Part shown: piece by piece, positions 1 to 64,000 of the stretch
How the letters are laid out: the number at the start of each line of letters is the position of its first letter
Position numbering within the stretch: the first letter of the stretch is position 1
Assembly (NCBI GenBank): GCA_001769385.1
Contig: MEPB01000019.1
Span: 186,001 to 250,000 of the forward strand
Length of the DNA: 64,000 bases
Direction: 5' to 3'
Source: Bacteroidetes bacterium RIFCSPLOWO2_12_FULL_35_15
GTDB taxonomy: Bacteria; Bacteroidota; Bacteroidia; 2-12-FULL-35-15
Made by a program: the position numbers and the translations under genes
The notes under the pieces: generated by a model
Told to the model about the DNA's origin: nothing
Database searches by the model: none
What the model saw: only the letters and a program-made list of their open reading frames with translations

Positions 1-2
1 CC

Positions 3-821
3 TTGCAGTTTTATTTTCAAGCTATTGCCGGATTAAGAGAAGTAGAAGATGTGGAAGAAACAATTGGTGCAGATACTTTAGGAAGTGCTATTCACGAAGT
101 GCTGGAACTTTTTTATACACCATTTGTTGGCAAAAAAATTACGATAGTCGATATTAAAGAGATGAAAAAAAATGTGGAAAGTGCCACCATTTCTATGTTT
201 GAAAAAGAATACAGCAAAAATGAGATCAATTATGGACAAAATTATCTTATCCTGAAAGTTGCCATAAAATTCATTAATAATTTTTTAGATTCGGAAATAA
301 AGAACATTGCAATTTCAGAAAAAAATGGACAGCCGATTATCATAAAATCACTGGAACAAAATTTAGAAACTACCATCGCTGTTGGGTCTGAAACAATTAA
401 AATACATGGCAAGGCCGATCGTATTGATAGCATTGGAAACATTACCCGAATTGTAGATTATAAAACAGGGTTAGCCACTAACAACGAATTGAAATTCGAC
501 AATTGGGAGGAGATCCGAACAAATCCCGATCTGGCAAAGAGCTTTCAGTTGTTGATGTATGCCTGGATGTATCAAAAAATGAATCCGGCAATTACTGAAA
601 ACATATTATCCGGAATTATCACCTTCCGAGAATTGAGTGCAGGTTTAAAAACGGTAAAAGCTATTGGTAGCGATTTGTTGAATACAACAATTTTAAGTGA
701 ATTTGAGATTCAGTTAAAAGTTTTATTGGCGGAAATAGTTGATCCAGAAAAACCATTTACACAAACGGCAGAAATCGACAATTGCGAATACTGTAATTTT
801 AAAGGAATTTGTAATCGGTAA
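3..821 (+). CDS. PD-(D/E)XK nuclease (RecB-type), C-terminal part
   Basis: The reading frame is open to the window edge, so this is the last 270 or so residues of a larger protein. The start at base 3 is not real. The visible part is a RecB-family nuclease fold: a helix with GSAIHEVLELFY, then GKADRID and, about 12 residues later, VDYKTG, which together supply the metal-binding Asp and the catalytic D...YK residues. The last residues hold a cysteine cluster (CEYCNFKGIC). In this family such cysteines, often with one further upstream, bind a 4Fe-4S cluster. Bacteroidota carry this domain at the end of proteins of roughly 900-1000 residues that resemble AddB and probably act in recombination repair. 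The missing N-terminal half is an inference. A stop at 819-821 is followed 20 bases later by the next gene on the same strand. Confidence 0.85.
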   Translation: MQFYFQAIAGLREVEDVEETIGADTLGSAIHEVLELFYTPFVGKKITIVDIKEMKKNVESATISMFEKEYSKNEINYGQNYLILKVAIKFINNFLDSEIKNIAISEKNGQPIIIKSLEQNLETTIAVGSETIKIHGKADRIDSIGNITRIVDYKTGLATNNELKFDNWEEIRTNPDLAKSFQLLMYAWMYQKMNPAITENILSGIITFRELSAGLKTVKAIGSDLLNTTILSEFEIQLKVLLAEIVDPEKPFTQTAEIDNCEYCNFKGICNR

Positions 822-841
822 TTTTTTATTAAATTTGATTT

Positions 842-1258
842 ATGAAATATTTTACCCTATTCATAATTATAGTTTTCTTTCTTTTCTCCTGTAAAAAAGA
901 GAAGCCATATAATCCAGATGATCACATCACCTACACACATTGGCAAACAACAAGGAGCGATTCCACTGATAGCATGAGCTATTCAATCGCTATCCCTAAT
1001 GCATTTTCTCCAAATGGTGATGGAATAAATGATTGCTTTATTATGAAGGGAACAGCGATTATCAATAGTTTTAGTATGAAAATTTATAGCCGTAATGGTA
1101 ATTTAGTTTATTCGGGGGATGATTTTTACAAAGGATGGGATGGCAAAATCAATGCAGGTTCTACTGCACCGATTGGTGTATATATTTTCGAAACGGAATT
1201 GGCTGAAGCAAGCGGAAGATCTAACAAATACCAAGGCTCGGTCACTCTTTTCAGATGA
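842..1258 (+). CDS. Small lipoprotein made almost only of a T9SS type B (CHU_C) sorting domain
   Basis: 138 residues. A hydrophobic signal peptide ends in FLFSC, with Cys17 as the likely lipidated residue, and a polar linker of about 30 residues follows. From about residue 50 to the end is a gliding-motility-type C-terminal domain: IPNAFSPNGDGINDCF near its start, an IYSRNGNLVYSG segment in the middle, WDGK, then GVYIFETEL. That is the family pattern of the T9SS type B (CHU_C) signal. There is no recognisable cargo domain. The neighbour, convergent and one base away, encodes a PorP/SprF-family protein; proteins of that family are known to be needed for export of type B cargo. It may be a surface lipoprotein or an adaptor that works with that partner. 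The domain assignment is firm; the role is inferred. Confidence 0.85.
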   Translation: MKYFTLFIIIVFFLFSCKKEKPYNPDDHITYTHWQTTRSDSTDSMSYSIAIPNAFSPNGDGINDCFIMKGTAIINSFSMKIYSRNGNLVYSGDDFYKGWDGKINAGSTAPIGVYIFETELAEASGRSNKYQGSVTLFR

Positions 1259-1259
1259 A

Positions 1260-2204
1260 CTAAATCATTCTTATGGTTTTGAAATCACCTGTTTTTTTGT
1301 GACTCTTAAGAAACCAGATCATATGTCCTTCGTGGCATCCACGGGTTACGTTCTTTAAGGATGATACCGTATTGTCATATGAATAGGCAAGTTTAAACAA
1401 TCTGAATTGGACTCCGGCATTTATAATAAAAGCATCTTGATTTCTGTAGCTTACTCCTATAACAATCCATTTAAGTTTTATATTTATTCCTGCTAAAAGT
1501 TCTTGAAAATCTTGTTGATGAAGGTAAAGGAGATTTGGAGAAAAAATAAATTTGTTTTTTATATCTTTTTTGAAGCTTAAGTTTGCTCCCACATGTAGCG
1601 TTGTTTTAATTGGCAATTTAGAGGGTCCAGCAAAGCCCTCATCTGGTTGATTAATATGATGAATTGCAATTCCGCCATAATATTTTGAACTATAAATAAA
1701 TACTCCTGCAGATAAATCCAGATTAGATTTTTTTGTTGTACCGGGAACTTCTTGTGTGTCATACACAAAACCTCTTCTTGCGTCAATCTCATCCCCAAAA
1801 ACAAGTTTTTCCCAATTAATTTCTTTCTGGAAATAAGCGATACCAATTGCGGGTTGTACTGCCAGTTTGTGTTTAAATAATTCAATATGAGGTGCATAAT
1901 TTAATTCAAATCTTGTTGTTGTTATTGTGCCATTTCCTTCGTTATCATGTAAAAAATTAAGACCTAAACCCCCTCTTAAAAATCTAAAATAATTGTCAGC
2001 AGAAAAATGAAAAGTAGAATAAGTGCCTGCCGCATTTGGCCATTGTAATCGATAACCAGCGGATAAAACCAGGGAACTGTCAGTTCCAACCATAGCGGGA
2101 TTTAAATACGATCTTGTATTTTGATACTGTGAGAAATGCGGATCTTGCGCAAAGGAAAAAATGCTAGTATAAAGTAAAATAAAAAATAAACCGCTCCGTT
2201 TCAT
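1260..2204 (-). CDS. PorP/SprF family T9SS outer-membrane protein
   Basis: 314 residues with a signal peptide cut near FSFAQDPHFSQY. The next residues, HFSQYQNTRSYLNPAMVGT, are the N-terminal signature of the PorP/SprF family. Alternating beta strands (LSAGYRLQWP, HFSADNYF, GGLGLNFLHD) predict an outer-membrane barrel, and GCHEGH near the end matches the family's conserved G-x-H-E segment. SprF-like members help export or anchor type B T9SS cargo, and the adjacent convergent gene encodes a type B sorting domain, so the two probably work together. Many such paralogues exist per genome, so I do not give a gene symbol. The start is an ATG just before a good signal peptide. Confidence 0.92.
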   Translation of the reverse strand: MKRSGLFFILLYTSIFSFAQDPHFSQYQNTRSYLNPAMVGTDSSLVLSAGYRLQWPNAAGTYSTFHFSADNYFRFLRGGLGLNFLHDNEGNGTITTTRFELNYAPHIELFKHKLAVQPAIGIAYFQKEINWEKLVFGDEIDARRGFVYDTQEVPGTTKKSNLDLSAGVFIYSSKYYGGIAIHHINQPDEGFAGPSKLPIKTTLHVGANLSFKKDIKNKFIFSPNLLYLHQQDFQELLAGINIKLKWIVIGVSYRNQDAFIINAGVQFRLFKLAYSYDNTVSSLKNVTRGCHEGHMIWFLKSHKKTGDFKTIRMI

Positions 2205-2258
2205 AATTCAAATGTAAAAGATATTTGGGAGTAACAAAAATATAAATCTTTATTTCAC

Positions 2259-2287
2259 TGTATCTTTTTTACATTTACTGCATTATA
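2259..2287 (+). promoter_or_regulatory. Candidate promoter motif shared by both ECF sigma genes
   Basis: This 29-base segment starts with TGTATCTTTT and ends with TTAC...GCATTATA, 20 bases before the sigma factor start. Closely similar segments lie upstream of the second sigma gene (62656-62683) and of the TonB-like gene before it (62191-62218). The similarity is seen directly. A role in sigma-factor autoregulation is inference, and part of the match could simply reflect the general promoter, since TACATTTA resembles the TAnnTTTG box. Confidence 0.45.
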
Positions 2288-2307
2288 AAACTAAATAGCT
2301 AAAAACG

Positions 2308-2877
2308 GTGAACGCACATCATAAAACCGATACCGATATTCAACTGGAGTTGCAGCAAATAGAAGCTGCAAAATTAAATCCTGCGCGGTTTGATGTATTG
2401 TATGAAAAATACTATAAACCCATTTTTGTATTTGTTTACCGAAGAACAGAAAATGAAGATCTATGTGCAGATATTACTTCTATGGTGTTTTTAAAAGCAT
2501 TGGTCAATATTAAAAAATATCAGTTTAAAGGTGTTCCGTTTTCAGCCTGGTTATTCCGCATTGCCTTTAATGAAATTAATATGTATTTTCGAAAAAATAA
2601 AGCGGAGCGAATTGTAAGACTGGATAGGACTAATTTGCATCAGATTGTTCAGGAGGTGGAGTTAGAGAGTAACTCAGAAGCAGAACAAAAAATGATGTTG
2701 GCCTTAAAAAAATTAGATAACGATGATATTCAGTTAATAGAATTCCGTTTTTTTGAAAAACGTTCTTTCGCAGAAATTGGCGGGATAATTGGTATCACAG
2801 AAAATAATGCAAAAGTAAAAGTGTATCGCATCTTAGATAAATTGAGAACGTTAATGAATAGTAAAAATAGTGGATGA
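2308..2877 (+). CDS. ECF-type RNA polymerase sigma factor
   Basis: 189 residues starting at GTG. Region 2 spans about residues 27-95 (FDVLYEKYYKPIFVFVYRR, then GVPFSAWLFRIAFNEINMYF). Region 4 spans about residues 130-183 (DDIQLIEFRFFEKRSFAEIG, ITENNAKVKVYRILDKLR). This is the ECF layout. It directs RNA polymerase to a dedicated set of promoters, and the regulon is unknown. The next gene encodes a small membrane protein that is probably its regulator. The sigma factor at 62707-63273 is a clear paralogue with the same phrases (GVPF-S-WL-RIA, FFEKRSF, ITENNAKVK) and the same kind of downstream partner. No typical zinc-binding anti-sigma protein lies nearby. Confidence 0.93.
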   Translation: MNAHHKTDTDIQLELQQIEAAKLNPARFDVLYEKYYKPIFVFVYRRTENEDLCADITSMVFLKALVNIKKYQFKGVPFSAWLFRIAFNEINMYFRKNKAERIVRLDRTNLHQIVQEVELESNSEAEQKMMLALKKLDNDDIQLIEFRFFEKRSFAEIGGIIGITENNAKVKVYRILDKLRTLMNSKNSG

Positions 2878-2954
2878 GTAAATTTAGTAACATGAGTTAA
2901 TTCAGGCAAAGCCCAATCAACTTATGAAACTAATATCTGATTAACCAAATAAGA

Positions 2955-3209
2955 ATGGCCGATTTAAAATTCAATATCGATAAACCCGATTTGCCTGATG
3001 AGCAGATCAACAAACACAAAGATTTTAAAAAGTTGATGTATAATTATCAGACAGCAACAAACCCTTTGTACAAAACGCCTTTATATAAAAACAGAAAAGT
3101 ATATTTAGTTATACTTATTATTTTATTAGTAATGTATGTGATCATTGAAGTTTTTGAAAAAGATGAACAGCAACAGAAAAAACCAAGCCCACAGGAACAA
3201 ACCAAATAA
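2955..3209 (+). CDS. Small single-pass membrane protein, putative anti-sigma partner
   Basis: 84 residues: a charged N-terminal tail of about 48 residues, one membrane segment (VYLVILIILLVMYVIIEVF), and a short Lys/Gln/Glu-rich tail. The N-terminal NIDKPDLPDEQINKHKDF matches NINRPEISSEEIAQRKNF at the start of the protein encoded at 63354, which also follows an ECF sigma gene. In both, PL-K-P precedes the membrane segment. The parallel suggests a cytoplasmic sigma-binding tail held at the membrane. It lacks the HxxxCxxC zinc motif and any FecR-like periplasmic domain. The gene lies 77 bases after the sigma gene and 11 bases before the OmpA gene. The homology is what I see; the anti-sigma role is inference. 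Confidence 0.75.
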   Translation: MADLKFNIDKPDLPDEQINKHKDFKKLMYNYQTATNPLYKTPLYKNRKVYLVILIILLVMYVIIEVFEKDEQQQKKPSPQEQTK

Positions 3210-3220
3210 ACTCTTTTGCC

Positions 3221-3904
3221 ATGAAAAATTTACTGTTATTTATATTTATTATTATTTCAATTTCCAGCTATTCGCAAACGCTTGAACCTACAGAAACACA
3301 TGCTTTGTTGACTGTTTTGGTGGCGAATGGCAAATCTAAACCATTGGAAGGCGAAAAGGTAAGCTTCCTTGCGACAAAAGATAAAAAAGTATATTCGGGA
3401 GTTACAAAAGCAGATGGGAAATTTGAACTTTTAGTCCCGAAAGGCGACAAATACAAGGTGCAATACAAAGCTGCCGGAGGAAATGAAGATTATAGTACAC
3501 TGGATATGCCGGCTGTGGAGGGCTTAATAACTTTTGAATATAAATTAACCATTGTTCCACCCAAAATTTACACCTTGGATAATGTATTTTTTGATACCGG
3601 AAAGGCAACATTAAAACCTGAATCATCAAAAGAACTAAATGAATTAGCTGAATACATGCAACTGAAAAAATCAATGGTTGTCGAGATTGCCGGACATACC
3701 GATAATGTTGGAAATAAAGAAGCAAATCAAAAATTATCGGAAGGCAGAGCAAATTCGGTTAGAAATTATCTTATAAAAAAAGGAATTGCTGCTGAACGTA
3801 TTGTGGCAAAGGGGTATGGCGACACACAGCCTGTTGCCGATAATTCCACAGATGCAGGGAAACAAAAAAATCGAAGGACGGAAGTAAGGACGATAAAGGA
3901 TTAA
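3221..3904 (+). CDS. OmpA-family protein with N-terminal Ig-like domain
   Basis: 227 residues. A signal peptide (cut near SSYSQTLEP) is followed by a beta-rich segment at about residues 25-110 with GEKVSFLATKDKKVY and VTKADGKFELLVPKG, which looks like a carboxypeptidase-regulatory/Ig-like fold. The C-terminal OmpA domain (about 115-227) has VFFDTGKATLKPES, EIAGHTDNVGN, LSEGRANSVRNYL and KNRRTEVR, the peptidoglycan-binding pattern. It should sit in the periplasm and tie an outer-membrane or periplasmic partner to peptidoglycan. It lies 11 bases after the small membrane protein gene, so it is likely cotranscribed with the sigma module and may be an output or sensor of it. That link is inference. 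Confidence 0.9.
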   Translation: MKNLLLFIFIIISISSYSQTLEPTETHALLTVLVANGKSKPLEGEKVSFLATKDKKVYSGVTKADGKFELLVPKGDKYKVQYKAAGGNEDYSTLDMPAVEGLITFEYKLTIVPPKIYTLDNVFFDTGKATLKPESSKELNELAEYMQLKKSMVVEIAGHTDNVGNKEANQKLSEGRANSVRNYLIKKGIAAERIVAKGYGDTQPVADNSTDAGKQKNRRTEVRTIKD

Positions 3905-3925
3905 TTAAAAGTACAATTGCTTTAT

Positions 3926-4624
3926 TTACTCCGTAAACTTATAACCAACACCACGTATAGAATGAAAATGCTTCGGTTCTTTTTGATTGATTTCAAAATA
4001 TTTTCGGAAAGCAAGAATGTAATTATCAATAGTACGAGAGGTTGGATATACATCTTTTCCCCAGACAACATCTAAGATTTCTACGCGGGAAACAACTTCA
4101 CCTTTACGTTGTATAAGCAGTTTCAATAGTGCAATTTCACGTTTGGTGATCTCAGTTTTTTTTCCGTTTACCACTTTTATTTCATAGGTGATAAAATTTA
4201 TTTCATTCTCTCCAAAAGTGTAAATTTCTAATTCTTTATTTTCTTCCTTTGCCGGATTGGTCCTTTTGATAAGGATGTGAACCCGTAATAATAATTCTTC
4301 AAGATTAAATGGTTTTGTCAAATAATCATCTGCTCCCAGCTTTAATCCATGAATCCTATCAGCACTTGATCCTTTTGCAGTTAAAAATAAAACAGGCAGC
4401 TTTGTGTTCTCTTTTCTTATCTCTTCACATACATCGAAACCGCTCATTTCAGGAAGCATCACATCTAATATTGCTAAATCAAAGGTTCCTTTTCTGAATT
4501 CCTTCAATGCTTCAATACCATTAATTGCAGGAGTTACTGAATAGTTTTCCAGTTCCAGATTTAACTGAATGGTTTTTAAAAGATGTTCTTCATCTTCCAC
4601 TAAAAGAATTTTTTTCTGATTCAT
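3926..4624 (-). CDS. OmpR/PhoB-family response regulator, orphan
   Basis: 232 residues. The receiver domain (about 4-118) has the acidic pair Glu10-Asp11, phospho-acceptor Asp54 in LAILDVMLPEMSG, Thr82 and Lys104 in LTKPF. The winged-helix DNA-binding domain (about 130-232) has TKREIALLKLLIQRKGEVVSR and RTIDNYILAFRKYFE, ending GVGYKFTE. It is a transcription factor controlled by phosphorylation. No histidine kinase gene is next to it: the downstream side is the convergent OmpA gene and the upstream side is a 230-base intergenic region. Its kinase must be encoded elsewhere or lost. Confidence 0.95.
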   Translation of the reverse strand: MNQKKILLVEDEEHLLKTIQLNLELENYSVTPAINGIEALKEFRKGTFDLAILDVMLPEMSGFDVCEEIRKENTKLPVLFLTAKGSSADRIHGLKLGADDYLTKPFNLEELLLRVHILIKRTNPAKEENKELEIYTFGENEINFITYEIKVVNGKKTEITKREIALLKLLIQRKGEVVSRVEILDVVWGKDVYPTSRTIDNYILAFRKYFEINQKEPKHFHSIRGVGYKFTE

Positions 4625-4675
4625 AATTTGGTATAAAAGTAGTAAAAAATTATCCTGTAATAGGAGAGAATATTT

Positions 4676-4760
4676 GACACTAATTTCACTAATTATTTTT
4701 TATTCCAATAGTCTTTTTTATTTATGAAATTGTTTTGCTTTTAATTCGTGCAATTCGTGT
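4676..4760. repeat. Imperfect inverted-repeat element between regulator and mqnE
   Basis: The left arm GACACTAATTTCACTAATTA and the right arm TTAATTCGTGCAATTCGTGT are reverse complements except for three substitutions of the same kind (A for C) at regular spacing. The spacer is about 45 AT-rich bases. The layout resembles a small non-autonomous element. It lies between two divergent genes and may overlap their promoters. Confidence 0.55.
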
Positions 4761-4855
4761 TTGATGATAATTATCACAACAAAAGTTGCACAATAAGAAT
4801 ACTTATTTTGTTACCTTTATGGCCTCAATATCAAGCATAAACTAAATTTACGACC

Positions 4856-6022
4856 ATGTCAACTCAATCTATTTCTTCGATACTACTGGATTCAAACATC
4901 TCAAAAGAACTAAAAACCATTGCTGAAAAAGTGTATAATGAAGAGCGTATTTCTGTTGAAGAAGGCATATTGCTTTATGAGAAAGGAGAATTGGGGTATT
5001 TAGGAGTTCTGGCAAATTTTATTCGTGAGAAAAAAAATGGAAATAATGTTTATTTCAATCGTAATTTCCATGTGGAGCCTACCAACATGTGTGTGTTCGA
5101 TTGTAAATTTTGTTCCTACTCCCGTTTGTTAAAACAAAAAGAAGATGCCTGGGAAATGACTGATAATGAAATATTGGATATCGTTCGCAGCTATAACGGA
5201 AAACCAGTTACCGAAGTACATATTGTCGGAGGTGTTCATCCCAAAATGGGTTTGCAATATTTCGCTGATCTGATAAAAAATATCAAAACAATTCGCCCGG
5301 ATATTCACGTAAAAGCCTTTACTGCAGTGGAGTTAAGTTATATGTGTAAAAAAGCAAAAGTAAGTTATGCGGAAGGCTTGCAAATTTTAAAAGATCATGG
5401 ACAGGATTCATTGCCTGGTGGTGGTGCTGAAATTTTTGATGAAAAAATCCGCACACAAATTTGCGATGATAAATGTACTTCAGCTGAATGGCTTGAAATG
5501 CATGAAACAGCGCATAAATTGGGAATGCCTTCAAATGCAACAATTCTTTATGGTCATATCGAAACATTTGAACACCGTATCGATCACATGAATCGTTTAC
5601 GTGAATTACAAGATAGAACAAAAGGCTTTAATACCTATATCCCTTTAAAATTCCGTAACAAAGGAAATCAAATGAGTAACATTCCTGAAGTGAGTACTAT
5701 TGAAGATTTGCGGAACTATGCTGTTTCAAGAATATTCCTTGATAATTTTAATCATTTGAAAGCTTATTGGCCGATGATCGGGAAAAACACAACACAGCTT
5801 TCCCTTTCATTTGGTGTGGATGATATTGATGGAACAATTGATGATACAACAAAAATTTATTCTATGGCGGGAGCAGAAGATCAAATTCCAAAATTGTCCA
5901 CACAAGAATTGGTTGAAATGATCAAACAGGTAAATCGCACCCCCATTGAGCGCGATACTGTTTACAATGTAATTACCGATTATACAAATTACGATTTTAG
6001 TAAGGAAGAAGTGGTAGTTTAA
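4856..6022 (+). CDS. mqnE: Aminofutalosine synthase (radical SAM), menaquinone pathway
   Basis: 388 residues, the usual length of MqnE. The radical SAM cluster is CVFDCKFC (Cys79, Cys83, Cys86; C-x3-C-x2-C) following NFHVEPTNMC. Other family markers are EVHIVGGVHPKMG and QDSLPGGGAEIFD. The enzyme joins the chorismate-derived 3-[(1-carboxyvinyl)oxy]benzoate to S-adenosylmethionine to give aminofutalosine, an early step of the futalosine route to menaquinone. No other mqn gene is in the window. The ATG at 4856 gives the expected N-terminus. A TACCTTTA box about 45 bases upstream fits the Bacteroidota -7 element loosely. The CofH/MqnC radical SAM enzymes are the nearest alternatives, but the sequence phrases fit MqnE better. 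Confidence 0.93.
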   Translation: MSTQSISSILLDSNISKELKTIAEKVYNEERISVEEGILLYEKGELGYLGVLANFIREKKNGNNVYFNRNFHVEPTNMCVFDCKFCSYSRLLKQKEDAWEMTDNEILDIVRSYNGKPVTEVHIVGGVHPKMGLQYFADLIKNIKTIRPDIHVKAFTAVELSYMCKKAKVSYAEGLQILKDHGQDSLPGGGAEIFDEKIRTQICDDKCTSAEWLEMHETAHKLGMPSNATILYGHIETFEHRIDHMNRLRELQDRTKGFNTYIPLKFRNKGNQMSNIPEVSTIEDLRNYAVSRIFLDNFNHLKAYWPMIGKNTTQLSLSFGVDDIDGTIDDTTKIYSMAGAEDQIPKLSTQELVEMIKQVNRTPIERDTVYNVITDYTNYDFSKEEVVV

Positions 6023-6043
6023 TTCTACTTGTTTAAAAAAGCA

Positions 6044-6107
6044 GCCACAGATTCACAGATTAAGTTTTATAATATTAGTTGTTAGAAAAAATCTATGAAT
6101 CTGTGGC
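6044..6107. repeat. Inverted repeat, GCCACAGATTCACAGATT family
   Basis: GCCACAGATTCACAGATT at the left end pairs with AATCTATGAATCTGTGGC at the right end with one mismatch in 18. The spacer is about 28 AT-rich bases. This is the first of three repeats in the 320-base gap between mqnE and the MaoC-like gene. It may act as a transcript terminator or stabiliser downstream of mqnE. Confidence 0.7.
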
Positions 6108-6152
6108 AATTATACCGGTTCTAAATATATTATAGTCACTAGTTTTCTCCTT

Positions 6153-6236
6153 CACACTTTCTCGATATGTCTGCTTCAACGCAGAATGCTCGAAATGACT
6201 AGCGCGCAGTCATTTCGAGCGGAGTCGAGAAACGTG
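6153..6236. repeat. Palindromic repeat, TCATTTCGAGC family, copy 1
   Basis: It contains GCTCGAAATGACT and its exact reverse complement AGTCATTTCGAGC around AGCGCGC. An outer pair, TTTCTCGA and TCGAGAAA, also matches exactly. A second copy lies at 6839-6920 in the same orientation, and the MaoC-like gene is between them. The first 50 bases or so of the two copies are nearly identical. Confidence 0.8.
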
Positions 6237-6302
6237 GGATAGTAAATTAATTCGAATTAATTTATATAACAAATGATGTATAAAATCTTCATGTAGTTTA
6301 GT

Positions 6303-6330
6303 GAGATTTCTCCCTTTGGTCGAAATGACA
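6303..6330. repeat. Half copy of the GTCATTTCGACC...GGAGAAATCTC repeat
   Basis: GAGATTTCTCCCTTTGGTCG followed by AAATGACA corresponds to the right arm of the hairpin element seen complete at 38677-38753. The left arm is absent, so this is a single-arm remnant. Confidence 0.65.
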
Positions 6331-6342
6331 TCCAACCATATA

Positions 6343-6804
6343 TTATTTTTTTATTTTCTTCTTTTCCTCTTTCATTTTATGAAGAACGGTCATATCGAGC
6401 ATTTGAAAGTGTTCTCCTTTTTCATTTGTAAAGTCAAAATGCCATTTTACTGCTACACGATTTTTTTCTTTATTCGGTTTCATACTCGCAATGGTAACTT
6501 TGCAAAACACTTTCATGTTAGCATAAACCGGTTTTAAGAATTTCCAGTTATTTACTTCCAATCCTGCAATTATTGTGTCTTTAAACAGGGGCACATAATG
6601 GTTTTTATAAAACAGAAAAAACAAATGAGGTCCGCTGGTAATGAGTCCGCCAAAAATCCCTTTTTCTGCAATTTCTTTGTTGGTGTGGAAATCAAGAGGA
6701 TCGATAAACAATGCAAAATCGATGATCTCTTGTTCTGATAGATTCATATACCCGAAATCGAATACTTTATTTAGTTTGAAATCTTTGTAGGATAAGGTTC
6801 CCAT
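6343..6804 (-). CDS. MaoC-like hot-dog fold protein
   Basis: 153 residues from the ATG at 6804. A longer frame back to a GTG at 6843 exists, but it runs into the copy of a repeat element that begins at 6839, so the ATG is the better start. The sequence has the MaoC/(R)-hydratase pattern: DFALFIDPLDFHTNKEIAEK with the D...H pair, then GIFGGLITSGPHLFFLF and LEVNNWKFLKPVYANMKVFC. Members hydrate enoyl-CoA or act as related dehydratases. The catalytic Asp and His seem present, but substrate is unknown. It is flanked on both sides by copies of the TCATTTCGAGC repeat and has no functional neighbours. The C-terminus is lysine-rich. Confidence 0.8.
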   Translation of the reverse strand: MGTLSYKDFKLNKVFDFGYMNLSEQEIIDFALFIDPLDFHTNKEIAEKGIFGGLITSGPHLFFLFYKNHYVPLFKDTIIAGLEVNNWKFLKPVYANMKVFCKVTIASMKPNKEKNRVAVKWHFDFTNEKGEHFQMLDMTVLHKMKEEKKKIKK

Positions 6805-6838
6805 TTCTTTATAATTTATTTTCAGTTTATTGATCCTC

Positions 6839-6920
6839 CACACTTTCTCGATATGTCTGCTTCAATGCAGAATGCTCGAAATGACTGCGCGCTATTCATT
6901 TCGAGCGGAGTGAAGAAAGC
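6839..6920. repeat. Palindromic repeat, TCATTTCGAGC family, copy 2
   Basis: It repeats copy 1 (6153-6236) in the same orientation. The hairpin core is GCTCGAAATGA / TCATTTCGAGC around CTGCGCGCTAT. It differs from copy 1 at a few positions, and the outer arm has decayed (GTGAAGAAAGC in place of GTCGAGAAACG). It overlaps the longest possible upstream extension of the MaoC-like reading frame. Confidence 0.8.
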
Positions 6921-6950
6921 AGGCAGCGAGAATAGTTTTTTACAATTATA

Positions 6951-6981
6951 AATAAAAACGTCCCACAAAAAGTGAGACGTT
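6951..6981 (-). terminator. Rho-independent terminator of pntAB
   Basis: AACGTCCCAC and GTGAGACGTT form a 10-base hairpin with one mismatch and a five-base loop. On the minus strand it is followed by a T-run (CGTTTTTATT). It lies 20 bases after the pntB stop. Confidence 0.8.
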
Positions 6982-7001
6982 ATTATTTCTGTTTTTTTTA
7001 A

Positions 7002-8396
7002 TTAGGCTTTTAAAAATCCTAATATCTTTTCAACACTATCTTTAGCATCACCATAAAGCATTTCTGCATTTGGTTTGTAGAACAACGGATTTTCTACACC
7101 TGCATAACCAACCGACATAGAACGTTTCATAATAATAACTTTTTCTGCTTTCCAGGCTTCAATAACAGGCATTCCATAAATAGGGCTTGATGGATCATCC
7201 TGCGCTCCCGGATTAACAACATCGTTTGCTCCAATCACCATTACTACATCTGTTTCCGGTAGGTCCGGGTTTATCTCATCCATTTCAAATACAATATCGT
7301 AAGGTACGTTTGCTTCAGCTAATAATACATTCATGTGACCCGGTAAACGACCGGCAACAGGGTGAATTGCGAATCTTACTTTTTTACCTGCTTTTTGTAA
7401 GGTTTGTACCATGTCATAAATTGGATACTGTGCTTTTGCAACAGCCATTCCATAACCCGGCACAATAACAATTGATTTTGCTTCTTTTAATAAATCAGCA
7501 ACTTCTTCATGATTCAAAGCAGTTACTTCTCCTTCCATTGCTGCCGCGTCTCCGCTTGCTGCAACTGCACCAAAACCTCCAAGTATAACCGAGAAGAATG
7601 ACCTGTTCATTGCTTCACACATGATGATAGAAAGAATTGCACCCGAACTACCAACCAATGCTCCTGTTACAATTAGTAAATCGTTACCTAACATAAAACC
7701 TGCAGCTGATGCAGCCCAACCAGAATAAGAGTTTAACATAGAAACTACTACCGGCATATCTGCACCACCAATTGCCATTACCAGCATTACACCAATAAAA
7801 CCTGCAATAGCAGTCATAATATATAAGTATAATAAACCATCAGTGCCTTCTTGTCCTGCGAACATCACTCCCATTATGATACAAACAATAAGTAAGATAA
7901 TATTTACGGCATGTCTTCCCGGATACAACAAAGGCTTACTCATGATTTTACCTTCTAATTTACCCCAGGCAACAATAGAACCTGTAAATGTAATTGCTCC
8001 AATGAACACACCAATAAATACTTCCACTAAATGGATGGTGTGTTCGGAAGAAGATAATACATGAGTTTTAGGATCGAGGTAAGAACCAAACCCTACTAAT
8101 ACAGCTGCTAATCCAACAAAACTATGTAGGATAGCTACCAACTGTGGCATGGATGTCATTTCAACTTTGCGAGCTACTAATATACCGATAACTGATGCTA
8201 TCGCAATAGCTACCATAATGTAAACGTGGCCATGCACGCCTTGTCCAAGCACAGTTGCCAGTATAGCGATAGCCATACCTACAATACCATAAAACACACC
8301 GCGTTTTGCAGATTCTTGAGAGGATAAACCTCCCAAACTTAATATAAACAGGATACTTGCAAATACATATGCTGCTGTTTGAATTCCTATAGTCAT
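7002..8396 (-). CDS. pntB: NAD(P) transhydrogenase subunit beta
   Basis: 464 residues, the usual PntB length. About nine membrane helices fill the first 270 or so residues. The cytoplasmic domain III that binds NADP(H) fills the rest, with [47 protein letters not shown] and YAGVENPLF. With PntA it couples proton entry across the inner membrane to hydride transfer from NADH to NADP+, supplying NADPH. It starts 8 bases after the pntA stop, so the two form an operon. A terminator hairpin follows the stop. Confidence 0.97.
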
Positions 8397-8404
8397 AAAT
8401 TTTC

Positions 8405-9940
8405 TTATTTTTTAAACATTTTCAACATACGGTGAGTTACTACAAATCCACCTACAATATTAATACTGGCAACTAAAATAGCTACAAAAGCTATGATGGT
8501 CATTGGACTCGTCAGATCATCTGTTGTTTGCAATAAACCACCCACGATAATAATACCGCTAATTGCATTGGTAACAGCCATTAAAGGAGTATGCAGGGAA
8601 TGAGATACGTTCCAGATAACTTGCCAGCCAATAAACACAGCTAATACAAACACTGTAAAATGTTGCATAAATGCACTTGGTGCAAATTGTCCTAACATTA
8701 ATAAAAACAAACCAATAACGCTCAATTTGATAACCATTGATGTCGCTTCTTTTTTGTTTTTTCTTGCAGCAACAACTTTCGGATCCTCCACAACAACTTC
8801 CGCTACCTTTTGCTTTGCCGGACTAACAGGAAGTGGAGCCGGGGGCCAATTAATTTTACCATTATAAGTTACCATTGCTCTTGAAACAACAGCATCTTCC
8901 ATATCAATCTTCCATTTTTCTGCTTTACCCATATCATCTAATAAATGACATAAGTTATTACCATATAACTGTGAAGCCTGACTAGGAAGTTGATTTAATT
9001 TACCAATAATAGTAACTCCATTATCTGTTGTATAAACTTCTCCGTTTTTAGTTAATTCACAATTCCCTCCTGATGATGCGGCTAAATCTACAATTACTGA
9101 CCCCGGCTTCATAACGGCTACGTGATCCGCTAAAATTAATTTAGGAGCGGGTCTGCCGGGTATTTGAGCAGTAGTAATAATAATATCTACTTCAGCAGCT
9201 TGAGCTTTAAACAAAGCCATTTCAGCATCAATAAATGCCTTACTCATTTCTTTTGAGTAACCCGAAGCAGTTGCTCCGTCTTCATTAATTTCAACAGTTA
9301 AAAACTGCGCACCCATCGATTCGATTTGTTCTGCAACTTCTTTTCGTGTATCAAAAGCTCTTACAATTGCGCCTAATGAATTGGCAGCACCAATAGCAGC
9401 AAGACCAGCTACTCCCGCACCAATTACCAATATTTTGGCAGGCTCTACTTTACCAGCAGCAGTAATTTGCCCGTTAAGGAATCTTCCAAAATGGTAAGAG
9501 CCTTCTATTACTGCTCTGTATCCTGCAATGTTTGCCATCGATGACAACACATCCATTTTTTGTGCTCTGGAAATACGAGGTATTGCATCCATTGCAATAG
9601 CATTCACTTTTTTATCGGCTAATTTTTGAAGTAAGGGCTGATTTTGTGCCGGCCACAAATAGCTCAGCATCACCAAACCTTCTTTCATCATATCAACTTC
9701 TTCCATTGCAGGCTCCTTAACCTTTAGTACAATGTCTGATTTGCCATATATTTCGACAGCTGTAGCAACTATTTTAGCTCCGGCTTCTTCAAAATCTTTA
9801 TCAGAAAAATTTGCTTTTATCCCTGCATTATGCTGAATATAAACTTCAAACCCTTGTTTCTGTAATCGTTTAACGGTTTTGGGAGTAGCCGCGACCCTTA
9901 ATTCATTTGGAAAAATTTCCGATGGAATTCCTACCTTCAT
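8405..9940 (-). CDS. pntA: NAD(P) transhydrogenase subunit alpha (undivided form)
   Basis: 511 residues. The N-terminal NAD(H)-binding domain (about 1-375) resembles alanine dehydrogenase: [20 protein letters not shown], then the Rossmann loop [20 protein letters not shown] and [12 protein letters not shown]. After a linker with a Lys/Glu-rich stretch come four membrane helices (about 400-505), with [13 protein letters not shown] as in the PntA membrane part. Some bacteria split this protein in two (PntAA and PntAB); here it is one chain, as in E. coli. It is the first gene of the pntAB operon and sits 88 bases from the next upstream gene. Confidence 0.97.
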
Positions 9941-10028
9941 AACTCTATATTTTGAATTTTCGGGTCGAAGATAGTAAAATAATTATTCCTTCCAAATGAG
10001 ATGTATAGGGGGAGGAATCCAAAAAGTC

Positions 10029-10913
10029 TTAATGAAGCATCAATGCTATGTTAGGATAGTCGGAAATCAATCCATCAACGCCCAGTTTTATTAGTTTTTT
10101 CATCTCCGGCTCTGAATTTACAGTCCAGACAATTACTTTACAACCAAATTGGTGAGCTTCTTTTATAGTTTTAGCTTTTACAAGCTTTGCAGCCGGATTA
10201 TAAGTATATGGAGTAAATCCTAATTTTTTGATGTTATGCTGAACGGAGCCGGTATTTGCAATTAATAAACCTATTTTAATTGTTGGATCGGTTTTATGAA
10301 TAGCCTGTATGCTTCGTACATCAAAACTTTGTATTAAAACACGGTCGGTAATGGAATATTGATTCAATACTTTCATTACTAATTTAGAAATAACGGTAGG
10401 TTTGGGATGCCATTTTCCATCACCTATTTTCATACTCTTGATTTCTATATTATAATGTATAGGTGGTAAATTGTTTTCTTTGGTGAATTGTTCAATACTT
10501 TCGATTACATCTTTTAAAAGTGGCTTGTACTCAGGCATTGCTTTTTGCTGAGGAAATTTTTTGTTACCACGTTTCCCGCAATCAAATTGTTTGATCTCGG
10601 CATAAGTGAGTTTATAAAGATTGTGTTGTTTTCGGGCTTTTACCCGTTCCCCATTAGGTTCGCTGCAAATTTTATAATTGAACCATGGTTCATGCGAAAC
10701 AACAACCTGAGAATCTTTTGAAATAACAACATCCAATTCAATAGCATCAACGCCCAGTTTAACGGCTTCTTTAAAAGCAGTTAACGTGTTTTCGGGAAAT
10801 TTTCCTCGAAAACCTCGATGTCCATGTATTTCAATTTTTTTATTCACGCTTTCAGTTTGTGCATCAGCAAAAAGAAAATAGAAGCTGAAAAGAATCGTTG
10901 CAATTTTTTGCAT
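10029..10913 (-). CDS. Secreted glycerophosphodiester phosphodiesterase
   Basis: 294 residues with a signal peptide (cut near LFADAQTES). The GDPD barrel begins at IEIHGHRGFRGKFPENTLTA, which holds the HRG...ENT catalytic motif. It continues with DAIELDVVISKD (metal-binding E-x-D), VVSHEPW with the second catalytic His, and YNIEIKS. The end has GCKVIVWTVNSEPEMKKL and GVDGLISDYP. It should hydrolyse glycerophosphodiesters to glycerol 3-phosphate and an alcohol in the periplasm, useful in phospholipid turnover or phosphate scavenging. It is monocistronic here. Confidence 0.95.
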   Translation of the reverse strand: MQKIATILFSFYFLFADAQTESVNKKIEIHGHRGFRGKFPENTLTAFKEAVKLGVDAIELDVVISKDSQVVVSHEPWFNYKICSEPNGERVKARKQHNLYKLTYAEIKQFDCGKRGNKKFPQQKAMPEYKPLLKDVIESIEQFTKENNLPPIHYNIEIKSMKIGDGKWHPKPTVISKLVMKVLNQYSITDRVLIQSFDVRSIQAIHKTDPTIKIGLLIANTGSVQHNIKKLGFTPYTYNPAAKLVKAKTIKEAHQFGCKVIVWTVNSEPEMKKLIKLGVDGLISDYPNIALMLH

Positions 10914-11196
10914 TGCGCAAAAGTAATTAAATTTACGAATACGAAATTTTACGAATATACGAATCTGATAGGATTACGAAGATAACACCAGCACTTGTAG
11001 CGAATATCCTTCTACTAATTGAAAACGTGGTCACCAGATTTTAGATCAGACATTAAAGAATACATTTATTTGTCCTGCTGTTTTTGGAATTGCCGAAGAG
11101 ATGAAAGAGAAGTTTTGATTTCCTGCTTTGAAATTCCATTGAAATAAAATCTAAATAAACCGTATATTTATATTCTTAAAATATTACATATCTCTC
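10914..11196. other. Intergenic region with short TACGAAT repeats
   Basis: This 283-base gap between two divergent genes holds a cluster of TACGAAT units (TTACGAATACGAAATTTTAC, then GAATATACGAAT) at about 10934-10966. The promoters of both genes must lie here, but I cannot fix their positions. No ORF of note. Confidence 0.4.
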
Positions 11197-13980
11197 ATGA
11201 ATTTAAAATTTACTTTTTTATCTGCAGTACTTATTTCTGCATCAGCAGTAGCATTTATTGTTTCAACAGAACCTAAGAAAAATAAAATAAAAAAACAACA
11301 TGTTGTTGCAGGTGCTGCCATGGAAAATGGTGCGCAGGGAAGAATGCGTTGGGAAATAAAACGATTAGCAGATCCTGCTACAGGAAAAATCCCTGATAAT
11401 ATCCGTTCCTTAGAATTAGCCTTTGCAGCAACATTACCTAATGATGCCGAAATAGGTTCAGAACGTTTATCAGGAAATCCATGGGTAAATCGTGGGCCAT
11501 GGAATGTAGGAGGAAAAACAAGTGCTTTTGGTATTGATGCAAGTAATGAAAATAGATTATTGGCGGGAACTTGCTCCGGTGGTATGTGGTTGAGTACTGA
11601 TGGAGGTTCATCATGGAACAGTACCAATACTTCTTCACAATTAAAAGGTGCAAATAGTCTGGTACAAGATAGAAGGCCTGGACATACCAATGTTTGGTAT
11701 TATGGGGGAGGAAATCCATGGGCATCTGCAGGTGGCGGAGGTTCTGCCTATTATTTAGGAGATGGAGTTTTAAAGTCCATTGATGGCGGATTAACCTGGC
11801 AACCAATAACTTCAACTGCTGCCGGAACTCCAAATTCATTCAATAGTACTGGTTGGCAGATGGTTTACACATTAGCAAACGATATTTCCGCACCAGATTC
11901 CACTTCCGAAATTTATGCTGCATTATATGGTAGTATTGCCCGTAGTATTAATGGTGGAACTACCTGGACTACTGTTCGTTCCGGAAGCTCGTATTTTACA
12001 GAAGTGGCTGTTACATCTACCGGAGTGGTTTATGCCACTTTAAGTGATGATGGTACTCAAAAAGGGATCTGGCGTTCAACGGATGGCATTGCATACACAA
12101 GCATTGTTCCAGCCGGGTTTCCAACAGCATACAATCGTATTGTAATGGGAATAAATCCAAATGATGAAAATGAGGTTTATTTTTTAGCAAATACTCCCGG
12201 ATTCGGAAAATTGATTTATGATTTTCAAGGCAAACCTCATTGGAATAGCTTTTGGAAATATAATTATGTTTCAGGTAATGGTAGTGGAGCAGGAGGTAAC
12301 TGGCAGGATCTGTCGATAAACTTACCTGCAACCGGTGGTATGTTTGATAAATTTCATACACAAGATTCATATGATATGTTAGTAAGAGTAAAACCGGGAA
12401 ATTCTAATATTGTTTTTCTGGGTGGGACAAATCTGTATCGTTCCACTTCTGCTTTTCAGGATTCAACAAATACAACCTTTATTGGTGGCTATGAGCAATA
12501 TTCTGCATTGCCTGTCATCAACTCGTATCCCAATCATCATCCTGATCAGCATGGTCTGGAATTTTTGCCTTCTAATCCTGATATCATGATCAGTGCGAAT
12601 GATGGAGGAATGTTCAAAACTACTGATAACACACAAAATGCAGTTGTATGGCAGCCATTAAATAATGGTTATGTAACCACCATGTTTTATACAATGGCGA
12701 TTGACCATGGCACCGTTGGAAGTGATGTAATTGTTGGTGGCGCACAGGATAACGGAACATGGTTCACAAATAATGCAACACCTACATCGCCTTGGAAAGA
12801 TGTACATGGTGGTGATGGTTCATATTGCGCAATTTCCGATAATCAAACAAATTATTATTTCTCGATTCAGAATTGTATGCGATTAGTAAAAACAACATTG
12901 GATGCAAATGGAAATACAACAGGTTTCAGAAGAATAGACCCGATTGGCGGAAAAGGTTATCAATGGATCAATCCATTTGTACTTGATCCTAATAATAATA
13001 ATATCATGTATTTAACAGGCGGGAAATATTTATGGAGAAATGATGATCTATCAGCCATTCCATTAACGGGTGCATGGGATTCAATAAATACAAATTGGGT
13101 TCGTTTCAATGATTCTGTTCCTCAGGCAAATGTGGAAATTACTGCTGTAGTTGCCTGTAAGGTCCCTGCAAATCGTGTGTATTATGGAACAGATACAAAA
13201 AAAATATATCGTGTTGACAATGCAAACGTTGGAACACCTACTCCTGTTGATATTACTTCAACCACCGCAGGATTTCCGGGGAGTGGTTTTGTAAGTTGTA
13301 TTGCAGTGGACCCAGCAAATGGAGATAATGTTATGCTTATTTATTCTAATTATGGAGTGCAAAGTATTTTTTATTCTACTGATGCAGGAGTAACATGGGC
13401 AAAAAATGGAGGCAACCTGGAAACATCGGCAGTTTCAGGCCCTTCTGTTCGTTGGGCAAGTATCTTGCCTGTTGCTGATGGAACAGTTTATTTAGTGGCA
13501 ACCAGTACCGGGCTTTATGCCACCGACACATTAAAAGGTACTTCTACCGTTTGGGTGCAACAAGGAGCCAACACTATTGGAAACGTTGTTTGCGATATGA
13601 TCGATTCAAGAGTTGCTGATGGCCTGGTTGTTATTGCAACTCATGCAAATGGAATGTATTCCACCAACATCACAAGTATAAATGATATCGTAACCGTGAA
13701 AGATATTGTTGCATCAAAAACAGATCTTCAACTTACTAATTATCCTAATCCTTTAAGTCAGTCAACAACCATTGAATTTACTTTAAGTAAAAAATCAAGA
13801 GTGAATTTGCAGATCTTTGATGAATACGGTAGGGTCGTGCAAACATTAATTGATCAATCGATGTCGGAAGGAAAACATTCCATATTATTTGACAAGAAAA
13901 ATTTAATCTCCGGAATTTATTACTATTCTTTAATTGCAGACAATAAAAGAAAAACTAATAAAATGATTATTACTAAGTAA
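11197..13980 (+). CDS. Large secreted Asp-box beta-propeller protein with T9SS type A sorting domain
   Basis: 927 residues. A signal peptide lies at about 1-25. The body has repeated Asp-box (BNR/sortilin-like) motifs: STDGGSSWNS, SIDGGLTWQP, SINGGTTWTT and STDAGVTWAK. Between them are WD/YVTN-like strands, so a sialidase- or sortilin-type propeller is likely, possibly two propellers. The last 80 or so residues are a T9SS type A sorting domain: NYPNPLSQSTTIEFTL, LQIFDEYGRVV, GIYYYSL. The protein should be exported by T9SS and attached to or released from the cell surface. No catalytic residues of sialidases are evident, and the ligand is unknown. The gene is flanked by its own intergenic regions and looks monocistronic. 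Confidence 0.92.
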   Translation: MNLKFTFLSAVLISASAVAFIVSTEPKKNKIKKQHVVAGAAMENGAQGRMRWEIKRLADPATGKIPDNIRSLELAFAATLPNDAEIGSERLSGNPWVNRGPWNVGGKTSAFGIDASNENRLLAGTCSGGMWLSTDGGSSWNSTNTSSQLKGANSLVQDRRPGHTNVWYYGGGNPWASAGGGGSAYYLGDGVLKSIDGGLTWQPITSTAAGTPNSFNSTGWQMVYTLANDISAPDSTSEIYAALYGSIARSINGGTTWTTVRSGSSYFTEVAVTSTGVVYATLSDDGTQKGIWRSTDGIAYTSIVPAGFPTAYNRIVMGINPNDENEVYFLANTPGFGKLIYDFQGKPHWNSFWKYNYVSGNGSGAGGNWQDLSINLPATGGMFDKFHTQDSYDMLVRVKPGNSNIVFLGGTNLYRSTSAFQDSTNTTFIGGYEQYSALPVINSYPNHHPDQHGLEFLPSNPDIMISANDGGMFKTTDNTQNAVVWQPLNNGYVTTMFYTMAIDHGTVGSDVIVGGAQDNGTWFTNNATPTSPWKDVHGGDGSYCAISDNQTNYYFSIQNCMRLVKTTLDANGNTTGFRRIDPIGGKGYQWINPFVLDPNNNNIMYLTGGKYLWRNDDLSAIPLTGAWDSINTNWVRFNDSVPQANVEITAVVACKVPANRVYYGTDTKKIYRVDNANVGTPTPVDITSTTAGFPGSGFVSCIAVDPANGDNVMLIYSNYGVQSIFYSTDAGVTWAKNGGNLETSAVSGPSVRWASILPVADGTVYLVATSTGLYATDTLKGTSTVWVQQGANTIGNVVCDMIDSRVADGLVVIATHANGMYSTNITSINDIVTVKDIVASKTDLQLTNYPNPLSQSTTIEFTLSKKSRVNLQIFDEYGRVVQTLIDQSMSEGKHSILFDKKNLISGIYYYSLIADNKRKTNKMIITK

Positions 13981-14036
13981 ACAAAAATCTATTACCTATT
14001 CATTGGTTAATAAATAGTTACTATATAAATTTTATT

Positions 14037-14636
14037 ATGCTTCATTCCATTTTTGGCAGTTTTGATTATTTCAGTTGGATAGTTTTACCAATAATTATAT
14101 TTTTTTCCCGGGTGTGTGATGTTAGTCTGGGTACGTTGCGTCATGTATTTATTTCAAAAGGATTTCGAAAAATTGTTCCTGTATTAGGTTTTTTTGAAGT
14201 GTTGATCTGGATCATCGTTGTTGCCCAGGTAATGAAAAACTTAAACAATGCTGCCTGTTATTTGGCTTATGCTGCGGGGTTTGCAACCGGTACCTATGTT
14301 GGGTTGCTTATCGAAGAGCGTTTGGCTCTAGGTTTACAGGTAATACGAATTATTACTAATCAGAATTGTGAAGAGTTGACAACGGCATTACGTCAGGAAA
14401 ATCATGGAATGACCTTAGTTGATGCACAAGGAAGCATGGGGCCCGTAAAAATGATCTTCACAGTGATCAAAAGAAAAAATGTTCAATCGGTTGTAGAGCT
14501 TATTGGTAAACATAATCCTTCAGCTTTTTATTCTGTTGAGGATGTAAAAAAATCAAGTCAGGGTGTATTTACAAAAAGTTCTTCTTCTGCATTTTCAACC
14601 GTGCAAAAAATGTTTCCGGCTGGAAAATCGAAATAA
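14037..14636 (+). CDS. UPF0316/DUF2179 membrane protein
   Basis: 199 residues. Three hydrophobic segments occupy the first 90 or so residues: FSWIVLPIIIFFSR, VPVLGFFEVLIWIIVVA and YLAYAAGFATGTYVGLLIEE. A soluble domain follows at about 100-175, with GMTLVDAQGSMGPVKMIFTV and RKNVQSVVELIGKHNPSAFYSVEDV. That domain is the DUF2179 fold, related to the regulatory C-terminal domain of the YitT family. RVCDVSLGTLRHVFISKG near the start is typical of UPF0316. The function is not known. A strong terminator follows. Confidence 0.88.
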   Translation: MLHSIFGSFDYFSWIVLPIIIFFSRVCDVSLGTLRHVFISKGFRKIVPVLGFFEVLIWIIVVAQVMKNLNNAACYLAYAAGFATGTYVGLLIEERLALGLQVIRIITNQNCEELTTALRQENHGMTLVDAQGSMGPVKMIFTVIKRKNVQSVVELIGKHNPSAFYSVEDVKKSSQGVFTKSSSSAFSTVQKMFPAGKSK

Positions 14637-14647
14637 AAATTTTAAAT

Positions 14648-14689
14648 AAAAAAGAGCACTCCAATTTTTTTTGGAATGCTCTTTTTTTT
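14648..14689. terminator. Bidirectional rho-independent terminator
   Basis: AAAGAGCACTCCAA pairs with TTGGAATGCTCTTT with one mismatch around a T-rich loop. It has a run of A's before and a run of T's after, so it can serve both the DUF2179 gene and the convergent gene at 14698. Confidence 0.88.
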
Positions 14690-14697
14690 ATGAGATA

Positions 14698-15348
14698 TTA
14701 AAATTTATAACTTACTCCCAGATTAAAGTATGCAATACCAAAACTCAATTCACCATAAACAGCAATGTTTTTTGTAAAATAATACCGGCCACCTGCAAAT
14801 ACAGCAAATGCCGGGTAAACAGCGTTTTTGTGTTCCTTGTAATTGGTGTATGGGTCATTACTTGAATACTTATATAGTTGGAATCGTAAGCCAATTGTTG
14901 CGCCACCGTATGCTTCCAGTTTTTCTTTGTTTAATACATCCCAATGGTATGCTGCCCTTGCAGCTGTTGTAATATAATTCCAGCGATGCTCATAATAATA
15001 ATTTCCATACTGGTAGGTATAGAAGTAATCATAGCGATACAGTTCTGTTTGAAATCCGGCATAAGCACCAACTCCTAAATAGCCCGGTCCGATTCTTTTT
15101 GGCCAGGGTTGCTCGTAAGATAAACTGAAAACCGGACTTGAAGAATAGTGTATTCCTGCAATACCACGATAATAGTTGGCATGACCTATTCCAACTCCCA
15201 GGTTAATAATATGACTGTTTTCATTAAAACATTTATCTTCTCCATCAGATTGTTTAATTCTTCCATCATATGATGAACTCATTGAATCAGCTTTAGAAGA
15301 AAACGAACTTAATCCTAATACAATAATTATTAAAGTTAATTTGTTCAT
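14698..15348 (-). CDS. Putative outer-membrane beta-barrel protein
   Basis: 216 residues with a signal peptide (cut near SSKADSM). The mature part has alternating Tyr- and Gly-rich strands: NLGVGIGHANYYRGIAG, VFSLSYEQPWP, GYLGVGAYAGFQTEL, AYHWDVLN and YGGATIGLRFQLYKY. It ends FNLGVSYKF, with a terminal Phe of the kind recognised by the BAM complex. An eight-strand barrel would fit the length. I do not recognise a specific family or function. Its 3' end faces the bidirectional terminator, and it seems to be transcribed alone. Confidence 0.8.
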   Translation of the reverse strand: MNKLTLIIIVLGLSSFSSKADSMSSSYDGRIKQSDGEDKCFNENSHIINLGVGIGHANYYRGIAGIHYSSSPVFSLSYEQPWPKRIGPGYLGVGAYAGFQTELYRYDYFYTYQYGNYYYEHRWNYITTAARAAYHWDVLNKEKLEAYGGATIGLRFQLYKYSSNDPYTNYKEHKNAVYPAFAVFAGGRYYFTKNIAVYGELSFGIAYFNLGVSYKF

Positions 15349-15620
15349 GTACTCTTTTTTTGCAAAGCTAAAAAGTAATCTGCAAACAAAAAAAACAAAA
15401 TATCATCTTTCGTAAGAGCTTGTTAAAATTAAACTCAAAATATATAATATGTCATTTTGACCAGAGCCCATTTTTCAAAACTTACATGAAGTAAACATTA
15501 AATCATAAATTCAAATGTCGTAAACAAATTTAATTAAAGCTTAGTTCTTTTGCTTTGAAATTAGGAGTGATATTCATACAGCTTTTGAGTTTTTTCTTAC
15601 ATGGCAGAAATTCAAAATAT

Positions 15621-15660
15621 AAAAAAGCCGCAACGACTTTTTTTCATTGCGGCTTTTTTT
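15621..15660. terminator. Bidirectional rho-independent terminator
   Basis: AAAAAGCCGCAACGA and TCATTGCGGCTTTTT pair around CTTTTTTT, with A-rich and T-rich flanks. It lies 13 bases beyond the stop of the T9SS thioredoxin gene on the minus strand. Confidence 0.88.
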
Positions 15661-15673
15661 AACAATAAAAACA

Positions 15674-16465
15674 TTACTGTTTATTAAACTTTTTAATGAC
15701 CATGCCTGTTTGTGTAGTGATCTCCATATAATAAATTCCTTTATCGAGCTGGCTAACTTTTAATTCCATTCTCTCAGAACCATCTGCTTTTTTATTGATC
15801 AATAATTTTCCTAAAACATCATACACTTTTAGTGTATTTACTTTTTCGTTGTTGGATGTTTCAATGATTACATTGTCAATTGCAGGATTAGGAAAAACGG
15901 AAATACTGTTAGTTAAGGTTTCTTCGGTAATACCCGACAAACATGTTTTATGTGCTAAGGAATGAGATGCAAAAAAAGTATCGAAATCTGCAGGGCTGCT
16001 TATGGGCCACATGTCTTGCTCCACAATTGCTTTGTTTGGAGCAATTAAAATAAATGTTGGGAAAGCGCCAATTCCATAAGAAGTAACCACTGCGTTTCCG
16101 CCTCCTTCTGTTCCGCTAATTGCCGGGAATCCTGAATTCCCTCCAAGAAAATCCGTTTCATACCCATCTACCAATGCATTGTTATCTCCATTATCAATGG
16201 AAATAAAATATACATCCTGGGTATTACAACCGAAGTTGGTAAATGCGGATTTAAAATGTGGACTAGCTTCTTGGCAAGGGACACACGTTGTAAAGAAAAA
16301 ATCGATACAAACATATTTACCTGAATTTAAAATGCTGAATAAATTGTGAGGGTTGCCATGTGTATCGGTAACGTTAAAATCAACTGCAGTAGTCAGTGTT
16401 GTTTGCGCTTTTGTAAACGTAACACTTAAAAAAAACAGGATGGATAAGAAGTAGATTTTTTTCAT
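15674..16465 (-). CDS. Thioredoxin-like protein with T9SS type A sorting domain, copy 1
   Basis: 263 residues. A signal peptide is cut near TKAQTTL. A TlpA/redoxin-like domain covers about 25-170, with the redox pair CVPC (Cys61, Cys64) in DFFFTTCVPCQEASP and the cis-Pro loop YGIGAFPTFIL. The last 75 or so residues are a T9SS type A sorting domain (SVFPNPAIDNVIIE, LKVYDVLGKLL, KGIYYMEI). The protein is therefore a disulfide-active enzyme exported to the outside or to the cell surface, not kept in the periplasm. A diverged paralogue with a CGFC pair is encoded at 48061-48846. The substrate is unknown. Confidence 0.92.
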   Translation of the reverse strand: MKKIYFLSILFFLSVTFTKAQTTLTTAVDFNVTDTHGNPHNLFSILNSGKYVCIDFFFTTCVPCQEASPHFKSAFTNFGCNTQDVYFISIDNGDNNALVDGYETDFLGGNSGFPAISGTEGGGNAVVTSYGIGAFPTFILIAPNKAIVEQDMWPISSPADFDTFFASHSLAHKTCLSGITEETLTNSISVFPNPAIDNVIIETSNNEKVNTLKVYDVLGKLLINKKADGSERMELKVSQLDKGIYYMEITTQTGMVIKKFNKQ

Positions 16466-16651
16466 AGATTTTTATTTTTGTGGTTAATATATAACAAATG
16501 AACAAAATGATTCTTTCATTGTCAATATTAAACGAAAACATACTTAGTAATTGGTCGGGGGAAAAACGAGTTTAATTAATGGGAATTTTTATTGAACATT
16601 TTGAATGGAACAAACTTGATAAATGTTCACACTGCTATTTATAAATTGAAA

Positions 16652-17083
16652 TTAACTGGTGTGGTCTGTAACGATAACCCATTTGTCATTTATCCTTTTC
16701 CATAACAAAGTATAGTATCCTCCGATATCACCTTTTTCTCTTTTCAGGTTCCATTTGCCAATGACATAACAACTATTTTCAGATAATTGTTCAACGCTGA
16801 TAATTGAAAAAACTAATTCACCCATTGTTGCTTTATCGGGATAGCTTTTTTTGTAATTATCTAAGGTGTTTTTCCAGCCATATTGTATTCCATTCTTACC
16901 AATAAATTTTAAGCTGTCGTTGTTCCAGTAAGAAAGCATAAACCCATCAATATCTCCTTTGTTCCATGCTGCTTCCTGTTCATGCATTATTTTTTCGATG
17001 GTTGATCTCATTTTGTTTTCGGTTTGTGAAAAAGTTCTATTTGCAATCATTATGAGTGCGAGTATCAATAAATATTTTTTCAT
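16652..17083 (-). CDS. Secreted SnoaL-like (DUF4440) protein
   Basis: 143 residues. A signal peptide is cut near RTFSQTEN. The mature part fits the NTF2-like DUF4440 fold: HEQEAAWNKGDIDGFMLSYW, then DSLKFIGKNGIQYGW, and KWNLKREKGDIGGYYTLLWK ending in KWVIVTDHTS. Members are small alpha-beta barrels that bind or turn over small ligands. Many have no known activity, and none can be assigned here. A MITE-like repeat begins 7 bases upstream of the start, so the promoter must lie in or beyond the repeat. Confidence 0.85.
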   Translation of the reverse strand: MKKYLLILALIMIANRTFSQTENKMRSTIEKIMHEQEAAWNKGDIDGFMLSYWNNDSLKFIGKNGIQYGWKNTLDNYKKSYPDKATMGELVFSIISVEQLSENSCYVIGKWNLKREKGDIGGYYTLLWKRINDKWVIVTDHTS

Positions 17084-17090
17084 GTTTTTA

Positions 17091-17180
17091 GAGCCTGTTT
17101 AAGTTTTAATAAAAGAATCTGTTTCGGATATTCTTAACCATTCGGATATAATACATTTTGAGTAAAATTTAAACAGGTTT
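17091..17180. repeat. MITE-like element with GAGCCTGTTTAA ends, empty copy
   Basis: The element starts GAGCCTGTTTAAGTTTTAAT and ends TTTAAACAGGTTT, so its tips are inverted repeats with two mismatches. A second copy at 38624-38787 shares almost the whole sequence but carries an extra 77-base hairpin after TTAACCATTC. This copy has no insert and so shows the original state. Confidence 0.85.
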
Positions 17181-17244
17181 AATTTAAAATAATTTCTTTC
17201 GTTTCATTAGTAATCAAAAAGTTTTATAGACAAGGATCCTTGAC

Positions 17245-18663
17245 TTATTTTTCTTTAACTCTCAGCATAATATTATATTTAGATCCTTCAAAACTCGATT
17301 TTGCCTGATAGAAAATATAATCAGCGGTATCCGTTTTTATTAATTTGAAATTGCCGCCCATATGCTCATTTTCATATTTATTTGAATAATCATTTGTAAA
17401 AATGGGATTGTTTTTATGCGCTGAAAAACTTTTTCCTCCATCTGTTGAAATATAAAATCCTAACTGAGTATCATTAACATTTCCTGATTTATCGAGGTAC
17501 ATTCTTTTGGTGATGTAATGATGCCAAGCTCCCATTTTAAATTTTTTTACTCCGGAGATCAGTAAGAAAATACTGTCGTTATGAATTTGTATAAAATTGG
17601 GTTCTGAACAACCAATATCACTTCTCCAACCCGTATGTTGATCAATAACCGGATTGTTTTTTGAGTTGATCCAATTAGTCAGATCGGTTGATCCTGCCAT
17701 TCCAACTCGTTCATCTCCATCTGAATTACGACCGTCATAAAACATAATAAATTCATTTTTCTGTTTTTTTACCTTTCCGTAAAAAACAGCTTCATCATTC
17801 CAGCTGCCAACTTCTCCAACGGATAAAACAGGATTTTGATTTATTTTATAAGGTCCAAGTAAGGTAGCATCTGAAATTGCGATTCCAATATTTCTTTTCC
17901 CTTTTGAATCATAACCATCCATAAATAAATACCATTTATTATTGTTGCGGATGATATCTGTTACGTATGGGGTTTGAGTTTGTTTACCTGCTTTATCCAT
18001 TGCCCATGTGCAATTTTTGAAATCAGATGATCTAAGAATTGGCGCTCCATTAATTGCCACCTGCCAATCGATTAAATTGTCTGACATCGCAGCATATATT
18101 TGAATTTTATTGGTATCACATTCGTTCACGATTAGGATCCATTTACTCAGTAAACTATCATATTCTATCGAACTAAATGAAATGCTTTTGCCACTAAACT
18201 CTGGCCAGATGGATGGATCAATAATTGGTTTTTTGATTAGATTATTGAACCCCGAAGGTTTTGTGTTCCAAAATACTATTCGTTGTTTTTCATTCGGCAA
18301 TCCATTTCCACGCAAAAGTTTCCCAAGATAAATAACATTATTTTTTGTATCGATTTTTTCAATTGCGCGGAGGTTTTCAACACCTGCATCATAAAGAGGC
18401 TTGTTTGTTCCCCATCCAATGATCCAGTTTTTGCAATTTGTGTTATTTAAATAAAAATCAGTTGGGAAATCTATTTTTAGGATTGAATCATTGTTTTGAA
18501 CTTCTTTTGCAAGTATGTATTTCCCTTCAAGTGTATTATCCCCTTCATAATTCAGGATCATGCAAGGTTCATTTAAAAAAGAATTGAAATTTTTCTTTTC
18601 TATGTTTTCAGAACAAGAAGCTATAATTAAAGGAAGAAATATCAGAAAAATTATTTTGTTCAT
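17245..18663 (-). CDS. Lipoprotein with five-bladed beta-propeller (GH43/GH32/GH130-like)
   Basis: 472 residues from the ATG at 18663. The frame is open for 8 more codons, but MNKIIFLIFLPLIIASCSE is a clear lipoprotein signal with lipobox IASC. The body repeats the five-bladed propeller pattern: WILIVNECDTNKIQIYAAMS, KWYLFMDGYDSKGKRNIGIA, NEFIMFYDGRNSDGDERVGM and a later SEPNFIQIHNDSIFLLISG. This resembles glycosidase clans that include GH43, GH32 and GH130. I cannot identify catalytic acids with certainty, and no SusC/SusD genes are near, so the substrate is unknown. It should be anchored to the outer or inner membrane. It is flanked by intergenic repeats. Confidence 0.75.
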   Translation of the reverse strand: MNKIIFLIFLPLIIASCSENIEKKNFNSFLNEPCMILNYEGDNTLEGKYILAKEVQNNDSILKIDFPTDFYLNNTNCKNWIIGWGTNKPLYDAGVENLRAIEKIDTKNNVIYLGKLLRGNGLPNEKQRIVFWNTKPSGFNNLIKKPIIDPSIWPEFSGKSISFSSIEYDSLLSKWILIVNECDTNKIQIYAAMSDNLIDWQVAINGAPILRSSDFKNCTWAMDKAGKQTQTPYVTDIIRNNNKWYLFMDGYDSKGKRNIGIAISDATLLGPYKINQNPVLSVGEVGSWNDEAVFYGKVKKQKNEFIMFYDGRNSDGDERVGMAGSTDLTNWINSKNNPVIDQHTGWRSDIGCSEPNFIQIHNDSIFLLISGVKKFKMGAWHHYITKRMYLDKSGNVNDTQLGFYISTDGGKSFSAHKNNPIFTNDYSNKYENEHMGGNFKLIKTDTADYIFYQAKSSFEGSKYNIMLRVKEK

Positions 18664-18756
18664 CTTGCTGTTTTGTAAATGTTGCAAAGCGCCACTAATT
18701 TACAAAAAGTTTGATCTCTTATCCCGTTATAAATATATTTTAGTCCAACAAATTTC

Positions 18757-18794
18757 CACGCACAGTCTTCGACAAACTCTGACTGACAGCGCAC
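18757..18794. repeat. CTTCGACAAACTC repeat, copy 1
   Basis: CGCACAGTCTTCGACAAACT followed by CTGACTGACAGCGCAC. It is close to 58261-58296, which reads CGCACACTTCGACAAACTCA and then GTGTGACCTTCGCAC. Both copies lie between genes. AGTC...GACT-type symmetry around the centre is partial. Confidence 0.55.
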
Positions 18795-18882
18795 ATTGGA
18801 CTATTTTGTAAATTCAATTGGTGTTAAAATTAATTAAATGAGTTAACTCAAGAACCAAAGAAGGGTTGGGGCATGTTTTTAA

Positions 18883-18932
18883 AACTTTGCGTCTTCGCGC
18901 AGGAGTATATCCTGAGCGAAGTCGAAGGACGG
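18883..18932. repeat. AACTTTGCGTCTTCGCGC / CCTGAGCGAAGTCGAAGG repeat, copy 1
   Basis: This 50-base unit recurs in opposite orientation at 59626-59673 with only scattered differences. It contains two parts often seen separately in bacterial intergenic repeats: AACTTTGCGTCTTCGCG and CCTGAGCGAAGTCGAAGG. A related AACTTTGCGCCTTTGCGG lies at about 63300-63317. Confidence 0.65.
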
Positions 18933-18964
18933 CAACATAATCAAATAAGGGGAATAAGGATTTT

Positions 18965-21900
18965 CTAATTCCCTATCTTTATTGTTACATTTCCACCTTG
19001 ATCATTTGAATCACTTTCTTTATCACCACCTTTAAATGTTTTTGTATTGTTATCAGGACTGCGATCAATAAGTTTGTTATAAGGATCAATTCCGACTTTA
19101 ACAGGCTCTTCATTTACAATGATCTCAAAATCCATTTTATTTTTATTGATCTTGCGTTTTTGTAAATACAATTCAGTTTCTGTTTTTTTGCCATTCACTT
19201 CTTTGCTTCCAAAAATTCCAATATCAATCCAATCATTAAACGTCACATCTTTCATTCGGCCAACGCTGTCGGCTTGCATTTTTTTACTTTCTACTGAAAT
19301 TTTCACTAAGTATTTTCCATCTTTTGTTTTTGTGTAAGTACATTTAGTGGTTTTGTTTTCATATAAAGTGATCGTCTCAAACATATCATGGATAATGTAT
19401 TTTAAACTATCGGGTGTAACTTGCTTCAGAAGATTAATAAACTCGATCGAATTGGTATAAGGCGGTTCCTGGTAGGCTGTTTGTTTAATATAGTTGGCAA
19501 GTGTAGCATTTAAGGAATCTTCACCTATATAATCTTTCAGTGCATACATAATCACACTTCCTTTGTTATAATGAATGTATTGCTGGTCTTCCACTAACAT
19601 TAATGGAAGCTCTTTTTTGTCTTCCTGTGTACGGCCTAGTAAATATTTATTCATTTCATATTTCAGGAATTTTTTCATGGCTTGTTTTCCAAATTCTTTT
19701 TCCATCACCATCATTGCGGAATATTGCGACATGGTTTCTGACATCAATGTAGAACCTTGTACATTTCCTCCGATAACCTGATGTGCCCACCATTGATGCG
19801 CTACTTCGTGTGAGATAACATAAAAAGGATAATCGATAGATTCAGCATCTTTGTCATCTACCTTTGCAATAAAGCCAATCCCTTCTGAAAAAGGAATGGT
19901 GTTCGGAAAGGATTGAGCAAATGTGGCGTAACGAGGAAACTCTATGATACGAACTTGTTTGTGTTGGTACGGACTGAAATTCTTAGTGTAATAATCCAAT
20001 GATTTTTTTATTCCATTGATCATTCTATCTAAATTGTATTCATGTCCTTTGTTGTAATAAATTTCAATTGAAACAGTTTTTCCTGAACCAATATCAATCC
20101 ATTTATCACGTTTTACTTCATAACGAGCGGAAAGGAAAGAATAAAAATTTAAGATCTTACAATCCATTTTGTACTGATAATATTTCCTTCCATCCTTTTC
20201 CCATTCTTTTTGTAAATATCCGGGAGCCAGTGCAATTTGATCTTTCGAGGTGCTTACTATACATTCAAAATCTATCCAGTCGGCATCATTACTAATGTAA
20301 TTATTCATTCGTGCAAGACTGTCATTTACATTTGCCATGCGTTCTTTTTTTCCTAAGCCGTTCTTTTTTCTAGTGGAATTATCACTTAATTCCGAGTTTG
20401 GATTATAGCCGATACTTGGTAAGATCATGCTGTTAAAAAAAGTACCATTATAAACAATCGTTGTAGAAGCAGTCGTTTTAAATCCTTTAGGGAAATAATC
20501 AATATCCATTGTCATTTTTATTGAATCGCCAGGCTGTAATGGTTTTTCAAGTTTGTAGATCATAAAACCATTCGTTGTATCATTAAGAACTTTTGTGGAA
20601 AGTTTATTAAAAGTTAATGCCTTCAGATTTATTTCTGTATTTAAATTTACAATAATGCTATCAAGTGGTTTATTGTGCTTGTTTTTTAAAATATAATAAC
20701 CTTTCATTTTTACTCCGCGCTTAAGTGGGAAAATAGCTGCGTCCCAATTTGCAGCAATAATGCGTGGTTGTGGTGTTTTTTCAAAATGTTTATATTTTTT
20801 CTCGAAGTTGGCGGATTCTTTTTCTTGTTTTTTAGAAGAACTATTTTTGTTTAAGATATTTGTATTGTAAAAAATATATCCCCCTGCAATTGTAAAAATT
20901 AAAACGCCTGAAACTAATGTTAATCTTATGTTTCCTGTGAACAAAGGTTTAGCGATACGCAAACGGTTTTTAAATCCTTTTTCTTTTCCACGCACCCAAA
21001 GTAAATTGGAAACGGCTATTAATATTAATGCGAACCCGATCCAATATGATTTAAAAATAAGGAAGGGAAATAAACTGTGTCCGTAACCATTCATATCTGA
21101 ATATTGCAGAACAGGACCGTTACTGTTAAATTGATACAATCCATTGTTCCATTCCAACAAAGCAAATGCAATGGGTAATACAGCAATTATCAATGCAGAA
21201 ATAAAATATCCAACATATTTATTATTGGAAATAACTTGCACAGCCATACAGAGTACGCAAGAAATTGCCATGCTGATCAGATTAAATCCAAACAATTCTT
21301 TTAAGTACAATAGTATTTCAAAATGATAATATCCTTTATATATCTGGATACCGATTCCTGTAAACATGATCACTAAAAGCAATACTGCCTGTACCAGAAT
21401 CAATGCAGTTAATTTAGATACAAAGCTTATCCAAGGCGCAATTGGAGCTGCACCAATTAGTTCATCCACTTTCGCATCACGTTCGCGCCAAACAACTATT
21501 CCTCCATAGAACACGATGAGTATGGACATAAAAAGAGAAAATAAACTCAATCCGATTTCCAGGATCTGATAGGTTACCGGATAAGTTGCTGTCCCATAAA
21601 TAAGTGATAAGAAAGGAGAAATTATAATAAATAATGCAATGCTTATCAGCACAATTATGATGAAGAAAATACTTTTCACAATTTTATTGAATTCAAACTT
21701 TGCTAAGAACCAGGTTTGGTATAAATTAAATTTTGACGAAAAAGTTTGTGTTGCTGTAGGCACATCTGCCAACGAATTTACAGGCGCTGAAGCAATGGAA
21801 AAAGTCTCTTTCTTATTTCTTGAAAAGAATGAAACAGGAGAATTAAACTGACTGAATTGAAATTTCCAATAGGTTGCAATGGTAATAAAAAGTCCTATTC

Positions 21901-22654
21901 CAATCCAAAGTAAACGATTGTAAAGCATTACTCCTTCAAAAGGAATTCCCAATGTGTTTTGTTCAACAGGGGTCCAATATTTGGTGATCTTACTAAATGC
22001 TTGCGTTCCGAAAGGTTCTATAACAGCTGCCACTGTCTGGTTGTCGATATCAGAAAGCAATGCGGGTATTATATTTTTTATTAATAAAAGGACGATACAA
22101 CCAATATACCCGGCAATCATGTTTCTTGTAAATGTTACTAATGAAAAGAAAATGGCACCAACCAATAATGTATTGGGTATAATAAATAAAATAAATGGTT
22201 GCAGATAGTTCATCAGTTTGAATGGGCCTAGTTTTTCGGCTTCAATTCCAGGGAAGGTGCAAGCAAGCATGTGCCCGAAAACACTTCCCGAAAGAACAAA
22301 TAAAGCAACAAAAAACACCGCTGAAAAGCGGCCAAACATATAACCAAATTTGCTGATTGGTTTGGTGAATAAAAGAGGGTGCATATTAAATTCGAAATCT
22401 TTATACACTGCAGGTGCAATGATTGTAACAAGTATGATCACACCAATTAAATTCGTGTTCAATGAGTTTAGTAATCGTGCAATAGCGCTGGCAGAATTTA
22501 TGATGATGTTACTGTCAGAACTCGAAGTGCCAAGCAAACCCGCTCTTCCTGCAGTTACTAAAATAGAGAGTGCGAAAAAGATAAGAAAGAAAATATATAC
22601 GGAGGGTCTTTTAAACCAGAGTTTTAATTCGAAGAGAAAAATTTGTTTGAACAT
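18965..22654 (-). CDS. ABC-2 type permease fused to M1-family metallopeptidase
   Basis: 1229 residues from the ATG at 22654. The frame runs 32 codons further, but MFKQIFLFELKLWFKRPS is the usual start of ABC-2 permeases. The N-terminal half (about 1-610) holds two sets of roughly six membrane helices with a cytoplasmic loop between. Then comes a transmembrane anchor (LTLVSGVLIFTIAGGYIFY) and a periplasmic peptidase of the M1 type, with zinc site HEVAH in VISHEVAHQWWAHQV near residue 948 and the downstream Glu in LMSETMSQYSA. The ATPase encoded next upstream completes an exporter. A single chain that exports and trims, or senses, peptides at the membrane is plausible. Such fusions are known in Bacteroidota, but the substrate is not. 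The C-terminus is rich in Asp, Lys and Gly. Confidence 0.93.
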   Translation of the reverse strand: MFKQIFLFELKLWFKRPSVYIFFLIFFALSILVTAGRAGLLGTSSSDSNIIINSASAIARLLNSLNTNLIGVIILVTIIAPAVYKDFEFNMHPLLFTKPISKFGYMFGRFSAVFFVALFVLSGSVFGHMLACTFPGIEAEKLGPFKLMNYLQPFILFIIPNTLLVGAIFFSLVTFTRNMIAGYIGCIVLLLIKNIIPALLSDIDNQTVAAVIEPFGTQAFSKITKYWTPVEQNTLGIPFEGVMLYNRLLWIGIGLFITIATYWKFQFSQFNSPVSFFSRNKKETFSIASAPVNSLADVPTATQTFSSKFNLYQTWFLAKFEFNKIVKSIFFIIIVLISIALFIIISPFLSLIYGTATYPVTYQILEIGLSLFSLFMSILIVFYGGIVVWRERDAKVDELIGAAPIAPWISFVSKLTALILVQAVLLLVIMFTGIGIQIYKGYYHFEILLYLKELFGFNLISMAISCVLCMAVQVISNNKYVGYFISALIIAVLPIAFALLEWNNGLYQFNSNGPVLQYSDMNGYGHSLFPFLIFKSYWIGFALILIAVSNLLWVRGKEKGFKNRLRIAKPLFTGNIRLTLVSGVLIFTIAGGYIFYNTNILNKNSSSKKQEKESANFEKKYKHFEKTPQPRIIAANWDAAIFPLKRGVKMKGYYILKNKHNKPLDSIIVNLNTEINLKALTFNKLSTKVLNDTTNGFMIYKLEKPLQPGDSIKMTMDIDYFPKGFKTTASTTIVYNGTFFNSMILPSIGYNPNSELSDNSTRKKNGLGKKERMANVNDSLARMNNYISNDADWIDFECIVSTSKDQIALAPGYLQKEWEKDGRKYYQYKMDCKILNFYSFLSARYEVKRDKWIDIGSGKTVSIEIYYNKGHEYNLDRMINGIKKSLDYYTKNFSPYQHKQVRIIEFPRYATFAQSFPNTIPFSEGIGFIAKVDDKDAESIDYPFYVISHEVAHQWWAHQVIGGNVQGSTLMSETMSQYSAMMVMEKEFGKQAMKKFLKYEMNKYLLGRTQEDKKELPLMLVEDQQYIHYNKGSVIMYALKDYIGEDSLNATLANYIKQTAYQEPPYTNSIEFINLLKQVTPDSLKYIIHDMFETITLYENKTTKCTYTKTKDGKYLVKISVESKKMQADSVGRMKDVTFNDWIDIGIFGSKEVNGKKTETELYLQKRKINKNKMDFEIIVNEEPVKVGIDPYNKLIDRSPDNNTKTFKGGDKESDSNDQGGNVTIKIGN

Positions 22655-22662
22655 AATTTTGG

Positions 22663-22766
22663 TATTGAGATATGAGTATTGAGATATGAGTATTGAGACA
22701 TTAGATAAGTGATGTGAATAATTAAGATTAATATTTTTCTCAAATCTCACATCTCATATCTACTAT
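22663..22766. repeat. TATTGAGATATGAG tandem and inverted repeat between ABC genes
   Basis: Two full TATTGAGATATGAG units and a partial third lie at 22663-22698. The far end, ATCTCACATCTCATATCT, is roughly their reverse complement, so the 100-base gap between the ATPase and permease genes can fold on itself. The right end runs into the TAG stop of the ATPase gene. Confidence 0.6.
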
Positions 22767-23633
22767 CTAATTCGTTATCGTTGCAAAATAAACATCTTCC
22801 AGGTCTGCATTTACTATGGTGAAGGAAGCATCAGGTTGTGTATCAGAAAATATATGAACCTGAATTTTACCTTCCACCACTTTAGTAGAAATTACACGAT
22901 GTTTCATTTTTAGTTCATCCAATTGTTCTTTATCTATCAATTTCATCCAGATTTTCCCTTTCATGTCTTCAATGGTTTGAGCCGGTTTGCCGGAAAGTAA
23001 AATACTTCCCTGATTCATGATAACCATATTCGAACATAAGTTGCGGACATCATCCACAATATGAGTAGAAAGAATAACAATAACCGTTGAACCAATTTCA
23101 CTCAGTAAATTATGAAAACGATTACGTTCCATCGGATCCAAACCTGCTGTTGGCTCATCCACGATTACCAATTTAGGATTGCCTAATAAAGCTTGTGCAA
23201 TTCCAAATCGCTGACGCATCCCCCCTGAAAAATCACCAATATTTCGTTTGCGGGCTTCAAATAAATTCGTTTGATTTAACAATGCTTCACAAACTTCTTT
23301 ACGTTCTTTGGGATTTGCAATTCCTTTTAAAATTGCAAAATGATTCAACATATCTACGGCAGATACTTTCGGATAAAATCCAAAATCCTGAGGCAGATAA
23401 CCAAGTATTTTTCGTACTTCGTCTTTTTGCCTGAGTACATCAATATCTCCAAACAGGATGCTTCCGCTATCGGCTTCCTGCAATGTTGCGATCGTGCGCA
23501 TGAGGGATGATTTGCCTGCACCATTGGGGCCCAGCAAACCAAACATTCCGCTGCTTATCTCCATGTTAATATTGCTCAATGCTTTTAACCCGTTTGAATA
23601 GGTTTTTGAAAGGTTCGTGATTGTTAACTTCAT
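22767..23633 (-). CDS. ABC transporter ATP-binding protein
   Basis: 288 residues. Walker A is GPNGAGKSS, the Q-loop region is GYLPQDFGFYP, the signature is DFSGGMRQRFG, and Walker B is LVIVDEPTAGLDP, followed by the switch His in LSTHIVDD. This is the ATPase of an ABC-2 type exporter. It is first in the operon, 112 bases before the permease-peptidase fusion, with a repeat between them. It energises that fusion at the inner face of the cytoplasmic membrane. The C-terminal 70 or so residues are a typical exporter extension of unknown role. Confidence 0.96.
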   Translation of the reverse strand: MKLTITNLSKTYSNGLKALSNINMEISSGMFGLLGPNGAGKSSLMRTIATLQEADSGSILFGDIDVLRQKDEVRKILGYLPQDFGFYPKVSAVDMLNHFAILKGIANPKERKEVCEALLNQTNLFEARKRNIGDFSGGMRQRFGIAQALLGNPKLVIVDEPTAGLDPMERNRFHNLLSEIGSTVIVILSTHIVDDVRNLCSNMVIMNQGSILLSGKPAQTIEDMKGKIWMKLIDKEQLDELKMKHRVISTKVVEGKIQVHIFSDTQPDASFTIVNADLEDVYFATITN

Positions 23634-23979
23634 GGAATAATTTTTTATTTAAAATTCTAAAATATAATCGGTTTCAAAACATTCCTTTTTACAAATGGTA
23701 ATAATAAATGATTAAAGGAAAATTGGTATTATGACGCTAAGCTAATTGATTTGTTACAATTTAATATAAACTGTTAGGAACTTCTTCTTTTTTGGTTAAA
23801 AAATAAATGGAAAAACAATTTTACGTTCTTCGGGGCTAACCCGAAAATGTTTTAAGATACCAATCGTGATGTTTTTTTTGCTCTGGATACAAGGTTTGCA
23901 AAGGTTCATACTAAAAATGTTAATGCAATTTTTCTTCCATTCATTTCTAAATGAATTTTACCTGATCGAAATAAATAAA
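23634..23979. other. Intergenic region between ABC operon and GH3 gene
   Basis: A 346-base AT-rich gap holding the promoter of the ABC operon and the 3' flank of the GH3 gene. A short symmetric TTCGGGGCTAACCCGAA lies at about 23837-23853. I see no gene and no clear terminator. Confidence 0.4.
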
Positions 23980-26913
23980 TTATTTTTTTAAAGTACTATA
24001 GATCACTTCCTGAATTTTACTTCTGATACCTGATTTTGCCAGTTTATTATCATCTGCATCCGGGTAAACCCTGTTAGATAAAAATATATAAACCAGTTGG
24101 TTTTCAGGGTCGGCCCAAGCTAGAGTTCCTGTAAAACCTGCATGTCCGAAACTTAAATAAGATACACAGCTGCAAACCGGACTATCTTTTTCAGGATTCA
24201 TTTCCGGTTTATCAAATCCAATTGCTCTTCTGTTATCTTTACAGTACTGACATTTTGTACACTCAGAAATAGTTGCTGTGTCGATATAGCGTACCCCGCC
24301 ATATTCTCCTTTGTTCAGGTACATTTGCATCAGCACAGCTAAATCATTAGCATCAGAAAATAATCCGGCATGACCTCCAACACCGCCAAGCATAGCTGCT
24401 CCCTGATCATGCACATCACCATGTATTAACTGCTTACGGAATTTTGCATCAAATTCTGTCGGTATAATTCTATCAAGATCAAATTTTGCCAATGGTTTAT
24501 AAGTCATTGTGGATAAGCCAAGTGGTGCATAGAATGTTTTTTGAACATATATATTCAAAGCAGCTTGGGTTTCTTTTTCAATAATTCTTTTGAGATAATA
24601 ATATCCGAGATCGCTATACACATATTTTCCAGGATCTTTTATCGGAGAATCAGCAATTTGTTTATAGATCGTATCTTCATAATTTTTGTTGATATACATG
24701 TCATTCGCAACACGCTTTGTGAAAAAATCATTCGGTGTGGTATTGTATATTCCTTCTTTATAGCTTCCGTCTTTTTTTACCGTCTTCATCCAAAAAGGTA
24801 TCCAGTCTTTCAATCCTGCTTGATGAGTTAGCATTTCGCGCAATACAATGCTTTGTTTGTTCGAGCCATTCAACTCGGGTAAATAATAACATAACTGTTC
24901 ATCAAACGAAACTTTTTTATCGTCCACTAATTTCATTAATGAAAGTGTCGAAGCTGCAATTTTAGTAATGGAAGCCAGATCGTACAGATCATCATTCTTA
25001 ACTTTTATTTTATTTTCATAGGTGTGATAGCCAAATGATTTTTGATAAATTACTTTTCCGTTTTTTGCAACTAAGATCTGACAACCGGGAAATACTTTAT
25101 CCTTAATTCCTTTTTTAGCAATACTATCAATCTTATTTAATTTTTTTGAATCAATCCCAATCTCATCCGGTATGGTATATTTAAACCGTACAGTATTTGT
25201 TTCAATGCCCATACCGGCTTTGAAATAAGAACCCGATGTGACAGGTAATTTTCCTTTTGCGCCAATGCCGCCAAAAATTAATTGCGCAGAATAACCAGCA
25301 CTATAATCATTCTCTTCATAACTCATGATCACCGCATCAGCAAATTGTAAACTGTCTATTTTTGCCAGTATGTATGGGTTTGCGGCAACATTTATAATCA
25401 CTTTGTTTTGTTTGATAACGGTTTTTAACATCGATAAAACCTGTGAGGTTAATCCGAAATATTTATCAGGTTTATTGTTTGTATTGTTAATATGAACAAT
25501 TACAAGATCGAAGTTCTTTAGCTGTGTTAAAACCGTGTCAAACTCTTTTTGTCTGGCATCTTTATCAACTCCAAAATGTGTAATAGGAGCATAGTTGGAA
25601 AGTGTCTGTTGGAAAATATTCAGCTCTTTATAACCCAGCGATAAGGAGGCAATCTTAAGCGAATCAAGTTTTTGAAGTGGAATAAGATTGTTTTTATTTT
25701 GCAACAGGGTGAGTGATGCTTCCGTTAATTTTCTGTTTATTACTTCTGCATTTATAGGGTTTAAATCGTTTGTAAGATTTTTTATTTTAATTTTTGAATA
25801 CTGATTCAGTCCTGCCCATTGCTTTGCCAACAAAATTTTCATGCAACGTTTATCAATTTCATCTTGTGTGATATCACCGCTGTCAACAGCCATTCTGATC
25901 TGCCTGATCGCAGTGGGAACATCTTCGGGAAACAATAAAACATCATTCCCGGCAATCAGTGCTTTTACATCTGCTTCACCGGGTTTATAAAATTTACTTA
26001 CGCCTTTCATGTTTAATGCATCAGTAAAAATCAGTCCTTTAAAACCCAGTGAATCTTTCAGTAAACCTGTTACTACTTTATTGGAAAGTGTTGAAGCCCG
26101 GTTGCTTGTTGTATCCAAGGCAGGAACAAATAGGTGGGCCACCATTACACTTCCCAAACCTTGTGAAATTAGTTCTTTGAAAGGATATAATTCCAAAGTG
26201 TCCAGATGTTCACGTGATGATTTGACAGTTGGTAATGTTTTATGTGAATCGCTATCCGTATCCCCATGTCCGGGAAAATGCTTCGCATTAGCAAGTACCC
26301 CATTGTCCTGCATTCCTTTCATATACATTGCTGCTTTTCGGGCAACATTGTATTTGTTTTCTCCAAAAGAACGATTGCTGATTACAGGATTCAAGGGATT
26401 ATTGTTTACATCTGCTACCGGAGCAAAATTTATTTGCATGCCTAAACGCTTGCATTGCCGGGCAATTTCGGCACCCATTTCATAGATCAAGGTGTCGTTT
26501 TGAATGGCACCTAATGTCATTTGGCGAGGAAATTTTGTAGTGCTGTCAAGTCGCATGGCTAATCCCCATTCGGCATCAATCGCAATAAATAAAGGTGTTT
26601 TTGAGCAGGATTGATAGCAATTGCTAAGTATAGCCTGACGAACAGGGCCACCTTGAAAAAATATCAAACCTCCAATTTTATATTGAGTAACTAATTTTTT
26701 TATTTCCTTAACATGTGTTTTGTCTTTGTTGGAATAGGCTGCAACCATGAATAATTGTGCAATACGTTCATCAGGCGTTAACGATTTAAAAACAGAATCA
26801 GCCCAATGTGTATTTGACAAATAAAAAGGAGGATCTTGTTTTTTTTCCTGAGGAATAAAACTTACAGAAATAACAGTAAAGACAGATAGTATAAAAAAGA
26901 ATAATTTTTTCAT
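23980..26913 (-). CDS. Glycoside hydrolase family 3 / beta-lactamase-type serine hydrolase fusion
   Basis: 977 residues from the ATG at 26913; the 12-codon extension ahead of it does not fit a signal peptide. The start MKKLFFFILSVFTVISVSF is a signal sequence. The GH3 part (about 35-390) resembles NagZ: KHFPGHGDTDSDSH carries the Asp-His general acid pair, and FTDALNMKGV carries the nucleophile Asp. A GH3 C-terminal domain follows (to about 600). The rest is a class C beta-lactamase/DD-peptidase-like domain with SITK as the S-x-x-K motif, YSD in YVYSDLGYYYL in place of Y-x-N, and GHAGFTGT as the last motif. It probably cleaves N-acetylglucosamine-type units and an ester or amide in cell-wall material. 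This fusion is widespread in Bacteroidota. Confidence 0.93.
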   Translation of the reverse strand: MKKLFFFILSVFTVISVSFIPQEKKQDPPFYLSNTHWADSVFKSLTPDERIAQLFMVAAYSNKDKTHVKEIKKLVTQYKIGGLIFFQGGPVRQAILSNCYQSCSKTPLFIAIDAEWGLAMRLDSTTKFPRQMTLGAIQNDTLIYEMGAEIARQCKRLGMQINFAPVADVNNNPLNPVISNRSFGENKYNVARKAAMYMKGMQDNGVLANAKHFPGHGDTDSDSHKTLPTVKSSREHLDTLELYPFKELISQGLGSVMVAHLFVPALDTTSNRASTLSNKVVTGLLKDSLGFKGLIFTDALNMKGVSKFYKPGEADVKALIAGNDVLLFPEDVPTAIRQIRMAVDSGDITQDEIDKRCMKILLAKQWAGLNQYSKIKIKNLTNDLNPINAEVINRKLTEASLTLLQNKNNLIPLQKLDSLKIASLSLGYKELNIFQQTLSNYAPITHFGVDKDARQKEFDTVLTQLKNFDLVIVHINNTNNKPDKYFGLTSQVLSMLKTVIKQNKVIINVAANPYILAKIDSLQFADAVIMSYEENDYSAGYSAQLIFGGIGAKGKLPVTSGSYFKAGMGIETNTVRFKYTIPDEIGIDSKKLNKIDSIAKKGIKDKVFPGCQILVAKNGKVIYQKSFGYHTYENKIKVKNDDLYDLASITKIAASTLSLMKLVDDKKVSFDEQLCYYLPELNGSNKQSIVLREMLTHQAGLKDWIPFWMKTVKKDGSYKEGIYNTTPNDFFTKRVANDMYINKNYEDTIYKQIADSPIKDPGKYVYSDLGYYYLKRIIEKETQAALNIYVQKTFYAPLGLSTMTYKPLAKFDLDRIIPTEFDAKFRKQLIHGDVHDQGAAMLGGVGGHAGLFSDANDLAVLMQMYLNKGEYGGVRYIDTATISECTKCQYCKDNRRAIGFDKPEMNPEKDSPVCSCVSYLSFGHAGFTGTLAWADPENQLVYIFLSNRVYPDADDNKLAKSGIRSKIQEVIYSTLKK

Positions 26914-27097
26914 TAATGAAACAGGTTTTTCACAACAGTAAACAATCAAATCAGAATGTTAAAAATACTCTTAATAGAAGGAGGTAATTGGCCGGCATTT
27001 TTTAACTTTTCAACTTTTTGATGTTGATGGAAATTTCTATTCACATACACCATATTCTAATAAATCAAGCAGTTTTGTGAAAATTACAGGTAAACTT

Positions 27098-27454
27098 ATG
27101 TTCAAAAAAATATTTAATCTGATGGTATTAATGATCAGCGTTCTGCTCGTTAATCTGCTTACCGGTTTTATTACCAATTATATTGTTCATTATAAAATAG
27201 ACCTTAACCCTTATAAATTTACAATTATTGCAATGTTTGCCCTGGTTTTTATTCTCGTTCCTTCGTATCGTTATTTGAGTTCCCGGATCGAAATTTTAGT
27301 CGCGAGAGTATTGTTATCAGGAAGTAACTCATTTGGAAAAACACTGGGGTTAATTTTTTCGTTTATCCTGGTTTTTAGTGTTTTGTTTGCAATTTATTTA
27401 CATCAATGGTTTCAAATAAATGTAGTGGTGGAAATAAAAAACAAGCTGTTTTGA
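27098..27454 (+). CDS. Small three- or four-helix membrane protein, unknown
   Basis: 118 residues from the ATG at 27098; a GTG at 27077 would add seven residues. Hydrophobic stretches are NLMVLMISVLLVNLLTGFI, FTIIAMFALVFILVPSY and LGLIFSFILVFSVLFAIYL. A central polar piece reads YRYLSSRIEILVARVLLSG. I do not recognise a family. It is on its own between the GH3 gene (divergent) and mutL (same strand, 170-180 bases downstream). Confidence 0.6.
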   Translation: MFKKIFNLMVLMISVLLVNLLTGFITNYIVHYKIDLNPYKFTIIAMFALVFILVPSYRYLSSRIEILVARVLLSGSNSFGKTLGLIFSFILVFSVLFAIYLHQWFQINVVVEIKNKLF

Positions 27455-27613
27455 GGAAGAATCCCTTCATTTTATATGTTTTTCTTAATAAAAGTTAAAA
27501 AGTGTTTTTTAGATTTGAAAATCTTCTTTTTGACCTTTGATATCTGCTCAGGCATCCCTTCTGTTCAATAAACTAAAACATGCTGACAAATCGTCTTCAT
27601 TCCATTATTAGTA

Positions 27614-27621
27614 TTATTTTT
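27614..27621 (+). promoter_or_regulatory. Candidate -7 box (TATTTTTG) before mutL
   Basis: TATTTTTG matches the Bacteroidota -7 consensus TAnnTTTG. It lies only 3 bases before the ATG at 27624, so a transcript from it would start near or after that ATG. This favours the second ATG at 27639 as the mutL start. Confidence 0.45.
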
Positions 27622-27638
27622 GCATGGAGAAAAAAACT

Positions 27639-29486
27639 ATGTCAGATATTATTCATTTATTGCCCGATTCTGTTGCCAATCAGATTGCTGCCGGTGAAGT
27701 GGTTCAACGACCTGCTTCTGCTGTCAAGGAGTTGATGGAAAACGCGTTGGATGCAGGGAGTGCAAGCATTAAATTAATTATAAAAGATGCCGGAAAAACA
27801 CTTATCCAGGTAATTGATAGTGGTTGCGGAATGAGTGAAACTGATGCACGTATGAGTTTTGAACGTCATGCTACATCTAAGATCCGTAAAGCAGATGACT
27901 TATTTGCTATTCGTACAATGGGTTTTAGAGGAGAAGCTTTGGCATCTATTGCCGCCATTGCACAAGTTGAATTAAAAACAAAACGTATCGGAGACGAGCT
28001 GGGAGTGAAGATCGAGATCGATGGGAGTGAATTAAAAAACCAGGAAGCTTGCAGTTGTTCTGAAGGAACAAGTATTTCAGTTAAAAATTTATTTTACAAT
28101 GTTCCTGCCCGCAGAAATTTCTTAAAAACTGATTCTGTTGAACTGCGTCATATCATTGATGAATTTCAGAGGGTATCAATTCCTAATCCGCAAGTGGCAT
28201 TTACCTTGCAGCATAATACTACCGAAATATTTAATTTGCCTACAGGAAATTTAAAACAGCGATTGATGGCAATTTTCGGAAGTTCATATAATTCACGCTT
28301 AATTCCGGTCGAAGAAAATACAGGCATTGTAAAAATAAAAGGTTTTGTGATAAAGCCGGAGTTTGCTAAGAAAACACGTGGTGAACAATTTTTCTTTTTG
28401 AACAAACGATTTATTAAAAATGCCTATTTACATCATGCTGTACAATCAGCATTTGAACAGTTATTGCCAAACGATAGCTTTGCTTCTTATTTTTTAATGC
28501 TGGATGTTGATCCTAAAACTATTGATATCAACATACATCCAACAAAAACAGAAGTGAAGTTTGAAGATGAAAAAGCCATTTATGCTTTTTTACGTTCAAC
28601 CGTTAAAAAATCACTGGGACAATTTAATATTGCTCCTAGCTTGGATTTTAACCAGGAGGCACATATTTACAATATGCCTTTAAAACCGGCTGACGGAATT
28701 TATAAACAGCCCACAATAAAGGTGGATGAAAATTACAATCCTTTTAAAACGGAAAGTTTAAATCCTTCAAAGCCTTCTGAACGGGAACTTTCCAATAAAG
28801 CAAATTGGGAGAAAATGTATAGCCGTCATGCAGATAATCAATTAGAATTTGCAATAAAAAAGGAGGAAGAAACGCAACAAACCATTCATACCGATTGGGA
28901 TAACGAACTTCATGAGAGTAATAAAAAGACAACTTATCAATTACATAATAAATATATTTTATCGCACATCAAAACTGGGTTCATGGTGATAGATCAGCAA
29001 GGTGCACATGAACGGATCTTGTATGAATCATTTTTAGAGGCATTTGAAAAACACAGATCAGCAACGCAACAAGAATTATTTCCAAAGACTATTGAATTAA
29101 ATGCTTCTGATTTTGCCTTGGTAAAAGAGCTGGAAGCTGAAATCCGGGAAATGGGATTCGATATCGCAGAATTTGGTAAAAATACATTTGTAATTCATGG
29201 TGTTCCGGCCGATACGGTAGAATACGATTCTGCTGCTTTATTAGAAGGATTGATTGAAAATTACAAACAAAATTTATTGGAATTGAAATCGGACAAACGG
29301 GAAAATCTGGCTCGTTCGATGGCTCGAAATATGGCAATTAAGTCAGGTAAATCATTAACACAAGAAGAAATGAATAATCTGATCGATAATTTGTTTGCCT
29401 GTAAAATGCCATATAATGCGCCAAATGGAAAACCGGTCATTACTACTTTTTCAATTGATGAATTGGATAGAAGATTTAAGAAGTAA
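27639..29486 (+). CDS. mutL: DNA mismatch repair protein MutL
   Basis: 615 residues from the ATG at 27639. Homologues begin with the same MSDIIHLLPDSVANQIAAGE, and GGAG precedes this ATG. An ATG five codons earlier is possible but lies almost on a promoter box. The GHKL ATPase motifs are ENALDAGS, DSGCGM, RHATSKI and TMGFRGEALASIAA. The transducer domain ends near residue 330. After a poorly conserved linker the C-terminal dimerisation domain (about 430-615) has QGAHERILYE and a CKMPYNAPNGKPVITTFS end. The DQHA(x)2E(x)4E endonuclease motif appears as DQQGAHERILYE, so strand-nicking activity is uncertain. The protein couples MutS to downstream repair. The rhomboid-rhomboid-EEP genes follow on the same strand. 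Confidence 0.97.
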   Translation: MSDIIHLLPDSVANQIAAGEVVQRPASAVKELMENALDAGSASIKLIIKDAGKTLIQVIDSGCGMSETDARMSFERHATSKIRKADDLFAIRTMGFRGEALASIAAIAQVELKTKRIGDELGVKIEIDGSELKNQEACSCSEGTSISVKNLFYNVPARRNFLKTDSVELRHIIDEFQRVSIPNPQVAFTLQHNTTEIFNLPTGNLKQRLMAIFGSSYNSRLIPVEENTGIVKIKGFVIKPEFAKKTRGEQFFFLNKRFIKNAYLHHAVQSAFEQLLPNDSFASYFLMLDVDPKTIDINIHPTKTEVKFEDEKAIYAFLRSTVKKSLGQFNIAPSLDFNQEAHIYNMPLKPADGIYKQPTIKVDENYNPFKTESLNPSKPSERELSNKANWEKMYSRHADNQLEFAIKKEEETQQTIHTDWDNELHESNKKTTYQLHNKYILSHIKTGFMVIDQQGAHERILYESFLEAFEKHRSATQQELFPKTIELNASDFALVKELEAEIREMGFDIAEFGKNTFVIHGVPADTVEYDSAALLEGLIENYKQNLLELKSDKRENLARSMARNMAIKSGKSLTQEEMNNLIDNLFACKMPYNAPNGKPVITTFSIDELDRRFKK

Positions 29487-29620
29487 ATAGACAGTAATTA
29501 GGAGCAGACAATAAATAATTAGCACTAGACATTAAATAATAAACAATCGACAAAGTACTTTAATAAAAATAGTAAAAAACATAATTTGTAAATTCGTAAA
29601 AAAATCTTCATTCGTAACCC

Positions 29621-30373
29621 ATGTCGTACCAACAATATCGTCCAAACAGTTTTAGTGTATTGCCATTAGTAGTTAAAAATTTATTAATTATTAATGCTTT
29701 ATTTTTCCTTGCAACTTTGGTTTTTCAGAATCAATTTAATATTGATCTGTCTGATACCTTGGGTTTACATTATCCTCAGGCAGAACAATTTCGTCCATGG
29801 CAATTTGTCTCTTATATGTTCATGCACGGAAGTTTTATGCATTTGTTCTTTAATATGTTTGCTTTGTGGATGTTTGGAAATACGTTGGAAAATTTATGGG
29901 GCAGTAAACGTTTTCTAATTTATTATATGATCACAGGGATTGGTGCCGGAGTGATACAGATGATAGTAACCTATTTTCGGTTAGAATCTCTTTATTCTCA
30001 AATTTCACCGGAGAATTTAAATATAGTAATAACGAGAGGATCTGAAATTTGGCAAGAGGGGAAAAATTTTATTGATCCTGCTATGAGAGAAATTAATCTT
30101 ATGATAAACGTAGCAACAGTTGGAGCCTCAGGCGCTGTATTTGGAATTTTATTAGCTTTTGGAATGTTATTCCCAAATACAATGCTTTACATTTATTTTG
30201 CTATTCCAATAAAAGCAAAATGGTTTGTAATACTGTATGGAGCTGCCGAATTATTTTCCGGAATAGCAAATAGTCCCGGTGATAATGTGGCTCATTTTGC
30301 TCATTTAGGGGGCATGTTATTTGGTTTCATTTTAATAAAATACTGGCAAAAAAATAGTAATCGTTTTTATTAA
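29621..30373 (+). CDS. Rhomboid family intramembrane serine protease, first of a tandem pair
   Basis: 250 residues, six or so membrane helices. The catalytic Ser is in GASGAVFGIL and the catalytic His is in VAHFAHLGGMLFG. The upstream HGSFMHLFFNMFALWMFG carries the conserved H-x3-N-x-N-like stretch, with His-x4-Asn. Rhomboids cut single-span membrane proteins inside the bilayer. It starts about 135 bases after mutL and ends 3 bases before the second rhomboid gene, so the two are cotranscribed. Substrates are unknown. Confidence 0.95.
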   Translation: MSYQQYRPNSFSVLPLVVKNLLIINALFFLATLVFQNQFNIDLSDTLGLHYPQAEQFRPWQFVSYMFMHGSFMHLFFNMFALWMFGNTLENLWGSKRFLIYYMITGIGAGVIQMIVTYFRLESLYSQISPENLNIVITRGSEIWQEGKNFIDPAMREINLMINVATVGASGAVFGILLAFGMLFPNTMLYIYFAIPIKAKWFVILYGAAELFSGIANSPGDNVAHFAHLGGMLFGFILIKYWQKNSNRFY

Positions 30374-30376
30374 ATT

Positions 30377-31285
30377 ATGAGCAGTCCAATTATAGAAGAT
30401 ATAAAATCAAAAATACGCAGTGGTAATCCCATTACGCGATTGATCATTATTAATGTTGCTGTATTTTTGATAATTAGTTTACTTCGGATCTTACTTTTTT
30501 TGACCGGAGGATTTGGCGTTTTTGACGCTTTTGTTAATTTTTTAATTGGAAATATTTCGCTCCCTTTAAGTTTCCAAAGTATTATTTATAAGCCCTGGAC
30601 CATTCTAACTTATATGTTTACGCATATCGAAGTGATGCATATTTTTTGGAATATGATCATGCTTTATTGGTTCTCAATCATTTTATCTGAATATACATCT
30701 GCAAAAAAAATTATTCCATTGTATTTGCTGGGTGGGATTGCAGGGGCATTGATCACACTCTTGCTGATCACAATTGTTCCGGTATTTCATCCTTATATCG
30801 GATTGCCAATGGTGGGTGCTTCAGCCGGAGTAACCGCTATCATAGTTGCAGCAGCTACCATTGTTCCTAATTACAGAATGAATTTGATGTTCATTGGTCC
30901 TGTTAAATTAATTTATGTGGCTTTGTTTGTTTTATTGCTTGATGTTTTAAATCTTGCAGCATATGACAATGTTGGTGGAAACCTGGCGCATTTAGGTGGT
31001 GCACTAATGGGTTATGTTTTTATTCAGCAGTACAAAAAAGGAAGAGATATGTCAACAGGAATAAATCGTTTTTTTGACTGGATAAGCAACTTATTTAAAT
31101 CCTCTCCAAAAAGTAAAATGAAAGTTGCTTATAAACGAAAAGTCTCTGATGAAGAATACAATTACAATAAAAAACTGGAGCAGGAAAAAATTGATACTAT
31201 CCTGGATAAAATTTCAAAATCGGGTTATGAGAGTTTGACAAAAGCAGAAAAAGAAATTTTGTTTAAAGCAAGCGGCAAAAAATAA
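30377..31285 (+). CDS. Rhomboid family intramembrane serine protease with cytoplasmic tail
   Basis: 302 residues. The rhomboid core (about 15-215) has the catalytic Ser in GASAGVTAI and His in NLAHLGGALMG, and HIEVMHIFWNMIMLYWF in the second helix. After the last helix a hydrophilic, Lys-rich tail of about 85 residues follows. It ends in a helical segment (DTILDKISKSGYESLTKAEK) common to the second member of such Bacteroidota pairs. That tail may bind a cytoplasmic partner. It sits 3 bases after the first rhomboid and about 96 bases before the endonuclease/exonuclease/phosphatase gene. Confidence 0.93.
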   Translation: MSSPIIEDIKSKIRSGNPITRLIIINVAVFLIISLLRILLFLTGGFGVFDAFVNFLIGNISLPLSFQSIIYKPWTILTYMFTHIEVMHIFWNMIMLYWFSIILSEYTSAKKIIPLYLLGGIAGALITLLLITIVPVFHPYIGLPMVGASAGVTAIIVAAATIVPNYRMNLMFIGPVKLIYVALFVLLLDVLNLAAYDNVGGNLAHLGGALMGYVFIQQYKKGRDMSTGINRFFDWISNLFKSSPKSKMKVAYKRKVSDEEYNYNKKLEQEKIDTILDKISKSGYESLTKAEKEILFKASGKK

Positions 31286-31381
31286 TCAGGAATTCACAAT
31301 TAAGAATTTTAGCAGGCCCAGTTTCGTAAATTGCTAATAATTAGTTATTCGTAACCATTTTAAATTTTAGCATTTGAAATT

Positions 31382-32527
31382 TTGTTGATAGAACAAAAAG
31401 CGATACAAGAAGAAAAAAAGAAAAGAAAAGGCAAGCGCTATTTCTTTAATCAGGTTGCAATGGTATGCAATCATGTATTTGCAGTTTCACTATTAGTTTC
31501 ATATCTGGCACCGAATGTCAGCCCGGAAAATTTTTGGGCAATTGCTTTTTTCGGATTAGCATATCCTGTTCTGCTTATCATAAATTTAGTATTCGTAATA
31601 TATTGGGCGGGTCAGTTAAAAAAACGTGCTGCATATTCTTTTATTATCATCCTTGCCGGCTGGACACAAATAGTGGGATACGTTCAAGTCAGCATAACCA
31701 AGACTCCTGATAAAACAAAAAAAACGATCAAAGTGATGTCGTACAATGTGAAAGTTTTTGACCTTTACAATTGGACACATAATATCGAAACCCGCTCAAA
31801 AATGTTTGAATTGATTAAAGATGAGAGTCCTGATATTTTATGCTTTCAGGAGTTCTTTTCACGGGATAGCAGTAGGTTGGATAATTTAGATTCTATCCTG
31901 AAATTTCAAAAAGCGAAATTTGTTCATGTGGAATATACAACAACGGTAAAACGGATTCATCACTGGGGAATAGCAACATTTAGTTCCTATCCTATCATTG
32001 CAAAAGGAAGAGTAGATTTTGGTTATAAAAGCAATAATATTTGCATTTATACGGACGTAAAAATGAGTAATGATACCATTAGGATCTATAATATGCATTT
32101 ACAATCGATCAGTTTTCGTCCGGATGATTATAAATATGTTGAAGATCTTCAAAAAGATGTGGAAAATGAAGATATAGAACATTCAAAAAGTATTTTTAAG
32201 CGTTTGAAACGAGCATTTATTATACGTTCTCAGCAAGCTGACTTAATAGAGCAAAGCATTTTGTCATCGCCCTATTCGGTGATTGTTTGTGGCGATTTTA
32301 ATGATACACCCGCATCCTATTCCTATCATACAATTTCTGGAAATTTGAAAGATGCATTTATCGAAAGTGGAAATGGTTTTGGAAGAAGTTATGTTGGTGC
32401 ATTTCCTTCATTCAGGATTGATTATATTCTACATAGTAGAACATTTTCTGCGTATAATTTCCGAACAATTCGCGAAGAATTATCAGATCATTTTCCTATA
32501 TGCTGTTACCTGGTAAAAAATGACTAA
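31382..32527 (+). CDS. Membrane-anchored endonuclease/exonuclease/phosphatase family protein
   Basis: 381 residues starting at TTG; no ATG lies in frame before residue 27. Starting there would remove the Lys/Arg-rich lead KKKRKGKR, so a TTG start at 31382 or 31385 is preferred. Three membrane helices occupy about residues 25-105, then the catalytic domain. Its motifs are VMSYNVKVFD, ILCFQEFF, IYNMHLQS, VCGDFNDTP and the final SDHFPICCYL, the metal- and phosphate-binding residues of the EEP fold. The substrate could be nucleic acid, phosphoinositide-like lipid or another phosphodiester. It is third in the rhomboid cluster. Confidence 0.92.
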   Translation: MLIEQKAIQEEKKKRKGKRYFFNQVAMVCNHVFAVSLLVSYLAPNVSPENFWAIAFFGLAYPVLLIINLVFVIYWAGQLKKRAAYSFIIILAGWTQIVGYVQVSITKTPDKTKKTIKVMSYNVKVFDLYNWTHNIETRSKMFELIKDESPDILCFQEFFSRDSSRLDNLDSILKFQKAKFVHVEYTTTVKRIHHWGIATFSSYPIIAKGRVDFGYKSNNICIYTDVKMSNDTIRIYNMHLQSISFRPDDYKYVEDLQKDVENEDIEHSKSIFKRLKRAFIIRSQQADLIEQSILSSPYSVIVCGDFNDTPASYSYHTISGNLKDAFIESGNGFGRSYVGAFPSFRIDYILHSRTFSAYNFRTIREELSDHFPICCYLVKND

Positions 32528-32798
32528 AATTTTTTACATTAAATAAGTAAATATTTACTTAAAGTCTCTTTAAATTTAATTTTAACTAATTTATATCACC
32601 CCTGAAGGGATTTTTGAAGTTCTTTTTTTTGTCATTACTGCCAATATATAGCTTCTGTCGGAGCAGAAGATAGTCCCAGAGAGACCTGATATTGGTAGAA
32701 TAGTATATCAACAGTAAGATTTTTCCCGTATGGGACGACTAACAATAAATTTTGCAGTAAATTTAAACCGACCTAATACTTTAAATAAAGAATAAAAC
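32528..32798. other. Intergenic region with degenerate symmetric repeats
   Basis: Holds a perfect palindrome TAAGTAAATATTTACTTA (about 32545-32562), CACCCCTGAAGGGAT, and a 75-base stretch with CATTACTGCCAATATATAG at one end and TATTGGTAGAATAG...CAACAGTAA at the other. It also contains TTCCCGTATGGGACGAC. These look like decayed copies of intergenic repeats. No gene is seen. The promoter of the next gene must be near 32760-32790. Confidence 0.4.
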
Positions 32799-34496
32799 AT
32801 GAAAAGATATTTAATTTTAATACTATTATTTATAACGATATCTCGTTTAGAAGCACAGTCTGTTAGCTTTTTCTCAAATCTTGGAAGTAATCTGGATGAC
32901 AGGGCCACAAACATTTTAGTTGGATCCAATGGAAATGTTTATCTCCTGGGGCAATCTGATGATACTCTTTTTGTTCCTGATAGTTCTGGTAATATAATAG
33001 CTGTTCCACCGGTTAGTCAAAGAAATTTTTTTTTAACATGCATAAATAGTTCAGGTCAATATCAATGGACAAAAATGTTTGGGTATGGAGTCATTGACAA
33101 TAGTTTTGCAAGGTTTGCAGTTAATCCAAATGGAGAGGTTGTTTTTTTAATTTGCGCTGACGACTTTATTAAAATAGGTACAGATTCAATTCCTTCTTTT
33201 GGTAAATGTTTAAATGTCCTTTGTAAACTGGATGATTCCGGCAACCTATTGTCTCATGAACCCATTTTTAATATCCTTTCTTCAGGGGTGGTTGAAAGCA
33301 TAAAAACCGACAACAATTCAAATATATATATTAGCGGAAACTTCAGGGATAATTTAGAATTAATTAGCACCGGGATGATAGATTCGGTCTTATCCCCTTT
33401 GGGCCATTCCAAAAATGCTTTTTTTATTAAGTATAACAATGCGTTAAGCCGGATTTACACAAAACAGATTGGCAGTTTGATCTACGATTTTGATTTTTCC
33501 GGAAGCCAGGAATGTAATCTTCTTATTGAAGTTAATAATGGAGATAGCCTGAAAATAGATACCGCGCTGTATGTTCCTGCCAACTTCAGCAGACAACAAT
33601 ATTTAGTCAAGTTAAATTCCAATGGTAAAAATATAAGATGCATACAAGTTGGAGGTATAGATGCCATAAATTTCAAGCTATTAAACATTCAGCATATTCA
33701 GAATAATTTTGAAGTATTAGGGAAACTTACCGATACCGTTCATATTGAACAACAAATTTTAACACCTTCGATCCCAACTGCAATACAAAGCAATCATGAA
33801 GAAATGTTTTCGGTTCAATTTGATGAATCAACTTTTCAGTTATTAAATGTTAATACCTTTTCATCCTATTGCGAAACAGGAGAGCAGGTTTTTTTAAAAA
33901 CAGAGCCTTTAGGAAATTATAAATACCTGGCTTATAATTATTCTGATTCTGTTGGTTACGACTTTGTTAACAGCCAAATAATTTGGAATAAGAATATTGC
34001 TGTTAAATGTTTTGATAACAATTACACCAGGCTTTGGACCAAGGGTTTCGCCTCTTCCACAGATGATTATGCTCAGGGAATCGTACTGGATGCAACTAAT
34101 AATGCCTATGTTTTAGGATTATTCAGTGATACCTTGCAAATTATTGATTCATTGGAAATAACCAGAACAGGCTCTTCTTCTATAATAAGCAATGGAGGGG
34201 TGGATATTTTTGTGGGGAAAATATCATCAGTGCCTGTTATAACCGGTATTGCAACAAAAGAGGATGGAGAAAGCCTTCAGGTATTTCCTAATCCAACAAC
34301 TAATTATATTAAAATTATTAATTCTGATGGATGCTATAAGTTATTTGACATGAAAGGAAGTTGCATTAAATCAGGAGAGTTGAATACAATGGACGGGGCA
34401 ATTATTGGAATGAAAGATCTTCCAGAAGGAATTTATCTGATTCAGTTTTTGAATAAAGAGGGTCATATTCAATATGCTAAAGTCATGAAAGAGTAA
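32799..34496 (+). CDS. Secreted beta-propeller-like protein with T9SS type A sorting domain
   Basis: 565 residues. A signal peptide is cut near SRLEAQSVS. The body shows repeated units with alternating 'GSNGNVYLLGQSDDTL', 'NNSNIYISGNFRDNLE' and 'ATNNAYVLGLFSDTLQ' phrases, similar to SBBP-type beta-propeller repeats. The C-terminal 80 or so residues are a T9SS type A sorting domain with VFPNPTTNYIKII, YKLFDMKGSCIKSGE and LPEGIYLIQF. It should be exported by T9SS. No catalytic motif is visible. It is monocistronic and is followed by the tRNA-Arg gene on the other strand. Confidence 0.88.
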   Translation: MKRYLILILLFITISRLEAQSVSFFSNLGSNLDDRATNILVGSNGNVYLLGQSDDTLFVPDSSGNIIAVPPVSQRNFFLTCINSSGQYQWTKMFGYGVIDNSFARFAVNPNGEVVFLICADDFIKIGTDSIPSFGKCLNVLCKLDDSGNLLSHEPIFNILSSGVVESIKTDNNSNIYISGNFRDNLELISTGMIDSVLSPLGHSKNAFFIKYNNALSRIYTKQIGSLIYDFDFSGSQECNLLIEVNNGDSLKIDTALYVPANFSRQQYLVKLNSNGKNIRCIQVGGIDAINFKLLNIQHIQNNFEVLGKLTDTVHIEQQILTPSIPTAIQSNHEEMFSVQFDESTFQLLNVNTFSSYCETGEQVFLKTEPLGNYKYLAYNYSDSVGYDFVNSQIIWNKNIAVKCFDNNYTRLWTKGFASSTDDYAQGIVLDATNNAYVLGLFSDTLQIIDSLEITRTGSSSIISNGGVDIFVGKISSVPVITGIATKEDGESLQVFPNPTTNYIKIINSDGCYKLFDMKGSCIKSGELNTMDGAIIGMKDLPEGIYLIQFLNKEGHIQYAKVMKE

Positions 34497-34597
34497 AATT
34501 TCCTGTTTTATTCTTTATGCAATACAATTACATCCTAATGTTTTTAAGTTCTCGGGTATTCTCACGGTGAATTTTATTGACCATGTTTTCGGACAAA

Positions 34598-34641
34598 AAA
34601 AGGAGAGAAGAAATTTGATGTTTCAAATTCTACTCTCCTTA
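34598..34641 (-). terminator. Terminator of the tRNA-Arg gene
   Basis: On the minus strand AAGGAGAGTAGAATTTG pairs with CAAATTTCTTCTCTCCTT with a small mismatch, followed by a run of T's. It begins 1-2 bases after the tRNA discriminator base. Confidence 0.85.
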
Positions 34642-34642
34642 G

Positions 34643-34716
34643 TGATCCCGAGAGGATTCGAACCTCCAACCAACAGAACCGGAATCTGCCATTCTATCCA
34701 GTTGAACTACGGAACC
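34643..34716 (-). tRNA. tRNA-Arg, anticodon CCG
   Basis: 74 bases fold as a cloverleaf. The acceptor arm GGTTCCG pairs with CGGGATC (two wobble pairs). The D arm is GTTC/GAAT, the anticodon arm GCAGA/TCTGT with loop TTCCGGT, and the T arm GGAGG/CCTCT with loop TTCGAAT. The variable loop is 5 bases. Loop positions 34-36 read CCG, which decodes CGG (Arg). The CCA end is not encoded; the discriminator is A. A terminator hairpin follows directly. Confidence 0.95.
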
Positions 34717-34829
34717 CTATTAAAAAAAACAAAGATAAGCATTAAAAAAAAATTGGAAATAATTATTTAAGGTTTTGCAATAAAATCAGTATTTTTATGT
34801 TTAAGTAGCGCACAAATTTTATTACGAGT

Positions 34830-37178
34830 ATGAAGAAAAGTGTTTTGATTTTTAGTACCCTCTTAATTTCTTCCGGAATAATTGCTCAGGATATGGCAAT
34901 TGGAAATTGGAGAGATCATCTTTCCTACAAGGATGGTATTTCGGTTTCTGAAGGAAATGGTAAGGTTTATTGTGCTACAAAAGGTGGTGTTTTCGTTTTT
35001 AATAAATCGGATAATTCAACGGATCGCTTATCAAAAGTTAACGGCTTATCAGATGTTGAAGCAAGCACCTTAAGTTTTAATTCTTACAATAATAAACTTC
35101 TTATCGCCTATAAAAACTCTAATATCGATATCATTGAAAATAATATAATCACTAATCTTTCAGAGATAAAGCGAAAAAATATTTTAGGAAACAAATCAAT
35201 CAACAATATATATTTTAGTAATCAATACGCGTATTTGGCTTGTGGTTTTGGTATTGTTGTGGTTGATATGGATAAATATGAAATTAGTGATACTTATTAT
35301 ATTGGCCCTAATGGGAATGCGGTTAATGTGAGAGATATTACATCGGATGCGAATTATTTATATGCGGCTACCGATGTTGGCATTTACCGGGCATCCAAAA
35401 ATGCAAATCTTGCAAATTTCGCTTCCTGGTCAATAATGAGCGGATTGTCCACAGGAATTTACAATACAATTACCTCGTTTTCAGGAAAAATTTATACGAA
35501 CTATTCAAAATTTATGATGAACGGTTCCTATGGTATAGATTCATTATTTGTTTATGATGGTTCTTCCTGGTCACATTTAATTCCTCCCGGTTTCCCTTCA
35601 ACCGGAAGTGGATATATTACTTATGAACTAAATAATTGTAATAATCAGCTAGTCCTTGTTTTGGATGGTTCAATATTTACTTTTAATTCTTCTATGGTAG
35701 GAATCGGATATTATGCGGGTTACTTTTCAGATATTACAAGAGCTAAATCGGCTGTTGTGGATAATGTAGGTTCATTATGGGCTGCAGATAGTAAATATGG
35801 TTTAGTCTCATTCAGGGCGGGTGAATCCTATAATTACCATTATCCAAATGGCCCTTCCAGTTCAAGGATATCCGGAATGAGTATTAGCGAGGGTAATTTA
35901 TGGATAGCACCGGGTGGTGTTGATATCGGTTATAGTAATTTATATTTTAGTGATGGAATGTACGCTTATAAAGATGCGGACTGGACAAATCCAAGAGGTA
36001 ATTATTCACCTGTTGTTAATTTGAATAATGTGTATGATTTTGTAAATGTTTTGGTTGATCCTAAAAATTCTAAAAGAGTATATGCCGCATCATGGGGCTT
36101 GGGTGTTGTTGAGTTTTATAACGGAATTCCAATAAAACATTATGATGATACAACCAGTTCTTTGCAAGCATTTAATCCGGTCCCAAGCTTTGTTCGTGTT
36201 TTCACCTGGGGCCTGGCAACAGATGAAAATGATAATTTATGGGTAACCAATAATGCAGTAGAAAAATCAATCTCCAGAAAAACGCCTAATGGCACTTGGC
36301 AGGCTTTGGATTTTAAGCCGATTCTTGGTGCATCTCCTAGTTTAGGACAAATTTTGGTTGATAAACAAGATCAAAAATGGATAGTCATGACACGTGGAGG
36401 AGGTATTTTAGTTTATAAGGGGCACACAATGGATCCTCCCGGTTCAGCAAACGCAAAAAAATTAGGTACAGGGATAGGTAATGGAGCACTTCCAAGCACA
36501 AGTGTTTTTTGTCTTGCAGAGGATCTGGATGGCGAAATATGGGTAGGAACAGATAAAGGGGTTGCTGTTTTTTACTCACCGGAAAATGTATTTTCAGGTC
36601 AAAATTTTGATTCCCAGCAAATCCTGCTTGAACAAGATGGGCATGTTCAAATTTTACTCGAAACAGAAATTGTTCAAGCTATTGCTGTAGATGATGCAAA
36701 TCGTAAATGGATTGCTACAGCAAACTCAGGTGTTTTTTTAATGTCGCCCGATGGAACAAAACAAATTTATCATTTTGATGAAAATAATAGTCCTTTGTTT
36801 AGTAATGATGTTGGTAGTATTGCAATAAATCATGAAACAGGAGAAGTGTATTTTGGAACATCAAAGGGACTAATTTCATACAGAGGAACATCAATTGCAG
36901 GTCTTGAAGAATTTACAGATGTGTATGCTTTCCCAAATCCTGTTCATCCTAATTATGATGGCCCAATTGCAATAAAAGGCTTAATGAATAATTCAACAAT
37001 TAAAATAACAGATATTAGTGGAGCCCTTGTATATGAAATAAAATCAGAAGGAGGCCAGGCAATCTGGAATGGCAAAAACTTTAATGGAGAAAAAGTAAGC
37101 TCGGGAGTATATATGGTATTTTGTACCAGTGAAGATGGAGCGGAAAAAGCGGCAACCAAAATTTTATTCATTAATTAA
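34830..37178 (+). CDS. porZ: T9SS attachment-complex protein PorZ
   Basis: 782 residues. A signal peptide is cut near GIIAQDMAIG. The N-terminal IGNWRDHLSYKDGISVSEGN is the usual PorZ opening. Two-component-regulator-like propeller repeats follow: KVYCATKGGVFVFN, YLYAATDVGIYRAS, EIWVGTDKGVAVFY and GEVYFGTSKGLISY. The C-terminal domain (AFPNPVHPNYDG, IKITDISGALVYE, SSGVYMVFCTS) is a T9SS type A domain, as in known PorZ. In Porphyromonas gingivalis PorZ acts with PorU, PorV and PorQ on the cell surface to process cargo and attach it to A-LPS. It lies 19 bases before recO on the same strand. The identification rests on domain layout and opening sequence. Confidence 0.87.
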   Translation: MKKSVLIFSTLLISSGIIAQDMAIGNWRDHLSYKDGISVSEGNGKVYCATKGGVFVFNKSDNSTDRLSKVNGLSDVEASTLSFNSYNNKLLIAYKNSNIDIIENNIITNLSEIKRKNILGNKSINNIYFSNQYAYLACGFGIVVVDMDKYEISDTYYIGPNGNAVNVRDITSDANYLYAATDVGIYRASKNANLANFASWSIMSGLSTGIYNTITSFSGKIYTNYSKFMMNGSYGIDSLFVYDGSSWSHLIPPGFPSTGSGYITYELNNCNNQLVLVLDGSIFTFNSSMVGIGYYAGYFSDITRAKSAVVDNVGSLWAADSKYGLVSFRAGESYNYHYPNGPSSSRISGMSISEGNLWIAPGGVDIGYSNLYFSDGMYAYKDADWTNPRGNYSPVVNLNNVYDFVNVLVDPKNSKRVYAASWGLGVVEFYNGIPIKHYDDTTSSLQAFNPVPSFVRVFTWGLATDENDNLWVTNNAVEKSISRKTPNGTWQALDFKPILGASPSLGQILVDKQDQKWIVMTRGGGILVYKGHTMDPPGSANAKKLGTGIGNGALPSTSVFCLAEDLDGEIWVGTDKGVAVFYSPENVFSGQNFDSQQILLEQDGHVQILLETEIVQAIAVDDANRKWIATANSGVFLMSPDGTKQIYHFDENNSPLFSNDVGSIAINHETGEVYFGTSKGLISYRGTSIAGLEEFTDVYAFPNPVHPNYDGPIAIKGLMNNSTIKITDISGALVYEIKSEGGQAIWNGKNFNGEKVSSGVYMVFCTSEDGAEKAATKILFIN

Positions 37179-37197
37179 TGCAGGCATTTAAATCATC

Positions 37198-37923
37198 ATG
37201 CTTCATAAAACACTTGGTATAGTACTTCATACCATAAAGTATTCCGAATCAAGCCTGATTACAAAAATATTTACCCGGGATTTTGGACTTCAATCCTATA
37301 TCATTAGTGGCGTTCGAAATAAAAAATCAAAAAACAAAGCTTCTCTTTTTCAGCCATTAGCAATCGTTGAACTTGTTGTTTCCAACTCTGAAAAAGGAAA
37401 TTTACAACGCATTTCAGAAATAAACATGCATTATCCATATGTTGATATTCCTTATAATATCAGCAAAAGTTCTATCGCTTTATTCATTAATGAAGTGCTG
37501 TTCAAAGCAATCAATGTGGAGCATCCTGATGTAAACATGTTTGATTTTTTACAAAGTTCCTTGCAAATATTGGATCTGGATCATAAAAATTGTTCAAATT
37601 TTCATATCTGTTTTATGATTCAAATGAGTCGTTTCCTTGGATTTTATCCGCAAGGGAAATATTCTTCTCAACATTCATTATTCGACATGCAGGAAGGGCG
37701 ATACGTTAATAACTTACCAAGTCATTCTTATTGCATGAGCACTCAGCAAAGTTCGTTGCTTTCCAGCTTTATTAATACAGGATATGAAAGTATTCATTTA
37801 ATAAAAATGGATAAAAATCAACGCAAAGATTTATTGGCGAATTTAATAACGTATTATCGGTTGCATATAACTTTTTTCGGAGAAATCAAATCGATTCAAA
37901 TACTTGAGGAAGTGATTATTTAA
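37198..37923 (+). CDS. recO: DNA repair protein RecO
   Basis: 241 residues, the usual size. The N-terminal OB fold reads TLGIVLHTIKYSESSLITKI, then FGLQSYIISGVRNKKSKNKA, and LFQPLAIVELVV. The C-terminal helical part lacks the four-Cys zinc site seen in some RecO proteins. It works with RecR and RecF to load RecA onto single-stranded DNA. It is the second gene of a pair with porZ, 19 bases apart, so it is probably expressed from the same transcript. Confidence 0.93.
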   Translation: MLHKTLGIVLHTIKYSESSLITKIFTRDFGLQSYIISGVRNKKSKNKASLFQPLAIVELVVSNSEKGNLQRISEINMHYPYVDIPYNISKSSIALFINEVLFKAINVEHPDVNMFDFLQSSLQILDLDHKNCSNFHICFMIQMSRFLGFYPQGKYSSQHSLFDMQEGRYVNNLPSHSYCMSTQQSSLLSSFINTGYESIHLIKMDKNQRKDLLANLITYYRLHITFFGEIKSIQILEEVII

Positions 37924-37947
37924 ATTTTTATACTCTTGAAATCAGGG

Positions 37948-37955
37948 TATTTTTG
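37948..37955 (+). promoter_or_regulatory. Candidate -7 box (TATTTTTG) of the cupredoxin gene
   Basis: TATTTTTG fits the Bacteroidota TAnnTTTG consensus. It is 27 bases before the ATG at 37983, which puts a transcript start about 20 bases upstream of the gene. No clear -33 TTG lies at the usual distance. Confidence 0.5.
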
Positions 37956-37982
37956 TTTACTGAAAACTTAAATTTCTTGAAA

Positions 37983-38582
37983 ATGAAAAGACTCTACTTC
38001 TTAATCTGCGTTTTAACTTTTTCAATGCAAAGTCTTAAAACAAACGCTACAATTATCAATGTTTCCGTTACGAATAATACTTTTTCTCCATCAACTTTTA
38101 ATGCGATGGTTGGTGATATGATAGTCTGGACCTGGAATTCAGGTGGGATAATACATAATGTTACAAGTGTGTCGATTCCTGCAGGAGCCACATCATTTGC
38201 ATCCGGTAATAAGACCAGTGGTACTTTTTCATATACAATAACAACTGCTGGGAATTATTCATACTCCTGTACAATTCATCAGGCAACCGGTATGGTTGGT
38301 GGTTTCTCTGTGAGTCCAACAAGTATTTCCGGCCCTCCGGTTGATGCACTCACCCTTATTTATCCTAATCCTTTCAAAGAAAAGCTTACCATAAAATATT
38401 ATGGTATAGAAACAATAGATGTTTTTAACATAGTTGGTGATAAGGTTAAAACTATCGAGTTATCCACCCTCGAAAATAAAGTTGAACTTGATTTTATAAA
38501 TTTGCCTTCAGGGATATATTTTTATAGGACCTTTAAGGATGGAAGTGTTGTGGAAACAAAAAAAATTATCAAAACAAAATAA
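37983..38582 (+). CDS. Plastocyanin-like cupredoxin with T9SS type A sorting domain
   Basis: 199 residues from the ATG at 37983; the 10-codon extension upstream would begin at a TTG inside the promoter box. A signal peptide is cut near TNATIINVSV. The cupredoxin domain (about 20-115) has NNTFSPSTFNAMVGDMIVWT, the first His in GIIHNVT, and YSCTIHQATGM. That gives Cys, His at +3 and Met at +8, the plastocyanin type 1 copper site. A T9SS type A domain follows (LIYPNPFKEKLTIKYY, VFNIVGDKVK, PSGIYFYRTF). It is likely a copper protein exported to the surface, for electron transfer or copper binding. Confidence 0.92.
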   Translation: MKRLYFLICVLTFSMQSLKTNATIINVSVTNNTFSPSTFNAMVGDMIVWTWNSGGIIHNVTSVSIPAGATSFASGNKTSGTFSYTITTAGNYSYSCTIHQATGMVGGFSVSPTSISGPPVDALTLIYPNPFKEKLTIKYYGIETIDVFNIVGDKVKTIELSTLENKVELDFINLPSGIYFYRTFKDGSVVETKKIIKTK

Positions 38583-38623
38583 TATTTTTATAATAGCTTG
38601 GTTAAAATTTTAGTAAAAGATTA

Positions 38624-38787
38624 GAGCTTGTTTAAGTTTTAATAAAAGAATCTGATTACGATATTTTTAACCATTCTGTCATTTCGACCGCAGGGAGAAA
38701 TCTCAGTGAAATTATAATAAAAAAAGAGATTTCTCCCTGCGGTCGAAATGACATATAAAGCATTTTGAATGAAATTTAAACAGGCTC
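38624..38787. repeat. MITE-like element with GAGC(C/T)TGTTTAA ends, copy carrying an insert
   Basis: It begins GAGCTTGTTTAAGTTTTAAT and ends TTTAAACAGGCTC; the ends are inverted repeats with one mismatch. Outside 38677-38753 it matches 17091-17180 almost throughout. The inserted 77 bases are a separate hairpin element. Confidence 0.85.
38677..38753. repeat. Hairpin element GTCATTTCGACC...GGTCGAAATGAC, nested
   Basis: GTCATTTCGACCGCAGGGAG and the bases just after it (AAATCTC) pair exactly with the mirrored right arm around a 22-base AT-rich loop, giving arms of about 28 bases. It is inserted within the MITE-like element at 38624-38787, after TTAACCATTC. Related copies or halves lie at 6303, 44713, 55146 and 59777. 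Confidence 0.9.
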
Positions 38788-38798
38788 TGATATTTCAA

Positions 38799-38833
38799 GC
38801 GCCTTGATACTTCTTGTATCAGGGCGTTTTTAT
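38799..38833 (+). terminator. Rho-independent terminator
   Basis: GCGCCTTGATAC and GTATCAGGGCGT form a 12-base hairpin (with G-T and one mismatch) around TTCTT, followed by TTTTTA. It is 215 bases after the cupredoxin stop, beyond the repeat element. Confidence 0.8.
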
Positions 38834-38898
38834 TTATATATTTGATAAGCATAACAACCAAAAAATAATTTCCCCAATTTAGTTATAATAAATTAAGA

Positions 38899-40245
38899 AT
38901 GTTTTTTAAAAATAAATTCGTAAAAAAGAAATTTTATCTGTTAATTTTTAGTATAATTTCTTCTTTTGTATCATCCGCACAACCCAATGTTGATGAACTT
39001 TTAAAAACAAGTGTTTCTTACCTTGGTAAAAAACAATATAGCCAGGCACTGTTAAATTTGAATCAGGTAATTACTTATCAACCTGAAAATGCAGAAGCAT
39101 ATTATTACCGCGGAATAACAAATTTTGCATTAGGAAACATCAATGCAGCTATTGAAGATTATTCAAAAACCATTGAAAAGAAACCTCAAAAGATAGAAGC
39201 ATATATTAATCGCGGTTCTTTATATAGCGAACTAAAGCAATATGAAAGAGCACTAATCGATTATAATAAAGCGATCCTTATAAATCCTAAAATGGTTGCG
39301 GTCTATAATAACAGGGGGTATTTGTATTTTCTTCAAAAAAAATATGACCTTGCAGTTCAGGATTTTGATAAAGCCATTTTTCTTGACCCTAAATACAGCA
39401 TGGCATATATCAATAAAGCGTATTCATTTGGCGCCCTTGGCGAAGATTCACTTGCGATAGAGGTATTAAGCAAATTAATTTATTTTAATCCTGACTTTGT
39501 CCCGGGATATTTTAATCGCGCACTTGAATACAAACAAATTGGGGATAAACAAAAAGCCATTTTGGATTATGATAAAGGATTGCAATTACAACCTAATGAT
39601 GTAAATGCACTTATTTTAAGAGCAGAATTAAAAGATGAAATGGAAGATGATAGTGGTGCAATTGAAGATTGCTCAAGGGCATTAAAAATTGATTCAAGTG
39701 ATGCTAAAATTTATTTTACCCGCTCCAGTGCTGAATTTGATCTTAAAAAATATCAGGCTGTAATTGATGATTGTACACATGCAATACAAATCAATCCAGA
39801 GTATGTGGAAGCCTATGTTCTGCGTGGGAACGCGTTTGATCTGACTGGAAATTATGTGGAGGCAATAAAGGATTATACAAAGGCAATTGAAATAGATCCG
39901 AATGCAACTGATGCATATGATCAACGTTCCATAGCAAAGATCTCGAAAAATGATATTGTTGGCGGAATTTCTGATTTATCGAGAGCAATAAATAGTTCTC
40001 CAAATGATATAAAGTTGATTGAAAAAAGAGCAATTTTGTGGACAGCAACAAAAAATTATCAGGATGCGATCGAAGATTATTCAAAAGTAATTGAACAGAA
40101 TTCAATGAATACAAAAGCAAGGATTGCCCGAGGTGATATTTTTTTGCTCCAAGGGAAAACAGATCTGGCTTGTCTGGATTATAAACAGGCAGAAAAATTA
40201 GGGAGCGGAGCTGCTATGAGTAAACGCATTTTTAATTGTAAATGA
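38899..40245 (+). CDS. Secreted or envelope TPR protein
   Basis: 448 residues. A signal peptide is cut near VSSAQPNVD. About 12 tetratricopeptide repeats follow in phase, with units such as AEAYYYRGITNFALGNINAA, AVYNNRGYLYFLQKKYDLA and EAYVLRGNAFDLTGNYVEA. It forms a protein-binding superhelix, probably in the periplasm. The gene opens a run of five on the plus strand, and its stop overlaps the next start (ATGATGA at 40242-40248), so translation is coupled to the M1 peptidase gene. Its partner is unknown. Confidence 0.9.
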   Translation: MFFKNKFVKKKFYLLIFSIISSFVSSAQPNVDELLKTSVSYLGKKQYSQALLNLNQVITYQPENAEAYYYRGITNFALGNINAAIEDYSKTIEKKPQKIEAYINRGSLYSELKQYERALIDYNKAILINPKMVAVYNNRGYLYFLQKKYDLAVQDFDKAIFLDPKYSMAYINKAYSFGALGEDSLAIEVLSKLIYFNPDFVPGYFNRALEYKQIGDKQKAILDYDKGLQLQPNDVNALILRAELKDEMEDDSGAIEDCSRALKIDSSDAKIYFTRSSAEFDLKKYQAVIDDCTHAIQINPEYVEAYVLRGNAFDLTGNYVEAIKDYTKAIEIDPNATDAYDQRSIAKISKNDIVGGISDLSRAINSSPNDIKLIEKRAILWTATKNYQDAIEDYSKVIEQNSMNTKARIARGDIFLLQGKTDLACLDYKQAEKLGSGAAMSKRIFNCK

Positions 40246-41978
40246 TGATAAAGCAATTTTTAGTTTTCCTGTTATTTTTTTCTTTTCTGAATAGTCAGGC
40301 TCAACTGGGTTTTGGTGGAGAGGGGAAATTTACCCGGGCAGATTCTCTTCGGGGTACCTTATCCGAATTTCGATCATGTTATGACGTATTGTTATATGAT
40401 CTGGATATAAAAATTGAAATTGACACTAAATTTATTTCAGGAAGCAACACTATTAAATTTCTGGCAATAACGGATTTTCAGAAACTTCAACTCGATCTGT
40501 TTGAAAATATGAAGATCGAAAAAATAGAATTCAAAGATCAAAATTTGAAATTCACACGTGAATACAATGCCGTGTTTATAACATTTCCTGAGGAAATAAA
40601 AAAGGGAAGCGTTCAGATTTTGAAAGTTTATTATTCGGGAAATCCACTAAGTGCTAAAAACCCTCCATGGGATGGTGGTTTCTCCTGGAACAAAGATAAA
40701 GATGGAAATCCGTTTGTTGGAGTTTCTTGTCAAGGTACAGGAGCCAGTTTGTGGTGGCCATGCAAAGATCACCAGAGTGACGAACCTAATGAAATGGTTA
40801 TTCGTGTTGCTGTTCCCTCTGATCTGACCGAAGTTTCAAATGGACGATTGAAAAATAAAACGGATCTGCAAAATGGCTATACGAAATATGAATGGTTTGT
40901 TTCTTATCCGATCAATAATTATGATGTAACTATAAATATCGCTAAATATAAACACTTTAGTGAACGCTATTATAATTCAAATTATAGAGATACACTCTCG
41001 CTGGATTATTATGTATTGCCGGCAAATTATGAAAAAGCAAAAAAGCAATTTCAACAAGTAAAACCAATGCTGAATTGTTTTTATAAGTATTTTGGAGAAT
41101 ACCCTTTTATTCGTGATGGATATAAATTAGTAGAGGCGCCATATCTGGGAATGGAACATCAAAGCTGTGTTGCTTATGGCAATAAATACAAAAATGGTTA
41201 TTTGGGTTATGACAGATCAGGTACGGGTTATGGTTTTGATTTTATCATTATTCACGAAAGTGCTCATGAATGGTGGGGGAATAGTATCACAACAAATGAT
41301 ATTGCCGATATGTGGATTCATGAGGGGTTTGGTACTTATGCCGAAGCTTTGTATATCGAATGTTTATATGGATATGATGCCTATCTGGAATATATTAATT
41401 CTGAAATTAAAGGAGTTGAGAATGATAAACCATTGGTTGGTGCATTCGGGGTAAATTCTGAAGGGTCGGGAGATATGTATCCCAAAGGAGCGTTATTATT
41501 ACATACAATTAGAAGTGTAATGAATAACGATAAAAAGTTTTTTGAAATTATAAAAGGAATTCAGGAAACGTTCAGCTATCAAACAGTAAATTCAAAAGAT
41601 ATTGAAAATTATATTTCAGAAAAATCGGGAATTGATTTTTCTGAAATATTTGACCTGTATTTACGCGCTACTAATATTCCTAAATTAAGTGTAAAAATTG
41701 AAAAATATTTTGGTGATATAAAAATAACTTTTCGTTATACCTTAGGTGGCTTAAGCGCCTTTAAGGAAGGAGAATACAGAGAGAAACAACCAGCATTTTC
41801 AATGCCTGTAAAAGTAACTTTTGAAAAAGATACTTATGATTTTATTTTTCCAACTACGCAATGGCAAACAATAACTTTGCGAGATATAAAACCAGAAGAC
41901 TTCAAAATAGCTACCAATTTGTTTTATATAGATAAAGAAACTATTTTTATAAATGATATAGATACTCAATCGAAATAA
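40242..41978 (+). CDS. Secreted M1-family metallopeptidase
   Basis: 578 residues. A signal peptide is cut near LNSQAQLGFGG. The N-terminal beta domain (about 30-240) is followed by the catalytic domain. GMEHQS takes the place of the usual G-A-M-E-N, and zinc is bound by HESAHEWWGNSIT (HExxH near residue 343) with the third ligand Glu in DMWIHEGFGTYAEAL, 18 residues on. A C-terminal beta domain ends the protein. It is an aminopeptidase-like enzyme, likely periplasmic or on the surface. The start overlaps the TPR gene stop; an ATG one codon later is equally possible. The next gene starts one base after its stop. Confidence 0.94.
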   Translation: MMIKQFLVFLLFFSFLNSQAQLGFGGEGKFTRADSLRGTLSEFRSCYDVLLYDLDIKIEIDTKFISGSNTIKFLAITDFQKLQLDLFENMKIEKIEFKDQNLKFTREYNAVFITFPEEIKKGSVQILKVYYSGNPLSAKNPPWDGGFSWNKDKDGNPFVGVSCQGTGASLWWPCKDHQSDEPNEMVIRVAVPSDLTEVSNGRLKNKTDLQNGYTKYEWFVSYPINNYDVTINIAKYKHFSERYYNSNYRDTLSLDYYVLPANYEKAKKQFQQVKPMLNCFYKYFGEYPFIRDGYKLVEAPYLGMEHQSCVAYGNKYKNGYLGYDRSGTGYGFDFIIIHESAHEWWGNSITTNDIADMWIHEGFGTYAEALYIECLYGYDAYLEYINSEIKGVENDKPLVGAFGVNSEGSGDMYPKGALLLHTIRSVMNNDKKFFEIIKGIQETFSYQTVNSKDIENYISEKSGIDFSEIFDLYLRATNIPKLSVKIEKYFGDIKITFRYTLGGLSAFKEGEYREKQPAFSMPVKVTFEKDTYDFIFPTTQWQTITLRDIKPEDFKIATNLFYIDKETIFINDIDTQSK

Positions 41979-41979
41979 A

Positions 41980-42363
41980 ATGAAAAAATTTATCCTGTTG
42001 CTCGTTTTAACCTCTTTTTCAAATCTTGGGTTTGCTCAAGCCGATAAACAAAACATAAAAGTAATTACCAATAGTGAACCTACTTATCCCAAAGGCGATC
42101 AGGAATTATACAATTATGTTTTCAATAACATTAATTATTCTGAAGAAGCAAAAAAGAAATATCTGGAGGGAGAAGTCATGTTGAGTTTCGATGTAAAAAC
42201 AGATAGTACAGTGACAAATATAATAGTGATAAGTGGAGTTGGACTTGGAGTGGATGAGGAGGTGAAGCGTATTGTTCAAAAAATAAAATTTACACCTGCA
42301 AAACAAAATGGTATTGTTGTTAAGATGAATACCATGTACACATTTCCTATAAAAGCTCACTAA
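41980..42363 (+). CDS. Secreted TonB C-terminal-domain protein
   Basis: 127 residues. A signal peptide is cut near LGFAQADKQ. The TonB C-terminal fold fills the rest: YPKGDQELYNYVFNNINYSE, VMLSFDVKTDSTVTNIIVIS, DEEVKRIVQKIKFTPAKQNG and YTFPIK. There is no membrane anchor and no proline-rich linker, so it cannot energise transporters in the usual way. It starts one base after the M1 peptidase stop. It resembles the protein encoded at 62227-62652. Confidence 0.9.
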   Translation: MKKFILLLVLTSFSNLGFAQADKQNIKVITNSEPTYPKGDQELYNYVFNNINYSEEAKKKYLEGEVMLSFDVKTDSTVTNIIVISGVGLGVDEEVKRIVQKIKFTPAKQNGIVVKMNTMYTFPIKAH

Positions 42364-42370
42364 TGTGAAA

Positions 42371-42478
42371 ATGCCAAAACGAATCACAAAAGAGGAACGA
42401 AAAAAACAGCTCGATAAATATTCATTGCCGGTTCAATTGGGTTTCGGAAAAACCAATTTAAGTTTAGTTTTTCATTAA
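42371..42478 (+). CDS. Possible short gene, 35 codons
   Basis: A 35-residue frame from an ATG 7 bases after the previous stop, ending in TAA that overlaps the next start (TAATG). It reads MPKRITKEERKKQLDKYSLP followed by VQLGFGKTNLSLVFH. The basic, helical first part and ordered ending look protein-like. The exact fit of start and stop into the operon supports translation, but no homology can be checked here. Confidence 0.4.
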   Translation: MPKRITKEERKKQLDKYSLPVQLGFGKTNLSLVFH

Positions 42479-43521
42479 TGAAATATAAATTTATATTCCT
42501 ATTCTTACTTTTTTCTTTTGTTTCCTATGCTTACGACAGACATAAGCCGAAAGATACACTTGCAATTTATCAGCATATTGATACGAATTATATTGAGAAT
42601 TATCATGATTGGTTAAACCTTAGAATGGTTGGTGTTGTCAGGGATAATAAATTTGCGATGACTGATAATACCTCAAAAGGCAGATTGGAATATGGAATAA
42701 ATACCAATGTTAATCTTGGATTGGGTTTTAGTTTTAAGAATATCGGTTTTGAATTTCAATACAATCCTCCTGGTGTAAACAACGATGATTACAAATATGG
42801 TAAATCAAAACAAATTGCATTTAGTACAAGTGCAAATGGCAGAAAAATTATTTACGATGTTTATTATCGTTATAATCAGGGATATCATACAAGTTCAAAT
42901 TACAAAATTCCAAATGATACCGGCTTTACATACGCTCCACTTTACCGACCGGATATAAAAAATACTACTGCCGGTTGTGATTTTACTTATGTATTTAATA
43001 ATAAAAGATTCTCCATTTCAGCACCATATGACCTTACACAGCGGCAAAAGAAAAGTGCCGGTTCTTTGATCGCAGGTTCTTTCTTCTCTGTTTATGCTGT
43101 TGATGCCGATTCATCTGTTGTGCCTGATTCTCTATCAAAGTTTTTTAATAAGGAAGTTCAGTTCAAAAGCGCTTCTTCACTCACATGGGGCTTGTCATGT
43201 GGATATACTTATACATTTATTTTTGCTCGGAATTGGTTTGTAAATCTCTACACATTGCCCGGGATTTCTGTGCAGCAGTTTCATAGTGTAAGTGCATATA
43301 CTCAACAAACACATACGAGTGTTGCATTGGGATTTGCTTTTCAGACAAGGCTTTCAATGGGGTATAACAGAAGAAATTATTTTATTGGAATTTCTTTAGT
43401 TGGGGATAACTTCTTTATTGATGATGACAAAAAATCATCTCTCAGATATTCTTTTAGTGGATTCCGATTTTACTATGGTCATCGTTTTAACCTTCGGCCC
43501 TTATTAAAAAAGCATTTTTAA
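42478..43521 (+). CDS. DUF4421 outer-membrane-type protein
   Basis: 347 residues. A signal peptide is cut near SYAYDRHKP. Family features include LNLRMVGVVRDNKFAMTD, INTNVNLGLGFSFKNIGFEF, AGCDFTYVFNNKRFSISAPY and a final YSFSGFRFYYGHRFNL. Strands of alternating aromatic and polar residues suggest a barrel or beta-rich envelope protein. The function of DUF4421 is not known. The ATG at 42478 overlaps the stop of the 35-codon ORF. Confidence 0.88.
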   Translation: MKYKFIFLFLLFSFVSYAYDRHKPKDTLAIYQHIDTNYIENYHDWLNLRMVGVVRDNKFAMTDNTSKGRLEYGINTNVNLGLGFSFKNIGFEFQYNPPGVNNDDYKYGKSKQIAFSTSANGRKIIYDVYYRYNQGYHTSSNYKIPNDTGFTYAPLYRPDIKNTTAGCDFTYVFNNKRFSISAPYDLTQRQKKSAGSLIAGSFFSVYAVDADSSVVPDSLSKFFNKEVQFKSASSLTWGLSCGYTYTFIFARNWFVNLYTLPGISVQQFHSVSAYTQQTHTSVALGFAFQTRLSMGYNRRNYFIGISLVGDNFFIDDDKKSSLRYSFSGFRFYYGHRFNLRPLLKKHF

Positions 43522-43583
43522 TGTAATTTGACTTTTTCTTTATTTTGTTTTACCTTTCATTTTCAAAACTAATAAAAACTTCT

Positions 43584-44684
43584 ATGAAAAAAATTCTACC
43601 TCTATTCTTTGTGATTATTATTTCTGTAACATCTGTAAGATCGCAGATAACAATTACGGGCGCAGACATGCCGCAAGATGGCGTAAGCGTGATAACGGCA
43701 ACCGATACTTTAAATTCAGTTAATCTTGGTTCGCCAGGTGCTTCTTCGCAAATCTGGGATTTTTCATCGCTCACACCGAGCTACTATAGTTTTCCAACTT
43801 ATAGCTTAACATCAACAACGCCCTATGCGGCTGCATTCTCGGCTTCCAATATTTACACATATGGACCTGCGGCTTTTTATAGTAGTTTATATGGTGCTTC
43901 ACCTGTGGGTACGCAAGGGATGAATAAAGGCTATATGTTCTGGGAAAGCGATAATACAGGATTTAGTGTTGTTGGTTTCAGAGCCGATTCAGGCGCATAT
44001 AGTAATATTAATGTTTTAGAGAATCCAAAAGAATTGCTGATCGCTGCACCTGCAACTTATGGTACACCGGTATTTAATAATATGTCACGCTGGGAATTGC
44101 CAATGAATGTGAATCCGGCTGATGCAGATACATTTTATGTTGTTAGAAGCACTAAAACAATTACAGTGGATGCATGGGGAAGCTTAACAACACCTTATGG
44201 GGTGTTTAATAATGTGTTACGGGAACATGAATATCGGATAAAAATAGATAGTGCTTACGGGAAAATGGGTTCTGTTCCCATCTACGCTATTGAATTGATG
44301 TGTGATACAGCGAATAATTATATTTACTTAGCAAACGGACTTCATTATCCGGTAGCAATTGTTCATGCAAATAAAAATAATGTGATCAAGGATGTGGAAT
44401 ATTATAGTGGTGTTTATGTTGGAATTAATGATGTTGTAGTTGAAAACAATACATTTTCAGTTTATCCGAATCCAAGCAATGGAAACTATAATTTAGTGGA
44501 TAAACAAAACAAATTAATGAACAGTACTTTTCAACTTGTAAATATGCTGGGAGAAGTAATTCATGAAGGTAAAATAAATGATCAAACTACGTTGATTGAT
44601 ATAAATAGGCAGGCAAGTGGTGTTTATTTATTGAATGTTTATACCCCTGATGGATTAATAAAAACAAAACTTATAAAAAATTAA
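43584..44684 (+). CDS. Secreted protein with T9SS type A sorting domain
   Basis: 366 residues from the ATG at 43584; the frame extends 13 codons upstream but MKKILPLFFVIIISVTSVRS is a better signal peptide. The mature body (about 25-285) is beta-rich without a domain I recognise (ITGADMPQDGVSVITATDTL, QIWDFSSLTPSY). The end is a T9SS type A domain (VYPNPSNGNYNLV, FQLVNMLGEVIHEG, SGVYLLNVYT). It is likely exported to the surface or medium. It follows the DUF4421 gene by 62 bases. Confidence 0.86.
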   Translation: MKKILPLFFVIIISVTSVRSQITITGADMPQDGVSVITATDTLNSVNLGSPGASSQIWDFSSLTPSYYSFPTYSLTSTTPYAAAFSASNIYTYGPAAFYSSLYGASPVGTQGMNKGYMFWESDNTGFSVVGFRADSGAYSNINVLENPKELLIAAPATYGTPVFNNMSRWELPMNVNPADADTFYVVRSTKTITVDAWGSLTTPYGVFNNVLREHEYRIKIDSAYGKMGSVPIYAIELMCDTANNYIYLANGLHYPVAIVHANKNNVIKDVEYYSGVYVGINDVVVENNTFSVYPNPSNGNYNLVDKQNKLMNSTFQLVNMLGEVIHEGKINDQTTLIDINRQASGVYLLNVYTPDGLIKTKLIKN

Positions 44685-44712
44685 TTAAGCCGAAAAAACC
44701 AAATTATCTTGT

Positions 44713-44779
44713 TCATTTCGAAGCAAGGAGAAATCTCATCAGATTAAAAAAAAGATTTCTCCCGCTGGTCGAAATGATA
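44713..44779. repeat. Hairpin repeat TCATTTCGA...GGAGAAATCTC, diverged copy
   Basis: The left arm TCATTTCGAAGCAAGGAG then AAATCTC faces AGATTTCTCCCGCTGGTCG then AAATGATA. Arms match with several substitutions near the middle. It belongs to the family whose best copy is 38677-38753. Confidence 0.75.
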
Positions 44780-44830
44780 TTCTGTAGCTAATAATTTTAT
44801 TGTTTCAGTTTCTACAAAATTTTACTTGTG

Positions 44831-44861
44831 ACGTCATTGCTTCGTTCCTCAGCAATGACGT
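44831..44861. repeat. Hairpin ACGTCATTGC / GCAATGACGT
   Basis: Exact 10-base arms around TTCGTTCCTCA. It lies 51 bases after another repeat, in the gap after the T9SS gene. It resembles the widespread GTCATTGC...GCAATGAC intergenic motif. Confidence 0.7.
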
Positions 44862-44908
44862 GCTTGATTTGAGATTTGTTGAAAATAATTTCATTATTTT
44901 CTTTTTTG

Positions 44909-44937
44909 AACCTCTGCACTTTCAGTGCACAGAGGTT
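44909..44937 (+). terminator. Hairpin overlapping the pbpC stop
   Basis: AACCTCTGCACT and AGTGCACAGAGGTT pair with a two-base bulge; T-rich sequence follows on the plus strand. The right arm ends at the first base of the pbpC stop codon on the other strand. It could end transcripts from the plus side. Confidence 0.45.
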
Positions 44938-47303
44938 TATTTTATTTTACTAACAATTTCAAATTGCTGAACAATTGATTCTCCTTCTTCATCAACTAAA
45001 GTTAATGTATGAATCCCTTCGTCAGGACTTAATCCCATTTGATGAACAGTTTGAGTACTTCCGATAAATACACCATCTAAATGCCAATAAATGAGTGTAT
45101 TTGCTTTTCGGTGTGCTACTTGAAAAATTGTTTTTCCCATCGTTCCATCCAACTCAACAGGCACATAAATTTTACTGAATTGTTTGGGATAAATAATTTC
45201 CATTGCACTCAAACCGCTTGTTTCGCAATCACTTCGGAGTGGAGGGAGTTCTGCATAAGAAGGGTTTTTGGATTTGTAAAACCATTCCATTGCCGGAGGT
45301 AAAACAAACCAGCTTTTGTGTTGCATTTTATTTACATCTTCGCAATTGCTGTTCACTCTGTATTTTCCGCTTGCATCCAGATGGATCAAACGATGATATT
45401 TACAAGGTTCTGAACGTAATCCTGATTTTTGGATCCAGGCAGTATCAATGGGCTCGCATATTTCTGATGCTCTGCATCCGCTTTGATGACAAATGGCAAT
45501 TTTTTCCATTTCATCATAAGGTATAGTAAACCATTTGCTTTGTTTTAACACGCTGAAAATATCAAATAAAATTGGAGCCGCAGTTTGAATTCCTACTAAT
45601 CCCGGTCGGCCTTCTCCGTCAGCATTTCCAACCCAAACACCTACCACATAATTGGGTGTAACGCCAATCGCCCATCCATCACGATAACCAAAGCTTGTTC
45701 CTGTTTTCCAGGCAACTTTATTTGCTGATGTGTATTGTCGCCAACCAGCATCTTCATCCGGACGAGAGACTTCCACCATTGCTTCAAATGTTAAATAAAT
45801 AGAAGCTGCATCCAGAAATGTTAAGTTACCTAAATCACGATCTTTTGTTTTTTGAATACTATAATAGGGAGGGTGAAAATCATTTATATCATATTTCCCA
45901 TTATAGGTTGTGTAATGATTGAGTGTGCGGGCCATGCTGGCATACATGCCCGTAATATCCCAAAGTTTGCCTTCCGCACCGCCTAAAATTACTGATAACC
46001 CATAATGATCCGGAGTAAATTTCAGGGTTGTCATTCCTATCTTTTTTAAATTATAATTGAATTTTTCGATTCCGTAATTCTGTAACATGCGTACCGCAGG
46101 AATATTTAAACTTCTAGCCAAAGCTCGTTTAGCGGGCACTGCACCATCAAATGTCTGGTTGTAATTTTGTGGGGCATATCCCGCAATTTGTGTTGGGATA
46201 TCAGGAATTAGGGTTGAAGAAAGTAGTTCGCCATCATTCAACATACCGGCAAACAAAAATGGTTTTAAAATACTGCCCGTACTCCGTGGCGCATTTATAA
46301 CATCAACATCACCTTGATATTCGGGTTTGCCTGTATTATCAGTATTCCCGACATAAGCCAATACATTTCCTGAATTTACATCCAACACAATTGCACAGGC
46401 ATTATGTATCTCATTTGCTTTTAAAATTTTATGATGATTTTCAACAATTTCATTAACACGTTCTTGTAAATGTCCATCAATGGTGGAAATTACGCGTTCT
46501 CCATTAAAACCTTCCTGAGTAACCCGTTGTAATAAGTGTGGGGCAATTTGTGGGATTGCATGGGCTTTTCCCGGCAAAGGTTCTGCTTTACTTAATTCAC
46601 ATGTTTCCTTATCAATTATTTCCGCTTTGAATAACCGGTCGAGGAGGCGATTCCTTTTTATTTTTAAGCGTTCCTGATTTTTCCCCGGATAAATTAAACT
46701 TGGAGCATTAGGTAATATTGCTAATGTGGCGGATTCTGCCCACGATAATTTGTTTACATCTCTACCAAAATATCGCCAGGAGGCAGCATCAATTCCAACA
46801 ACATTCCCTCCGAAAGGTGCATTGGAAGCATAAAGTGACAGTATTTCATATTTTGAATAAGTTAATTCCAGTCGTGTAGCTAAAATAATTTCAGTAATCT
46901 TTTCAAAAAATGTTCGGTGCTTTCCTTTTCGTGAAAGCCGTATAACCTGCATGGATAAGGTGCTGCCTCCACTAACGATTTTTTTTGCTTTTAAGTTCTG
47001 CCAGATTGCTCTTGCAAAAGCAACTGGATCAAATCCTTTATGAGAAAAAAATGCACGATCTTCAAATTGAATGATGGAAGCGATAAATTTTATGGGTACA
47101 TTTTTATTTTGAGGGAACCTCCATTGTTTATCTCCCGCGATACGTGCGGCAAGCAGGTTGCCGTCTTTGTCTTCAAGTACCGTAGATGTTTGGTTTTTAA
47201 ATAAGGGTGAAGGCAAACAAAACCAAAACCAAATGCAAAATAACAGGAGTGAAATTGAAAGAATTCCCTTTTTTGTTTTAAGATATTTTAAAACTATTTT
47301 CAG
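44937..47303 (-). CDS. pbpC: Penicillin-binding protein 1C, non-ATG start
   Basis: 788 residues if the CTG at 47303 starts it. The frame opens at 47318 and has no ATG. A TTG at 47216 is available but would cut off a membrane helix (ILSISLLLFCIWFWFCLPSP) typical of PbpC, so the start must be further upstream at CTG, ATA or ATT. The glycosyltransferase domain has FEDRAFFSHKGFDP and SGGSTLSMQVIRL. The transpeptidase domain has the SxxK motif SILK in STGSILKPF and KTGTSFGYRDGW. A C-terminal domain typical of PbpC follows. It polymerises peptidoglycan on the outside of the inner membrane. The alpha-2-macroglobulin gene that often accompanies pbpC is not next to it. Confidence 0.93.
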   Translation of the reverse strand: MKIVLKYLKTKKGILSISLLLFCIWFWFCLPSPLFKNQTSTVLEDKDGNLLAARIAGDKQWRFPQNKNVPIKFIASIIQFEDRAFFSHKGFDPVAFARAIWQNLKAKKIVSGGSTLSMQVIRLSRKGKHRTFFEKITEIILATRLELTYSKYEILSLYASNAPFGGNVVGIDAASWRYFGRDVNKLSWAESATLAILPNAPSLIYPGKNQERLKIKRNRLLDRLFKAEIIDKETCELSKAEPLPGKAHAIPQIAPHLLQRVTQEGFNGERVISTIDGHLQERVNEIVENHHKILKANEIHNACAIVLDVNSGNVLAYVGNTDNTGKPEYQGDVDVINAPRSTGSILKPFLFAGMLNDGELLSSTLIPDIPTQIAGYAPQNYNQTFDGAVPAKRALARSLNIPAVRMLQNYGIEKFNYNLKKIGMTTLKFTPDHYGLSVILGGAEGKLWDITGMYASMARTLNHYTTYNGKYDINDFHPPYYSIQKTKDRDLGNLTFLDAASIYLTFEAMVEVSRPDEDAGWRQYTSANKVAWKTGTSFGYRDGWAIGVTPNYVVGVWVGNADGEGRPGLVGIQTAAPILFDIFSVLKQSKWFTIPYDEMEKIAICHQSGCRASEICEPIDTAWIQKSGLRSEPCKYHRLIHLDASGKYRVNSNCEDVNKMQHKSWFVLPPAMEWFYKSKNPSYAELPPLRSDCETSGLSAMEIIYPKQFSKIYVPVELDGTMGKTIFQVAHRKANTLIYWHLDGVFIGSTQTVHQMGLSPDEGIHTLTLVDEEGESIVQQFEIVSKIK

Positions 47304-47628
47304 ATGAGTAAAGTTTTTTTAAGTAGCAGTAAATATAGCTGTTCCGAATAAAAATTGTTTGAATTTTTTTTTGATTTATACTCTTGGACTACTTTTTTAT
47401 TTTTAAAATGAGTAATATTATTTTTCAGAAGCATAGCATTCAAGAGGTTTAGCGCTTTAAAAATCAACAAAAAGGTTGATTTTAATCATATTATTGGGCC
47501 TAATTATTAACAAAAGCTATATTTATCAACAATTTTGCAATTTTTTTGCTCTGAAACTTGCTTTGTATATAGTTTCTGTTTTAAATTCGTTATATAAATT
47601 AATGTTAAACCCTTAAAAACCAATCAAA
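47304..47628. other. Intergenic region upstream of HU gene
   Basis: About 325 AT-rich bases between pbpC and the divergent HU gene. It should hold both promoters. GCAATTTTTTTGCTCTG and TTAACAAAAG...TATCAACAA tracts are seen, but no clear TAnnTTTG box, ORF or hairpin stands out. Confidence 0.4.
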
Positions 47629-47904
47629 ATGAACAAAGCAGAATTAGTTGACGCAATTGCATCAGAATCAAAATTAACAAAAGCAGATTCTCAAAGAGCA
47701 TTAGAAGCATTTGTTAATGCTACAACAAAAGCACTTAAAAAAGGTGACAGAGTTGCTCTGGTAGGTTTCGGTTCTTTCTCTATTTCAAAAAGAGCTGCAC
47801 GTAACGGACGCAATCCTCAAACTGGAAAAGCTATTAAAATTGCTGCTAAAAAAGTAGCTAAATTTAAAGCTGGTGCTGATTTAGCAAAAACTGTTAACAA
47901 ATAA
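47629..47904 (+). CDS. HU-family DNA-binding protein
   Basis: 91 residues. MNKAELVDAIASESKLTKAD begins the helical dimer core. GDRVALVGFGSFSISKRAAR leads into the DNA-contacting arm with GRNPQTGKAIKIAA, including the Pro that intercalates at the arm tip, and KVAKFKAGADLAKTV ends it. HU bends and packs DNA as a homo- or heterodimer. It is transcribed alone and followed by a strong terminator. Its composition (Ala/Lys-rich, few rare codons) fits a highly expressed gene. Confidence 0.97.
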   Translation: MNKAELVDAIASESKLTKADSQRALEAFVNATTKALKKGDRVALVGFGSFSISKRAARNGRNPQTGKAIKIAAKKVAKFKAGADLAKTVNK

Positions 47905-47920
47905 TCGTTGACTAAAAAAA

Positions 47921-47956
47921 TTAAAAAGGCTTCGCAATTTTGCGAAGCCTTTTTAA
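47921..47956 (+). terminator. Rho-independent terminator of HU gene
   Basis: AAAAAGGCTTCGCA and TGCGAAGCCTTTTT pair exactly around ATTT, followed by T-rich sequence. It lies 17 bases after the HU stop. Confidence 0.92.
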
Positions 47957-48060
47957 TTTCAATCCCCCGGTCTGTTTTACTTCTACTTCTTTATATCTGT
48001 TTAAATAATTGTTAAGGGACATAAATTTATTTCCTGTAATCAGTTATTAGAGTAGAATAT

Positions 48061-48846
48061 CTACCGGGTAATTGTGAATTGAATAGACGATGAAGATTTA
48101 TTGGTTCGTATAACTAATAAATAATTTCCACCGGCAAATTTTTCAAACCCAATTTCTGTTTCGTGTTTTCCTTTAAGTTCGTTTGCTCTTTTTATGTCGT
48201 ATATCTTTTCACTGTTTGTATTGAATATTTCCAGGATTAAATCTGTATTTTCTGCAAGGGTATAAGAAACGGTTCCTTTGTTTACGACAGGATTTGGAAA
48301 TAATTTTAACTGAAAATTGTCAGTTAATCGTTTTTGAATAGTAGCAGTAGATTTCAAAGCACTGTCAATAGCACTATACAAAGCAAGTGAATCTCCTGCC
48401 AAGGAATCATTTTGGTTATAATATACCTGATGGTTTGCTCCCCCAAATATTACTACTTTAGGCATTCCTATTGCTCCATAATCATTCATGGTAACAGCGT
48501 GAGAAGAAAATATAAATGCATCAGAAATAGTATTCGCTGCTGCCCAAGTGTTTAAATCGGAGCAGAGATTGCTCCCAAAACCATCACTCAAATAAAATAA
48601 AATCCTATTGGGATAATTCAACTTGAATTCTTCAAATACTTTGTATGCCGACAGGCTCGGAGCAATACAAAATCCACATGGCATCACAAAATCCAATATC
48701 ACTACTTTGCCGGAATCTAAATCTGAATATAAATGATGAACCGTGCCAGCACAATCAACCGTGTTAAAATCAACAGCCGTGGTTTGTGATAGTAGAACAT
48801 TAGTAATCAAAAGAAAAAAACATAAACTGGCTATTTGTTTTCTCAT
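48061..48846 (-). CDS. Thioredoxin-like protein with T9SS type A sorting domain, copy 2
   Basis: 261 residues from the ATG at 48846; the frame runs 23 codons further but MRKQIASLCFFLLITNVLLS is the signal peptide. The thioredoxin-like domain has CGFC (Cys57, Cys60) in DFVMPCGFCIAPS and the cis-Pro loop YGAIGMPKVVIF. The T9SS type A domain is at the end (LFPNPVVNKGTVSYTL, LEIFNTNSEKIYD, GGNYLLVIRT). The opening TTAVDFNTVDCAGTVHHLYS is similar to TTAVDFNVTDTHGNPHNLFS in the protein at 15674, so they are paralogues with different active-site pairs. The substrate is unknown. Confidence 0.9.
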   Translation of the reverse strand: MRKQIASLCFFLLITNVLLSQTTAVDFNTVDCAGTVHHLYSDLDSGKVVILDFVMPCGFCIAPSLSAYKVFEEFKLNYPNRILFYLSDGFGSNLCSDLNTWAAANTISDAFIFSSHAVTMNDYGAIGMPKVVIFGGANHQVYYNQNDSLAGDSLALYSAIDSALKSTATIQKRLTDNFQLKLFPNPVVNKGTVSYTLAENTDLILEIFNTNSEKIYDIKRANELKGKHETEIGFEKFAGGNYLLVIRTNKSSSSIQFTITR

Positions 48847-49101
48847 TATTAAAGAATTTGAAGAACTAATATAGTAGTTTTTCAATATATAACAAAATTG
48901 CATTAACATAAGCAACTACATAAGCAACTAGGTATCACTTATCCTCAATTCCTATTCGCTTTTTTTTGGAAAAACGTAAACACCAGAATGTGCTATTTGC
49001 ATGTAGAAAAAAAGTAAATCGCAAAAAAAGTTGCTTTAAAATATGTTATAATGGACTATTTTCTACCTTTAGTTTTATTATAAATTGAAATCAGCTATTT
49101 T

Positions 49102-50661
49102 ATGAAAAAAATATTTTTTCTGTTTTTTGCAATTGCAATTTCTTGCATAACAAAAACTACGCTTGCTCAGAATTATAATGTAATTGAAGGGACTGAATTC
49201 GACCCCCCATCAGATTCAAAATGGGGTTCTTATGCCGGTGAAAACACAAATTATTTTTATACATTACGAATAAAAACCAAAGGGAGAGGTACAAAATATT
49301 TTATAGAGGGAATGAATAAAGCCTCTCTTAAAAAATCTTTTGAAACCGAACTTCCATTAGAAGAAGAAGCTCATGTTGGCCTTGATCCGGTTTCTTTGGA
49401 TATGAAGATTTTATGTTCAGAAGGACGGATTTATGTTTGTTTTAAAGGATTTAATAAAGATGAAAAAACAAATAAATATTTTATAAAAGTTGTTTTTGCG
49501 GATGGAAAATTAGGCGATTTGCTTGAAATTGAAAGCACTACCGAAAAGTTTGACATCAATCTGTATATCAATAATGACAAATCAAAAATATTAATGATTA
49601 ACGATAAGGCCTGGAATAATGGCCATCAAAATGTAGCGGCTACTCTTTTTAATGCTGATAATTTTTCAAAGATCTGGAAAAAACAAATGCCTGATGAATA
49701 CAAAGGAGCAAGCATAGAAACCTATTATTATAAATTAAATAATGCGGGCGATTTTTGTTTTTTATTCAATTATTTAATTTCAAAAGATCCTCAGGTGATT
49801 GGAAAAGGTATGGGGATAGTTAATAATGGAACCGAAAAAGCAAAATTTGTAGTGTTTCCCAATAAAGACAATCATGAAATTGAAAATGGCAGAATTGAAT
49901 TTACAGAAGCAGGAAAATTCATTTTTACAGGTTTATTTAAAGAAAATGTTTCCCTAAAGGAAGGAGAAGCAAATGGATTATCAAAAAAAGAAAAGGTAAA
50001 ATTGGAGCAAGAGCGTGAATCAAAAAAAAGAGTTGGAATTTATTCTTACTATGTTGATGTTGCAACAAGCAATTTGGTTACCAATTTTGAATTTTTTCCT
50101 GAAGATGTAGCACAAAAACTAAGTTACTCCCAAGGGTTGGTTTTGGCAGGAGCAGCAAATAAATATTATACTGCTTCAGGATTAGAAAATCTGAATGGTG
50201 ATTTTTATCTGTTTGAAAATCATAAATATACCATTTCTGGAAATGGGGTAGCAACGTTTGAAAGAGAGTTTATTATAACAAAAATCAATAGTAAAGGTGC
50301 AATTTCCTGGACTAAAATATTTCCAAAGAATACAGTTAATTCACTTAATACGTTTAATATTTTAAAACACGAAGGAAGGATTTATGTCTTTTATTTAGAG
50401 CATCCTAAAAATCTGGAAAAGTCAACCCTTAATGATTACGAGCCAACAAAATATGCTGACATTAAAACCTACAATGGTTCTGTGGTGGTTGGTTTAGAAA
50501 TTTCTTCTGATGGTTCAGCAGTTCGAAAACAAATATTCGAAAACAGTGGCTGGTGCTATGATCCGCAACCAAATAATATTTTATTGGAAAAAGATAATAA
50601 AATACTTATTCGGATGATCAATAGAGGCAAAGAGCGATTTGATGTAATTAAGGTAGATTGA
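49102..50661 (+). CDS. Secreted protein of unknown function
   Basis: 519 residues. A signal peptide is cut near KTTLAQNYN. The body is a series of beta-strand blocks resembling a propeller (ILCSEGRIYVCFKGF, ILMINDKAWNNGHQNVAATL, FEREFIITKINSKGAISWTK, FNILKHEGRIYVFYLEH). A coiled stretch, KKEKVKLEQERESKKRV, occurs near residue 300. There is no T9SS sorting domain and no lipobox, so it is probably periplasmic or secreted another way. I do not recognise a family. It is transcribed alone and ends in a terminator. Confidence 0.75.
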   Translation: MKKIFFLFFAIAISCITKTTLAQNYNVIEGTEFDPPSDSKWGSYAGENTNYFYTLRIKTKGRGTKYFIEGMNKASLKKSFETELPLEEEAHVGLDPVSLDMKILCSEGRIYVCFKGFNKDEKTNKYFIKVVFADGKLGDLLEIESTTEKFDINLYINNDKSKILMINDKAWNNGHQNVAATLFNADNFSKIWKKQMPDEYKGASIETYYYKLNNAGDFCFLFNYLISKDPQVIGKGMGIVNNGTEKAKFVVFPNKDNHEIENGRIEFTEAGKFIFTGLFKENVSLKEGEANGLSKKEKVKLEQERESKKRVGIYSYYVDVATSNLVTNFEFFPEDVAQKLSYSQGLVLAGAANKYYTASGLENLNGDFYLFENHKYTISGNGVATFEREFIITKINSKGAISWTKIFPKNTVNSLNTFNILKHEGRIYVFYLEHPKNLEKSTLNDYEPTKYADIKTYNGSVVVGLEISSDGSAVRKQIFENSGWCYDPQPNNILLEKDNKILIRMINRGKERFDVIKVD

Positions 50662-50690
50662 TTTTTTTATAAAATAAATTCATCATTTTG

Positions 50691-50737
50691 AAAAACCAAT
50701 TGTACATAGTCTCTGGCTATATACAATTGGTTTTTTT
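50691..50737 (+). terminator. Rho-independent terminator
   Basis: AAAACCAATTGTACATAG and CTATATACAATTGGTTTT pair with one mismatch around TCTCTGG, followed by a T-run. It is about 30 bases after the stop of the unknown secreted protein. Confidence 0.9.
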
Positions 50738-50824
50738 ATTTTAACGATTAAGCTATTTGTTATGCCGTTCAATCAACCTCCTTTTTTAAGAAGGGTTTAT
50801 CTTAAAGTCGAAATAATTTCGCTC

Positions 50825-52066
50825 CTAACTTTTCTCTTCCCAGATCATACATAAATTCACAATCGTTTCTACTACTTTCTCCATATCCTGAATAGATACC
50901 CATTCATGTTTAGAGTGGAAAGCATGTTCCCCGGCAAAAATATTCGGACAAGGTAAACCCATATATGAAAAACGTGAACCATCTGTTCCTCCTCTGATGC
51001 TTGACAATACAGGCTCAACACCTGTTCGTTTTATTGCTTCCAAAGCATTGTTTACAATGGCAGGATTTTTATCCAACACTTGTTTCATATTACGATATTG
51101 TTCTTTCACAATAAAATCGAAAGATGAATTAGGATAATTTTTGATAATTTTTTCTGTTAAGTTTTTCAAAAAATCTTCCTGTGTTTTTAACGTTTCTTCA
51201 TCAAATGCACGAATGATAAATTGAAGAACACTTTCTTCAATTCCTCCAGAAATACTTACAGGATGTACAAATGGTTCTTTCTTCTCGGTTGCTTCAGGAC
51301 ACATTTTATCTTTTGGCAAAGCAGCAACCAAATCACAAGCAATTTTAATTGCACTTTCCATTTTATTTTTTGCAAATCCGGGATGTGTACTTACACCATG
51401 GAATTTAATTGTAACTCCATCAGCTGAAAAGGTTTCATTCTCAATATGTCCAAGCTCTTCACCATCAATCGTGTAACCATAATCAGCACCTAGTTTTTTC
51501 AGGTCAGCTTTATCTGCCCCACGGCCGATCTCTTCATCAGGAGTAAATAAAATTTTAATTGTTCCATGTTTTATTTCAGAATGATTAATTAAATGAAGTG
51601 CAGCATCCATGATTTCTGCAATGCCGGCTTTGTTATCGGCACCAAGCAAAGTAGTTCCGTCAGTCGTAATTATATCATTGCCTATCTGTTTTAGTAAGGA
51701 AGGATGATCCTTTGTTTTTATAATTTGTGTTTTATCGTTGATCAATACAATATCTTTTCCATCATAATTTTTTACAAGTTGAGGATTAACATCTTTCCCC
51801 GAACAATCCGGTGAGGTATCCATATGTGCGCAGAAACAAATTACAGGTACTTTTTTTGAAGTGTTGCTCGGGATGGTTGCATACACATATCCAAACTCAT
51901 CCATGTTTGCATCCGTAATTCCAATTTCAATAAGTTCTTTTACCAATACTTTTCCAAGGTCCTTTTGTTTTTCGGTTGATGGACAAGTTTCTGAATTAGG
52001 ATCACTTTGGGTATCAATTTTTACATACTTTAAAAATCGTTCTGTAACTGTGTGGTTTATTTTCAT
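50825..52066 (-). CDS. pepT: Peptidase T (tripeptide aminopeptidase)
   Basis: 413 residues, the usual length. Zinc-binding and catalytic motifs of the M20B family are FCAHMDTSPD (His and catalytic Asp), GTTLLGADNKAG (bridging Asp), FTPDEEIGRGAD (Glu-Glu), DGEELGHIENE, and a final His in EHAFHSKHEW. SSIRGGTDGSRFSYMGLPCP also fits the family. It removes the N-terminal residue from tripeptides in the cytoplasm. It is monocistronic here. Confidence 0.96.
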   Translation of the reverse strand: MKINHTVTERFLKYVKIDTQSDPNSETCPSTEKQKDLGKVLVKELIEIGITDANMDEFGYVYATIPSNTSKKVPVICFCAHMDTSPDCSGKDVNPQLVKNYDGKDIVLINDKTQIIKTKDHPSLLKQIGNDIITTDGTTLLGADNKAGIAEIMDAALHLINHSEIKHGTIKILFTPDEEIGRGADKADLKKLGADYGYTIDGEELGHIENETFSADGVTIKFHGVSTHPGFAKNKMESAIKIACDLVAALPKDKMCPEATEKKEPFVHPVSISGGIEESVLQFIIRAFDEETLKTQEDFLKNLTEKIIKNYPNSSFDFIVKEQYRNMKQVLDKNPAIVNNALEAIKRTGVEPVLSSIRGGTDGSRFSYMGLPCPNIFAGEHAFHSKHEWVSIQDMEKVVETIVNLCMIWEEKS

Positions 52067-52298
52067 TTATTTGTTTTTTAATTAAGATTATTTGTTGATT
52101 AGGTTAAATGAGTTTATTGGTTAACTGGTTAGTAGGTAATTAAGTTTATTATTGACTGCTTAATAAGTTATTAGTTAATTGGTTTTTGATTCACCTATTT
52201 ACTAAATACTCAATTAACTTATTCCCTTAATTAACATTTTAACCTTTCTTTTCCTCCGCGAATTACCGTATTTTTGGGCAATATTCAAAATCATTAAA
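52067..52298. other. Low-complexity intergenic region with TTAATTGGTT motifs
   Basis: 232 AT-rich bases, with GGTTAACTGGTTAGTAGG, TTAGTTAATTGGTTTTTG and the mirror ACTCAATTAACTTATTCCC. GGTTAAATG near one end is mirrored by CATTTTAACC (imperfectly) at the other. It is a mosaic of short repeats around a promoter region, with no gene. Confidence 0.4.
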
Positions 52299-52766
52299 AT
52301 GAAATATAAAAGACTTCGTCCCGAAGAATTACAAGCATTGGAAAAAGAATTTGTGAACTTTTTGGCATCTGCTCAAATTACAGCACAGGACTGGGAGAAA
52401 ATGAAAGAACAAGAATTAGAAAAAGCCAATGAACTGATAGAGGTTTTTAGTGATCTGGTATATGATAAGGTTCTTCGAAAAATAAAATTTCTGGAATTCA
52501 GAGATGCAAAGACCTTAAATATTTTTAATTGTACGGAAGAAAAAATAAAACTGCTTGGTTTGCGTGTAAACGAAAGCAGCACACTTGATCTAACTGCACC
52601 TGATGTTCTTTCAAAATGGAACCAAAGTAATTCCGGCAATGTGACTGTTGTAAGAACAGAAAAAAATTATAGCAAAGAACGCGAATTGGAAATGTTTGAA
52701 CTGCTCCAAACAGGTTGCTTAATTACAGATGACAAGCTTTACAATTTATTGCGAGGGATGGTTTAA
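52299..52766 (+). CDS. DUF6495-type protein, unknown function
   Basis: 155 residues without a signal peptide. The opening MKYKRLRPEELQALEKEFVN and FLASAQITAQDWEKMKEQE match a family common in Bacteroidota that is usually listed as DUF6495. The middle has LIEVFSDLVYDKVLRKIKFL and the end NYSKERELEMFELLQTGCLI. It is helical and cytoplasmic. Nothing in the neighbourhood hints at a role. I am moderately sure of the family name. Confidence 0.7.
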   Translation: MKYKRLRPEELQALEKEFVNFLASAQITAQDWEKMKEQELEKANELIEVFSDLVYDKVLRKIKFLEFRDAKTLNIFNCTEEKIKLLGLRVNESSTLDLTAPDVLSKWNQSNSGNVTVVRTEKNYSKERELEMFELLQTGCLITDDKLYNLLRGMV

Positions 52767-52825
52767 GTTTTTTCATCTTGCCATACCTTAAAATTTGATT
52801 TGTACTACAAATCTTATTTAAAATT

Positions 52826-52948
52826 TTAACCACATAGAGACATAGTTTTATGCATGTTAAGCGCAGCATAGGCAAAGCTTTAACATAGGCTATGTGATTA
52901 AATACAATTTCTATAAGTTCTTTTCTTCAAATGTTTCTATGTGGTTAA
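52826..52948. repeat. Inverted-repeat element with ACCACATAGAGACAT ends
   Basis: TTAACCACATAGAGACATAG at the left and ATGTTTCTATGTGGTTAA at the right match as inverted repeats with one mismatch in the 16-base core. The 85-base interior includes CATAGGCAAAGCTTTAACATA-like internal symmetry. The layout is MITE-like. Confidence 0.75.
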
Positions 52949-53016
52949 GTGTTAGGGATATCTTAGAGTCTTCAAAAAATGCTGTCCAAAATCATATTTT
53001 AAAGCACTTTTATCTT

Positions 53017-53024
53017 TACTTTTG
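53017..53024 (+). promoter_or_regulatory. Candidate -7 box (TACTTTTG) of U32-ferredoxin operon
   Basis: TACTTTTG is an exact match to TAnnTTTG, 27 bases before the ATG at 53052. A clear -33 TTG is not seen. Confidence 0.55.
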
Positions 53025-53051
53025 CACTTTAAACTTTAATGCATATTGCAA

Positions 53052-54290
53052 ATGCAAAAAAACAAAGTGGAATTAATGGCCCCTGCGGGTTCATTTGAAT
53101 CATTAACAGCAGCTATTCAAGGTGGTGCGGATTCGATCTATTTCGGTATCGAACAATTGAATATGCGTGCTCGTTCAAATAGTAATTTCGTTTTTGACGA
53201 CCTTCCAAAAATTGTTGAGATCTGTAAAGCTAACAATCTGAAAAGTTATCTTACCCTCAATACAATTGTTTACGATCACGATATCAGCTTAATGAAAAGT
53301 ATTGTGGATGCTGCAAAAGAAAATGGCATCGATGCAATCATAGCATCTGACCTGGCTGTATTCAATTATGCAAAAAAAACAGCTGTAAGAGTTCATGTTT
53401 CTACACAGGCAAATATTTCGAATGTGGAAAGTATTGAGTTTTTTGCGCCTTATGCTGATGTGATGGTGATGGCGCGTGAACTGAGTTTGATGCAGGTTGC
53501 TTCTATCACACGTGAAATAAAAAGAAGGAATATCATTGGTCCATCGGGTGAACTGGTGCGCGTTGAAATATTTGCTCATGGCGCATTATGTATGGCCGTT
53601 TCCGGAAAATGTTATATGAGTTTACATTCCAATTTTGCATCTGCAAATCGTGGTGCATGCATTCAAAATTGTCGCAGAAATTATATTGTTATTGATAAAG
53701 AAGAAGGTGTAGAATTTGAGATAGACAATGAATATATTATGTCGGCAAAAGATTTGTGTACCATCGATTTTTTGGATAAAGTAATTGATGCAGGTACAAC
53801 AGTTTTGAAAATTGAAGGTCGCGGTCGCAGCGCGGATTATGTTTATACAGTTACCAAATGTTATCGCGAAGCTGTTGATTCAATTTATGAAGGAACTTAT
53901 TCTCCCGCAAAAGTTGAAGATTGGAAGGCACGTTTAGCAACTGTTTTTAATCGCGGATTCTGGGATGGATATTATTTAGGACGCACCATGGGCGAGTGGA
54001 GCAATGAGTATGGCTCGAAAGCAACAAAGAAAAAAATATATGTTGGACGCGGATTAAAATATTATGAGAATGCTCGTGCAGGAGAATTTAAATTGGAAGC
54101 ACAAACACTTTCTGTAGGTGATGAAATATTAATTACAGGTCCTACAACAGGTGTGGTTCAAACTATTGTGACTGAATTACGTGTGGATGATAAACAACAA
54201 GAGAAGGTTAAAAAGGGAGATGTTTTTTCGGTGCCTTTGGAAGAGAAAGTTCGGCCATCGGATAAGTTATATAAATTGGTGGATGCATAA
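53052..54290 (+). CDS. Peptidase U32-family protein, probable RNA hydroxylation enzyme (TrhP/RlhA type)
   Basis: 412 residues from the ATG at 53052; a TTG two codons earlier is less likely. The U32 core is ELMAPAGSFESLTAAIQGGA and DSIYFGIEQLNMRARS. The family's Cys-rich segment is ALCMAVSGKCYMSLHSNF, then ANRGACIQNCRR. Although called U32 peptidases, the studied E. coli members TrhP and RlhA hydroxylate tRNA and 23S rRNA with prephenate and depend on iron-sulfur supply. Its stop overlaps the start of a ferredoxin gene (TAATG), so the two are made together. The length fits TrhP more than RlhA. The RNA target is inference. Confidence 0.88.
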   Translation: MQKNKVELMAPAGSFESLTAAIQGGADSIYFGIEQLNMRARSNSNFVFDDLPKIVEICKANNLKSYLTLNTIVYDHDISLMKSIVDAAKENGIDAIIASDLAVFNYAKKTAVRVHVSTQANISNVESIEFFAPYADVMVMARELSLMQVASITREIKRRNIIGPSGELVRVEIFAHGALCMAVSGKCYMSLHSNFASANRGACIQNCRRNYIVIDKEEGVEFEIDNEYIMSAKDLCTIDFLDKVIDAGTTVLKIEGRGRSADYVYTVTKCYREAVDSIYEGTYSPAKVEDWKARLATVFNRGFWDGYYLGRTMGEWSNEYGSKATKKKIYVGRGLKYYENARAGEFKLEAQTLSVGDEILITGPTTGVVQTIVTELRVDDKQQEKVKKGDVFSVPLEEKVRPSDKLYKLVDA

Positions 54291-54520
54291 TGGTACGTAT
54301 TACACAGCATCGGGCAAAATGTATTGGTTGTAATGCATGTGTGGAAGCAGCAAATTATCGGTGGCGGATATCACGCAAAGATGGTAAATGCACCCTTATT
54401 GGCGGAGTTGAAAAAAAAGGTTTTTACAGTGTTTTGACCGGTGATGATGAATATGCTGATAATGTATATGCAGCAAAACATTGTCCGGTAAATATTATTA
54501 AAGTAGAAAAAGTAAAATGA
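54290..54520 (+). CDS. Small ferredoxin coupled to the U32 gene
   Basis: 76 residues. A single 4Fe-4S site is formed by CIGCNAC (Cys12, Cys15, Cys18 region) and a distal Cys in AAKHCPVNIIKVE. The middle segment (KDGKCTLIGGVEKKGFYSVL) has one more Cys. The start ATG overlaps the U32 stop by one base. It is probably the electron donor or cluster carrier of the U32 enzyme; that is an inference from coupling and from the iron-sulfur dependence known for U32 hydroxylases. A gap of 80 bases separates it from the next gene. Confidence 0.9.
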   Translation: MVRITQHRAKCIGCNACVEAANYRWRISRKDGKCTLIGGVEKKGFYSVLTGDDEYADNVYAAKHCPVNIIKVEKVK

Positions 54521-54600
54521 AATAGCCATATGCAAAACCAGCTACATATAACAAGATATGGCGTATTCCATGTGACAACTAAAAAAATAATTACCTACAC

Positions 54601-55065
54601 ATGAAAATGAAAGCGACCGAATCAGCGCAGATGGATAAAAAAATAAGTGCTTTTATTAAAGCACAAACAGCTTTAACAATAGCAACATCTGTTGATTCCA
54701 TTCCATATTGTGCCACTTGTTTTTATGCTTATTTAGAGGAAGAAAATCTGTTAGTTTTTAAATCTGATGCAGAGACCAGACATATTTCCGATGCATTAAT
54801 AAATAATAATGTTGCAGGTTCTATTTTAGTAGATAAAACAGAAATTGGAAAAATAAAAGGTATCCAATTCAATGGAACATTTCTTTCTCCAAAAGATGCT
54901 CTATTAAAAGATGCTCAAAAAGCATATTATTTCAAATATCCCTATGCAGCAGCAATGAAAGGCGATCTATGGGTAATTGAATTAACTTCAGTTAAATTTA
55001 CCGATAATACACTTGGCTTTGGCAAAAAGTTAATCTGGGAAAAAATTATCGAACCTCCTTATTAA
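54601..55065 (+). CDS. YhbP/UPF0306-like flavin-binding fold protein
   Basis: 154 residues. The pyridoxamine-phosphate-oxidase-like split barrel is seen in ALTIATSVDSIPYCATCFYA, LLVFKSDAETRHISDALINN and KIKGIQFNGTFLSP. The ending FTDNTLGFGKKLIWE is the signature of UPF0306 (E. coli YhbP). Members probably bind flavin or a related cofactor, but no function is established. It is on the same strand as the ferredoxin gene with an 80-base gap. A start 10 codons later (MDKKISAFIKAQ) is also possible. Confidence 0.85.
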   Translation: MKMKATESAQMDKKISAFIKAQTALTIATSVDSIPYCATCFYAYLEEENLLVFKSDAETRHISDALINNNVAGSILVDKTEIGKIKGIQFNGTFLSPKDALLKDAQKAYYFKYPYAAAMKGDLWVIELTSVKFTDNTLGFGKKLIWEKIIEPPY

Positions 55066-55145
55066 TTTCATTTTTATTTCTTGAGCATATTTCAATCTGC
55101 TTTATTGCGATATCTGAAAATCGGAAATCATTAGTAGCAGGTGAA

Positions 55146-55174
55146 TGTCATTTCGAAAGTAGAGAGAAATCTCG
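55146..55174. repeat. Half copy of the GTCATTTCGA...GAGAAATCTC repeat
   Basis: TGTCATTTCGAAAGTAGAGA then GAAATCTCG matches the left arm of the hairpin family. No right arm follows. It lies in the gap before tnaA. Confidence 0.65.
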
Positions 55175-55268
55175 CTATTGTTTGATTTTATTGAAATATT
55201 TTCTTTTTCACGAAATGGCAAAAAATAAAAATGAAATAAATTTAAATCCTAAAAAAATATAATATACT

Positions 55269-56648
55269 ATGGAAACCTTTAAAACTATTATCGAACCATT
55301 TCGCATTAAAATGGTAGAAACAATTTCTGTAACTAATTTGGAGCAACGTAAAAAATATTTAACAGCTGCTCATAATAATCCTTTTCTATTGGATTCGGAT
55401 AAAGTAATGATCGATTTTTTAACCGATAGCGGAACTTCTGCAATGAGCGCAAATCAATGGGCAGGTATCATGCAAGGTGATGAGTCCTATGCAGGATCTA
55501 GCAGCTGGAATAAAATGTTTGCTGCGATCAATCATTTAACCGGGCATGAATTTGTTTTGCCTGTTCATCAGGGACGTGCCGGAGAACGCATTTTATATGG
55601 TTATCTGGGAGGGAAAGGGAAAACATTTATCAGTAATACGCATTTTGATACGACTCGTGCCAATATCGAATTTTCAGGTGCAGAAGCAATTGACATTCCT
55701 ATTGAGGAAGGAAAAAATCCTGCTTTGTATCATCCATTCAAAGGAAATATGGATGTGGTTGAACTTGAAAAACTGATCAACGAAAAAGGTGCGAAAAATG
55801 TTAGTGCTGTTATATTAACTGTTACAAATAATAGTGGTGGCGGACAACCGGTGAGCATGGAAAATGCAAGAGCCGTTTCTGCAATTTGTAAAAAATACAA
55901 AGTGAATTTCTTCCTTGATTGTTGTCGAGTTGCTGAAAACTCCTATTTCATCAAGCTTCGCGAAAAGGGTTTTGAAAATAAAACCTATGAAGAAATTGCA
56001 CAGGAAATGTTTGCTCTTACAGATGGTTCAGTAATGAGCGCAAAGAAAGATGCATTGGTAAATATGGGTGGTTTTATTTCTTTGAAAGATGAAGCTATGG
56101 CTTTGGCGTGTAAAAATTTATTGATCATTACAGAAGGATTTGCTACTTATGGCGGACTCTCAGGTCGTGATATGGAAGCTATTGCAATTGGTCTGAAAGA
56201 AGTTTTTGAACCGGACTATTTACATTATAGAATTAGCAGCACTACATTTTTGGGTACAAAATTAAAAGAAATGGGTGTTCCATTGATGTGGCCGATTGGA
56301 GGGCATGCGGTTTACATCGATGCTAAAGCATTGTATTCGCATATTCCGGTTGATCAATATCCCGGACAAGCATTGGTGTGTGAATTATATTTAGCAGGTG
56401 GTATTCGTACCGTAGAAATTGGTTCGGTTATGTTTGGAAAATATGATGATCAAGGAAAACTAATTCCTGCAAACATGGAATTAGTTAGATTAGCAATACC
56501 TCGCAGGGTTTATACTCAAAGTCATATTGAATATGTAATCGAAGTTTTCGAAAAATTAATGAAGAACCGTGATAATGTGAAAGGAGTAAAAATTACAGAA
56601 GAACCTTTATTTTTACGTCACTTCACAAGTAAGTTTGAAAGGTTGTAA
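55269..56648 (+). CDS. tnaA: Tryptophanase
   Basis: 459 residues, close to the usual 460-470. METFKTIIEPFRIKMVETIS is the typical opening. Further matches are NPFLLDSDKVMIDFLTDSGT, VLPVHQGRAGERILYGYL, and the PLP-lysine region MSAKKDALVNMGG. The end GVKITEEPLFLRHFTSKFER resembles E. coli TnaA. It splits L-tryptophan into indole, pyruvate and ammonia with pyridoxal phosphate. Tyrosine phenol-lyase is a close relative; the active-site residues that distinguish them cannot be judged with certainty here. No TnaC-type leader peptide with Trp is seen upstream, and no permease gene follows. Confidence 0.93.
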   Translation: METFKTIIEPFRIKMVETISVTNLEQRKKYLTAAHNNPFLLDSDKVMIDFLTDSGTSAMSANQWAGIMQGDESYAGSSSWNKMFAAINHLTGHEFVLPVHQGRAGERILYGYLGGKGKTFISNTHFDTTRANIEFSGAEAIDIPIEEGKNPALYHPFKGNMDVVELEKLINEKGAKNVSAVILTVTNNSGGGQPVSMENARAVSAICKKYKVNFFLDCCRVAENSYFIKLREKGFENKTYEEIAQEMFALTDGSVMSAKKDALVNMGGFISLKDEAMALACKNLLIITEGFATYGGLSGRDMEAIAIGLKEVFEPDYLHYRISSTTFLGTKLKEMGVPLMWPIGGHAVYIDAKALYSHIPVDQYPGQALVCELYLAGGIRTVEIGSVMFGKYDDQGKLIPANMELVRLAIPRRVYTQSHIEYVIEVFEKLMKNRDNVKGVKITEEPLFLRHFTSKFERL

Positions 56649-56683
56649 TATTTAATCCTTGATGAATTCAAAAACATTCAACT

Positions 56684-56715
56684 AAAAAAGAGGATAATCC
56701 CTTACCCTCTTTTTT
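56684..56715. terminator. Bidirectional rho-independent terminator
   Basis: AAAAAAGAGG and CCTCTTTTTT pair exactly around ATAATCCCTTAC. It ends tnaA and the convergent T9SS gene fragment. Confidence 0.88.
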
Positions 56716-56727
56716 AATTGTTCTAAT

Positions 56728-57123
56728 CTATTTTGAAATTATCATTTTCTTCGTTTTCACTAAATTAGTATTCTTACTTAAGGAATAGAAATAAATGCCA
56801 CTTGTAAAACCGGAACAATATACTTCAAGTGAATTTGTACCGGAAGTAACAGGATATTTTGCGATTACTTCACCAAGTAAGTTTGTTATTTTAATTTCAG
56901 CATTTATTACCTCACTTGAGAGTTTATAAACGATAGTTGTTTTTTCGCTGGCAGGATTAGGTATGGCATTGATTAACTCAGAATGCTCTACAGCATTAAT
57001 TACAAATCCTGTTTCATTGGCAGGTTGATTGTTCATTGCATGAAGTCCACAATTGTTATCTGATTGCGATGCCACAGCCATTGCTGTTAATGCACCGCTT
57101 GTGTTGGCCCCGGGCATCCGCAT
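56728..57123 (-). pseudogene. 3' remnant of a T9SS-exported protein gene
   Basis: The frame gives 131 residues without a signal peptide, whose last 75 or so are a T9SS type A sorting domain (AIPNPASEKTTIVYKL, IKITNLLGEVIAKY, TSGIYFYSLS). A T9SS cargo needs a signal peptide, so this is not a complete gene. Just upstream, at about 57120-57160, another frame reads VSTVTVTADPNTITCGCP, a segment typical of Bacteroidota secreted proteins, and then hits stops. The two pieces fit one protein broken by a frameshift near 57110-57120. Upstream of that the sequence runs into the divergent gene, so most of the original gene is missing. Confidence 0.65.
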
Positions 57124-57259
57124 GTAATTGTATTTGGATCAGCTGTAACCGTTACGGTGGACACATGATAACATGAAGGGTAGATTTTCCATAATGATAT
57201 TTTCTTGTATATTTGAATATAAAAAGAGGTACTTATGTGTTTTAAAAAAACGATTCATC

Positions 57260-58147
57260 ATGAAAATATTATTAATAATACTTATTTTTATTTTATTTCC
57301 TTATTGTAATTATGCTCAATGTCCAGCTACCGCGATTACATTTACAGCAGATTTATCATCTAAACCTGATACAGCATGGCAAAGCATAATCACAACTCGC
57401 AATGGACTAGTTTGTGGTGATACAGATACTATTAACAGGACTGTTGCATTTATTGTTACTGTCAATCCTTTAACTACGCATGTGAATTTTAATATAATAG
57501 CTGGTACTATTGGCGGAACCATGTATTATCGTATTAATTGCGGACAACATATTCCTTTGGGTACACCAAGTTGTGTTTCCGGACTAACAACATTTTGTCT
57601 TTCATTTTCCAAACCTGGAACCGGAAATAATATTTATGAAATTAATGCTATCAAAAACGTTAATTTAATTACAATAGATACTTCAACAACTATTAACAGT
57701 ATGACGCTTACATCCAATCAGACTGGGGCAAGTTATCAATGGTTAGATTGTGCGAATGCTTTTGCACCTATCTTAAATGAAACTAATCAAAACTATACAG
57801 CAACAGCTAATGGAGATTACTCCGTTGCAGTTATATTTGGTGGTTGTATTGATACTTCTGCTTGTGTAAATATTAACAGTATGGGTATCATATCCGAAAT
57901 TACAAACTCTAAATCAGAAATTATTGTTTACCCCAACCCGACAACGGATATTCTAAATATTGAATATTTAAAGCTACATGGTGAAATTGTAATAGAAATA
58001 GAAAATATACTTAGGCAAACTGTTTATACTATAAAAACAAAGCAAACAACAAACACTATTGATGTGAGTGTTTTGCAGAGTGGTCTTTACTATTTAAAAG
58101 TAAAAACAGGAAACGGAAGTTTTTTTAATAAAATAATTGTAGAGTAA
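57260..58147 (+). CDS. Secreted protein with T9SS type A sorting domain
   Basis: 295 residues from the ATG at 57260; 29 codons of open frame upstream include no better start, and MKILLIILIFILFPYCNYAQ is a good signal peptide. The body (about 22-210) is beta-rich with an Ig-like pattern: SLKP-type loops, YRINCGQHIPLGTPSC, and ASYQWLDCANAFAPILNETN, a PKD/Ig-like repeat common in T9SS cargo. The sorting domain ends it (VYPNPTTDILNIEYL, IEIENILRQTVYTI, QSGLYYLKVKT). Several Cys residues suggest disulfides. Function unknown. Confidence 0.86.
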   Translation: MKILLIILIFILFPYCNYAQCPATAITFTADLSSKPDTAWQSIITTRNGLVCGDTDTINRTVAFIVTVNPLTTHVNFNIIAGTIGGTMYYRINCGQHIPLGTPSCVSGLTTFCLSFSKPGTGNNIYEINAIKNVNLITIDTSTTINSMTLTSNQTGASYQWLDCANAFAPILNETNQNYTATANGDYSVAVIFGGCIDTSACVNINSMGIISEITNSKSEIIVYPNPTTDILNIEYLKLHGEIVIEIENILRQTVYTIKTKQTTNTIDVSVLQSGLYYLKVKTGNGSFFNKIIVE

Positions 58148-58260
58148 TTTATAGGTTTATCGATTTAGTATGAGTCAATTTACTAACGGTGTATATTTCA
58201 TAGAAATAGAGTCTAATTTTGCACGTTGTGAAAAATTTATAAAACACTGAAACTGGCTTC

Positions 58261-58296
58261 CCGCACACTTCGACAAACTCAGTGTGACCTTCGCAC
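58261..58296. repeat. CTTCGACAAACTC repeat, copy 2
   Basis: CGCACACTTCGACAAACTCA then GTGTGACCTTCGCAC. It matches 18757-18794 in the same orientation and contains CACACTT...AGTGTG symmetry. Confidence 0.6.
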
Positions 58297-58306
58297 AAAA
58301 AACTAC

Positions 58307-59602
58307 TTAACTTTTAGCAGGAAGCACCATCGCTTTACATTCCCCGAAACCTATGCGTACACCATCTTTTTCAGAATAACCACGAATAATTACGGTATCA
58401 TTATCATTGATAAATTTACGTTCGCTGCCATCTTTTAATTTTAAAGGTTTTGTTCCCCGCCATGTTATTTCCATCATAGAACCAAATGATTCTGGTGTTG
58501 GACCACTGATAGTGCCTGATGCAAGCATGTCGCCAATATTCATGTTGCAACCATTTACCGTATGATGTGCTAATTGTTGTTCCATGTTCCAATACATAAA
58601 TTTGTAATTCGAATGGGAAACAATTGTCTCTTCGCCATTTTCAGGTTGGATAAAAACTTCTAAATTAATATCGATATTTTTATTTCCTTCGTACTGAAGG
58701 TAAGGCAATACTTTTGGATCTTGTTTGTATCCTTCAACACGGAAAGGTTCTAAGGCATCTAATGTTACGATCCATGGAGAAATTGTTGAAGCAAAATTTT
58801 TGGAAAGGAAAGGTCCTAACGGAACATATTCCCATGTTTGAATATCTCGTGCACTCCAATCATTAAACAATACCATTCCAAAAATATGATCGTCAGCATT
58901 CGCTGTAGTAATGCTATCACCCAATTGGGTTTCTTTACCTATGATGAATGCGGTTTCCAATTCAAAATCTAATAATTTGCTTGGGCCAAAAACAGGCTGT
59001 ACTTCATTTGCCGGTTTTCCTGCCTGGTCGGCTGGCAGGGTTTGTCCTTTCGGACGATGAAAATTTGTTCCGGAAACGATAATAGAGGATGCTCTCCCGT
59101 GATAGCCTACCGGCAAGTGTTTCCAATTAGATAGTAATGCATTTTTCGGATCGCGGATCATTGTTCCAATATTGATTGCATGATCCATGCTCGAATAAAA
59201 ATCGGTATAATCACCTATTTTTACCGGTAGTTGCATTTGCACATTACTGATGTATTGCAATGCTTTGGCTTGTGCTTCCTTGTTGTCGCGTAATTCGGCA
59301 TGGTCAGCATTAAGCAGATCTGAAATTCGCTGACGAACATTTCTACAGGTGTTATTGCCCAGTGCAATAAAATCATTCAAATATTGATTAGTAAAAACCG
59401 AATTATCGATATGTAAATTATTAAAAAAACCTAATTTATTTAAAATGGCTAAATCTAACACTTGGTCCCCAATGGCAACACCAATGCGAGGACTTGAACT
59501 CTGAGTTTTGAAAATACCAAAAGGTAAATTTTGAATCGGAAAATCACTTTTCGGGTCAACTTCTATCCAGGATTTTAAAGAAGGGTCGTTTGCTTTTATC
59601 AT
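58307..59602 (-). CDS. fahA: Fumarylacetoacetase
   Basis: 431 residues from the ATG at 59602 (MIKANDPSLKSWIEVDPKSD). The frame extends 23 codons further, but that stretch is translated repeat sequence. The short N-terminal SH3-like domain is followed by the FAH catalytic domain with DFYSSMDHAINIG (catalytic His), GYHGRASSIIVSGT, LDFELETAFIIG (metal-binding E-x-E), and NDWSARDIQTWEYVPLGPFL. It hydrolyses 4-fumarylacetoacetate to fumarate and acetoacetate, the last step of tyrosine breakdown. No other homogentisate-pathway gene is in the window. Confidence 0.95.
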   Translation of the reverse strand: MIKANDPSLKSWIEVDPKSDFPIQNLPFGIFKTQSSSPRIGVAIGDQVLDLAILNKLGFFNNLHIDNSVFTNQYLNDFIALGNNTCRNVRQRISDLLNADHAELRDNKEAQAKALQYISNVQMQLPVKIGDYTDFYSSMDHAINIGTMIRDPKNALLSNWKHLPVGYHGRASSIIVSGTNFHRPKGQTLPADQAGKPANEVQPVFGPSKLLDFELETAFIIGKETQLGDSITTANADDHIFGMVLFNDWSARDIQTWEYVPLGPFLSKNFASTISPWIVTLDALEPFRVEGYKQDPKVLPYLQYEGNKNIDINLEVFIQPENGEETIVSHSNYKFMYWNMEQQLAHHTVNGCNMNIGDMLASGTISGPTPESFGSMMEITWRGTKPLKLKDGSERKFINDNDTVIIRGYSEKDGVRIGFGECKAMVLPAKS

Positions 59603-59625
59603 GGGGCAAAAATAAGATTTTTTTA

Positions 59626-59673
59626 CCGACCTGCGACTATGCTCAGGATAAACTCCAGCGCAGAGACGCAAAG
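59626..59673. repeat. CCTGAGCGAAGTCG / AACTTTGCGTCT repeat, copy 2 (inverted)
   Basis: On the minus strand it reads CTTTGCGTCTCTGCGC, then GGAGTTTATCCTGAGCATAG and TCGCAGGTCGG. It is the same unit as 18883-18932. It lies just upstream of fahA and creates a false 23-codon extension of that gene with the phrase YPEHSRRS. Confidence 0.7.
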
Positions 59674-59776
59674 AATTGTATTATTATTTTGTTTGATTGT
59701 ATTCTTACCTTATAAACTGAGTCCGATTATTAATTCTTACAGAATTGAGTAGAAAAGATAAGTTTTGGGTGTAGTC

Positions 59777-59865
59777 GTCATTTCGACCGCAGGGGAGAAA
59801 TCTTTTTACTCTTTTGTAAGGATGCTGATAAATATAAAAGATTCCTCCGCTTCGGTCGGAATGAC
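59777..59865. repeat. Hybrid hairpin repeat (TTTCGACC and GGTCGGAATGAC arms)
   Basis: The left arm, GTCATTTCGACCGCAGGGGA then GAAATCT, matches the standard family. The right arm, AGATTCCTCCGCTTCGGTCG then GAATGAC, is a different version. They still pair over most of their length. The stop codon of the next gene is 6 bases away. Confidence 0.75.
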
Positions 59866-59870
59866 ATTAC

Positions 59871-62039
59871 TTATGCAACTAACTCTTCTTCCTGAGCTTT
59901 TTCTTTTTCTTTTACCGGTAACTTATTTTCTTCAATTATTGCTTTAGCATCCATGATAATAACGCCATGATCATCTTCCAGAACCTTTGCAGGATTCATG
60001 TCCAGTTCTTTTATTTCCGGAAAATCTGTCACCAATTGGGATAATCTTATAATATATTCAGCAATCGATTCAATATCATAAGAGGGTTGTCCCCTGAAAC
60101 CTTTAAAAATCTGATACGCTTTCGTCTGTTTGATCATATTTAAAGCATCTAGTCGGGTAAGAGGGGCTAATCGAAACGCAACATCTTTAAATAATTCTAC
60201 AAATGTTCCACCAAGTCCAAACATAATTAATGAACCGAATCCTGGTATAGCATCAGCTCCCACAATGATTTCAATACCTTTTGTCAGAAAATATTTTTGT
60301 ATTAAAAATCCCTGAATTTTAGAGTCCAGTTTTTTGTTTTTAATACTTTCATTAATTTCAGCAAATGCTTTTTTTAGTTCGTCTTCATCCTTCAGATTTA
60401 TCTTCACGCCACCAACATCAATTTTATGCAATATTTCTGTTGAAATTATCTTCAACACTACCGGGTAGCCTATTTGACCCGCAGCCAAAATGGTTTTCTC
60501 CAAATCTTTTGCAACACGGTAATCCACCACTTTCATTCCATAAGCTTCTAATATTTTGTAAGATTCCGGTTCAGAAAGATGTGTCCGGTTTTCTTGTTTT
60601 ATGGTATCGAGTAATACGCTTACCTCTTTTTTGTTTACTTCAAATTTTGTTATTTTAGTTGGGGGTAGATTGATCCATTCATAGTATTTGATCATAGATG
60701 CAAGCACACGGATATTTGTTTCGGGAAAATCGAAATTAGGGATATTTGCTTTTTCCAAAATTTGTTCAAAATCAGGTTCAGGCTCCAACGACATCAGGTT
60801 AGCTAAAATTGGCAAGTCCGGATTTGCTTTTGCGAAATCACAAAGACTTGTTGCAATTGCGTTCATATCAGTTTCTACCGTTGGAGTAACCGAAACAATA
60901 ATAGCATCAACGTTTTTATCTTTTACTATAATGGAAAGAGCATTCGTAAATCTTTGTGCATCCGCATCACCTATAATATCAACAGGATTATGAATGTTTG
61001 CATTTGGAGGTAATGTTTTTTTTAAAGCATCTAAAGTTTCCGTCTCAAAAGTTGTCATTTCTATACCGGTTCTTTCAGCTGCATCTGTTGCAATTACACC
61101 CATGCCACCAGCATTGGTAACAACTGCAACACGATTTCCTTTTGGGTGAACCAAACAGGTAAATCCTTTCGCATATTCAAATACCTCTGCAAGAGTTTCC
61201 ACACGGATCACACCACATTGTGCAAAAAGTGAATCGTAAGCAATATCAGAACTTGATAAAGCTCCTGTATGAGATTGAGTGGCAATAGCACCACGTACCG
61301 ACCTGCCGGTTTTTATAATAATAATTGGTTTTTGTTTTGCATTTGCTTTGTTTGCCATTTCGAAAAAAAGAGCAGGATGTTCAATATCTTCTGCATACAT
61401 TGTTATTATTTTTGTTGCATCATCCTCGATCAAATATTCAAGCACATCGCTTTCGTCTATTACAGCTTTGTTACCAATGGATACAAATTTTGAAATGCCT
61501 AAATTATTTTGATGTGCATAATCAAGCGCTGCAACACCAATGGCTCCGCTTTGGGATATTAAAGCTACATTACCGGCATGGGGCATCTTAATGGCAAAAT
61601 TTGCATTCAGACTGATTTCGTTTTGCGTGTTGATTATGCCTAAGCAATTAGGTCCAAGTAAAGCTATAGTATGTTTCTCTGCAATAGCTATAATTTTATC
61701 TTCTAATTTTTTTCCCGATTCTCCTATTTCTTTATATCCTGCAGTTATTACAACTATTCCTTTTATTCCTTTTTCAGCACATTGAATTATCACATTTTCA
61801 ACAGCGATTTTTGGAACGCAAATAACAGCCAGATCAATTGCATCCGGAATTGCCATCACATCCTTATAGGCTTTTACACTCATTACATGACTGTACTTGG
61901 GATTTACAGGATAAACTGCTCCCTGGAAATTTGATTGAAGAATGTTGGAAAAGATAGCATTGCCAACAGTATCTTTGGTTGCAGAAGCTCCAATAACGGC
62001 AACAGATTTAGGCTCAAATATGTATTTTAAAGATTTCAT
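59871..62039 (-). CDS. ADP-forming acyl-CoA synthetase (acetate--CoA ligase family), fused alpha-beta
   Basis: 722 residues. The alpha part opens with the CoA-binding domain (PKSVAVIGASATKDTVGNAI, VNPKYSHV), then GPNCLGIIN and LISQSGAIG, and the phospho-His region SHTGALSSSDIAYD. The beta part from about 480 is an ATP-grasp domain: LSEPESYKILEAYGM, PVVLKIISTEILHKIDVGGV, GLGGTFVELFKDVAFRLAPL, and LDMNPAKVL. It converts an acyl-CoA, ADP and phosphate to an acid, CoA and ATP (or the reverse). The acyl substrate is not evident. The C-terminal tail (KLPVKEKEKAQEEELVA) is charged. It is monocistronic; a repeat touches its stop. Confidence 0.93.
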   Translation of the reverse strand: MKSLKYIFEPKSVAVIGASATKDTVGNAIFSNILQSNFQGAVYPVNPKYSHVMSVKAYKDVMAIPDAIDLAVICVPKIAVENVIIQCAEKGIKGIVVITAGYKEIGESGKKLEDKIIAIAEKHTIALLGPNCLGIINTQNEISLNANFAIKMPHAGNVALISQSGAIGVAALDYAHQNNLGISKFVSIGNKAVIDESDVLEYLIEDDATKIITMYAEDIEHPALFFEMANKANAKQKPIIIIKTGRSVRGAIATQSHTGALSSSDIAYDSLFAQCGVIRVETLAEVFEYAKGFTCLVHPKGNRVAVVTNAGGMGVIATDAAERTGIEMTTFETETLDALKKTLPPNANIHNPVDIIGDADAQRFTNALSIIVKDKNVDAIIVSVTPTVETDMNAIATSLCDFAKANPDLPILANLMSLEPEPDFEQILEKANIPNFDFPETNIRVLASMIKYYEWINLPPTKITKFEVNKKEVSVLLDTIKQENRTHLSEPESYKILEAYGMKVVDYRVAKDLEKTILAAGQIGYPVVLKIISTEILHKIDVGGVKINLKDEDELKKAFAEINESIKNKKLDSKIQGFLIQKYFLTKGIEIIVGADAIPGFGSLIMFGLGGTFVELFKDVAFRLAPLTRLDALNMIKQTKAYQIFKGFRGQPSYDIESIAEYIIRLSQLVTDFPEIKELDMNPAKVLEDDHGVIIMDAKAIIEENKLPVKEKEKAQEEELVA

Positions 62040-62190
62040 GGTGTATGTTTTTTTGATCAGCTTGATAAATATTTTATAAAATTAAACTCTCTTTGCTTTA
62101 ATAGATATGAGTTTAATCAAGTTGAAAAATGAAATAGATTACTTAAAAAAGGAGAAATGATTTTTGATTTTTTTACTGAAGCTTATTCGC

Positions 62191-62218
62191 TGTATCTTTT
62201 GTTTACTTTTACGTTATA
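62191..62218 (+). promoter_or_regulatory. Shared promoter-like motif before the TonB-like gene
   Basis: TGTATCTTTT, 8 bases, TTACGTTATA. The same two 10-mers with the same spacing recur at 62656-62683. It ends 8 bases before the ATG of the TonB-like gene. TACTTTTA inside it also resembles a -7 box. Confidence 0.5.
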
Positions 62219-62226
62219 GATGTAAA

Positions 62227-62652
62227 ATGAAAGAGGTGAAAATTATAATTTTTCTGTTTTTGGCGATTTCTGTTTCTTGTTTGGGGCAAAAAAATTCGAA
62301 TAGAGGAACGATAAAAGTTGTTAAGGATACTGCAATATATACTAAAGTGGATGTAATGCCTGAATTTTCGGGTGGAAATGCTGCAATGTATAATTTTATA
62401 CAGTTAAATTTACGTTATCCCCAAAATGCAAAGGAACGCGGTTCAAGTGGTACATGCTTTATTACCTTTGCAGTAAATATAGATGGCTCCTTGTCGAATA
62501 TTATTATTTTGAAAGGCGCTAGTGGATGTCCAGAGTGTGATTTAGCGGCATTGCGTGTAATTAATATGATGCCTAAATGGACGCCAGGTAAAAATAAAGG
62601 AGAAACGGTTCGGGTTCAATATAATATACCTATTAAATTTACTTTACGATAA
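62227..62652 (+). CDS. Secreted TonB C-terminal-domain protein
   Basis: 141 residues from the ATG at 62227; a 21-codon upstream extension overlaps the promoter motif. MKEVKIIIFLFLAISVSCLG may be a signal peptide or a lipoprotein signal (VSC). The TonB domain has EFSGGNAAMYNFIQLNLRYP, SSGTCFITFAVNIDGSLSNI, and MPKWTPGKNKGETVRVQYN. A CPEC pair (in GASGCPECDLAAL) is unusual for TonB and might bind metal or form a disulfide. No proline-rich linker. It sits directly before the second sigma gene and shares an upstream motif with it. Confidence 0.88.
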   Translation: MKEVKIIIFLFLAISVSCLGQKNSNRGTIKVVKDTAIYTKVDVMPEFSGGNAAMYNFIQLNLRYPQNAKERGSSGTCFITFAVNIDGSLSNIIILKGASGCPECDLAALRVINMMPKWTPGKNKGETVRVQYNIPIKFTLR

Positions 62653-62655
62653 TTT

Positions 62656-62683
62656 TGTATCTTTTTAAAATACTTACGTTATA
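62656..62683 (+). promoter_or_regulatory. Shared promoter-like motif before the second sigma gene
   Basis: TGTATCTTTT, 8 bases, TTACGTTATA, 23 bases before the sigma ATG. Identical end 10-mers and spacing to 62191-62218; similar to 2259-2287. Confidence 0.5.
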
Positions 62684-62706
62684 TTTCGAAACACAGTAAA
62701 AAATTT

Positions 62707-63273
62707 ATGCTGCAAACATCAAAATATCATGCAACTAAAACCGATCTGGCCAATGAACTTGTTCAGGTGGAAGATGCAAAAAAAAATCCTGCAAAGTTTG
62801 CTGTGTTATATGATAAATATTATGAGCAGATATTCCGTTTTATTTATCAGCGTTTAGATGATAAAGAACAAGCATTTGATGCCACACAACAGGTTTTTGT
62901 AAAAGCATTGGAAAATTTGCATAAATATGAATTTCGCGGAGTGCCTTTTGCATCATGGCTTTACCGGATTGCATCAAGTGAAGTGAATAATTTATTCCGT
63001 TCACAAAAGGCACAACGTACTGTAAATATTGATTCGGTTAGCATTTACGGAATAATAGAAGAAATTCAGGAAAGTAAAATTGAAGAGTATCACGATAAAA
63101 TAGTTGCCATTATTGCCGAGAACTTAGAAGAAGACGAATTGCAATTGATCGAGATGCGCTTTTTCGAAAAACGATCTTTTAAAGAAATGGGAGAAATACT
63201 GGAGATCACCGAAAATAATGCAAAAGTAAAAACATATCGGATCTTAGATAAATTGAAAAAAATAATTAAATAG
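62707..63273 (+). CDS. ECF-type RNA polymerase sigma factor, paralogue
   Basis: 188 residues from ATG. Region 2 covers about residues 31-97 (FAVLYDKYYEQIFRFIYQRL, FRGVPFASWLYRIASSEVNN) and region 4 about 134-187 (EEDELQLIEMRFFEKRSFKE, ITENNAKVKTYRILDKLKKI). It is a clear paralogue of the sigma factor at 2308: the conserved blocks agree nearly residue for residue, and the linker between them diverges. It follows the TonB-like gene by 54 bases and precedes a membrane protein with the same N-terminal tail as the partner of the first sigma factor. Confidence 0.94.
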   Translation: MLQTSKYHATKTDLANELVQVEDAKKNPAKFAVLYDKYYEQIFRFIYQRLDDKEQAFDATQQVFVKALENLHKYEFRGVPFASWLYRIASSEVNNLFRSQKAQRTVNIDSVSIYGIIEEIQESKIEEYHDKIVAIIAENLEEDELQLIEMRFFEKRSFKEMGEILEITENNAKVKTYRILDKLKKIIK

Positions 63274-63353
63274 TTTCACCACAAAACGCGATAGAAAAAA
63301 ACTTTGCGCCTTTGCGGCAAAAAAGAAAAAACATAGCATATACAAATTACAAA

Positions 63354-64000
63354 ATGAAAAGAAAAGTAAATATAAACCGCCCTGAGATTAGCTCTGAAGA
63401 AATTGCACAGCGAAAAAATTTCGATTCGGTTTTGAAAAATCATGCAAACATCAGTGGGAAACCTTTGTTTAAAAAGCCTTGGTTTTTATCCAGCGTGATT
63501 GTTGCAACAGTAGCTATTGTTACCTCAGTTGTATTGTTGAACCAGGATACAAAACACGAGGTGCCAGATCCAATCGCAACCAACCTACAGCAAGAGATTA
63601 ACAGCGAGTTGGAATTCTATAGAAAAGAAGAAGCAAAGCCCTGTATCAGTCCTCCTTTAAAAGATGTGAATGTGCCTTATACAACTTTTAAAGTTATAGC
63701 CGAAAAAGGTGCGAATCTTGATTTTAAAACCGGTTCGAAATTAGTTGTTCCGAAAAATTCTTTTGTTGACGAAAACGGCAAGCTGGTCAAAGGTGAAATA
63801 GAATTGCGTTACCGTGAGTTTCATGATCCTATTGATTTTTTCGTTTCAGGTATTCCAATGACATACGATAGTGCAGGAGTAACCTATCAATTTGAATCTG
63901 CAGGTATGATGGAAATGCTGGCTTACCAGGATGGAAAACCTCTGAATATGGCTCCTGAAAAAGCAATTAATGTGGAGTTAGCATCCAACTATAAAGGAAC
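63354..64000 (+). CDS. Membrane protein following the second sigma factor, 3' end beyond window
   Basis: The frame starts at an ATG at 63354 and is open to the window end (215 codons). The cytoplasmic tail has NINRPEISSEEIAQRKNF, then PLFKKPWF, a membrane segment (SSVIVATVAIVTSVVLLN), and an extracytoplasmic part from about residue 70. That part has VPKNSFVDENGKLVKGEIEL, RYREFHDPIDFFVSGIPM and FESAGMMEMLAYQDGKPL, a beta-rich domain repeated in Bacteroidota proteins that I cannot name. The tail matches the small protein at 2955. A sensor or anti-sigma role for the neighbouring sigma factor is plausible. It begins 80 bases after the sigma stop; AACTTTGCGCCTTTGCGG, a repeat remnant, lies between. 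Confidence 0.8.
   Translation, partial: MKRKVNINRPEISSEEIAQRKNFDSVLKNHANISGKPLFKKPWFLSSVIVATVAIVTSVVLLNQDTKHEVPDPIATNLQQEINSELEFYRKEEAKPCISPPLKDVNVPYTTFKVIAEKGANLDFKTGSKLVVPKNSFVDENGKLVKGEIELRYREFHDPIDFFVSGIPMTYDSAGVTYQFESAGMMEMLAYQDGKPLNMAPEKAINVELASNYKG

Follow-up and report, generated by a model that had tools for sequence, protein, structure and literature searches.

Two ECF sigma factor genes with membrane partners

We analyzed a 64-kb stretch of DNA, referred to here as the window, which lies on contig C19 of a 5.4-Mb genome. The gene at 2308..2877 (+) starts with GTG and encodes an ECF sigma factor of 189 aa (sigma A), and the gene at 62707..63273 (+) encodes a second one of 188 aa (sigma B). 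Both have the ECF layout, with Pfam Sigma70 regions 2 and 4 (above the cut-offs in sigma A) in a protein of about 190 aa. They share 51% identity across 182 aa; the seven further ECFs found by genome search are only 20 to 26% identical to sigma A. Downstream of sigma A lies the gene for an 84-aa predicted membrane anti-sigma factor, partner A (2955..3209, +; tail profile E 4.6e-18), which comprises a tail (residues 1 to 48), a helix (about residues 49 to 67), and 17 aa outside the membrane. The conserved tail (2955..3098, +) is predicted to be cytoplasmic and to bind the sigma factor, based on tail alignments, a fusion model of the orthologue at locus L094, and covariation. Partner B, whose open reading frame begins with the ATG at 63354 and exceeds the window end (63354..64000, +), has the same tail and one helix followed by about 508 aa outside; its full length, read at L010:9355-11067, is 570 aa. 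The partners align over 57 aa of their N-terminal stretches, with 26% identity and an E value of 2e-8.

An initial annotation of this DNA had described the sigma gene at 2308 and the 84-residue protein at 2955 as having counterparts at 62707 and 63354, and these open reading frames are confirmed. The shared motifs that it quoted, and the PL-K-P stretch just before the helix, match letter for letter in both partners, and its contrast between one partner with almost nothing outside the membrane and another with a large domain holds at 17 aa versus about 508 aa. It had also reported that neither partner has the zinc anti-sigma motif or a FecR-like layout. This agrees with our scans, in which no class I anti-sigma domain model (ASDI, ZAS, RseA) matched partner A or B and no Pfam FecR domain was found in either. 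A SpoIIQ match of partner B, which scored far below the cut-off, and a sub-threshold Spore_YhaL match in the helix of partner A were dropped.

The neighborhood of the sigma A pair contains several envelope genes. A gene for an envelope protein of the OmpA family that includes a CarboxypepD_reg-like part (3221..3904, +; Pfam OmpA E 1e-27) begins 11 nt after partner A, and an OmpA gene is likewise the next gene in L014, L015, L016, L020, L028, and L094. This neighbor is kept in several sigma A loci, and others have GldM or CHU_C neighbors instead. By analogy with CnrX, which serves as a separate sensor for CnrY, the OmpA-family protein may be a candidate sensor or effector. On the other side of sigma A, a divergent gene encodes a PorP/SprF type IX secretion membrane protein (1260..2204, -; Pfam PorP_SprF E 3e-48), also found near the sigma A orthologues in L011, L012, L013, and L017, and a Pfam-recognized CHU_C protein (842..1258, +) carries the type IX secretion signal and is a further neighbor linked to the type IX secretion system (T9SS). 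No TonB-dependent receptor was seen among the open reading frames adjoining either sigma/partner pair.

A tail family downstream of one sigma clade

We built a tail profile of 46 positions from 20 sequences of relatives and ran it over 59 whole genomes. It gave 80 matches, of which 79 immediately follow a sigma gene belonging to the same clade, on the same strand and starting no more than 450 nt after it. The initial annotation had proposed this search with the proviso that its reading would fall if the tail were found mostly away from sigma genes, which did not occur. The 80th match (G011:C2), AEQAAQHKNFDDI, lies midway inside an unrelated protein and was set aside as chance. Counted in reverse over the same 59 genomes, 79 of 82 sigma matches have a tail match. 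Among the remaining three, one lies at a contig end; one, L040, contains undetermined bases and still has a family-like partner; and one, L088 (G049:C3), is an out-of-clade sigma factor with 30% identity, followed by a longer, classic-looking anti-sigma-like protein that does not have the tail. In this last case, the N-terminal domain of the partner is itself longer and of classic appearance, a hint that such a domain may have given way to the short tail.

As an independent set, we took 80 loci picked from GTDB genomes by sigma factor alone, including loci from Saprospiraceae, Flavobacteriales, Crocinitomicaceae, Cytophagales, and others. The tail lies within 500 nt downstream of the sigma gene in 78 of the 80, so the likeness between partners A and B is not chance, and no tail occurs elsewhere in any of these loci. 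The sigma search returned hundreds of relatives. In an even phylum-wide draw, the tail was found in 3 of 158 genomes, which indicates that the family is widespread but patchy rather than universal in Bacteroidota.

Conservation among 143 non-redundant sigma-tail pairs is concentrated in the soluble tail. Its core reads ..[ND]RP.[LI]S.EEI..[HR]K[DN]F..[LVI].., and the best-conserved positions, all within it, are I (129 pairs), [DN] (142), F (138), and [LVI] (136); the helix is variable. The helix starts at residue 38 to 56 in most members, which leaves some 50 aa or fewer in the cytoplasm. Lysine and arginine average 3.7 per 15 residues before the helix versus 1.9 after it, an excess that places the tail in the cytoplasm (N-in). 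Across the family, the length outside the membrane lies anywhere between 0 aa, as in the shortest members at 57 to 60 aa (e.g., L119 and L164), and about 640 aa. On the sigma tree, the size class of the outer part changes about 13 times (the minimum is three) with tail and helix retained, which bears out the earlier suggestion that conservation resides in the cytoplasmic tail.

Database searches with the two parts returned little. The tail matched nothing in Pfam, NCBIfam, or the PDB, with a PDB profile search giving chance matches only. For the large outer domain, Pfam yielded no noteworthy family and the PDB neither a sequence match nor a convincing fold, and NCBIfam gave one weak match among 37 members. 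The short partners of Flavobacteriales, at 57 to 100 aa (L119, L120, L132, L136, L160, L162, and L164 to L166), share one common neighborhood: directly downstream of the pair is a gene for a secreted protein of ~310 aa, probably an outer-membrane barrel, usually followed by a conserved gene for ~345 aa.

Predicted promoters and regulons

Both sigma genes follow an exact match to the general promoter form GTATCTTT-N-C[A/G]TTAT, conserved in their orthologues. The predicted sigma A autoregulatory promoter is GTATCTTT-N13-CATTAT at 2260..2286 (+), and its sigma B counterpart lies at 62657..62682 (+). GTATC-N16-CATTAT precedes 17 of 18 sigma A orthologues and GTATC-N16-GTTAT precedes 28 of 28 sigma B orthologues; shuffles gave no more than 3 and 5, respectively. 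Given this conservation, both sigma genes are probably autoregulated. When the pattern is relaxed, the promoter is present in 91 of the 163 regions upstream of family members, a set with some redundancy, compared to 0 to 5 in shuffles.

The B form has six exact sites in the analyzed genome, all 9 to 39 nt before gene starts, and they precede envelope or lipoprotein genes or sigma B itself. One of them, GTATCTTT-N12-CGTTAT at 62192..62217 (+), ends just before the ATG of a predicted sigma B target in the window, the gene for a TonB_C-domain protein (62224..62652, +; Pfam TonB_C E 1e-16). Two related lipoproteins (..RN[LI]DYLE[YF]LHW..), at G000:C76:54630 and C61:6537 (L215 and L221), are both under sigma B-type promoters. 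In addition, a gene at about 49277-51000 of G000:C80 (L224 and L289) encodes an outer domain of the partner B type without a recognizable sigma-binding tail and sits 54 nt downstream of a sigma B promoter with one mismatch; its product is perhaps a decoy or a target.

The A form, allowing up to one mismatch, precedes sigma A, a GldM gene (TIGR03517, 340 bits; site 56 nt before the gene), and a gene for a GldL_N-domain protein in the same genome. A control pattern gave about as many one-mismatch matches there, so the case for a sigma A regulon rests on relatives. In 46 relatives, there are 34 exact A forms versus 6 for the control, and they precede sigma A, a second GldM (GldM-2, in eight genomes), and GldL_N-like proteins. 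Within one mismatch, the A form lies 32 to 56 nt before GldM-2 in 13 of 15 cases, the GldM-2 genes of G016 and G024 being without the motif; 13 other GldM genes checked for the A form had none. Among 28 genomes of the same genus, all 14 that have sigma A also encode a second GldM and none of the 14 without sigma A does, and GldM adjoins short-partner sigma genes in other genera too. Judged from these sequence patterns, sigma A appears to govern spare components for the type IX secretion motor, among them the second GldM/PorM. The analyzed genome has two GldM genes, L286:8007-9602 and L288 (G000:C69 and C19:159757), and among the listed open reading frames no other recognized gld gene lies directly beside the one on C69.

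Predicted complex and mode of action

The initial annotation had asked for a predicted structure of the sigma-tail complex. In some loci, the sigma and partner genes share one reading frame, and for L094 we modeled a read-through fusion in which the sigma stop is read as glycine and is followed by nine linker residues and the tail as one chain. AlphaFold, given a 36-row alignment with 16 fused rows and this short read-through linker, returned a model with pLDDT 89.5 and pTM 0.86. In this model, the tail is ordered on the sigma factor as two short helices and a strand, its blocks scoring 84, 95, 98, and 83 (range 83 to 98). The tail blocks of a B-type partner modeled alone (L152), a control that differs in both homologue and alignment, scored 53, 69, 59, and 51. 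The fusion model contains exactly two strands, sigma residues 101 to 105 and tail residues 4 to 8, which must therefore pair with each other. Its nearest PDB structures are anti-sigma-bound sigma factors. The compact SigW/RsiW and CnrH/CnrY structures fit best (TM 0.67 to 0.69 by target length, 0.69 for the CnrH chain), and RNA polymerase-bound sigma factors fit poorly (0.35 to 0.41, rmsd about 25), with the caveat that AlphaFold may be biased toward compact sigma factors.

To assess covariation, we ran a mean-field coupling analysis over the 143 sigma-tail pairs, equivalent to about 102 effective pairs. Sigma I68 couples with tail F6 at 2.34 and sigma K37 with tail D15 at 1.97, compared to a maximum of 1.61 in 22 within-clade shuffles. 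The K37-D15 pair shows charge compensation, with K or R occurring with D or E, and E with S or A. The R107-D9 and R104-K10 couplings border the predicted strand pair, the E50-Q17, N67-K22, and E33-K22 couplings fall on sigma regions 2.1 to 2.2, and sigma and tail distances correlate at 0.78. Predicted contacts in the fusion model and covariation over about 102 effective pairs agree in placing the putative tail contact on the surface by which the sigma factor binds RNA polymerase. The anti-sigma role that had been proposed for the partners gains support from the fusion model, the residue covariation, and the predicted autoregulatory promoter, and we infer that it is inhibitory: the inner tail of ~40 residues very probably holds the sigma factor inactive.

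The tail could instead be a positive cofactor or membrane tether that recruits the sigma factor or is needed for its activity, with no inhibition. Some FecR-like proteins are needed for the activity of their sigma factors, the position and conservation of the tail would suit any obligate partner, and the shortest members keep no sensing part outside the membrane. We nevertheless regard this explanation as improbable, because both the modeled contacts and the covarying residues map to the linker and to regions 2.1 to 2.2 of sigma2, which matches known anti-sigma complexes, and the nearest structural matches are inhibited sigma factors. In addition, autoregulated sigma operons usually encode an inhibitor.

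Among known systems, the closest in build is CnrY of Cupriavidus metallidurans (PDB 4CXF), together with NepR. CnrY is a class II anti-sigma factor, a class reviewed in PMC4598750 and PMC7406223; it has 94 aa and a short cytoplasmic part, its sensing part is in the separate CnrX, and it holds its sigma factor compact. In its short cytoplasmic part, no longer than about 50 aa in most members, the tail family resembles class II. However, hhalign found no sequence similarity between the tail and CnrY (probability 0.1%), and the tail-family partner is encoded downstream of its sigma factor and in many members has a large outer domain. Class II factors wrap a closed sigma factor with two helices; for the tail, the fusion model predicts a strand in addition to two short helices, on a compact sigma factor most like CnrH and SigW. 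Class I anti-sigma factors (RseA, RsiW, ChrR; zinc or non-zinc) are likewise membrane proteins encoded beside a sigma factor and contact sigma2 regions 2.1 to 2.2, but their domain is a four-helix unit of about 100 residues or has an HX3CX2C motif, whereas the tail has about 40 to 48 aa and does not contain the motif. A class I partner accompanies only 6% of the ECFs in Bacteroidetes (PMC7406223). The Dma anti-sigma factors of Bacteroides (ECF21) are also from Bacteroidota and also combine an N-terminal sigma-binding part, one helix, and an outer domain, which in Dma is a disordered tether with a C-terminal, outer-membrane beta-barrel (PMC13088901). Partner A, with only 17 aa outside, has no such barrel, and the model of the B-type partner of L152 is globular with a long helix and a secondary structure that is not barrel-like. 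FecR, paired with FecI in cell-surface signaling, is another one-helix anti-sigma factor of an ECF. Because kinship with CnrY was not detected, the strand addition would be different if the model is right, and the features of class I, FecR, and Dma do not apply, the sequence and model evidence suggests that the tail partners work like anti-sigma factors and form a new family of them. We found no earlier description of it in the literature searched, which consisted mainly of openly accessible papers.

ECF control of the T9SS is already known from SigP of Porphyromonas gingivalis, an autoregulated ECF that drives por genes, T9SS motor genes among them, and is bound by PorX (PMC7712824). Sigma A might accordingly be a SigP-like factor mainly under PorX/PorY, with the membrane protein secondary; its predicted targets are T9SS-linked, and the analyzed genome encodes a protein with a PglZ domain, as found in PorX. 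This explanation seems very unlikely, as the tail partner is retained in every sigma A orthologue examined. Compared by description, sigma A also differs from SigP in having a membrane partner and in its predicted target, a second, accessory GldM, and no description of a membrane-held sigma factor for an accessory GldM was found in the searchable literature. That the partners are unrelated envelope proteins merely cotranscribed with the sigma factor, sharing the tail only as a membrane-targeting stretch, would suit outer parts that differ widely in size and a large one without a known family, but is least credible of all, given that conservation peaks in the soluble tail and not the helix (F in 138 of 143, I in 129 of 143) and that the tail is restricted to sigma neighbors and covaries with the sigma factor.

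We therefore return to the anti-sigma reading. Pairing, tail conservation, promoter motifs, and target positions enter it as computed, and in vivo binding, inhibition, signal, and release as what we infer. It is likely that both pairs belong to a Bacteroidota family of ECF sigma factors and membrane anti-sigma factors that works as follows, including release and regulons. The anti-sigma domain would be the N-terminal cytoplasmic tail of ~40 residues, anchored N-in by one helix and disordered when alone. On the sigma factor, tail residues 4 to 8 would add a beta strand to the strand of the sigma2-sigma4 linker (about residues 101 to 105), and tail helices 15 to 19 and 24 to 35 would lie on the sigma2 surface that binds RNA polymerase, keeping the sigma factor compact, inactive, and at the membrane. 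In the B type, the partner's own outer domain would read an envelope signal; in the A type, this would fall to a separate protein of the envelope, perhaps the OmpA protein encoded next to the partner. Once released by the signal, the sigma factor would transcribe the operon that encodes it, together with a small regulon, from promoters of the general form. For sigma A, this regulon is predicted to supply an accessory motor for type IX secretion, with the second GldM and a GldL-like protein, and for sigma B a set of envelope proteins and lipoproteins. The joint reading of the family in which one branch governs the accessory motor is one that we favor by a modest degree.

About 6% of Bacteroidetes ECFs have a recognizable class I neighbor, and the study that gave this figure left room for other modes of regulation (PMC7406223). 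The tail family would be a concrete answer for one widespread sigma clade, with a tail too short for profile libraries to catch. The promoter motif makes each sigma/partner pair a predicted regulon, coupled residues, for example sigma K37 with tail D15, offer direct handles for mutation, and the tails could be used as small orthogonal anti-sigma factors. The link between sigma A and the second GldM points to a switch under membrane control for accessory type IX motors, which would add another route to that of PorXY-SigP.
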